From a virus: a stretch of DNA of 32,403 bases. Shown here piece by piece: positions 1 to 32,403 of the stretch; position 1 is the first letter of the stretch, and each line of letters opens with the position of its first letter. The position numbers and the translations under genes were made by a program. The DNA lies in the IMG/VR virus record IMGVR_UViG_3300010412_000054, positions 1 through 32,403 of that record. The stretch is one strand, 5' to 3'. The notes beneath the pieces are model-generated. The model saw nothing but the letters and a program-made list of their open reading frames with translations, searched no databases and had not been told where the DNA came from.

Positions 1-33
1 TGACAAAAACAAAATAATTGAAATAATTTTCAT
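1..33 (-). CDS. Start of a truncated or very short ORF at the left edge
   Basis: An ATG at position 33 reads leftward as MKIISIILFLS and runs off the window. It has a good ribosome binding site (GGAGAG, about 7 bases upstream) that overlaps the end of the preceding gene. The residues are hydrophobic after a lysine, like the start of a signal peptide, and resemble the first residues (MKLYSIVLF) of the S74 fibre gene at the right end. If the two window ends join directly, the frame would stop after 15 residues (at a TAG formed by the right-hand end), just before that fibre gene. Whether it is a real gene, a leader peptide or an assembly edge effect cannot be decided here. Confidence 0.35.
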   Translation of the reverse strand, partial: MKIISIILFLS

Positions 34-35
34 TG

Positions 36-761
36 CTATTCTCTCCGTGATTTTTCATGCCATGTTGAACCATTCCAAAAAAGGTCCAACACTTGATTTT
101 GATTCAATTCACAAATGCCATTCAAAAACAAGCCATTGCCATCTGCCAAAATGATTGTATTTGGGCCACCAATTAAGGTCAATTTTTGACCCAATTTTGT
201 GCCTGCCTGAACCTGTGGTGTTGCAGTCACAACAACATCGGGAGAATCACCACTGACAAAAATCATTTCCTCATTCACACCAACAATTGAAATGCCACCT
301 GCAGCGGTGACAGAAATCTCACCACCAACTGAACCTGTGACAGTCAAAACTGTGTTTGAAATGTGTGAAATGTTTTTATTTGTCAGCAAATTCACATCTG
401 ATTCACCAACTATTTTTGAACCAGTACCATGTGCAATGTCCTGACCAATGTGGTTTGACAAATTCACTGCATCTGCAGCAAGTGCAACATCAAGTTTTCC
501 AATGGCAGTTTTTCTGTCATCACCATCAGCAATGAAATTGGTTGAGCCATATTGTTTTGCAGTGGCATCACCCTCATTCAAAACACCTGTCACATCTGCC
601 AATTCATTGATATATCTCTGCGCATTTTGTATTTCAGCACCAGATTCAGGCAAAACATTTTTCAGTCCAACTCTGCCAACTGTGTCTGAATCAACTTTCC
701 TTGAGACAAATGCCTCATTGAATGTGGTTTGATTTGCAATCTGTCCATTGACAACACTCAT
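36..761 (-). CDS. Tail fibre-like structural protein
   Basis: The 241-residue product has the low-complexity, Gly/Thr/Val/Asn-rich beta-structured look of phage tail fibre proteins. A central IAHGTGSKIVGESDVNLLTN stretch resembles the GTSKIVG.DD.QTLTNK motif common in fibres and receptor-binding proteins. A C-terminal part with ILADGNGLFLNG and LFWNGSTWHEKSR recalls the end domain of many uncharacterised fibres. The ATG follows a GAGAGGGA ribosome binding site. It lies immediately downstream of the putative distal tail gene in the late leftward operon, which fits a tail-tip role. Family assignment is by sequence character and position only. Confidence 0.6.
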   Translation of the reverse strand: MSVVNGQIANQTTFNEAFVSRKVDSDTVGRVGLKNVLPESGAEIQNAQRYINELADVTGVLNEGDATAKQYGSTNFIADGDDRKTAIGKLDVALAADAVNLSNHIGQDIAHGTGSKIVGESDVNLLTNKNISHISNTVLTVTGSVGGEISVTAAGGISIVGVNEEMIFVSGDSPDVVVTATPQVQAGTKLGQKLTLIGGPNTIILADGNGLFLNGICELNQNQVLDLFWNGSTWHEKSRRE

Positions 762-774
762 TTCAATTTCCCTC

Positions 775-1548
775 TCATGTTAGTTTTCTGAACACCATCA
801 AACCAGTGTCATAAAAATCAGGCAAATTCTGTGACAATCTCTCAGCCAATTTGAAACTGGTGCCATTCTGTGATTCTGTTGTTGATTCCAAAATGAATGA
901 TTCAAAAATCCCTGGCACATTCCTGTTTGGCATGAATTCCACACCTGATTTCTGTGTTGCATATTCAAGAAATGAAACTGCATTTTCAACACCACTGCCA
1001 TCTGCCTCAAGGTAGTTTGGAATTTCAACACCCCTGTTGTTAATTAAAACAGCATTGCATTCCATGAAACTGAGAGTGCCAAACCTGATTGATTCAACTC
1101 TGCCTGTGATTGTTTGGTTGAGTGTTTCATCAACTGGTGATTTGTTGATTGATGTTGGCACATAATCCTGCAATTTGAATTGCGGGAGCCATTCAAAACC
1201 TGTCTGAACATCTGCCAGATAACTGTTTGAACCTGTTTTTTCTGCAGTGAAACCTGCCAAACCAAATGCAGAAATGCCACCTGTTGGACCTGTTGAAACA
1301 TTCAACTCAAAGGGGTCAACAGCACTGATGGTCAGTTTCCTGGTGGCCCTGTCCAACACACATGAATATTCCTGGCCACCAACATCTGTCATTGCCCTGG
1401 CCAATTCAACGGAAAATTGTGTTGGTGTATAGCCACCCAAAATCAACTCTGCAGTTTTTGCACCTGATGCATCTGTGAAATCAATTGTGTAACTGGTATC
1501 ATCAACCAAATGCCCATACCAAAATGAGGAAAATGTTGTCAGTGCCAT
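775..1548 (-). CDS. Putative distal tail protein
   Basis: This 257-residue protein directly follows the tape measure gene, with a TAATG stop/start overlap and a GAGGGGGG ribosome binding site. In siphophages this position is usually held by the distal tail protein or another tail-tip component that caps the tail tube. The sequence has no transmembrane segment and is rich in beta-type residues (for example TSYTIDFTDASGAKTAELIL near residue 20), compatible with a virion structural protein. I do not recognise a specific family. The call is positional. Confidence 0.45.
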   Translation of the reverse strand: MALTTFSSFWYGHLVDDTSYTIDFTDASGAKTAELILGGYTPTQFSVELARAMTDVGGQEYSCVLDRATRKLTISAVDPFELNVSTGPTGGISAFGLAGFTAEKTGSNSYLADVQTGFEWLPQFKLQDYVPTSINKSPVDETLNQTITGRVESIRFGTLSFMECNAVLINNRGVEIPNYLEADGSGVENAVSFLEYATQKSGVEFMPNRNVPGIFESFILESTTESQNGTSFKLAERLSQNLPDFYDTGLMVFRKLT

Positions 1549-3557
1549 TATGCAAATGCCCCCCTCAATCTCACATTTTCCTGGTCAAATGCCTGTGAGA
1601 GTGTCTCGGCAATTGACATTGCTGTTTCCCTCTCATTGGCTGAATACACTGACCCCTCAATGTTCAGAGTGATTTGTGTTTGTGTTTGTGCAACCTGTGT
1701 TGATGCCTCTGATGCAGTTTCAGATTCAGGACTGAAACCAGGAATGAATGGTGCATTTGATTCAGATGCACCTGCACCTGCACCACCACCACCAGTTGAA
1801 ACACCTGAACTGCCACCAGATTTTCCTGACAATGCTTTTAAGGCACCACCAAGGGCAATCAATGCAGCACCAGCAGCAATAGCAGCAGCACCATTCAAGG
1901 ATGCCAATGATGCACTCAATGAGTTGATGGCCAAACCTTGTGCCAATATGAGTGAACCAACCTGAATGGCAAAATCACCCAGGATTCCCAAAATAAATGA
2001 TGACCAATCTGACCATGCAGTGCCACCATTCACCAAGGTTGCACCCAATCTCTCAAATGCACCACCAACACCATTCACCAACAATTGATTTGTTGATTGC
2101 AAAATTTGTTGGTAGGTTTGTTTTTGTTTTTCAAGCAATCTGGCATCAGCCTGTGCAATCAATCGGTCCCTATTTGCAATTTCATTTGCAATGACCTTGT
2201 TGATATCTTCCTCAGCAATGCCTGCCTTAAGTTTTCCGTCCTCATAAAATTGTTTTTTGAGGGCATCAATTCTCTGAAGTGCCTGCAGTTCAATTGCTAT
2301 TTTTTCAAATTGTACTGCCTTTGAAATATTCAATTCATCAACTGCATTTTGCTGCAGAATTCTCACACGCTCAATTTGTTGTGCCAATAAAACATCATTC
2401 AATGCAGTTTGATTTTCCAACACCTTTTTTGGGTCCAATGGCACAACAACATTGTTTTCAGGTGGCTTTAGTGCCTCTGCCTGTTTTTTCAACTCAGCAA
2501 CCAATGCAGATGTGGCTTTCCGTCTGGCATCCAATGCATCAACAGTTTTCCATGCATTGTCTATGGTTTTTTTGGATATTTTTGCACCCAATTCCTGTTG
2601 TTTTTGAAGTGCCTGCAATCCTTTTCTGGCACCAAACCATTGGCCATTCAATTCAACCAATGTATCAACTTGTTTTTGTATTTCTCTGTTTAATTTTCCT
2701 AACTCAGTATCATCATTTTCTTTTACATACGACCTGACAGCATCAGATGCCAATGCAAAACCCTCAGTCAGCAATTTCACCAGATTATTAAAATTTTTTG
2801 ATTGAGTGAAAAACATTCCAATTGATTCAAACAAATCACCAAATGCATTTGACAGTTGTGTGACCTTACCACCAAATGTTTCAATCTGTGCCTGTGCTGA
2901 ACCTGCAAATCTGTCAGCAACCAATTTGATTGCTGCACCTGCCTTGAGTTGTTCTTGGGTCAATGTTTTTGTGACTGGAATCAACTCACCCAATCTGCCT
3001 AATGCACCACCAGTTGTTTTTCCTAATTGTTGAATTGCACTTTTAACATCAATTCCAAGTGCAGCACTCATTTCAATTGCTGCACTCACCAGTTGTTTGG
3101 CCTCATCATTTGTTCTTGCAAATGCACCTGCCAATGACAACAATTCAAGTGCAGATTCATCACCAATGACTGTGGTGGCCTGAATCTGATTTGCAAAATT
3201 TTGGAAATCAAGTGAAGCATCCTTTGAAAATCTGCCTGCAGATTTCAAGGCCTGATTCATTGAGTTGATGGCATTTTCCTGTTTGATTGCTGCATCAATT
3301 GTCTTTTTGACAAATAAACCACCCAACAAAACACCAACAAATTTCAAGGATGCAATGAGAGGCAAAAATGCAGCACTTGATGCATTTCCAATTGTTGCAG
3401 ATGTTGCAGCAACAGATGCCAAATCACGTTTCATTGCCTTGGTGTTGGCATCAACTTTTCTCTCTGTGTTCTTGAAACCTTTTTGAATCTGTTTGATTCC
3501 TTTGATGACATTGTCATTGTCCAGGTCAATTTCAAGGGTGATTTTACTGTCAGCCAT
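1548..3557 (-). CDS. Tail tape measure protein
   Basis: At 669 residues this is the longest protein of the tail module and sits right after the tail assembly chaperone pair, the invariant place of the tape measure. The N-terminal part (about residues 1-60) is charged and helical. It is followed by a hydrophobic segment near residues 65-90 (ASLKFVGVLLGGLFVKK), a long Gln/Lys/Glu-rich helical middle (about 290-480), and a second hydrophobic, alanine-rich stretch near 520-570 (including SFILGILGDFAIQVGSLILA). A Gly/Ser linker (SGKSGGSSGVSTGGGGAGAG) follows. This helix plus membrane-segment pattern is typical of tape measures, which set tail length and help eject DNA. By the usual rule of about 0.15 nm per residue the tail would be near 100 nm (inference). 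The start overlaps the previous frame by 8 bp. Confidence 0.9.
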   Translation of the reverse strand: MADSKITLEIDLDNDNVIKGIKQIQKGFKNTERKVDANTKAMKRDLASVAATSATIGNASSAAFLPLIASLKFVGVLLGGLFVKKTIDAAIKQENAINSMNQALKSAGRFSKDASLDFQNFANQIQATTVIGDESALELLSLAGAFARTNDEAKQLVSAAIEMSAALGIDVKSAIQQLGKTTGGALGRLGELIPVTKTLTQEQLKAGAAIKLVADRFAGSAQAQIETFGGKVTQLSNAFGDLFESIGMFFTQSKNFNNLVKLLTEGFALASDAVRSYVKENDDTELGKLNREIQKQVDTLVELNGQWFGARKGLQALQKQQELGAKISKKTIDNAWKTVDALDARRKATSALVAELKKQAEALKPPENNVVVPLDPKKVLENQTALNDVLLAQQIERVRILQQNAVDELNISKAVQFEKIAIELQALQRIDALKKQFYEDGKLKAGIAEEDINKVIANEIANRDRLIAQADARLLEKQKQTYQQILQSTNQLLVNGVGGAFERLGATLVNGGTAWSDWSSFILGILGDFAIQVGSLILAQGLAINSLSASLASLNGAAAIAAGAALIALGGALKALSGKSGGSSGVSTGGGGAGAGASESNAPFIPGFSPESETASEASTQVAQTQTQITLNIEGSVYSANERETAMSIAETLSQAFDQENVRLRGAFA

Positions 3558-3849
3558 TCAACATTTTTCCTCTCAAAATTCTGCCAATATCACTGGGATT
3601 CACCAACTCAGATTCAACTGTTTTATTGTCATTTATTTGGAGCATTCTCTCAAGTTGTTTGTCAATGGACTGCCTGAACCGTTTTCCCTTGTCACCAGAT
3701 GTGTGGGGATATGTATTCAACACCTTTGACCAGTTCAATTCCTCAGACAAAATCAACCTGGCACATTTTAAAAATATCTCTGCAGTTTGAGGGGTCATTC
3801 CCATCACCTCTGACAAGGTGAAACCATAAAATCTGGACAACCTTGCCAT
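3550..3849 (-). CDS. Frameshift extension of the tail assembly chaperone (T-like part)
   Basis: This 99-residue reading frame lies between the 84-residue chaperone and the tape measure. It is in the -1 frame relative to the upstream gene, and the stretch from the A9 run to its first ATG contains no stop. A -1 slip at the A AAA AAA heptamer in the upstream gene would therefore join 81 residues of the first product through NAKINDHHLN to MARLSRFYG, giving a 190-residue fusion. This is the same layout as lambda G/GT. Its own ATG has little in the way of a ribosome binding site, so it is probably made mainly or only as the fusion. In the family the fusion recruits the tape measure and major tail protein during tail assembly. 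Confidence 0.75.
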   Translation of the reverse strand: MARLSRFYGFTLSEVMGMTPQTAEIFLKCARLILSEELNWSKVLNTYPHTSGDKGKRFRQSIDKQLERMLQINDNKTVESELVNPSDIGRILRGKMLNG

Positions 3850-3866
3850 GTTGAGGTGATGGTCAT

Positions 3867-4121
3867 TTATTTTTGCATTTTTTTTTCAAGCAATGTTTCA
3901 ACCAACAGGGTGATTTTTCCAACCTCAAGTTTGTCATAAACATCACCAGGCAATCCAAGGGAAATGATGAATTCCCTCATTGCCTCTGCCTGGTCACTTT
4001 GTGACAGGCCATCAATTTTTGAACCATAATTGGCCAAATCCTTTTGACTTGGCATTCTCATCTGATACCTCTGGCCACCATATTTGATGACCAGGGGTGT
4101 TGGTGACAAATCCAATTCCAT
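3867..4121 (-). CDS. Tail assembly chaperone (G-like)
   Basis: The 84-residue product lies between the major tail protein and the tape measure, the conserved position of the first tail assembly chaperone. It is small, charged and predicted soluble, starting MELDLSPTPLVIKYGGQRYQ and ending LLEKKMQK. The last codons include a run of nine A (positions 3878-3886 on the complement) containing the heptamer A AAA AAA in the correct phase for -1 slippage. Slippage would fuse it to the next frame. The function, chaperoning the tape measure during tail tube assembly, is inferred from position and this frameshift architecture. Confidence 0.75.
   Translation of the reverse strand: MELDLSPTPLVIKYGGQRYQMRMPSQKDLANYGSKIDGLSQSDQAEAMREFIISLGLPGDVYDKLEVGKITLLVETLLEKKMQK
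3879..3885 (-). promoter_or_regulatory. Programmed -1 ribosomal frameshift site (A AAA AAA)
   Basis: On the complement the gene reads GAA AAA AAA ATG CAA AAA TAA. The heptamer A AAA AAA is phased so that both tRNAs can re-pair after a -1 slip, and the stop follows three codons later. After the slip, ten sense codons lead in frame into the downstream 99-residue ORF; the frame offset (272 bases between the two ATGs, remainder 2) confirms -1. No strong stem-loop is evident by eye just downstream. Such sites are widely conserved between major tail and tape measure genes of siphophages. Confidence 0.8.
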
Positions 4122-4134
4122 GAAAATCCTTTAG

Positions 4135-4674
4135 TTATGCATCAAGGTTTTGTGAATCATCGCCGTATATTTTCACAATGTTGATTGCATCCTGTTTGGT
4201 CGCATCAGGATAGACTCTGAATGTGACAGATGCAACCTCTGGATTTTCACCAGAACGGGTCACAGATTCCATGATGGGAATGGCTTTCCAGAAAACAAAA
4301 TCATTGGTGTTGTCTAATGCACCAACAGGTGAAAATCTCAATTCCTGTGCTAATGCCAACAGTGATTGAAACTGTTTGTCTTTACCAAAACCAATGACTT
4401 TGGTGCCTGCAACAGGTGTGAATGAACCACCTAGGCCCTCTTCAAGCAATTTTTCAAGGTTGGCCAGTGTCACCTCTTTTATGACAACAGTTGTTTCCAA
4501 TGGGCCATATCCTGTCACAATCTGGTCAAGAACATTTGAACCTTCTTGATGACAAGTGATGTCCACTGAATTCAGAGTTGGCAATGTGATTTCCAAATCA
4601 CCATCTGTGCAACCTAATGCAACACCACCAAATGTCACAGTTGATGGTCTTAGTTTTACGTTTTCAACGCCCAT
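4135..4674 (-). CDS. Major tail tube protein
   Basis: The 179-residue protein is encoded just upstream of the chaperone pair and downstream of the tail terminator, the standard location of the tail tube subunit. The sequence (for example VKLRPSTVTFGGVALGCTDG near the N-terminus and VTFRVYPD near residue 152) has the beta-sandwich style and size typical of the family. Tube subunits polymerise as stacked hexamers around the tape measure. The ATG has a clear GAGGTGA ribosome binding site, consistent with high expression. Confidence 0.8.
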   Translation of the reverse strand: MGVENVKLRPSTVTFGGVALGCTDGDLEITLPTLNSVDITCHQEGSNVLDQIVTGYGPLETTVVIKEVTLANLEKLLEEGLGGSFTPVAGTKVIGFGKDKQFQSLLALAQELRFSPVGALDNTNDFVFWKAIPIMESVTRSGENPEVASVTFRVYPDATKQDAINIVKIYGDDSQNLDA

Positions 4675-4687
4675 TATTTCACCTCAC

Positions 4688-5113
4688 TTAATAGTTTTGA
4701 ACCATTTCAAAATTGACTGAAAATTGCATTTCAAGCCTAAATACATTGTCATTGTCATCAGAAATTGGCACCAGGTCAAATGCAGATGACACCACATTTT
4801 TCAATTCATCAGAGTGTGTTGTGCAATTTCTGAAGTCACTCAAATCCAACATGATTGATTTTGCCAAGGCCAATGCAGTTTCACGTTTTTCAATCAACTC
4901 ATTGAATGCCTTGACCCAAACCCTCACTGTCACTGTGGTGGCCATTGACATACACAACTGATTCCTTGAATCCAGTGTGACAGTACCAATGTCCAGATGA
5001 TATCTCTCATTCAATTCAGTTGATGGCACATTCTCAAAATTGAAAACATCAGGCCATTCAACCAAACCAAACTGATTCAACCTTTGCCTGAAATATGGCA
5101 GGATTGTTGTCAT
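4688..5113 (-). CDS. Putative tail terminator / tail completion protein
   Basis: The 141-residue product precedes the major tail protein and overlaps the preceding gene by ATGA. Starting MTTILPYFRQRLNQFGLVEW, it has a helical first part, then beta strands including ATTVTVRVWVKAF near residues 58-70 and a C-terminal VFRLEMQFSVNFEM strand. That mixed alpha/beta profile and length resemble tail terminator proteins, which stop tail growth and join tail to head. The assignment rests on position, size and general secondary-structure impression. Confidence 0.5.
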   Translation of the reverse strand: MTTILPYFRQRLNQFGLVEWPDVFNFENVPSTELNERYHLDIGTVTLDSRNQLCMSMATTVTVRVWVKAFNELIEKRETALALAKSIMLDLSDFRNCTTHSDELKNVVSSAFDLVPISDDNDNVFRLEMQFSVNFEMVQNY

Positions 5114-5790
5114 CCTAAACCAACCTTGAATGATGTTGTGGTGGCCCTGTGTGTGACTTCAGTCACATTGTCAGACACCAAATCAAGGCCAATGAATTCC
5201 TCTCTGTGTGAGATTTTTTTCTGTGAATATTCATCAGCTTTTTGTGCAAATACATCATCAATGGCATTGGACCTGCCCTCAAATATCAACTGCAATGCCC
5301 AATATGTGGCCCATTCCCTCACATCAGCCACATCAACAATGGCATCCTTGGTGATTCTGTCACCATTGGTCATTCTGAATTTCTTGCCATTCAACCAATC
5401 AAGGATTTTGGTTTGAACCATTCTGTGAATGTTTTTGAATGAGGCCCTGCCTGGTCTGACCCAATCCATAATGTCAGGTTCATGCACCATCAAATCATCA
5501 TCAGAGGAAAATAACTTATCATCTGCCTCTGAAATCACCACCATTGACACCTGCAAATCTGCACTGTCTGTGGCAGTTTCCAAATGCACATCAATTGTTT
5601 GATTTGCATTGGGAGCATTGAACAACCAGTCCAAATACATTTTTGACAACACATCAATTGGACCTGCACCAAAATCAATTGTGGCCACCGTGAATGATTC
5701 ACTCAAGGATGAAAATGATTTCCTCAAGTCAATCCTGGTTTTGTCATTCACCTGCACAATTGGCTCTCTTATAACTTGAACACCTATCAT
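5110..5790 (-). CDS. Virion-associated protein of unknown function
   Basis: I place the start at the ATG at 5790 (226 residues, MIGVQVIREP) because it has a strong GAGGTG ribosome binding site 5-6 bases upstream, while the longer frame begins at an unsupported TTG. The protein is acidic in the middle (SEADDKLFSSDDDLMV) and predicted soluble. It sits between the small putative virion genes and the tail terminator, so a head-tail joining or minor tail role is plausible. The gene ends in an ATGA overlap with the tail terminator candidate. No family was recognised. Confidence 0.7.
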   Translation of the reverse strand: MIGVQVIREPIVQVNDKTRIDLRKSFSSLSESFTVATIDFGAGPIDVLSKMYLDWLFNAPNANQTIDVHLETATDSADLQVSMVVISEADDKLFSSDDDLMVHEPDIMDWVRPGRASFKNIHRMVQTKILDWLNGKKFRMTNGDRITKDAIVDVADVREWATYWALQLIFEGRSNAIDDVFAQKADEYSQKKISHREEFIGLDLVSDNVTEVTHRATTTSFKVGLG

Positions 5791-5791
5791 T

Positions 5792-6610
5792 TCACACCTC
5801 AACTGCAATGATGAATATGTTTTGCACTCTCAAGTTGTATCCTGCAGAGTGCCTTAATCTAAACATCATTCTGTTTGTACCTTTGCCATCACCCAACACA
5901 GGGTGTGAATATTTCATCATGGTGCCTGCCTGTTTTTCAACGCCATATCTATATTGTTTTGTTTGAAAATTCAGATTCACACCACCTTGAGAATACCAAT
6001 GAACCGCACCACCATAAGCATCATCTAACCTTGGGGCGGCAGTCCATGCATATACATTTTCTGTTGCCTGGTCCAATTGCGCCATGTATCCACCAAAAAT
6101 AATATAATCAACATTTGGCATCCACCACAATTCAGTCATTGTGCAATTGGCATTCAAATATGTTTGATTCAAATTTGCACCAGTGATTTCAGTTTCACTG
6201 CCTGGACTGCCCTCATAAAATTTCAATGTTGACCAACCAATATCACTGTTGTTGGCATCTTTTTCATGAATTGAATTGAGTGTTGATAATTGATATTCAG
6301 TTTCAAACTGTTGCAATGCCCAACCATCTGGCACTGTTTTCACAGTTGTTGTGAGATTTCCAGTGTCAGGGTCAATGCCAAATTTTTGATGATATCCTTT
6401 GATTAAATCAATACCATCTGAAACTGACAAATCTGCACCGCCATCATTCACAACAATGTCACCATTGCCAATGGCACTCATCAACTGGTCACTATTTGCA
6501 AAAAATGATGTTTCAAAGGTTTGAATTTGATATTGGCCACCTGTTGGCACATTCACACCAGCATCAACAATGAAAATATCAGACTGTGTTGTGTTTTTTA
6601 AAATTCTCAT
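5792..6610 (-). CDS. Putative virion structural protein
   Basis: The 272-residue protein begins MRILKNTTQSDIFIVDAGVN, an opening often seen in small phage virion proteins that bind or decorate the capsid or neck. It then has an extended beta-rich stretch with several Trp and Tyr residues (MTELWWMPNVDYIIFGGYM near residues 155-175). No enzymatic motif is visible. It overlaps the preceding gene by ATGA and ends in the ribosome binding region of the following one, so it is translationally coupled within the late operon. Function is unknown; decoration, neck or fibre roles all remain possible. Confidence 0.65.
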   Translation of the reverse strand: MRILKNTTQSDIFIVDAGVNVPTGGQYQIQTFETSFFANSDQLMSAIGNGDIVVNDGGADLSVSDGIDLIKGYHQKFGIDPDTGNLTTTVKTVPDGWALQQFETEYQLSTLNSIHEKDANNSDIGWSTLKFYEGSPGSETEITGANLNQTYLNANCTMTELWWMPNVDYIIFGGYMAQLDQATENVYAWTAAPRLDDAYGGAVHWYSQGGVNLNFQTKQYRYGVEKQAGTMMKYSHPVLGDGKGTNRMMFRLRHSAGYNLRVQNIFIIAVEV

Positions 6611-7020
6611 GACAATGCATCACCTTTAACTAGTAAAACAACCTTAACATTTTTACATGAACCTGAAATCACCTTGCAGGAAATTTCCTTTGCAGGTGTC
6701 AACGGAATATTGATACCAAAAAAATCCTGACCCCTAACTGAAGTCAACGCAAATGTGCCTAGTGATGTGAATGTCACACCATCATGTTCCTCAATCTCAA
6801 TTGTGAATGTGTTGGCAATTTCATTCCTTATCATCACACCTGTGATTCTACCATTTGCAACACCAATAGGAATACCTGTCAGATTTGATGGCACACTCTC
6901 ATTTGACAAATATGACCCAGATGATGAATTTCCTGACCTACCAAAAATGAAACCAGGACTCGCACCAACACCTGCAGATTCAGGAATAAATTGAAATAAA
7001 CCAGGGCCTGAATAACTCAC
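6607..7020 (-). CDS. Putative small virion protein with GTG start
   Basis: This 137-residue product starts at a GTG whose start overlaps the previous stop (GTGA) and which has a GAGGA ribosome binding site about 7 bases upstream; no suitable ATG lies nearby. The sequence is Gly/Ser rich at the start (LFQFIPESAGVGASPGFIFG) and beta-rich afterwards, with NTFTIEIEEHDGVTFTSLGT near the middle, as in immunoglobulin-like or jelly-roll virion proteins. It belongs to the tightly coupled set of small genes between capsid and tail. Function unknown. Confidence 0.65.
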   Translation of the reverse strand: MSYSGPGLFQFIPESAGVGASPGFIFGRSGNSSSGSYLSNESVPSNLTGIPIGVANGRITGVMIRNEIANTFTIEIEEHDGVTFTSLGTFALTSVRGQDFFGINIPLTPAKEISCKVISGSCKNVKVVLLVKGDALS

Positions 7021-7322
7021 TTGTATTCCTCAATCAAAACATCAGGATTTGAATTTGTGCAAATCAACCAAACTGGCAATGATGTGTTTATGACAACCAA
7101 TGACCTTGAAGGAATTGGTGTCCCTGTTGACGTTGTTACAGAATTGTTGTGGCCACGATACAAAACAAAATTTCCGTTGTTGTATATGACCAATGTTTGT
7201 CTGTTTTCCTGCCTTGTAGCACCAACTTTGGCCTCAACAGCACTGGTGCCAACAGTGATTTTGCCCTGCAGATATTCTGTTTTGTTTACATCTGCCCTGT
7301 CAGGATTGTGACTTATTGGCAT
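7017..7322 (-). CDS. Putative small virion protein
   Basis: The 101-residue product carries a short beta-domain pattern (KITVGTSAVEAKVGATRQEN, then QTLVIYNNGNFVLYRGHNNS and SLPVWLICTNSNPDVLIEEY). This resembles small head-decoration or head-tail proteins of other phages with NTS/NNG-type loops. The ATG has an AAAGGTG ribosome binding site, and the gene overlaps both neighbours, by 23 bp upstream and 4 bp downstream. Similar beta-only domains appear in the C-terminal part of the DGTD-repeat protein two genes upstream, suggesting related capsid-surface roles. No confirmed family. Confidence 0.6.
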   Translation of the reverse strand: MPISHNPDRADVNKTEYLQGKITVGTSAVEAKVGATRQENRQTLVIYNNGNFVLYRGHNNSVTTSTGTPIPSRSLVVINTSLPVWLICTNSNPDVLIEEYK

Positions 7323-7530
7323 TAGGCACCTTTTTGTTTTTCTTTATTGGTTCTTTTTTCACCTCTGCATTTTTCATCGCAATTGAACCAACAATGATTT
7401 TCTCAAGTCTGTCAAACCACTGAACCGCTGTTGCCAGCGGTCCAATGGCACTAATGTCAATTTCAACCTTGGCCTGATTCAAAATCAACCTGCATTTTCG
7501 ATATTCTTTTAAATCAGACTCGGTGAACAT
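7300..7530 (-). CDS. Hypothetical small basic protein
   Basis: A 76-residue product with a helical middle (DISAIGPLATAVQWFDRLEK, residues 24-43) and a lysine-rich C-terminus (KNAEVKKEPIKKNKKVPNAN). The start overlaps the previous stop as TAATG, and the 3' end overlaps the next gene by 23 bp, so it is part of the coupled late operon. Its helical, basic nature differs from the beta-rich neighbours. It could be a head-tail or DNA-contacting virion protein, but nothing in the sequence proves this. Confidence 0.55.
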   Translation of the reverse strand: MFTESDLKEYRKCRLILNQAKVEIDISAIGPLATAVQWFDRLEKIIVGSIAMKNAEVKKEPIKKNKKVPNANKSQS

Positions 7531-8162
7531 TATTTGAATTCTGCCAGTCTAACGTCTGCAGTGCCTGCAGCGGTGATTGCATGAAGTGCCAATGCATCTG
7601 TCATTGCCAATTCCATTGATGCACCACAAGGCAATTCAAGGTCATTCACAGTGGCAGTGGTGTTTTTCAAAAACACTGACTGTGGACCAAGGTTTTGCAC
7701 AATCACTTTTTCACGCGCAGCCAATGGTGTGGCATCAAGTTGTGATGATGTGGTTGTCACAGTCAATTTGTTGACCTGCCATGCAGTGTTCAGCAAATCA
7801 AATGATGCATTCACATTGATTGAACCATCAGCATTCACTGCGAGAAAATCAGTGCCATCACCAATTTTCACTGAATCTGACACATGAGTCAGGTCGCGAA
7901 CATCCAAGTCTGTTGCAGTAACAACAGAATTGATTGAGCCATCAGCGTTGACTGCCATTGTGTCTGTGCCATCAGAAATGGCCACGTTGTCCTGTGCTGC
8001 ACTCAAATCTCTGATATCAAGATCTGTTGCAGTGACAGTGACTGTGCCATTGATGTTGGCCGTGATGAAACCTGAACCATCAATTGCCAGTTCATTGGTA
8101 CCATCAGAAATTTTGACGCTACTGCCACACGCAGCACTCACTTTGTCTAGTGTTATTCCCAT
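7530..8162 (-). CDS. DGTD-repeat virion protein (capsid decoration candidate)
   Basis: The 210-residue protein contains imperfect tandem repeats: KISDGTNELAI.GSG (from residue 17), AISDGTDTMAVNADGSINS (61-79) and KIGDGTDFLAVNADGSINV (99-117). VTATDLD.RDL linkers lie between them. A separate C-terminal beta domain (residues 130-210) includes EKVIVQNLGPQSVFLKNTT. Such repeats occur in phage head or tail surface proteins and are thought to form stacked beta units. The gene starts after a GGGGGGAAAA ribosome binding site and lies a few small genes after the major capsid gene, fitting a surface or neck role. Confidence 0.65.
   Translation of the reverse strand: MGITLDKVSAACGSSVKISDGTNELAIDGSGFITANINGTVTVTATDLDIRDLSAAQDNVAISDGTDTMAVNADGSINSVVTATDLDVRDLTHVSDSVKIGDGTDFLAVNADGSINVNASFDLLNTAWQVNKLTVTTTSSQLDATPLAAREKVIVQNLGPQSVFLKNTTATVNDLELPCGASMELAMTDALALHAITAAGTADVRLAEFK
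7809..8111 (-). repeat. Imperfect tandem repeat inside the DGTD-repeat gene
   Basis: Three diverged copies of a roughly 38-codon unit encode the DGT-(N/D)-x-(L/M)-A core followed by a NADGSIN or IDGSG element and a VTATDLD(I/V)RDL linker; the last copy lacks the linker. The copies differ at the nucleotide level, so they are old duplications kept by protein function rather than a recent slippage product. Confidence 0.7.
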
Positions 8163-8181
8163 TTTTCCCCCCTATTATGTC

Positions 8182-8586
8182 CTATGCTAATGCACAGGTG
8201 ACAATTTCAATGATGTCGTTTTTGCTACTCTGAAAATAAATAGTTTGAGATTGATAAAAAGAAATGTCCTCAAAACTACTGCCTGCAGGAATGGTGAGAA
8301 ATTCAGTGTCAGTTGTTGCACCATAGGAAAATTTTATTTCACCACATTCCCTTGAACGTATTAGAAATTTTTTTGTGTTTGTTGGCAATGCAAAACTCGT
8401 TTCAATGCCAGCAACTATACTAATGTTGTGAATTTGTGAATCAGTGTCAGCTGTGCCATTGAGTGCGGCAATGACTCTCTCAAGTGCAGGGTCATAAACA
8501 AGCCTCGCCGACTTGTCAGGCACATGGTCAGGGTGTGCGAGAAAATTATCCTGGTCCCTATCATCATGTGACCTTGGTATTGCCAT
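8182..8586 (-). CDS. Putative small virion protein
   Basis: The 134-residue protein has a charged N-terminus (MAIPRSHDDRDQDNFLAHPD) followed by a beta-rich region (residues 55-134, including TKKFLIRSRECGEIKFSYGA and SQTIYFQSSKNDIIEIVTCA). The ATG follows an ATTCGAGGAATAAA leader with a good ribosome binding site that overlaps the end of the preceding 71-residue gene. The beta part resembles the C-terminal domain of the next gene product, so the two may be related structural modules. Function is not recognised. Confidence 0.6.
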   Translation of the reverse strand: MAIPRSHDDRDQDNFLAHPDHVPDKSARLVYDPALERVIAALNGTADTDSQIHNISIVAGIETSFALPTNTKKFLIRSRECGEIKFSYGATTDTEFLTIPAGSSFEDISFYQSQTIYFQSSKNDIIEIVTCALA

Positions 8587-8587
8587 T

Positions 8588-8803
8588 TTATTCCTCGAAT
8601 TTTATTAGACCAGCATCAATCAACCTATCCAACTCAATATAAAACCAGGCATACATTTGAGAGTCAATTGGGTCACGATAAAGGAATGATGGCGTGATTG
8701 ATGATTTCAACAGCGTGTTCAACTCAAACAGCAATGACTCCAGACCATCAGGGTCTGGAGCCACAACCTTGTATAAAATTTCAGTCTGTGATGATTGTCT
8801 CAC
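8588..8803 (-). CDS. Hypothetical small protein after the capsid gene
   Basis: A 71-residue product that begins at a GTG a few bases after the capsid stop codon. It is acidic and helical, with DGLESLLFELNTLLKSS and WFYIELDRLIDAGLIKFEE. Only an AAGGATG about 15 bases upstream could serve as ribosome binding site, so translation may depend on coupling to the capsid gene. Small proteins in this slot are often head completion or neck proteins, but I cannot assign it. Confidence 0.55.
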   Translation of the reverse strand: MRQSSQTEILYKVVAPDPDGLESLLFELNTLLKSSITPSFLYRDPIDSQMYAWFYIELDRLIDAGLIKFEE

Positions 8804-8806
8804 AGA

Positions 8807-9652
8807 TTAGTTGGCATCCTTGACAACAAGTGCAGACTTGCCTGCAGGTGCGCCTTGCAATTCAATGTGAAGACCTTGAACACCAAATTTTTGGTCTAGT
8901 ACTTCTAACATTGAACCTGTGCCATATTCTGGTGCCTTGCGAGTGTCAAACATTGGAGCTTTTTGGAAACCAATGGCACACGCGCTGCGCTCATACATAT
9001 AGTATGTTTGGGCACCAATCTCTGGAGTGACAAGAACATTCACACCATACAATCGGCCAAGAACACCATTTGGAATCACTGCAGCACCATATTTGTCTGC
9101 CTCAACAAATTGAGGAATGCCCAAAAGAATTTCTTCTTGGTCAGGGCCACAAGCAAAATACAATTCATTGCGCATTGCTTTGCGAGTCAACAACTTGGTG
9201 CGCATTTCAAGGAAAATGTCCTTGGTGATATCACCTAGGGTCACTGTCCCTGCATCTGCTACTGCCTCAAGCTCAGTGATGATCTGACCATCAACATACA
9301 CTGCATGGTCCTTGGCTGCAGTCTTGATGTATTCCTCACGAACATTGAGTTGTGATTCCAACTCATCATGAGAATCAATCAACCATGCAATTGTTGCACG
9401 TTTGTCCAACAACATGGTGTCACCTGCAAATTGCAAATTCTGAATTGTTGCCGCTGCACCTGATGCGCGGTTTTCAACAGTGAATGAACCATGCTTAGGG
9501 AATGTGATAGACTTGTCACCCTTTTTTGCAAACATAGACACATCACGGATTGATGGTGCAAGGATTGCCTCACTCACCAATAGACGTTGTGCAATTGCTG
9601 CAATTGTTGCTTGTTTTGTTGCCGCTAATGCTGCATCACCTGTTACTGCCAT
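8807..9652 (-). CDS. Major capsid protein
   Basis: The 281-residue protein follows the scaffold gene and has the sequence feel of an HK97-fold coat protein. It has an N-terminal helical arm (residues 1-45), a charged E-loop region with KKGDKSITFPKHGSFTVENR (43-62), a long helix (REEYIKTAAKDHAVYVDGQI around 125-144) and a C-terminal A domain with GVNVLVTPEIGAQTYYMYER. No protease gene is adjacent, and a separate scaffold is present, so maturation may not involve a delta-domain cleavage. The AAGGATGG ribosome binding site is strong. Exact family needs a profile search. Confidence 0.8.
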   Translation of the reverse strand: MAVTGDAALAATKQATIAAIAQRLLVSEAILAPSIRDVSMFAKKGDKSITFPKHGSFTVENRASGAAATIQNLQFAGDTMLLDKRATIAWLIDSHDELESQLNVREEYIKTAAKDHAVYVDGQIITELEAVADAGTVTLGDITKDIFLEMRTKLLTRKAMRNELYFACGPDQEEILLGIPQFVEADKYGAAVIPNGVLGRLYGVNVLVTPEIGAQTYYMYERSACAIGFQKAPMFDTRKAPEYGTGSMLEVLDQKFGVQGLHIELQGAPAGKSALVVKDAN

Positions 9653-9682
9653 TTTTTACCATCCTTGTTTAATAGTTTTGTT

Positions 9683-10279
9683 TTAACTTAATTTTCTCAA
9701 ATCATCCCACAAATCATCCAATTCCTTTTTTGCACTGGTTTTGATTGAACCAGGCTGATGATTTGAGGGAGTCACATCCTTGGTCTGTTTTGCACTGCCT
9801 GTGAACAAATAGGATTTTGATTTCCTCATGTCCTCAAGTAAAGCATCAACAGCTTGAAAATCCAACTCCAAACTGTCAGTCAATCCCTCTGACAACTCAC
9901 CCAATTTTGGACCTGCCAATTGGACCAGACCTTCAGGGTCAACACAACCTAATGCCTTGGCTCGACTTGCCACCTGGCCCTTGACTGCATTGAAAACAAT
10001 CTGTTGAGTTGAGGTTTTCTGGTTGTTCAATTGTTTTTGCAAATCTGCAATCAATTGGTCCTTGTTGCCCTCAGCTTTTAATTTGTCTTGAGTCATTGCA
10101 TCCAATTGGTTTTGCAATTCCTTCAGACGTTTTTGGTCACTTTTTCTCTGGTCTAAGACCTTTTGAAATGTGCCATAGTCAACAGACTGTGTTTGATTTT
10201 CAGTTTGATTCTCAGTGTTGCTACCAGCGTCACTGTTGGTGCCACCAGCACCATTTTGGTTTTCAGTTGACATTTTCAT
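9683..10279 (-). CDS. Capsid scaffolding protein
   Basis: I start it at the ATG at 10279 (198 residues) because AAGGATGGG lies just upstream; the longer frame opens with TTG. The N-terminus is disordered and Asn/Gly/Gln rich (ENQNGAGGTNSDAGSNTEN). It is followed by a long coiled-coil region (about residues 38-95) with KRLKELQNQLDAMTQDKLKA, and the C-terminus ends ELDDLWDDLRKLS, a helix of the type that binds coat protein. Location directly before the major capsid gene and this architecture fit scaffolds of the GP20/DUF4355 type. It would template procapsid assembly and then leave. Confidence 0.75.
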   Translation of the reverse strand: MKMSTENQNGAGGTNSDAGSNTENQTENQTQSVDYGTFQKVLDQRKSDQKRLKELQNQLDAMTQDKLKAEGNKDQLIADLQKQLNNQKTSTQQIVFNAVKGQVASRAKALGCVDPEGLVQLAGPKLGELSEGLTDSLELDFQAVDALLEDMRKSKSYLFTGSAKQTKDVTPSNHQPGSIKTSAKKELDDLWDDLRKLS

Positions 10280-10303
10280 CCCATCCTTTTTGGTTGTCAA
10301 AAA

Positions 10304-10864
10304 TTATTTTCGTTTCAGATTCCTGCGAATGGCTGAAACGACTTTCTTTTTAATATTCTCAAATATTCTGGCATCAATGCCAAGAAATTCTCGACCAATG
10401 TCCTTTAAATAAAATGCAATGTCATCAAATGATGGTGGTTTTTTCCGTTTGATCTTTTTGCCAGATTTGCCCTTGTAGCCAGGGTGTTTTCCGTCCTTGA
10501 GAAAAATAATCAGTTTGAACCTGGTGACATTTGCCTTTTTCAACTTCACAACTTTGTGAGTGATTGAATTCAACAAGGCACCAATCACTGTCAGGTTGGA
10601 CCTATCTGGTGACATATATGATGGCGTCCTGTTGTTTTCCTGCAGATATTTTCTGTGTTCAATTGTCACTGGTGCCAATGGTGGTTGTGACCTGTCCCTG
10701 GTCAAGTCCTTGCCCTCTCTGGTGAATCCCTTAATTTGATTCACAGTGTATTTGCCAATGGAATCAAATTCCTTTGGGTCCATTGCATCCTTGACCCTAT
10801 CAAACAATCTATTGGTTGAGGCCATATCCTTGTCCCTGAATTTGGCACCAGTCTTTTTTGCCAT
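10304..10864 (-). CDS. Basic head-tail / virion morphogenesis protein
   Basis: The start is the ATG at 10864 (186 residues), which overlaps the previous stop as TGATG and has an AGGGGTGG ribosome binding site. The sequence PPLAPVTIEHRKYL (about residues 62-75) followed by LTVIGALLNSI (about 91-101) resembles the morphogenesis proteins related to Mu gpG and HK97 gp10 (PPLxPxTIxRR...LxxTGxLxxSI). The C-terminal half is very basic (KHPGYKGKSGKKIKRKKPPS), and such proteins act at the neck or tail terminus. It directly follows another protein of similar style, so the pair may be diverged paralogues. Confidence 0.55.
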   Translation of the reverse strand: MAKKTGAKFRDKDMASTNRLFDRVKDAMDPKEFDSIGKYTVNQIKGFTREGKDLTRDRSQPPLAPVTIEHRKYLQENNRTPSYMSPDRSNLTVIGALLNSITHKVVKLKKANVTRFKLIIFLKDGKHPGYKGKSGKKIKRKKPPSFDDIAFYLKDIGREFLGIDARIFENIKKKVVSAIRRNLKRK

Positions 10865-11466
10865 CAACCACCCCTAGTGAATGTTTGACGTTGCACCCAT
10901 GAAATCAATGCCTGCCTGAAAATATCCCTGGCACTGGTTTGTTGTTCACCCTCAACCTCAACAGTTTCAGTTTCAGTCCTGATGATGTCCTCATATTCTG
11001 CAACAATCCCTCTGAATTCACTGTCTGTGAATCCCCAAAAATCCCTAGGATTGTTTTTCACAGGACTGTTGCCCTCATCCCATAAACCATTGTGGTTGGT
11101 GATGTGGCCATGTGCCTTGGCTGATTCTGTCGCATCAGTGAATTTCAAAATGATCTGTTGACCATCAATCTCTGCATCAATTGAATTCAACATTTCATCA
11201 CGCAATGTGAGGTTTGGGTCATTCGATGATTTCCAAATGGCATATTCATCAGAGGCCTTGTATTCCTTTGAATATGGCGCAAATTTTTTCCCAGTCCATG
11301 TGATGTTTTGATTCTGTGTCCTGTCAACCATCATATCAATCAAATCCTGTGCAACCTGCAATTTGAGGTTGTCATCATCAGGAAATTCCTGACCAAACAC
11401 CTCATCCAAATTGACAGTCAGTGTGATGTTTTCAGGGTCACTGATATCACGCTCAAACCTGGCCAT
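10864..11466 (-). CDS. Phage virion morphogenesis protein (gpG/gp10-like)
   Basis: The start is taken at the ATG at 11466 (200 residues, MARFERDISDPENITLTVNL); longer frames begin inside the portal gene. A stretch TWTGKKFAPYSKEYKASDEY (about residues 56-75), then LRDEMLNSIDAEIDGQQIIL and AKAHGHITNHNGLW, resembles the F.PYS..Y...L.DT...L......I...I...AK.HG pattern of phage virion morphogenesis proteins. These build head-tail junctions or tail ends. It overlaps the portal gene by 14 bp and the following gene by 1 bp, so all three are coupled. Family call by pattern only. Confidence 0.6.
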   Translation of the reverse strand: MARFERDISDPENITLTVNLDEVFGQEFPDDDNLKLQVAQDLIDMMVDRTQNQNITWTGKKFAPYSKEYKASDEYAIWKSSNDPNLTLRDEMLNSIDAEIDGQQIILKFTDATESAKAHGHITNHNGLWDEGNSPVKNNPRDFWGFTDSEFRGIVAEYEDIIRTETETVEVEGEQQTSARDIFRQALISWVQRQTFTRGG

Positions 11467-13051
11467 CACCCTCACCATCAGAGTTGTCATCACTGTCACC
11501 ATTGTTTGATGGTGGCATTGTGATTGTGGCACTCAATTGTTTGGCAATCATTTCCTGTTTTTCAGCACTGATTTCTGCAATGCGCTCTCTGGCCTGGTCA
11601 GGCTCAATGTTCTCAATCACTGACAATGCATCAACCTTTGACATTAGACCAAGTCTCATTTTAGTTTCAATGTTGGCCAGTTTTTCAGATTCAGTCTGAA
11701 TCATTTCTGGTTTGTAAAAATTCACAGACACATACAAATCATCAGGAAAATCATCAGTCCAATATTTCTTGTCAAGTTGTGTTTCATCACCCTTGAGGTT
11801 GTTGTGCCAAACACCAACCAGTTTCACCAATTCTTGTTCAGCACTGTCATAATTATTTTGGTCATCCTTTGAGGCAGAGAATTGTTCAATCATTGATAAC
11901 AATCTCTCAATTCCTGAATTGAATTTGTTTGACTCTGCCTTGCCTGAAATTGTTTTTGGGTCAATTCCCCGACTTGAGAGGAAATTGGCCAACAAGAATT
12001 CACCAAATTGGATTGATGCACCAATGTCAGGTGATGGTGACTCAAATGAAAATGTGGTTGGATTGTCAGGGTCCTGTGGCAATCGAATCCCTTGACGTGG
12101 CCCAATGGTAACATATTCAGGCAACAGGTCATCTGAACCAGTGAACACTGGCACTGCAAAACCCTGCATTCTGATGATGTCCATGATGATTGACATATAT
12201 GCATTGTATTCAATTGAAAAATCAGTGAGTGATTGTCCTTGTCTGACCCAAAATTCAAAATCCTTGGCGGGTGCAACATCAACAAATGGCAGGTGGCCAA
12301 CAATGGGTGATTCAATGTCAATCAGTCCATTGGCACCCATGTTTTCATCTGGCAATATCTCACCCATTCCATTGGTGATGAAATTCAATTCCTTTGTCCA
12401 CCAAACAAACCTGGCCTTTTTTCTCCAGTCATCTGCATCAGCAATTTTTTGGTTTCTGAAATCCTGATATGGTTGACGATATTGTGACTTGGTGTAATCC
12501 ATGTTTTTGTTGCCAGCAACAAACCTGGTCCGGTCAAAACCACCAATGAAATATGCCTCTGGCATTTCAGGGTTTTTGGAATCAGGCACCACATTCACAT
12601 GGTGTCTCAACAATGGTCTGATTTGCAATTTGCCATACATTGGCAACACCTGAAAAATGTTTTGATTCTGCAGTTTGAAAAATGCATTTGACTTGGCCAA
12701 CTTCACATTGAAATTGCCATCATCATACATCATCTGAAGTGCATTTTCCTGACCATCTGACAATGTTGATTTGTCAGATGCAAATTGCCTCTCTGGTGGT
12801 TCTTTATACAGTGTTGATTCCTGTTTCACCACACGTCTGGCAATATTGATTGAACTAATTTTTGGCATCTGTCTGACAGTGGCCTCATTGTTGATTGAGT
12901 CAATCAACTTGTCATAAACATACTGTTCTTGTCTGTCCATGAAACATTCAAATTCCTTGTATGATGAGGCCATCCTTTGGACATTTTCCTCACCCAATGA
13001 CTCATCAATCAAATCCTTGATTTCAGCCTGATTCTCATAGTTGATCGCCAT
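11453..13051 (-). CDS. Portal protein
   Basis: This 532-residue protein sits between the terminase region and the scaffold/capsid genes, the typical portal location. It begins MAINYENQAEIKDLIDESLG, has a helical N-terminal third and beta-rich middle, and ends with an acidic, Asn/Ser/Asp-rich tail (NGDSDDNSDGEGDGQV). Length matches the usual 400-700 residue range. The dodecameric portal forms the DNA channel at the unique capsid vertex and docks the terminase. A strong GAGGGATTAA leader precedes the ATG. The start overlaps the methyltransferase 3' end by 17 bp, and the 3' end overlaps the next gene by 14 bp. Confidence 0.75.
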   Translation of the reverse strand: MAINYENQAEIKDLIDESLGEENVQRMASSYKEFECFMDRQEQYVYDKLIDSINNEATVRQMPKISSINIARRVVKQESTLYKEPPERQFASDKSTLSDGQENALQMMYDDGNFNVKLAKSNAFFKLQNQNIFQVLPMYGKLQIRPLLRHHVNVVPDSKNPEMPEAYFIGGFDRTRFVAGNKNMDYTKSQYRQPYQDFRNQKIADADDWRKKARFVWWTKELNFITNGMGEILPDENMGANGLIDIESPIVGHLPFVDVAPAKDFEFWVRQGQSLTDFSIEYNAYMSIIMDIIRMQGFAVPVFTGSDDLLPEYVTIGPRQGIRLPQDPDNPTTFSFESPSPDIGASIQFGEFLLANFLSSRGIDPKTISGKAESNKFNSGIERLLSMIEQFSASKDDQNNYDSAEQELVKLVGVWHNNLKGDETQLDKKYWTDDFPDDLYVSVNFYKPEMIQTESEKLANIETKMRLGLMSKVDALSVIENIEPDQARERIAEISAEKQEMIAKQLSATITMPPSNNGDSDDNSDGEGDGQV

Positions 13052-13805
13052 TTAATCCCTCGATTCTTTTTTCTGCAATTGAAAAATATTTTTCATCCAA
13101 CTCAATACCAACAAATTTTCTGTTTAAATTTTTGCAAGCAACACCAGTTGAGCCGCTGCCCATTGTAAAATCTAAAACTGTTTCACCTTCAAGTGTGTAG
13201 GTTTTGATTAGGTATTCAAGTAAAGGCACGGGTTTTTGTGTGGGGTGTTGAGATTTTTTTTCTGAATCAATTACTAGCACATCATTTGGATAACAGGTGT
13301 AAATTGCCTCATATTTTTTGCCAACTTGATTTTCCCTTTTTCCTAAAGTTGAAAAATGTTTGCTTGGCTCAACACTTCTTATCTTCCCATGTGGCTTTAG
13401 TCCTTGAGGGTAGTAAATCATCTTATTTTTTGTTTGGTTTTGATGGTTTATTTTACCTAAACTAAAGACTGAAATTGTTTCCGTTGCTTTTAATGGTCTA
13501 TTTTTAGCGTGTTGGAATCCTGAATTTCTTCTGTTTTCCTTAAACCAAACCCAGTCGTATTTAAACCGCTTAAGGTTACTCACCCTTAACCGACTAGAAA
13601 ACGGTTCACTCCCGAATAAACAAATAGCACCATTGGGCTTAACTATTCTGTGCAATTGTTCCCACATCGGTTCAAACGGAATAACATTATCCCATTTACA
13701 AGCCGTGGTGCCATAAGGTGGGTCAGTCAAACACATATCAACCGATTTATCAGGCAGGGTTTTCATGATTTCCAAACAGTCACCATGAAAAATATTGATT
13801 GCCAT
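13035..13805 (-). CDS. DNA methyltransferase, DPPY type (beta class order)
   Basis: The 256-residue enzyme transfers a methyl group from S-adenosylmethionine to the exocyclic amino group of a base in DNA (N6-adenine or N4-cytosine). The catalytic motif DPPYGT is at residues 28-33. The conserved QHPTQKP segment lies in the middle-to-late part, and the SAM-binding motif FTMGSGSTG is at about 213-221. Catalytic motif before SAM motif is the beta-class order. No restriction endonuclease is adjacent, so it is an orphan that may protect phage DNA from host restriction. Dinucleotide use differs strongly from its neighbours (hand count: 46 TA and 15 CG in 766 bp, versus 11 and 6 in 780 bp of the portal gene), suggesting recent acquisition. 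The target sequence is not predictable here. Confidence 0.9.
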   Translation of the reverse strand: MAINIFHGDCLEIMKTLPDKSVDMCLTDPPYGTTACKWDNVIPFEPMWEQLHRIVKPNGAICLFGSEPFSSRLRVSNLKRFKYDWVWFKENRRNSGFQHAKNRPLKATETISVFSLGKINHQNQTKNKMIYYPQGLKPHGKIRSVEPSKHFSTLGKRENQVGKKYEAIYTCYPNDVLVIDSEKKSQHPTQKPVPLLEYLIKTYTLEGETVLDFTMGSGSTGVACKNLNRKFVGIELDEKYFSIAEKRIEGLNGDQL

Positions 13806-13809
13806 TCAC

Positions 13810-15186
13810 TCACCCTCTCATGTTGCCACCTTTTCGGCGTGTGGCTGATTTTGCTGACACAATCCCATATCCTGCAGCAGTTGTGACGTGTTGATATGGG
13901 TGTTTGGGACCATCATTCTCAATGAACCTTGAACCAGTTTTCCATTGAGTCAATCTGAATCCCTTGTCTAGTGTTGGACAATCCTGGTAAACAGTCAACC
14001 TCACCTCACCCTTGGAATTCATCAAATATGATCGCACATCATTGTGCCTTTGAACAATGGGGGGGTTTGATTTCTTGACCCTTGATGTGAATTTCAACCT
14101 GCCATCATCATAATTGGCCATGAATTTTTTGATGATATCCCAATCAGAATGAATTGACTTTGTGGAATTTGCTGCACCTGTGGCATCACCTGCAATCATG
14201 ATTTCACAACCAAAGTCAAGGACACCCCTTGATGCCCATTCCTCACAACTGTCCAATGTCCTCATTCCCTCAACAATGACCTCATCAAAAAAATGGAAAT
14301 GGTCATCAATATATTGGAATGCACAGGATGAAAAAGGTTTTCCCTCACCTATGTTGAAATCCCATGACAACCAAATAGGGTATTGCCTGTTGACCTTGTA
14401 TGATTGATTTGGCCTGAAATGAATTGAGGAATCATAATTGTAATAGATGCCATCTGACCCAATCTCAAGCCATTCACCCTCAAGCATCCTTTTTGCCATT
14501 TTCGGGTCATATTTTTTCTCAAGGTTTTCAACATACCACCAGGGCAAAAAAGGATTGTCCCTGGTCCTTGAATAATAGATGTGCGTGGTCGGGTCATCAG
14601 ACTGTGCAGGCACAACAATTTTGTCATATATCCAATGTGTGGGTGAATCAGGGTTTGTGCAGGCCAACACCATGTTTTGCCTCACACCCATCACTCGACC
14701 AACACGCGCAAATAATTCCTCAAAGGCAGTTGATTCCTCATCCTGCATTTCAGTGAATTCCTCAATCAACAACATGGACAATTCAAGTGACCTAAATTTT
14801 TGATAGTTACCATCTGACCATGACCTGGTGATAAGTCGGGAGCCATTCCTCAACTTGATTGATAGGTCAGCCATGTTGAGAAAGTAAAACGAGTCACGTT
14901 TGAAACAACTAAGTTGTTCAAGCAATTTCAACCAGATTGTTTCCTTGAGGTCAGTGAGATTTTTCCTGCACACACAAACAACGGCACCAGGGTTTTCAAT
15001 CATGTGTTTGATGGCAATATGGGCGGCAATGGTTGACTTGGCTGAACCAACAGCACCAGTCAACAGGATGGTCTGAACACCTATGTCAAAATTGATTTTG
15101 TTATGCAGGTCATAGGTGAGTTGGTGTTGCCACCTTATTTCAGTTGGATTGAATGACTCAAATGTGACTGCCTTTGCTGCACTCAT
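13810..15186 (-). CDS. terL: Terminase large subunit
   Basis: The 458-residue motor/nuclease packages DNA into the procapsid. The Walker A motif GAVGSAKS is at residues 44-51. An ATPase Walker B with catalytic acidic residues, LLIEE, is at 139-143. The nuclease domain has WDFN with D276 and GDATG with D334, matching the RNase H-like C-terminal domain of terminases. The start overlaps the small subunit stop as ATGA. Only 4 bp separate the stop from the methyltransferase ATG. Packaging strategy cannot be read directly, though the nearby HNH gene hints at cos-type cleavage. Confidence 0.93.
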   Translation of the reverse strand: MSAAKAVTFESFNPTEIRWQHQLTYDLHNKINFDIGVQTILLTGAVGSAKSTIAAHIAIKHMIENPGAVVCVCRKNLTDLKETIWLKLLEQLSCFKRDSFYFLNMADLSIKLRNGSRLITRSWSDGNYQKFRSLELSMLLIEEFTEMQDEESTAFEELFARVGRVMGVRQNMVLACTNPDSPTHWIYDKIVVPAQSDDPTTHIYYSRTRDNPFLPWWYVENLEKKYDPKMAKRMLEGEWLEIGSDGIYYNYDSSIHFRPNQSYKVNRQYPIWLSWDFNIGEGKPFSSCAFQYIDDHFHFFDEVIVEGMRTLDSCEEWASRGVLDFGCEIMIAGDATGAANSTKSIHSDWDIIKKFMANYDDGRLKFTSRVKKSNPPIVQRHNDVRSYLMNSKGEVRLTVYQDCPTLDKGFRLTQWKTGSRFIENDGPKHPYQHVTTAAGYGIVSAKSATRRKGGNMRG

Positions 15187-15629
15187 TCACCATCATCATC
15201 AGGTTTGGAATTTGGATTGTATGCAAGTTGAATTGGTTTTTCGATATCACCAGAATGTTCGATTTTGTCGCGCCATCCAAATCTGTTTTTCATGTTGAAC
15301 ACCCACACTGCCTGATTGAACACTGTTGATGCACCAGTCACCACATGGTCAACTGCCTTTTTCTCCCAAAAAATTGCACTCAAAGATTCGCCTTTTTTTC
15401 TGGCCTGTGACATTGCGTTAATTTCTTTGCACCATTTCAAACCAGTTTCATAAGAAATGCCAATGTGTCCACACGCTGCCATGAATGAATATCCTTTGGC
15501 CATTTCTCGAATGACAACATCACAATATTCATTTTTGAATTCAATCTCTGGTTGTCCAGGTTTGACCCTCTCTGCAACCTCATTTGATTCTATTTTTTGG
15601 ACCTGATTTTTTTGTTTTTGTTTTGACAT
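15183..15629 (-). CDS. terS: Terminase small subunit
   Basis: I start it at the ATG at 15629 (148 residues) because AAAGGA lies 5-6 bases upstream; the longer frame opens with TTG. The first half has a helix-turn-helix style DNA-binding region (REMAKGYSFMAACGHIGISY, then ETGLKWCKEINAM). The C-terminal half carries VWVFNMKNRFGWRDKIEHSG, a signature often seen in phage small terminases (FxLKNRFGWRD). It binds the packaging initiation site and recruits the large subunit. The start lies inside the 3' end of the metallopeptidase gene (50-bp overlap), and its stop overlaps the terL start. Confidence 0.8.
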   Translation of the reverse strand: MSKQKQKNQVQKIESNEVAERVKPGQPEIEFKNEYCDVVIREMAKGYSFMAACGHIGISYETGLKWCKEINAMSQARKKGESLSAIFWEKKAVDHVVTGASTVFNQAVWVFNMKNRFGWRDKIEHSGDIEKPIQLAYNPNSKPDDDGE

Positions 15630-15957
15630 TCGATTCCTTTTTTTGCTGTGCCTCAAATTTTCTCAACAGGTCATTCACCAGGTCAAGGTTTTCAACAAAC
15701 CAGGTTGAGAAATTCTGCACAACCATTTCCTGCAGGTCAAGGGTGTGAGGCACTTGGTTGATTCCCTGCCTTGAGAAAATTGCGTGTCCAATTTCATGCA
15801 GTAACACCTGCAATTTGTATTTTGGATTGTCATTTGTCGATGTGCAGAGGTGAATTTCATTGTTGACCTCATAAAACAGGCCAACAGCATTTGTTTCATT
15901 CACCAGGTTTTTCACCATTTTCACAGGAATCTGATTCCCGAACACTGCTATTTTCAT
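15580..15957 (-). CDS. ImmA/IrrE-like zinc metallopeptidase
   Basis: The ATG at 15957 is chosen (125 residues, MKIAVFGNQI) because AAAGGA lies upstream at suitable distance. The zinc motif HEIGH is at residues 54-58 with E55 as the likely catalytic base, and E77 in DLQEMVVQNF is a likely third ligand, as in gluzincins of the ImmA/IrrE type. A short beta segment NEIHLCTS precedes the motif helix, also typical. Family members cleave repressors or regulators. No repressor partner is adjacent here; the gene lies between HNH endonuclease and terminase genes, so its target is unknown. The C-terminus is lysine rich. Confidence 0.7.
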   Translation of the reverse strand: MKIAVFGNQIPVKMVKNLVNETNAVGLFYEVNNEIHLCTSTNDNPKYKLQVLLHEIGHAIFSRQGINQVPHTLDLQEMVVQNFSTWFVENLDLVNDLLRKFEAQQKKESNVKTKTKKSGPKNRIK

Positions 15958-16330
15958 GCTTAACAATCCTTTGAATGTGTTTTTTGAATTCATCCAATGT
16001 CATGTTCATTTTCATCCTGTTGCACAACCAGCAACAAGGCCTAGAATTGGCCGAGGTGTATCCTAGGTTGTTGTCCAGTCTATCTATACCATTGTATGTG
16101 TATGACCCTCTCAGGCCAGCATGGTTAAGTTTGGTGGCAGGTTTTCTGTTGCAGATGTAACAATTCTTGCGAGTGATTGTGAGAAATTCTGTGAATGAGA
16201 GTGTGAAGTCAATATTTCTGACCTTTGCATTGTGTTTGTATTTGTTGAACAGCAATTTGGCTGATGAAAAACCAGGTGGCTTGGCCTTGAAAATGAGAAA
16301 ACCCTTGGTGGCCATCCTTGGCCTGGTCAT
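15896..16330 (-). CDS. HNH endonuclease
   Basis: The product (144 residues from the ATG at 16330) has an HNH fold with paired zinc cysteines. NCYICNRKP is followed by NGIDRLDNNLGYTSAN and RPCCWLCNRMKMNMT, matching the C..C, G.DR.DN..GY...N, P.C..CN..K pattern. HNH proteins encoded beside terminase genes assist cos cleavage or packaging in HK97-like phages, which is the likely role; a free-standing homing nuclease is the alternative. The start is uncertain: ATGs at 16363, 16330 and 16315 all lack a well-spaced ribosome binding site. The 3' end overlaps the metallopeptidase gene by 62 bp. Confidence 0.8.
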   Translation of the reverse strand: MTRPRMATKGFLIFKAKPPGFSSAKLLFNKYKHNAKVRNIDFTLSFTEFLTITRKNCYICNRKPATKLNHAGLRGSYTYNGIDRLDNNLGYTSANSRPCCWLCNRMKMNMTLDEFKKHIQRIVKHENSSVRESDSCENGEKPGE

Positions 16331-16348
16331 CCTTGACACATTTAATTG

Positions 16349-16377
16349 TTGCACACAGTGCATTGAAAAAATACAAT
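16349..16377 (+). promoter_or_regulatory. Candidate sigma70-type promoter for the rightward 62-residue gene
   Basis: A TACAAT hexamer at 16372-16377 matches the -10 consensus at five of six bases and is preceded, after a 17-bp spacer, by TTGCAC at 16349-16354. Transcription would start near 16384, leaving a leader of about 45 bases before the ATG at 16428. The region is the only divergent gap between the late leftward operon and the rightward gene. This is a pattern call; a functional test is absent. Confidence 0.4.
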
Positions 16378-16412
16378 GACACGCAACAACAAACAAAAAC
16401 AGACCATTGGTC
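16350..16412. promoter_or_regulatory. Two short palindromes, candidate operators
   Basis: TGCAC-ACA-GTGCA (16350-16362) overlaps the -35 region of the candidate promoter. GACCA-T-TGGTC (16402-16412) lies between the predicted transcription start and the ribosome binding site of the 62-residue gene. Both are perfect 5-bp arms, the right size for dimeric repressor sites, but short palindromes also occur by chance. Confidence 0.3.
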
Positions 16413-16427
16413 AGATGAGGGGAAAAA

Positions 16428-16616
16428 ATGATTTCAAAATATCTATTCAAGAAACTGGCAGTCCTGGTTCAACTTCATGCCTTTGCGGTGAATGACCAAA
16501 TCAGATGGAAACCAGGGTCAGACAATCGGGCCTTGTTTGAGGGCATGGTTGCCAATGCAGAGGCACTGTCTGAAATGCTGATTAAAAAGGCACCAGAATC
16601 AGGAAATGAGAATTGA
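16428..16616 (+). CDS. Small hypothetical protein, rightward
   Basis: The 62-residue product (MISKYLFKKLAVLVQLHAFA...) is preceded by GAGGGGA with AAAA spacing, an excellent ribosome binding site, and by a candidate promoter. It has a short hydrophobic/helical N-terminal part and a charged, Ala/Glu-rich helix near the C-terminus (MVANAEALSEMLIKKAPESG). Followed by the repeat-rich origin-like region, it is one of only two genes transcribed rightward there, so an early regulatory or host-modulating role is possible. No family recognised. Confidence 0.6.
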   Translation: MISKYLFKKLAVLVQLHAFAVNDQIRWKPGSDNRALFEGMVANAEALSEMLIKKAPESGNEN

Positions 16617-16650
16617 TTTCATTTGTGACAGATTCAGTGAAAATGGCCAA

Positions 16651-16719
16651 AAAGTTTTTTTGAAAAAATAGATCTTTTTATAAATCTATATTTTTTTATT
16701 ATTATTATTTAAAGAAATA
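16651..16719. other. AT-rich element, possible DNA unwinding region
   Basis: Only 6 of 69 bases are G or C by hand count, far below the surroundings. It contains homopolymer T runs and a weak inverted repeat, ATAGAT (16668-16673) with ATCTAT (16684-16689). That repeat could also act as a weak terminator for the preceding 62-residue gene since T runs follow. Its place next to the repeated TCTGTCAC sites favours an unwinding element. Confidence 0.45.
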
Positions 16720-16771
16720 TCTGTCACATCTGTCACAACTGAAAATTTCAACCTAATATCGACAACTTACA

Positions 16772-16802
16772 GTGTGACAGATTTTTTTTTAATCTGTCAC
16801 AC
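16772..16802. repeat. Perfect 12-bp inverted repeat inside the iteron cluster
   Basis: GTGTGACAGATT (16772-16783) and AATCTGTCACAC (16791-16802) are exact reverse complements separated by seven T. It contains two iteron cores in opposite orientation and could extrude a cruciform or bind a protein dimer. It is not followed by a T run, so it does not look like a rightward rho-independent terminator. Confidence 0.6.
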
Positions 16803-16964
16803 ATCTGTCACATCTGTCACACATTTTGCCCAATTATTAGTCATGCGTGATGCATCAAATTGGCACTGCCCAATTTTTGACCATGTGAATATGTTTCACA
16901 TTGATTCACCCAATTTTCACCCCTTGAGTGTGACACATTCTCAGGTGAATCTGTCACACCTTTA

Positions 16965-16973
16965 TGTTACAAT
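16965..16973 (+). promoter_or_regulatory. Candidate extended -10 promoter for the 131-residue gene
   Basis: TGT-TACAAT at 16965-16973 is an extended -10 element (TGN then TACAAT) about 50 bases before the ATG at 17022. The -35 position (16945-16950) lacks consensus, and an iteron copy (16950-16957) lies in the spacer, suggesting regulation by the iteron-binding protein. A TGTCAGT/ACTGACA inverted repeat (16973-17003) follows just downstream. Confidence 0.35.
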
Positions 16974-17021
16974 GTCAGTCTAGTTTTCTGTCTTAAACTG
17001 ACAAAAAAGTGAGGTGTTTTT

Positions 17022-17417
17022 ATGCAAAAAATCATTGATAGGGTGTCCACAATTGAGGTTTTTCGGGAGCGGCAACAGGCCATTGAATTTGATTCCCCAG
17101 ATGATGAGGGTGCAGCTGAACATTGGGCAGAGTTGCAATCAATCATCAATGCCCTGGAAAATGAACCAGATGATGCCAAGGTGTTCAACATGGCTGATTC
17201 CCTTTGTGAGGGCCACAATGTGATTTTCATGGACCATGATGCCATTGGGTCAATGAGTGATTTTGAATTGGTTCAGGCGGCAATGATGGGTGTCACCGAG
17301 TTGATGAATCATGTGCATTTGCATCCTGAATATCCTGGTGATGTGAGTGAATTGTTGCGCATCAGGTCAACCATCAACAGGATTCATGCACAACTAGCCA
17401 AACGGTTGATGAATTGA
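17022..17417 (+). CDS. Hypothetical acidic protein downstream of the origin-like region
   Basis: The 131-residue product begins MQKIIDRVSTIEVFRERQQA and has a GTGAGGTG ribosome binding site five bases before the ATG. It is acidic and helical, with many Asp/Glu in EFDSPDDEGAAEHWAELQSI and a His-containing HVHLHPEYPGD stretch, and no membrane or enzymatic signature. Position right after the iteron cluster suggests an early gene. I do not recognise a family. Confidence 0.65.
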   Translation: MQKIIDRVSTIEVFRERQQAIEFDSPDDEGAAEHWAELQSIINALENEPDDAKVFNMADSLCEGHNVIFMDHDAIGSMSDFELVQAAMMGVTELMNHVHLHPEYPGDVSELLRIRSTINRIHAQLAKRLMN

Positions 17418-17464
17418 AAATGAATACACTAGGAATGGCACTGACACTGCCGACGCAAAACCAA

Positions 17465-17689
17465 TCAAGGTTGTTCATTCCCTCTGACCCTGGTGACACC
17501 AAGTGCATCAGGGTTCATTTCTCTTAATTTCTGAATGGTCAATCTGGCATTCACACCAACATCACCCTCAATGCAGGCATAGTATTTTGCACATTCCATG
17601 AGGATTTCAAACTGCATTTCAATCCTATCTAGTTCAAGTTTGGTGACATTTTTCAGATTGATGAATTGTTGACGTTGTTCAAAAAACAT
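17465..17689 (-). CDS. Small hypothetical protein
   Basis: I start it at the ATG at 17689 (74 residues, MFFEQRQQFINLKNVTKLEL) because AAAGGAC lies five bases upstream; an ATG 21 bases earlier would overlap the stop of a tiny upstream frame as ATGA. The product is helical and acidic with three cysteines (MECAKYYACIEG and one internal). It converges with the rightward 131-residue gene at 17417. It is in the leftward block with the primase and probably expressed with it. Function unknown. Confidence 0.55.
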   Translation of the reverse strand: MFFEQRQQFINLKNVTKLELDRIEMQFEILMECAKYYACIEGDVGVNARLTIQKLREMNPDALGVTRVRGNEQP

Positions 17690-17706
17690 TTTTTGTCCTT
17701 TGTGTT

Positions 17707-17781
17707 TCATTCATTGAAATGATTCTTTTTCCAATATCTGCCCTTGGGTTTTCCTAGATATTCCTGAAACATTTTTTCCAT
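17707..17781 (-). CDS. Possible 24-residue peptide
   Basis: A short frame reading MEKMFQEYLGKPKGRYWKKN then HFNE lies between two leftward genes. Its stop overlaps a possible upstream ATG of the next gene (ATGA), which hints at coupling, and the basic aromatic composition is not random-looking. However, no ribosome binding site precedes its ATG, so this may be a chance frame. Confidence 0.25.
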   Translation of the reverse strand: MEKMFQEYLGKPKGRYWKKNHFNE

Positions 17782-17786
17782 TGATG

Positions 17787-17996
17787 TTAATTTTTTTTTT
17801 CAATTCTTTTTTCAATGCAATTCTTAAGAATTCTTGTCAACCAATTGATTTGTTTTTCTGACATTGTGTCCATGTCCCTGGACCAATTTGACCTGATAAA
17901 ATTGTCACAGGCATCCCAATATTCACCCTCAAAATTTTCACTGATGAAATCAATGTCAATTTTTTCAAAACCAAAATATGATTCAACCGTTTCCAT
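17787..17996 (-). CDS. Small hypothetical protein coupled to the primase
   Basis: The 69-residue product begins METVESYFGFEKIDIDFISE and ends with a helical KQINWLTRILKNCIEKRIEK segment. Its ATG overlaps the primase stop (TAATG), with AGGGGTGA a few bases upstream, so translation is coupled to the primase. The SEKQ.NWL style C-terminus is seen in small phage proteins of replication regions, but I cannot attach a function. A replication accessory role is inferred from coupling only. Confidence 0.6.
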   Translation of the reverse strand: METVESYFGFEKIDIDFISENFEGEYWDACDNFIRSNWSRDMDTMSEKQINWLTRILKNCIEKRIEKKN

Positions 17997-20287
17997 TATT
18001 CATTCACCCCTAATATGTATGTTCGGACAGTAAAACCAACATAAAATCTGTTGTCCCTGTCACGTTGTTGTTCAATACCATGTTCATTCAATAGCTTGTT
18101 TAGTTTTCTGCCAAAATTGATTTTGTTGACTGGTCGCCTGTTGGATTCATCACACCATAACTGATATTTTTTGAACAATGATTTGATTGACCATTTCTTG
18201 TCAGTCTGGCCATTGAAATCCAATTCATCAGTGACCCATTCAACCACACTGTCATTCTCTCTGATGGCCTCATTTTTCAATATTTTTGACCGATCTGATT
18301 CTGTGAATGACCCCTGTGCCTTAAGTCGTTTCAAACCCTCAAGTGATTTGTTGATGATTCCTGCCATTTCATCATCAAACCTTGTCCAGATTGTATGGTC
18401 TGCCCTGGCCTCATAGTTGTTTTCAAAATACACATACTGAACACGCCGATGAATACCAGTTGAGTTGTCACCTTTGAATGTCAGAATGCCATTTGAGGCA
18501 ATCAACCATTTGCAAATTGGATTGATGGTGAATTCATTCTGGTGTTTGTATGACACATTGAGGGATTCACCTGAAATGGTCCGTTTGAATGTGTCTGAAT
18601 CAATCCCAACCTTTGGCCATTCATGGACAATGTTGGCCAACTTGCCAACCATGCCAATTGCAGTGAATGGTTTTCCCAAATCAAGGGGTGAAACTGTTGA
18701 AAAATTGTGTTTTCCAATGAGTTTTTCAAGGACTGAAATCAACACTGATTTCCCATTGGCACCATCACCATACAAAACAACTGCCCTGTGCAACCAGGGT
18801 TTTTTGCCCTCAATGATGTATCCAAATAATTCCCAGATTGTTGCAATGTCATCCTGGTTGCCACACAAAATGTCATCCAAAAAGGCATCAAATTTTGGGC
18901 ATTTTGAATCAGGTTCAAAATTGTGTGGCAATTTGTAGCTGAAAAAATATTTCTTGGAATGTTTTCTCAACTCACATGAATCAATGTGCAGGACACCATT
19001 GGCCAGATTGATTTTCCCATTGGTTTTTTCTCTCAAGGAATCAATGGTCTGACGTTTCAAACAGAGGTCAGTTGTGGCCTGAATTTTCACCAGGAATTGA
19101 CCGATTTGTGAGGGGTGAATACCACCCCCCCAACTGTCAATGTGTGCCATCAACTGATTTTTGGTCAACAGTTTGAAATGATGGTCATCATATATGTATG
19201 TGTTGCCTGAATCGGAAATGATTTCCCCTGTGTTATCTGCCCAACCAGCCACACCATTGAAGTCTGGAGCTTCCTTGCCTTTTTCATTGATGAATGTGAA
19301 TGGTGGTGGTTGTGTGATTGTCTCAAGGGAATCAGGTTCAGTGTCAAAATATGACTGCACCTCTGCCATTCCTTTTTCAATCAACATATCATTGAAATCT
19401 GTGCCATCAATCCCAAATGGTGCAATCACCTTGGCACCATATTGTTGTTGGATTTCCTTGGCCTTAGTCAGACCAGGGTTTGGTGGCCTGGTTGTTTTAT
19501 GGTCATTGTCTGCAATGATGATGATTTCATGGTCAGGAAAATCCTGAACCAATCTCTCATACACACGTTTAAGATTTTGTGCAGTGAATGCCAGCCACAC
19601 AGGTTCATTTGTGGCCTCAAAAATGGTGGCACCAGTGGCCATGCCCTCACCCAGGTAAAACCGTTTTATTGCATGGGGTCGAGAGTAACACAACAAGGAT
19701 ATGGGTGCAGCACAACCACTGATTTTGCCACCTGGCAGAAATAGTTTTTGCCCATCAATGCCAATCGTTTGGATATTCACTAACACATCACCATCAAAAA
19801 TTGGTACTAATAATTTTTGACCCAACTGTTTTATGTTCAGCGTTGTTGATTTTATTTGTTTTCTGGCCAAATAGGGATGCGATATGTCATATAGACCTGC
19901 CTCATTCCACATTTGTTGTGCAACCAAGGCAGTTTGTTTTTGTGATTCTGATTTCTCTTTTTCCCTTTGAATCTGTGCCTGCAACACCTGATTTTCGATG
20001 AGTTGTTTTTCATCATCATTGAGTTTTTTCTTGTTTGACCATGAATATCTGGTGTCAGATTTCCAATCACCAATTGTTATATGTTCAAAACCATTAGTGT
20101 TGTGAAATACATACCACCCATTTTTGTTTTTGGAATTGCCAACAGAAAACCTGTGAATGTTGCCATCTGGCACAGGCAATTCTGTCAAATTGTGTTGCAG
20201 ACAAAAATCAATCAATGTCATTGAATCCCTCAGTTGGTCTGCAAATTGTGGTGCCAGACCTGAACTAAGTAAACATTTTAATTTCAT
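17996..20287 (-). CDS. Primase-helicase (Toprim plus SF3 helicase, P4-alpha/D5-like)
   Basis: The 763-residue protein would unwind DNA at the origin and prime synthesis. An N-terminal part (1-130) precedes a Toprim domain with GEGMATG (E214) and IADNDH (D260, D262), plus a downstream GTDFNDM. The C-terminal half carries an SF3 helicase: Walker A GDGANGKS at 507-514, followed by IVHEWPK and WLIASNGILTFKGDNSTGIH, typical of D5/P4-alpha family helicases. Expected substrates are ATP/NTPs and phage DNA. The start is the ATG at 20287 with only a weak ribosome binding site. The origin-like repeats lie about 1 kb downstream of its stop, fitting an origin-binding initiator. Confidence 0.85.
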   Translation of the reverse strand: MKLKCLLSSGLAPQFADQLRDSMTLIDFCLQHNLTELPVPDGNIHRFSVGNSKNKNGWYVFHNTNGFEHITIGDWKSDTRYSWSNKKKLNDDEKQLIENQVLQAQIQREKEKSESQKQTALVAQQMWNEAGLYDISHPYLARKQIKSTTLNIKQLGQKLLVPIFDGDVLVNIQTIGIDGQKLFLPGGKISGCAAPISLLCYSRPHAIKRFYLGEGMATGATIFEATNEPVWLAFTAQNLKRVYERLVQDFPDHEIIIIADNDHKTTRPPNPGLTKAKEIQQQYGAKVIAPFGIDGTDFNDMLIEKGMAEVQSYFDTEPDSLETITQPPPFTFINEKGKEAPDFNGVAGWADNTGEIISDSGNTYIYDDHHFKLLTKNQLMAHIDSWGGGIHPSQIGQFLVKIQATTDLCLKRQTIDSLREKTNGKINLANGVLHIDSCELRKHSKKYFFSYKLPHNFEPDSKCPKFDAFLDDILCGNQDDIATIWELFGYIIEGKKPWLHRAVVLYGDGANGKSVLISVLEKLIGKHNFSTVSPLDLGKPFTAIGMVGKLANIVHEWPKVGIDSDTFKRTISGESLNVSYKHQNEFTINPICKWLIASNGILTFKGDNSTGIHRRVQYVYFENNYEARADHTIWTRFDDEMAGIINKSLEGLKRLKAQGSFTESDRSKILKNEAIRENDSVVEWVTDELDFNGQTDKKWSIKSLFKKYQLWCDESNRRPVNKINFGRKLNKLLNEHGIEQQRDRDNRFYVGFTVRTYILGVNE

Positions 20288-20317
20288 GGACCTGATGTGT
20301 CATGTGTTCATTTCATT

Positions 20318-20331
20318 TGTCAGATATGACA
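20318..20331. promoter_or_regulatory. TGTCA-GATA-TGACA palindrome in the divergent gap
   Basis: A perfect 5-bp inverted repeat with a 4-base centre lies in the 80-bp region between the leftward primase and the rightward Sak4-like gene. The half-site TGTCA recurs in the iterons (TCTGTCAC) and in the inverted repeat at 16973-17003, so a common regulator could act at both places. I could not identify a convincing -35/-10 pair here. Confidence 0.4.
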
Positions 20332-20367
20332 TATTCTGTTGCCATAACAAAACACAAAGGATGAAAC

Positions 20368-21135
20368 ATGGGATTGCCTACACAAAAAACTGTGACACAG
20401 ACTGATTTCAAATCACAAACAATCATGATTGTTGGTCAGCCAAAAATCGGAAAAACAAAACTCGCTGCAGAAATTTATCCCAATGCAATTTGGGCCACAA
20501 CAGAGGATGGTCACAAACACGTTTCCATTTTTGAATATCCCATCAAGAATTGGCAGGACTTTGCAAATCTGTCCAAAATGTTACTGACACAAGAACACAA
20601 TTTTGAGGCCATCATCATTGATGTGTTGGACCATCTGATTGATTTTGCCAAGGATGAGATTGTTGCAGAGGAAAAAGTCAAGGCATTGGCTGATTTGAAA
20701 TTTGGCAAAGGCACTGAAATGTTGCGAAAAAAACTCATGAGGCCAATTCTGTTGCTATCAAGAAAAATGCCCATTGTTTTCATCACTCATCAAAAAGAGA
20801 GAATGCAAAAAGACAAAGGCCTTGAATGGACTGTGTCAGCAACCTCAATGAGTGAATCAGTTGAAAAAACATTCACAGGAATGTGTGACATTATTTTGAA
20901 CTGTTACCAGGATGAAAATGGTCAACGTGTGATGAGGACAAAACCAACCAAATATGTCCAGGCGGCAGGTGACAGAACAGGAATGTTGCCAGAAAAATTG
21001 CCTTTGAGTGCTAAGGCCTTAAGGCAGGCATACATGAAACCAAATGACATTGAAGAAATGCAGCAAAAAGTTGAACAATTAAAAGGAAAAATACAAAATG
21101 GCCAGACACAAAATGCAACCAACCAAACCCCTTGA
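20368..21135 (+). CDS. Sak4-like RecA-fold ATPase (single-strand annealing recombinase)
   Basis: The 255-residue protein is a phage RecA-fold P-loop ATPase. Walker A GQPKIGKT is at residues 23-30 and Walker B IIID at 82-85, followed by a helicase-like core with RKMPIVFITHQKERM. Phage ATPases of this size beside a DUF669-type protein are usually Sak4, which promotes single-strand annealing and works with SSB. An AAAGGATGAAAC leader gives a strong ribosome binding site. The C-terminus (LKGKIQNGQTQNATNQTP) is disordered, and the next gene starts inside it (38-bp overlap). Assignment to Sak4 rather than another AAA_24 protein is by context. Confidence 0.7.
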   Translation: MGLPTQKTVTQTDFKSQTIMIVGQPKIGKTKLAAEIYPNAIWATTEDGHKHVSIFEYPIKNWQDFANLSKMLLTQEHNFEAIIIDVLDHLIDFAKDEIVAEEKVKALADLKFGKGTEMLRKKLMRPILLLSRKMPIVFITHQKERMQKDKGLEWTVSATSMSESVEKTFTGMCDIILNCYQDENGQRVMRTKPTKYVQAAGDRTGMLPEKLPLSAKALRQAYMKPNDIEEMQQKVEQLKGKIQNGQTQNATNQTP

Positions 21136-21412
21136 TTTTGATGTGACACCAAGGACAATCACTGCCTGCCAACAACTATTCATCAATGTGATGTATAAGG
21201 CAAAAATGACAAAGGCAGAAATTGCTGAGGTGATGGGATATCAGTCAGAGAGATATGTCATTGAAATCCTCAAAGGCACACAATTGATTCCTGGCAAAAA
21301 GGTCAAGGCATTGTCAGAGGTGTCTGGCATAGCTCCTGACAAATTTTTAAAAGCATGGTTAAGTGATAAGCGTCATTACTATATGGCAGAAATACAAAGA
21401 GGTGAAAAATGA
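21098..21412 (+). CDS. Helix-turn-helix DNA-binding protein
   Basis: The 104-residue protein carries a Cro/CI-type helix-turn-helix at about residues 37-60 (TKAEIAEVMGYQSERYVIEI) followed by a helical PGKKVKALSEVSGIAPDKFL segment. It would bind an operator and regulate early genes; candidate sites are the TGTCA palindromes nearby. AAAAGGAA upstream suits the ATG at 21098. Overlaps with both neighbours (38 bp with the ATPase, ATGA with the next gene) place it inside the recombination operon. A recombination accessory role is also possible. Confidence 0.6.
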   Translation: MARHKMQPTKPLDFDVTPRTITACQQLFINVMYKAKMTKAEIAEVMGYQSERYVIEILKGTQLIPGKKVKALSEVSGIAPDKFLKAWLSDKRHYYMAEIQRGEK

Positions 21413-21873
21413 GTTTTGCGGAGCTATGGAAACAAGCCAAACCAAAGGTGATGGGTGAGAGATTGCCACCAGGTGAATACAATGCAATGGTGGTGAAAAC
21501 AGAAATCAAACAGGCAATTGAGGCAGACAAATCAGATTCAGTTTCAATGGAATTGACTGTGATTGAGGGTGAGTGCATGAATCAAAAAACATGGGCCACC
21601 TTTGGTTTGAATGAAAAAGGAATGCCAATTCTCAAAGGCACATTGATGAAAATTGGTGTGAATGAAATGGCAGTTGATGATGTGAATTCACTTGAATCAT
21701 TGTCATCATTGTTGCTTGAAAATGTTGTTGGCAAATGTGTCAAAATCAAGGTCAAGGAAAACACCTACAATGGGAAACAATACACCAACACATACATTGC
21801 AGATGTGATTGAATCTCAGAATGGCAGTTCAGATGTGGGGTCATTTGACCCATCAGAGGAATTGAATTTTTGA
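21409..21873 (+). CDS. DUF669-like protein, probable single-strand DNA-binding protein
   Basis: The 154-residue protein begins MSFAELWKQAKPKVMGERLP and has an OB-like beta-rich core (ECMNQKTWATFGLNEKGMPI, later CVKIKVKENTYNGKQYTNTY). Proteins of this type (DUF669) accompany Sak4-like ATPases and are thought to bind single-stranded DNA. It ends FDPSEELNF, an acidic tail with terminal aromatic residue like the tip of bacterial SSB that recruits partners. The ribosome binding site is AAAGAGGTG. The last 58 bp overlap, antisense, the end of the VRR-NUC gene. Confidence 0.55.
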   Translation: MSFAELWKQAKPKVMGERLPPGEYNAMVVKTEIKQAIEADKSDSVSMELTVIEGECMNQKTWATFGLNEKGMPILKGTLMKIGVNEMAVDDVNSLESLSSLLLENVVGKCVKIKVKENTYNGKQYTNTYIADVIESQNGSSDVGSFDPSEELNF

Positions 21874-22325
21874 GGCAAGTCATCCAACAAAACTGACTTT
21901 TTGTCGGGAGCATTCAGCCACCTGGCAAATAGTTGGGCCAAATGTTTTGAACCATCGGTGACACAGGCAAAACAATTGGTGTTGATTTTTTGGGTCAGAA
22001 ATTGGACCTGTGCTGCACTGGCATTGGTCCGTTTCCCTGGTGCCTTTAGTTCAATGAAAACTGCCCTGCCATCAATCATATTGCCAACCAGGTCACTGAA
22101 TCCTGATTTGGCTTGTTGCTGATGATAGCCACCAGATTTTTCATTAAACACTGCCCTTGATTCAACCACATCAATTGACCAATTCCTTGACCTGCACCAT
22201 GCTAAAATATCGGGTTGGGTGATGTCCCTCTCAGGGTGTGTGTGTTTTCTTTTTTGTTTGGGCAATAATTTTTTGTGATGGTTTTCAATTGCCTGTTGCA
22301 CACGTTTTTTCAAATCATCAGTCAT
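21816..22325 (-). CDS. VRR-NUC domain nuclease
   Basis: The 169-residue protein has a PD-(D/E)XK-like VRR-NUC core: a central SGFSDLVG with D78, then VFIELKAPGKR with E92 and K94, and a Gln (Q106) in AAQVQFL. The family cleaves structured DNA, often acting as a Holliday-junction resolvase or repair nuclease. The N-terminal region is basic (LLPKQKRKHTHPER). It ends with an acidic tail and terminal SELPF, again SSB-tip-like. The ATG at 22325 has no clear ribosome binding site, so the start is less certain. It lies convergent to the recombination cluster, overlapping the SSB-like gene 3' end by 58 bp. Confidence 0.75.
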   Translation of the reverse strand: MTDDLKKRVQQAIENHHKKLLPKQKRKHTHPERDITQPDILAWCRSRNWSIDVVESRAVFNEKSGGYHQQQAKSGFSDLVGNMIDGRAVFIELKAPGKRTNASAAQVQFLTQKINTNCFACVTDGSKHLAQLFARWLNAPDKKSVLLDDLPQKFNSSDGSNDPTSELPF

Positions 22326-22339
22326 GGGGAAATTATTTC

Positions 22340-22477
22340 ATGGAATTTTTAGTTGATGCAATAATGATGGTGATTGCAGGCATTTTAATTGTCACAGTTG
22401 TGTGCAGTTTGTGTGCAGTTTCAATGATTTTATGGGCCTTGTTCAATACAATGTATTGGTGGCACAGAGACAAATAG
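22340..22477 (+). CDS. Small single-pass membrane protein (holin candidate)
   Basis: The 45-residue protein (MEFLVDAIMMVIAGILIVTV VCSLCAVSMILWALF then NTMYWWHRDK) is almost entirely hydrophobic from residue 4 to about 36, with a short charged C-terminal end. GGGGA lies about ten bases upstream of the ATG at 22340. Small membrane proteins next to lysis enzymes are often holins; here the neighbours are a patatin phospholipase and an amidase. The sequence alone does not show hole formation, and one long or two short membrane helices are possible. Confidence 0.55.
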   Translation: MEFLVDAIMMVIAGILIVTVVCSLCAVSMILWALFNTMYWWHRDK

Positions 22478-22488
22478 AGAGGATTTAA

Positions 22489-23298
22489 ATGAGAGAAATT
22501 TTGGTGATTCCTGGTGGTGGTTTGGTTCAATGGTCCTATTCATTGGGAGCATTGTCACAATTGTCTGAAAAACAAGGGTTTGAAATAGATATTGCAATGG
22601 GCAATTCAGGTGGTGCAGGTTGCATCTATTCCCTGGCCAGACAATCAATTGTTGAATCCCTTGAGTTGGTCACATCATTTGAAAAAACAGATGATGCATA
22701 CAAAAGGAATTCATTATTCAGATTGTTTGGTGTGTTTTTCATCAAAAATGGTTGGTATAATTATGACAAATTCAGGGCAAAAATGCAGGAAATTGAGTCA
22801 AAACCAACCAAGTTTGAAACCTGGTGTGAGGTCATAGACACAAAAAGATCAATTTTGCCCATCAGTGTGAAAAATCCCAAATGCAGTGACACCATTTCAT
22901 CAATGTCAATCCTGGCAATGGTTGACCTTGAAAACTCATGTGTTGACCCTGGACTGGTCAATGTGGTGCCTTTGAATGCAATGGCAAAGGTGGTGAGGCC
23001 TGGTGACAGAATCACCCTCATTGATGCCACACACAGGCAACCTGAACCATTTGATGCCTCAAAAAACAAATGGCATGAAAATGCAATGGTGTTACCTAAA
23101 ATCACTGCATGGAATACATACATGAATGACCTTTATGAGTTGAGAAAATGGTGTTTCGATTCTGATGTGAAATTGAGAATCATTGAATCCAAATCAAACC
23201 ATGATGTGTATGATTTCAGTTCAAAAACAGTATATGAGGCATTCAAGGCAGGCAGAGAGGAAACCAGCGAGAAAATCAGCACAGGTGAATTGTCATGA
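22489..23298 (+). CDS. Patatin-like phospholipase
   Basis: The 269-residue enzyme has the patatin serine-aspartate catalytic layout: an oxyanion loop GGGLVQW (residues 9-15), the nucleophile elbow GNSGG (S40), and a D153 within VDPGLVNVVPLNAM that fits the DG(G/A)..N.P dyad position. The canonical Gly after the Asp is Pro here. Patatins hydrolyse acyl esters of membrane phospholipids (phospholipase A), releasing fatty acids. No signal peptide is seen, so it acts in the cytoplasm, probably at the inner membrane. GAGAGGA gives a good ribosome binding site. The gene lies between a small membrane protein and a zinc amidase, which suggests a role in lysis or membrane disruption. Confidence 0.8.
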   Translation: MREILVIPGGGLVQWSYSLGALSQLSEKQGFEIDIAMGNSGGAGCIYSLARQSIVESLELVTSFEKTDDAYKRNSLFRLFGVFFIKNGWYNYDKFRAKMQEIESKPTKFETWCEVIDTKRSILPISVKNPKCSDTISSMSILAMVDLENSCVDPGLVNVVPLNAMAKVVRPGDRITLIDATHRQPEPFDASKNKWHENAMVLPKITAWNTYMNDLYELRKWCFDSDVKLRIIESKSNHDVYDFSSKTVYEAFKAGREETSEKISTGELS

Positions 23299-23504
23299 TT
23301 GTTGGCCAGCAATACAGGCACAAAAAGTCTGGCAGACTGGTCAGGATTGAAAAAATCATTGTGAATGAATTTGATGGCAGTGATTCACATTTTCTGATTG
23401 CAACGTGGCTAAGAAATGGAATTCCTGGCCACACACACATGGTCAGGATTCAAAGGTTCAAATCAATCCTTGATGATTTTGAGGTGATACATGATGACAA
23501 ATGA
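23295..23504 (+). CDS. Small hypothetical protein between patatin and amidase
   Basis: The 69-residue product starts at an ATG overlapping the patatin stop (ATGA), so it is co-translated. It is basic at the start (MIVGQQYRHKKSGRLVRIEK), then has alternating hydrophobic residues, suggesting a small beta-barrel (SH3-like), and ends acidic (DDFEVIHDDK). No enzymatic motif or membrane segment. The tight coupling suggests a helper of the patatin or amidase, which is inference only. Confidence 0.6.
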   Translation: MIVGQQYRHKKSGRLVRIEKIIVNEFDGSDSHFLIATWLRNGIPGHTHMVRIQRFKSILDDFEVIHDDK

Positions 23505-24261
23505 GGAAAAAATTGAGGAAATCAAAAAACATTTGAGAAATGGCCTGATTGACATTCAAAAGGCCTATCATTTGATTGATACGTTTGAGGAAATCATGCC
23601 AAGTAAACCAGAAAAAATTCAGAAATCATTGCCTGGTGCAGTTGTTGAACCAGTTTCACACACTCAGAGAGGCAAAATAAAAGGTGGCCCTAGGGGTGCA
23701 GTCATTCATTTCACTGCAGGTCAGAGTGCATTTTCTGCATTGGATACAGGCAAAAAAAATGGTCACTATTTCATGTCAATTGAGAGAAATGGCCAATGGC
23801 ATATTCCAACAGGGTTTTCCATTGATTCATGGGGATATCATTGCGGTGAATCCAAATGGCCAGACCATGAGTTGGGTGGTTTTTTGGATTGCAACAGGGA
23901 ATTGATGGGCATTGAATTGGTTGCAGGTGGCAGACTGACATTGAAAAATGGCCATTGGGAAACCTGGTTTGAAAAAAGAATCCCCATAGACCAAACCAGA
24001 TATGTTGAAACCACTGCCAACATCAAAGGTGGCACATATCACATTTTCACCCCTGAACAGGAAAAATCATTGATTGATTTGCTGATGTTTTTGAAAAACA
24101 ACAATCCTGACAGATTCAATTTTGATTTTGTCCTTGGCCATGATGAGGTGTCTGGCCCTCAGGGTTTGGGATACTGGCGAAAAACTGACCCAGGTGCAGC
24201 ACTGTCAATGACCATGCCTGAATTCAGAAAATTGTTGAAAAAGAAATATGAGGGGAATTGA
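23491..24261 (+). CDS. N-acetylmuramoyl-L-alanine amidase (Amidase_2 endolysin)
   Basis: The 256-residue enzyme cleaves the bond between N-acetylmuramic acid and L-alanine in peptidoglycan. The zinc ligands are H73 (AVIHFTAG), H217 (VLGHDEV) and D233 (KTDPG), with WGYHCGES and GIELV between, as in the Amidase_2 family. An N-terminal helical segment of about 45 residues precedes the domain; there is no signal peptide, so access to the wall would need a holin. GAGGTG lies six bases upstream of the first of two adjacent ATGs (23491 or 23494). The next gene begins at its stop (TGATG). Confidence 0.9.
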   Translation: MMTNEEKIEEIKKHLRNGLIDIQKAYHLIDTFEEIMPSKPEKIQKSLPGAVVEPVSHTQRGKIKGGPRGAVIHFTAGQSAFSALDTGKKNGHYFMSIERNGQWHIPTGFSIDSWGYHCGESKWPDHELGGFLDCNRELMGIELVAGGRLTLKNGHWETWFEKRIPIDQTRYVETTANIKGGTYHIFTPEQEKSLIDLLMFLKNNNPDRFNFDFVLGHDEVSGPQGLGYWRKTDPGAALSMTMPEFRKLLKKKYEGN

Positions 24262-24476
24262 TGGGATATCTGAAAATCACAGATTCATGTGGCAATGTGG
24301 TTGTTGAATTGGGTGAAAAAATAGATGACCAACATGAAATCATATACAATGGTGATGGCACTGTGACACAATCACACAGATATGAGCCAACTCAATACCT
24401 GCCACCAACTGATGACCAATGGCAGGCATTTGAAAACTGGCTGATTGCAACAGGCAGAATGAAAAAATCAGAATAA
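24261..24476 (+). CDS. Small hypothetical protein
   Basis: The start is the ATG at 24261 (71 residues), overlapping the amidase stop by one base with AGGGG upstream. The sequence MGYLKITDSCGNVVVELGEK then DDQHEIIYNGDGTVTQSHRY looks like a short beta domain followed by a helix DDQWQAFENWLIATGRMKKS. It is the last gene of the rightward cassette and overlaps the leftward structural gene end by 9 bp. Function unknown. Confidence 0.6.
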   Translation: MGYLKITDSCGNVVVELGEKIDDQHEIIYNGDGTVTQSHRYEPTQYLPPTDDQWQAFENWLIATGRMKKSE

Positions 24477-25280
24477 TAATGGTGCAGCATATGTGGTGGT
24501 ATTGACACCAACTCTGATTCTGCGTGTGGTGAAATCATGTTGAAACCTGTACTGCAATTCACATTGTGGTGGCATCACAAATCTGTCAGGTGCAGGATAC
24601 AACTGAAAATAATCATCATTTCTCACCTCAACAAATGAACCACCAACCAGATTCATCACAGTCACTGTTTGACCATCACCACTGGTTGAAACAAATTTCA
24701 ATTCAGCCAACTGCGCAGGACCGCCACTGTTTTCTGAAATGAATGTGTGCAAATCAACAATTGCAAATTCATTGATGCCTGTTGAAAACAATGTCCCTGT
24801 TGCCAATGAGGTGCCTGTGTGTTCAAACCACCGTTGTCCATTTCCTGTTTTCAAATAGTCTAATGTGCCAGATTCCTGTTTGTATTTTGCAAAAATGCAC
24901 TCAAGGGTGACACCATCATCTGTTGCAGTGTCTGCCCAATAGACCAATCTCTGATTTGGGCCAAGGGTGATTGATGGGTGAATTCCTGCATAGGTCAGGC
25001 CAAAATATTTGTTGAATTTCAAATCATCATTGCCAACGCCGCTTAGTGAGCCAACAAGATTTCTCTCAGGCACAATCCACATTTGATTGCCACCACCATC
25101 TGATTCAATCCACATTCTGTGTGTGCAACCGTTTGAATACCATCTGACAATTTTGACCTCTGCAGTTTCATTGGTGCCAGTCTGACAAATGATTTCATTG
25201 TTGATAAGTTGATTTGAACCTATTGACAATCTCTTAAGGCCACCACCATTGTATGGCATGGTTTTCACAACTGTTGACAT
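24468..25280 (-). CDS. Putative tail or surface structural protein
   Basis: The 270-residue product follows the 177-residue structural gene in the leftward late operon and is its last gene. Beta-rich with Gly/Asn loops, for example GGGNQMWIVPERNLVGSLSG and FFQLYPAPDRF-like segments late in the protein, it resembles tail fibre accessory or capsid-surface proteins. No membrane or catalytic motif. AGGGGAAAAA precedes its ATG. It converges with the rightward cassette (9-bp overlap), marking the end of the late transcription unit. Confidence 0.6.
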   Translation of the reverse strand: MSTVVKTMPYNGGGLKRLSIGSNQLINNEIICQTGTNETAEVKIVRWYSNGCTHRMWIESDGGGNQMWIVPERNLVGSLSGVGNDDLKFNKYFGLTYAGIHPSITLGPNQRLVYWADTATDDGVTLECIFAKYKQESGTLDYLKTGNGQRWFEHTGTSLATGTLFSTGINEFAIVDLHTFISENSGGPAQLAELKFVSTSGDGQTVTVMNLVGGSFVEVRNDDYFQLYPAPDRFVMPPQCELQYRFQHDFTTRRIRVGVNTTTYAAPLLF

Positions 25281-25289
25281 TTTTTCCCC

Positions 25290-25823
25290 TTAGCGTGGTT
25301 TGTAATACAGTGACAAACCTAAATCATAGGCATTTGTCATCACTGTATCAATATCAAATCTCAATGCATCACCTGCATTCAAATCAGTCACATTCAAAAC
25401 AGGCCTTGTCATTCCTGTGCCACCACCAATGCCATTGGCCAAGGTGCCAACATAGGCAAAGTCAACTGCAGCACTTGAAATGGCAGGTTTGGTTGTGAAA
25501 ATTGTGCCTGCATCAACACCTGGTGCAGTGTACCTGTGCAAATCAACAGTTGTTGTGCCTGAATCACCACCCTTTTTGTTGTATAAAACCACATCAAAAA
25601 TGGTGATGTTGAATGGTATTGCAAAAAACAAATCAATGCCAACAACACCAGTTTGAAAAAGTGAATATGGGCCATTCACCACCCATGATCTGGTGTCATA
25701 TTGCCTCTCATTGATGAAATTGATTGACTGACCCATTCTTGAAAATGTGCCTTCAGTCACCCCTGCCCTGTATTGTGTTTCCTCAATTTGAATATTTCTC
25801 CGCGCAGGTGTCAAATCTGCCAT
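25290..25823 (-). CDS. Putative tail structural protein
   Basis: The 177-residue protein is beta-rich with aromatic and Gly residues (FFAIPFNITIFDVVLYNKKG near residues 66-85), typical of fibre or fibre-tip accessory domains. AAAGGGGTGAT precedes the ATG. It lies directly after the large hub protein and before another structural gene, so a tail-tip role is likely. No named family recognised. Confidence 0.6.
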   Translation of the reverse strand: MADLTPARRNIQIEETQYRAGVTEGTFSRMGQSINFINERQYDTRSWVVNGPYSLFQTGVVGIDLFFAIPFNITIFDVVLYNKKGGDSGTTTVDLHRYTAPGVDAGTIFTTKPAISSAAVDFAYVGTLANGIGGGTGMTRPVLNVTDLNAGDALRFDIDTVMTNAYDLGLSLYYKPR

Positions 25824-25835
25824 ATCATCACCCCT

Positions 25836-28295
25836 TTAAATATACCTGTATGGTGCGCCACCATCGGCACTGACACCAATTAAATCAACCAAATGAATAT
25901 TTGATGGCACAAATCCAAGGTCAGTTTCAACTGTGATTTGGCCACCTGAAATGTCAGTCACCTTTGATTCAGGACTGACAACAGTGAATCCCTCATCATG
26001 CACCACCAACTGACAACCAATGAAAAACTTGGGAGCATCAGCCAATGCAACATTGAAAATAAACTGGCTCACACCAGATGTTACACTAACCTGTGGGCCA
26101 ATGAAAACATGAATTTGTTTCCAAGGTTGTGCAAATTTTGGGTCAGGATTTTCAGGATAAAATGGCATTTCCAACAAATAGTTTTCACCAGGTGTGAATG
26201 GCAATGCAGGCGATAGGTTCAGGAAATCTGCAGTCAAACCGCCAACAGAATCAATGAATGACTCCCCAAAAATTGTCCAATCATCATTGTGGACAATCAC
26301 AGGTTGACCAACAAAATCACGCCATTTTGCAATTTCAAATTGAGTGTCTGATGTGCCAAATGACCTTTTCAGTTTTATGACTGATGCAGTTGAACCAGTG
26401 TTGATGTATGATGATGGGCCAATCACACCATATCTGCCATCTGTATTGTAATTTGTTTGTTGCAGGGTCAGTTGAATTGAACCTGTTTTGATGTTCATTC
26501 TTTTTTGCACACACTCATATATTTTTTGTGATGGTTTTCTGTCACCAGATTCAATGTCAACAAACTTGAGTTTTTCATCACCCATCACAACAGTGTCACC
26601 AACTTCGATTGCAAAACCTGACCTGAAATCAACCTCAAGGTCAATTGATTCAGCGGCAAATTGATATCTGTCTTTTATTCTCTGTGTGTTGCGGTTGATG
26701 AGGTCAATGGTGGCACCGTTTTCCCTCATTCCTAATGATTCAATTTGCAGTTTTTGAATGCCTTTGCGCTTGAACCTTGAAATTGAATCTGCTAAAAATG
26801 TCGCAACACCAGACTTGTATTTGTCACCAAGGTTTTCCTTGTCGATTTTATACACTATGGCGTTGTAAAAATCCTTGTTTACAGACCTTGTTGTGATGAT
26901 TTTTGACCCGTTTTTGACTCTGTCTGCATCTAGGGTGACTGTGTTTGAATCTGCCAATGGTGGGAATGTGATGCCAATTGAGGCCCTGCCTTTTCTTGGC
27001 AGAGAGTAAAGTGCAGAGGGCCAGTAAATTTGGGTATTGATGTCCTCACCACTGAATGCATCAGTCAAACGGAAATCATAATCAGCAATTTGGCCTGCAA
27101 ACAAGGATTTTAATTTTTCATGTTGAACCACATCTGTGAATGTTGGGTCCATTGCAAGGCCATCATTTAAAACATTGTATTTTGAATCAAATGAAACCTC
27201 TGCACTTGTCGTTTCCTCAAGAACAAGTGAGGCATCAATCACAATGAATTGGCCATCAACATCATCGAAAATTTCAATCACCTCAACATTGGTGACATTG
27301 TTTGGCCCATTTGTGGCACCAGTGATGGTGATGAAATCACCAGCAACAATGCCATAAAGCAATTGCAGATTCACACCTTGAAAATACACTGCATTTGCAA
27401 CACTCAATTCCTCTGATATTTTGACAAATGAGGTGGCCTTAATACCACTGACAAATGGTGAATCTGAACCAGACACCATGAATTTGAGGGCCAAATCAAT
27501 GGCATTTTCCTGAAATCTGTAAAATGATGAAACCTTTGCACCTGCCTCATGTATGACTGCAGTGGTGCCAAGTTGCGCTCTGACAACACTGAATGTGTTT
27601 GGTCCAATTGAATTGACCAACATGATTTCATCATCAATTGATATGTATGAGGTCAAACAATCATGTGATGTGAAAAAATCAGAGATTGTTTCATTAACTG
27701 TCAAACCTGTTTGAGTGTCATTCATTTGTGCAGTGAGTGTTTTTGGCACCATTGGCTCAAAAATATCCTGCCTTTTTAGGTTTTCAGGGTGTGCAATTGA
27801 CAGAATTGAACCACCTGCCACATTCCTCACTGAATCAACTGTGCCCTGCAGGACAGGAATAAATGATTCAGGGAATGCAGTGTTGGCAAAACCCAAATAA
27901 ACTGTGGCCTTTTTTGCCAGAATTTCATTCAATATTTTTCCTGGTGAAACCAGGTTGGTTGCAAAACCATTGAAATCAAGAATTTTAAAATCAAGGACTG
28001 TGGTTGATTGAGTGCCACCCTGTGATTGCCTCAACTGTTGTGACAATGTGGTTGATGACCCATTCAGGTCCATGACATTGACCTGGTCCTTGAATTCCAA
28101 CAGGCCACCAATGACCAATGGAATACCCAATGAACTAACATCACCAATGGCCCATTCATCACCAATTCTCAGTTTTTTTGTGACAGGAATGGCACCAATG
28201 AGTGTGGACAATCCCTCAATCTGCACCACAATATTGGGTGTGATTTGGTTTTTCTGTGACTGAATCAGTGCCTCATTGGTTAAATCAAAGGACAT
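25836..28295 (-). CDS. Large tail hub / tail-tip protein
   Basis: At 819 residues this is the second-largest protein. The first half (to about residue 240) includes LEFKDQVNVMDLNGSSTTLS and looks like the beginning of a tail hub. The middle and C-terminal parts are beta-rich, with SSYINTGSTASVIKLKRSFG and a DYDFRLTDAFSGEDINTQIY region. Size, beta content and location in the tail/lysis block suggest a central tail-tip hub comparable with lambda J-type proteins. No enzymatic motif is evident. The gene is coupled to the preceding lipoprotein gene by a TAATG overlap. Family needs a profile search. Confidence 0.6.
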   Translation of the reverse strand: MSFDLTNEALIQSQKNQITPNIVVQIEGLSTLIGAIPVTKKLRIGDEWAIGDVSSLGIPLVIGGLLEFKDQVNVMDLNGSSTTLSQQLRQSQGGTQSTTVLDFKILDFNGFATNLVSPGKILNEILAKKATVYLGFANTAFPESFIPVLQGTVDSVRNVAGGSILSIAHPENLKRQDIFEPMVPKTLTAQMNDTQTGLTVNETISDFFTSHDCLTSYISIDDEIMLVNSIGPNTFSVVRAQLGTTAVIHEAGAKVSSFYRFQENAIDLALKFMVSGSDSPFVSGIKATSFVKISEELSVANAVYFQGVNLQLLYGIVAGDFITITGATNGPNNVTNVEVIEIFDDVDGQFIVIDASLVLEETTSAEVSFDSKYNVLNDGLAMDPTFTDVVQHEKLKSLFAGQIADYDFRLTDAFSGEDINTQIYWPSALYSLPRKGRASIGITFPPLADSNTVTLDADRVKNGSKIITTRSVNKDFYNAIVYKIDKENLGDKYKSGVATFLADSISRFKRKGIQKLQIESLGMRENGATIDLINRNTQRIKDRYQFAAESIDLEVDFRSGFAIEVGDTVVMGDEKLKFVDIESGDRKPSQKIYECVQKRMNIKTGSIQLTLQQTNYNTDGRYGVIGPSSYINTGSTASVIKLKRSFGTSDTQFEIAKWRDFVGQPVIVHNDDWTIFGESFIDSVGGLTADFLNLSPALPFTPGENYLLEMPFYPENPDPKFAQPWKQIHVFIGPQVSVTSGVSQFIFNVALADAPKFFIGCQLVVHDEGFTVVSPESKVTDISGGQITVETDLGFVPSNIHLVDLIGVSADGGAPYRYI

Positions 28296-28645
28296 TAGTC
28301 ACACCTTTTTTTGGCAATTGCCTCAATTTCCTTGAACCATTTCATGTATGATTCATGTGTTTCAAATTCATCATTGATTGGATAACAGATTGACCTGTGC
28401 ATGATTGCCCTATCTTGAGGGTTTTTTGCATCAAGGACAAACTGCCTGTCAGGGTCATTGATTCCTGCACACCCAAATCTCACCCAAGGTTTTTGGTTTT
28501 CATCAAATGTCAGCCACAAACCACATCTGTTGCCATCAGGTTGTGGTGGTATTTTGTTACAACCACTAAGTATTGCGAATACGACCAAGGTCAGCAACAG
28601 CACCAACAAATTCATCAAATGATTGCGCATTCTTGATTCTCTCAT
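28295..28645 (-). CDS. Lipoprotein, outer-membrane spanin (o-spanin) candidate
   Basis: I use the ATG at 28645 (116 residues) because GAGGTG lies upstream at suitable distance. The N-terminus has a basic head (MRESRMRNH), a hydrophobic stretch LLVLLLTLVVFAI and a lipobox LSGC followed by NKIPPQPDG, so a signal peptidase II lipoprotein. An outer-membrane lipoprotein overlapping the 3' end of a gene for a membrane-anchored helical protein is the Rz/Rz1 arrangement, in which the pair fuses the membranes at lysis. The mature part (about 80 residues, with several Cys) is longer than lambda Rz1, so a different lipoprotein function is possible. Confidence 0.6.
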   Translation of the reverse strand: MRESRMRNHLMNLLVLLLTLVVFAILSGCNKIPPQPDGNRCGLWLTFDENQKPWVRFGCAGINDPDRQFVLDAKNPQDRAIMHRSICYPINDEFETHESYMKWFKEIEAIAKKRCD

Positions 28646-28778
28646 GTGCCACCTCAATTTCCTTGTCACGTTCTGCCTTGGCCTTTTTTTCCTCAATGTA
28701 TTTTCTCACCTGACTGGCAATGAATGTTGCCAGCCAATTGAGAATTGCATTGAGAATCCATGTCCCTATTGCACTCAC
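28566..28778 (-). CDS. Membrane-anchored helical protein, inner-membrane spanin candidate
   Basis: The 70-residue protein starts at a GTG. Residues 3-22 (AIGTWILNAILNWLATFIAS) are hydrophobic and would form a membrane anchor; the remainder is a highly charged helix (KYIEEKKAKAERDKEIEVAH). This is the profile of an i-spanin, and the lipoprotein gene overlaps its 3' end by 80 bp in another frame. It is short for an i-spanin, and a holin-type function is an alternative. The ribosome binding site is weak, so it may be coupled to the preceding 59-residue gene. Confidence 0.5.
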   Translation of the reverse strand: MSAIGTWILNAILNWLATFIASQVRKYIEEKKAKAERDKEIEVAHERIKNAQSFDEFVGAVADLGRIRNT

Positions 28779-28780
28779 TA

Positions 28781-28960
28781 TTATTCACCATCTGCCAACA
28801 TATCATCAACAAAATCATCTAGGAATTTCAACACCTGGTCATCCCATGTGTTGTCAGTTTTTTGCACATAGGCCTCTGCCATTTTGAAAATCACCTCATC
28901 ATAAACAACACGCGCAATTTTTTTGACAACTTTTTCAGTCAAAATTTCTTTCCAATTCAT
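28781..28960 (-). CDS. Small acidic protein in the lysis block (59 residues)
   Basis: An ATG at 28960 opens a 59-codon frame to a TAA at 28781: MNWKEILTEKVVKKIARVVY then DEVIFKMAEAYVQKTDNTWD, ending DDFVDDMLADGE. GAGAGGATATTC gives a strong ribosome binding site, and its start overlaps the stop of the CHAP-like gene (ATGA). The C-terminal half is acidic and helical, the first half basic/amphipathic. It fills the gap between two genes that otherwise would leave 180 bp unexplained. Function unknown, perhaps a lysis regulator. Confidence 0.6.
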   Translation of the reverse strand: MNWKEILTEKVVKKIARVVYDEVIFKMAEAYVQKTDNTWDDQVLKFLDDFVDDMLADGE

Positions 28961-29523
28961 GAATATCCTCTCTGTGTTTGGTTGAAAAATGGGTCAACAA
29001 ATCCCATCATAAACCATTTATTGTGGCCATTCATTGACCTTTTTTTCAAGTAAACAAAATCGTTTTTGGCAATGATGAATTGACCATCCCCAGTCAAAAG
29101 GCCAGCCTCAATGCACTCAAATGAGTTTTTGCCAACCACATCTGTGACCAAACCCATGTGGCCCTCTGGCCTGTCTGTATGTTTCCAAACAGCAATGAAA
29201 CCAGGTTCAGGATGACCAAACACCTTGTCCTGATTTCTGAACCAAAATGTCAGGGGATTTGTGGCCTTGAACAGACCAATAGGGATTTCAAATTCATCCT
29301 CAACATGGGTCAGGACTGCATCAATGAAAACCATGCAGAGTTTTTGCCGATCTCTCAAAACCTCAGAGTCATTGAAATCTGCCTGCAAATCCTCAATGTC
29401 CAAAAAGGTTTTTGCAAATTGGACAGCATAGAGGTTTTGTTCATTCTCTGATTTCAAGGTGGCCCTCAATCCTTGAGAGTCGTTTTTGTATGTCATCCAA
29501 CTTGTCAAGAATGAGGCCATCAT
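28957..29523 (-). CDS. CHAP/NlpC-like cysteine peptidase, second wall hydrolase candidate
   Basis: The 188-residue product shows a CHAP-like triad: C63 in KLCMVFIDAV, H122 in EGHMGLVTDV and the acidic NSFECIEAG strand (E136/E139 region) after it. The GFIAVWKHTDRPEGHMGLVT segment is the classical CHAP stretch (GDIAVW...GHVGIV). Such enzymes cut peptidoglycan peptide bonds and often serve as endolysins or virion hydrolases. GAGGTCAC supports the ATG at 29523, although that overlaps the holin-like gene by 83 bp. No signal peptide. This is separate from the zinc amidase encoded on the other strand. Confidence 0.65.
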   Translation of the reverse strand: MMASFLTSWMTYKNDSQGLRATLKSENEQNLYAVQFAKTFLDIEDLQADFNDSEVLRDRQKLCMVFIDAVLTHVEDEFEIPIGLFKATNPLTFWFRNQDKVFGHPEPGFIAVWKHTDRPEGHMGLVTDVVGKNSFECIEAGLLTGDGQFIIAKNDFVYLKKRSMNGHNKWFMMGFVDPFFNQTQRGYS

Positions 29524-29659
29524 GTGACCTCAATTTCTCAATCTCATATTGATTTGCACTGCCCTGTGCATATATTGTTGTCAGCCACACCATGCCACCA
29601 ATCACAAAAACAACAAATGAAATTGGTACTAGGGTATTTTCTGACAACACATTTTTCAC
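29441..29659 (-). CDS. Holin-like membrane protein
   Basis: The 72-residue protein starts at a GTG overlapping the fibre stop (GTGA), with CAGGA upstream. Residues 10-30 (LVPISFVVFVIGGMVWLTTI) form one membrane helix. A charged coiled-coil tail, LDKLDDIQKRLSRIEGHLEI, follows. This type is common next to phage lysins and is annotated as holin or holin-associated. The immediately downstream gene is the CHAP-like hydrolase, consistent with export or activation of that enzyme. The topology also fits a small inner-membrane spanin. Confidence 0.6.
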   Translation of the reverse strand: MKNVLSENTLVPISFVVFVIGGMVWLTTIYAQGSANQYEIEKLRSHDGLILDKLDDIQKRLSRIEGHLEIRE

Positions 29660-32376
29660 TCAGCAAATCCTGTGATTTTCTGGCAGGAAAACTCCAATGC
29701 ACCTGCCACCTCTAGAATAGTTGGATTGTATCCCTCTGAACAATATTCTTTTCTCTTTGCGCGACAATCTGCCAGGTCAGTGCAGGTGAAACTTTTTCCA
29801 GACTCAACCTCATATATTGGTTTTGTATAATCAACAGGTGTGATTTTTTTGAATTTTTCCTTTGGTTGTTTCCCCTCAAGTGCTAACAATCTGTCCTCAT
29901 GGTCCTGAAATCCTGCAACCAATGTTGGCACCAATTTCTCATAGGCAACTGTCCAATATAAACCAGTGTCCTGTTCAGTGAAAACAATATCAGGCACACA
30001 GTTTTTCACTTCCTGTGCAATGAAACCATGGTCATTTCTGTCAGGGAAATCTGTGCTAACCAATTCAGATTTCCATTTGAATCTCACTGCCCTTAAACAC
30101 ATCAATGCATCGACTGCACCTGACAATGTTGTGATATCTTTTTTGATTCTGGCATCTGATGACAGATAACCAAGTTCACCTGTAACTGATGACCATCTAA
30201 CATCGTTTGAACCTGCAATTGCAGAAAATCCTTCTGCATACAATGAACCATCACCAGCCACCCAAAAATCATCTGCGGATGATGCAGGTCTTAACATAAT
30301 GGCTGGAACCGTTGCTGCTGTTTGAGTTGTTTGAAGTATTGCGGTGTCTGCTGATTTGTCATAAAAATACAAATTAAGACCTGATGTGTTATCTCTAAAA
30401 CGAAAATCTGCAGTTGTTACCAAACTCTCAAGTTGATATTGTTGCACTGGGGTATCAGTTGTAAATATTATGCCCGCATTGCCTGCACCCTCAGCACTGG
30501 CTCTATAATAAGCACTGCCACCTGTCCCTACAATATCAACAACATCACCTATTGGCCGCAAAACGATATCATCTTGCGCTGTCAAAGTAATATCACCAGT
30601 TGATGGCGTTGCATCGAATTGAAAAAAGGGAATTTCTGTAAATGACGGGAATATGTTGTAACTCATTATAAAATTTGTTGCAGCATCATGCTCAATTCTA
30701 AAGTCTGTATTGCTTGGTGTGTCTAGATTTAAGTAAGCACCGTTTACGTCAGCACTATATATGGTCAAACCATCATTGTTGAATTGGACTTGCTCTGAAC
30801 CATTGAAGGATATAACTTCATTTGTAAATCTCTGAAGCCAAGTGGTGCCACCTTGTTGCTCAACATAGAAATTGCCAGATGAATTGACACCCATGATTGT
30901 GTCTGTGACATTGTTTGAATCAAATTCAATGAATGCAGCGGTGCCTGATTGATTGTTGATTCTCAAATCACCAGTCAATACAACATCACCTGTGCCATTG
31001 GCACTTGTTGGTGAAATGAAAATCTGTCCATTGCCACCAATGGTTGTGTTGCCATTTTGTTGTCTGAAAAACCCTGTGCCAAGGAATGAATCTGTCAAAT
31101 CAAGGCCAGTTTCACAGGTTGTGATACTGTTATTGCAACTCCCAACAAATTTGGCATTGTCAAAACCTGAAACTGTTATTTTGGCATCACTGTCTGCAAA
31201 TGATGCTGCACCAACTGTCAAATTGACGTTTGTTGGACCAGTGCCAGAAAATTTGTATGAGTCATCATTTCCTAGATTGCCAGCACCATCAGCATAGAGA
31301 AAACCAAATGCAGTTGGTGAATTCCCAATTGCATCACCAATGGAAACACCACCACCAGATGCATTGATGGTCAGTGTTTCATTGGCACCATCATTGTTTT
31401 CAACCAATGTGATGTTTGTGCCTGCAACCAATTTGCCGTTCAAATATCCTGCAGTTGTGTCATTGGCTGATACTTTGACAGTTTCATCTGTGTTGATATC
31501 CCCTGACATATTGGCATATTGAACACCATCTGAATATCTGAATTTATTGTCAGTGGTGTTGTAATAGATTTGACCTGCAGTTACATCAACAGGGTCAGAT
31601 GCCTGTTGTGCCAACACATATATTGTTGAATCTGAATCCAAAATGGTGACTAAACCATCCAAATATGTGTATCCTCTGGTGCCAGATGATGTGGTGCCAG
31701 ACTTGATCTCAACATTCCCTGTGTCACCTGTTGCACCACTGTTGATGCTTCCTGATTGCACAACCACTGTGCCTGTTGCACCAATGTTGCCTGTTTCCAA
31801 TGGACCTGAACCAAATGTTGCAGTGCCTGTGTTGACCAGTGAATTGTCTAATGATGATGACCTTGCACGACCAGATTCAACCAGCAAATTTCCTGTGGTT
31901 GTCAAATTGGCCACATCACCAGCACCATCACGCAATTCACCAGACCTGATGAAAACACCACCTGTTGTGCCATAGGCACCTGCAGCGTTGATTCTGCCTG
32001 ATTCAAGCAACATATTTTGCGTGATTCCTGAACCTGCAACAGAGTGTCTAGGTGTTGTCAAAACACCAAACTGATTTGGTGGTGTGCCTGATGTTGTTTC
32101 AATCTCAACTCTGTTTGATTTCAATTTCACAATATTTGCTGTTGCACTGGCATCCAACAAAACCTGACCTTGGGTCACAATGTTGGCATCATCACCAGAA
32201 TTGATGACCAAATCATTCACTGTTGTGATAGTGGCCTCTGTTGCATTTGCCTCAATGGTCATTTTTTGTGTTGTGGTGCCCAACTGTCTGACTTCAAATT
32301 TGTCTGCAGTTCTAACTGTGGCACCATAGGCAACCAATGTGACTAATGTAAATAAAACAATGCTATACAATTTCAT
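29656..32376 (-). CDS. Tail fibre/spike protein with S74 intramolecular chaperone
   Basis: At 906 residues this is the largest protein. The N-terminus has a signal-peptide-like stretch (MKLYSIVLFTLVTLVAYGA). Beta-helical repeats rich in GTG/SG/TGT motifs follow up to about residue 530. A segment of about residues 533-732 has TA/CG-rich coding DNA unlike the rest, and an S74 peptidase-chaperone domain begins near 737-740 with LSSDARIKKDI, then HGFIAQEVKNCVPD. The S74 domain folds the fibre trimer and cuts itself off at the Ser-Asp site. A C-terminal extension of about 65 residues with four cysteines follows. An AGGAGA ribosome binding site precedes the ATG. Confidence 0.85.
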   Translation of the reverse strand: MKLYSIVLFTLVTLVAYGATVRTADKFEVRQLGTTTQKMTIEANATEATITTVNDLVINSGDDANIVTQGQVLLDASATANIVKLKSNRVEIETTSGTPPNQFGVLTTPRHSVAGSGITQNMLLESGRINAAGAYGTTGGVFIRSGELRDGAGDVANLTTTGNLLVESGRARSSSLDNSLVNTGTATFGSGPLETGNIGATGTVVVQSGSINSGATGDTGNVEIKSGTTSSGTRGYTYLDGLVTILDSDSTIYVLAQQASDPVDVTAGQIYYNTTDNKFRYSDGVQYANMSGDINTDETVKVSANDTTAGYLNGKLVAGTNITLVENNDGANETLTINASGGGVSIGDAIGNSPTAFGFLYADGAGNLGNDDSYKFSGTGPTNVNLTVGAASFADSDAKITVSGFDNAKFVGSCNNSITTCETGLDLTDSFLGTGFFRQQNGNTTIGGNGQIFISPTSANGTGDVVLTGDLRINNQSGTAAFIEFDSNNVTDTIMGVNSSGNFYVEQQGGTTWLQRFTNEVISFNGSEQVQFNNDGLTIYSADVNGAYLNLDTPSNTDFRIEHDAATNFIMSYNIFPSFTEIPFFQFDATPSTGDITLTAQDDIVLRPIGDVVDIVGTGGSAYYRASAEGAGNAGIIFTTDTPVQQYQLESLVTTADFRFRDNTSGLNLYFYDKSADTAILQTTQTAATVPAIMLRPASSADDFWVAGDGSLYAEGFSAIAGSNDVRWSSVTGELGYLSSDARIKKDITTLSGAVDALMCLRAVRFKWKSELVSTDFPDRNDHGFIAQEVKNCVPDIVFTEQDTGLYWTVAYEKLVPTLVAGFQDHEDRLLALEGKQPKEKFKKITPVDYTKPIYEVESGKSFTCTDLADCRAKRKEYCSEGYNPTILEVAGALEFSCQKITGFAE

Positions 32377-32403
32377 TTTTAATTTCTCCTAAACAGTTCT
32401 ACC
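32377..32403 (-). promoter_or_regulatory. Leader of the S74 fibre gene at the right edge
   Basis: The last 27 bases carry the ribosome binding site AGGAGA about nine bases before the fibre ATG. No promoter is visible within the window. If position 32403 joins position 1, transcription would come from the leftward late operon that ends at position 36, because the resulting gap between the 241-residue fibre-like gene and this gene would be only 62 bp. Confidence 0.4.

Follow-up and report, generated by a model that had tools for sequence, protein, structure and literature searches.

We found that the gene at 22489-23298 of a viral record encodes a real but very divergent patatin, placed in an unusual amidase-linked setting; viral patatins as such, and the idea of a patatin-based lytic cassette, were already known. 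The protein is most likely an accessory lysis enzyme, a role that we assign tentatively, as we infer its activity, substrate, timing and part in lysis.

The window analysed here, i.e. the whole stretch of DNA, is an IMG/VR virus record in its entirety (32,403 bases). A search for a terminal repeat found none, so that the genome may be incomplete. Encoded leftward are a terminase, a major head protein, a primase, an endonuclease and tail proteins. Identity of the terminase to its nearest phage records is only about 25%, which indicates a phage remote from the known ones. The relatives by TerL and primase (L003 and L002) gave no patatin or Amidase_2 match. The patatin belongs to a block of rightward genes, and no prominent promoter or terminator signals were seen. 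The block and its surroundings are as follows:

20368-21873, plus strand: rightward genes upstream of the block, for a Sak4-like protein, an HTH protein and an SSB-like protein
21816-22325, minus strand: VRR-NUC nuclease gene, the single leftward gene before the block
22340-24476, plus strand: patatin/amidase block
22340-22477, plus strand: hydrophobic ORF of 45 residues, a candidate single-span membrane protein by hydropathy, unproven as a gene
22489-23298, plus strand: patatin-like acyl hydrolase of 269 residues, with Ser40 (GNSGG), Asp153 (DPG) and a GGG oxyanion loop (residues 9-11)
23295-23504, plus strand: protein of 69 residues, no family; overlaps the patatin gene (ATGA at 23295) and the amidase gene
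23491-24261, plus strand: Amidase_2-type N-acetylmuramoyl-L-alanine amidase of 256 residues, candidate endolysin
24261-24476, plus strand: protein of 71-72 residues, no family; TGATG-coupled to the amidase gene

The preliminary description, made from the sequence alone, had recognised a patatin by its glycine-rich loop, nucleophile elbow and aspartate region, and these elements are indeed present. A plausible ribosome-binding site (AGAGAGGA) lies ahead of the patatin start, and the product carries the features that define the family, namely a Ser in a GxSxG motif (G38-N-S40-G-G42), an Asp in a DxG motif (D153-P-G155) and a Gly-rich oxyanion loop. The direct comparison with Pfam PF01734, proposed earlier as a check, fell short of the cut-off (21.8 bits against 27.7, E 2.3e-4, residues 5-100), but alignment with a profile of viral patatins in hhalign covered residues 1-264 with a probability of 98.2, an E of 5.6e-14 and a score of 96.7. 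Against the same profile, none of 100 shuffled sequences exceeded 21.7, and reversing the sequence gave 15.0. With a general patatin profile the score was 46.0, and shuffles stayed at or below 22.6. Direct searches with the protein found no relative in PHROGs, NCBIfam, PADLOC, phage records (even at E 10), plasmids, or viral and genome contigs, and the PDB searched by sequence returned chance matches only. Likewise, no patatin was recovered with two tight DNA patterns based on GGG...GNSGG, whose hits were mostly glycine-rich proteins.

Structure prediction for residues 1-269, another of the proposed checks, gave a patatin fold. With an alignment of 51 sequences, 50 of them viral relatives, AlphaFold2 produced a model with pLDDT 86 and pTM 0.86, while prediction from the single sequence reached pLDDT 31. 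The input sequences being themselves patatins, the model does not count as separate evidence of homology. The fold spans the whole protein (Z 24.4 to PlpD, Z 24.8 to 9kh6), and among the structural matches of the model are AbCapV, CapE, PlpD, potato patatin and mammalian PLA2s, as well as viral patatins in BFVD. Taken together, the profile comparison, the shuffled controls and the model settle the identity of the protein as a patatin, despite the Pfam score below cut-off.

The same alignment shows how far this patatin has diverged. G38, S40, G42 and D153 are invariant across the 51 sequences, and the protein departs from otherwise near-invariant positions at Q14 (for K), W15 (for G), L142 (for P), P154 (for G) and S234 (for P). 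The protein could in principle be a degenerate or non-enzymatic patatin, which would fit the DPG in place of the DGG or DGA of most patatins, the loss of the K/R-G after the oxyanion loop and a very long branch. With 2.2 substitutions per site, this branch was also too long for phylogenetic placement to succeed. However, the protein retains Ser40, Asp153 and the GGG loop, the reading frame is open over its full length and the fold is kept in the model, so that we regard degeneration as very unlikely. Judging from these residues, the phage patatin is probably an active lipid acyl hydrolase that uses a Ser40-Asp153 dyad.

The fold invites comparison with patatins of known systems. PlpD is a secreted protein. 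The PlpD of Pseudomonas aeruginosa shares the patatin fold with the phage protein (Z 24.4, rmsd 2.8, 232 residues aligned), which lacks any secretion part. CapV and CapE of CBASS systems, to which the preliminary description had pointed, are similarly alike in fold (Foldseek E 5e-10; VIA Z 23.8, rmsd 3.6, 264 aligned), but the phage protein is shorter and stands outside any CBASS operon, and the five proteins of the block gave no PADLOC match; the likeness of fold thus stands, and the likeness of system does not. A CapV-like effector directed against competing phages would agree with the presence of AbCapV and CapE among the best fold matches. Other patatins match the model equally well, however, and with neither a PADLOC match in the block nor a CD-NTase among the ORFs scanned, we hold a defence function to be highly improbable.

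The neighbours of the patatin gene bear more directly on its role. The amidase was correctly named in the preliminary description: the product of 23491-24261 passes the Pfam cut-off for Amidase_2 (PF01510; 29.1 bits against 26), matches the endolysin family phrog_9611 (E 9.5e-4), and has His and Asp at the expected zinc-ligand positions, shared with related amidases in most rows of the alignment. The ATGA/TGATG coupling described from the patatin onwards is also present in the sequence: the patatin, the 69-residue gene and the amidase overlap in a chain, and at 24259-24263 a TGATG joins the stop of the amidase to the start of the following gene.

The small hydrophobic ORF in front of the patatin fared less well. 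It exists, with a best 19-residue mean hydropathy of 2.78, but its standing as a gene, let alone as the candidate holin once suggested, is unproven: by the same measure, a spurious antisense ORF at 32180-32329 of the window is more hydrophobic, and no homologue or family match was identified for the 45-residue product. This 'holin' cannot be told from a chance ORF. Because it occupies most of the 163-bp gap between the divergent nuclease gene and the patatin, the segment may instead be a promoter or leader.

The window also holds a second group of genes that must be weighed against the patatin block:

28295-29659, minus strand: lysis-like cluster, separate from the patatin block
29441-29659, minus strand: single-span protein of 72 residues
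28957-29523, minus strand: CHAP-like protein (CHAP E 6.4e-4, 20.6 bits, below the Pfam cut-off of 26)
28781-28960, minus strand: protein of 59 residues
28566-28778, minus strand: protein of 70 residues with a hydrophobic N-terminus
28295-28645, minus strand: lipoprotein with the lipobox LSGC

By shape, this cluster looks like a set of endolysin, holin and spanin genes. It contains a PHROG endolysin match (E 0.012), and the lipoprotein gene overlaps that of the 70-residue protein by 80 nt, out of frame, as in a spanin pair. Since the cluster is located among tail genes, the CHAP protein could be associated with the virion instead. It is mainly on account of this cluster that we do not accept the patatin block as the lysis module of the phage.

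Consequently, a role in host takeover, or as an accessory gene of another kind, must be considered: the patatin would remodel or scavenge host membrane lipids, its adjacency to the amidase would be incidental, and lysis would come from the CHAP/lipoprotein cluster. Besides that cluster, the rightward genes upstream point in this direction, as they encode Sak4 and SSB proteins; these are recombination genes, so that the late expression that a lysis enzyme would need is an assumption here. Elsewhere, patatins have been described as auxiliary or moron genes, in a marine megaphage (PMC9723777) and in Burkholderia prophages (PMC2920897), respectively, and they have been reported in Arctic lake viruses (PMC9469726). 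Most viral relatives, among the matches listed, likewise sit away from lysis genes. Against it stand the overlap with the amidase operon and the independent cases of patatin-lysin adjacency in other contigs. We consider host takeover a serious possibility, if a somewhat less likely one than accessory lysis.

To place the gene among its relatives, we drew on a collection of viral patatins. A search with E. coli RssA hit 15 of 50,697 phage records, which served as profile seeds only, because the one annotated record examined has its patatin amid ordinary bacterial genes and the others examined are unannotated fecal contigs. With a degenerate DNA pattern for patatins in general, 34 stretches of viral contigs were picked out; alignment of 13 of these yielded 80 loci, and the deduplicated viral set comprises 76, including some on contigs longer than 200 kb that may be of cellular origin. 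The IMG/VR patatins of our alignment group A3 (e.g. L157 and L155) match the phage protein by profile over its full length and share its catalytic residues and a C-terminal helix with a conserved Gly, but identity is only about 20% and the phage protein lacks several of their near-invariant residues.

These relatives also differ in their surroundings, being found in structural gene clusters and not beside an Amidase_2 gene. In the nearest ones (L155-L158, L160, L162 and L164) the patatin lies among structural-looking genes, often touching its neighbours; over the whole set of 76 loci, 57 have a neighbour on the same strand no more than 10 bp away, and tail and head-tail families occur among the neighbours. 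Such settings would suit a virion-linked enzyme, carried by the particle and directed at the host membrane during entry. In the 32,403-base record, however, the patatin gene is located outside the structural operons, and we think this role unlikely.

In L155, L156, L157 and L162 the patatin is followed by a membrane protein of 41-57 residues. Across all 76 loci the enrichment of small membrane proteins is weak, with 11 having one within two genes of the patatin (6.4 +/- 1.9 in the control) and three within one gene (3.4 in the control). We also observed that at least three patatin neighbours match Trypsin_2, the L155 protein among them, to which the L156 and L158 proteins align at 41%. These trypsin-like proteins have an N-terminal hydrophobic stretch, and their genes (L155 9154-9900, L156 9333-9977 and L158 8997-9803) lie downstream of the patatin, at a distance of one to four genes.

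We then scanned the immediate neighbours of the 76 loci with Pfam and PHROGs. Most loci had no adjoining lysin or holin among the matches listed, and at least three did. In L180 (7923-9559), an Amidase_2-like gene just under the Pfam cut-off overlaps the patatin by 7 nt; in L191, an M15-type lysin gene is directly upstream. In L139 (10271-13457, minus strand), an amidase, an SPP1-type holin and an RssA-like patatin follow each other with 2-bp gaps, the single Holin_SPP1 match having been assigned to the gene of this cassette by its sequence, and the same genes recur in L124 and L137; all three are large phage contigs. Seen from the lysins, three of nine genes lie within two genes of a patatin where about 0.5 would be expected (P about 0.02, a post hoc and rough estimate). 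The nine came from a record search for Amidase_2, M15_4 and phage lysozyme; for the latter two it was confined to 50 records, and one of the contigs is short. A few unrelated viral contigs thus repeat the patatin-lysin adjacency.

How do these observations weigh on accessory lysis? In its favour are the gene overlap running from the patatin to the amidase, the adjacencies in L180, L191 and L139/L124/L137, and, for the enzyme itself, the profile match with its controls, the confident model and the four invariant residues. A lytic cassette made of a patatin and a holin-like protein has moreover been proposed for Wolbachia phage WO (PMC9203015). There, too, the patatin is near a small membrane protein proposed to be holin-like (PMC9203015), but phage WO has an ankyrin protein and no canonical endolysin, whereas an amidase follows here; we liken the two by description and not by sequence. 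On the other side are the many viral patatins with no lysis gene beside them among the matches listed, the second lysis-like cluster, the unproven holin candidate, and L157, the closest relative by phmmer, whose lysozyme is about 10 kb from its patatin. The lysis-module reading of the preliminary description is therefore kept in part: adjacency does recur, in few contigs, but most relatives show no lysis gene beside the patatin among the matches listed, and the phage has a second candidate cluster.

If the patatin does act in lysis, membranes would first be permeabilised late in infection, and it would then hydrolyse phospholipids of the host at the same time as the amidase cuts the wall. Such a lipid-directed step would parallel the addition of LysB to mycobacteriophage lysis. 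LysB, which is also directed at lipids but belongs to a different kind of enzyme, is required for mycobacteriophages to lyse their hosts efficiently and acts within the lysis cassette as a third step (PMC5707550); the analogy is functional, as enzyme and substrate differ and we claim no homology. More broadly, unrelated tailed phages may have repeatedly placed a patatin phospholipase in their lysis gene set, together with an amidase, an M15 lysin or an SPP1-type holin, which would make enzymatic membrane hydrolysis a recurring extra step beside holin, endolysin and spanin. This generalisation is doubtful at present, and what most deserves attention is that the adjacency recurs in unrelated contigs. 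Were phospholipases to prove lysis enzymes, the holin/endolysin/spanin scheme would gain a lipid-hydrolysing component, and lipid-hydrolysing lysis would extend beyond mycobacteriophage LysB to ordinary bacteria. Even if the lysis role is false, a patatin missed by BLAST and below cut-off in Pfam has been recovered, together with a sizeable set of viral patatins without known function. Elsewhere in the window, we noted that a DNA methyltransferase gene directly adjoins the terminase gene (13035-15186, minus strand).
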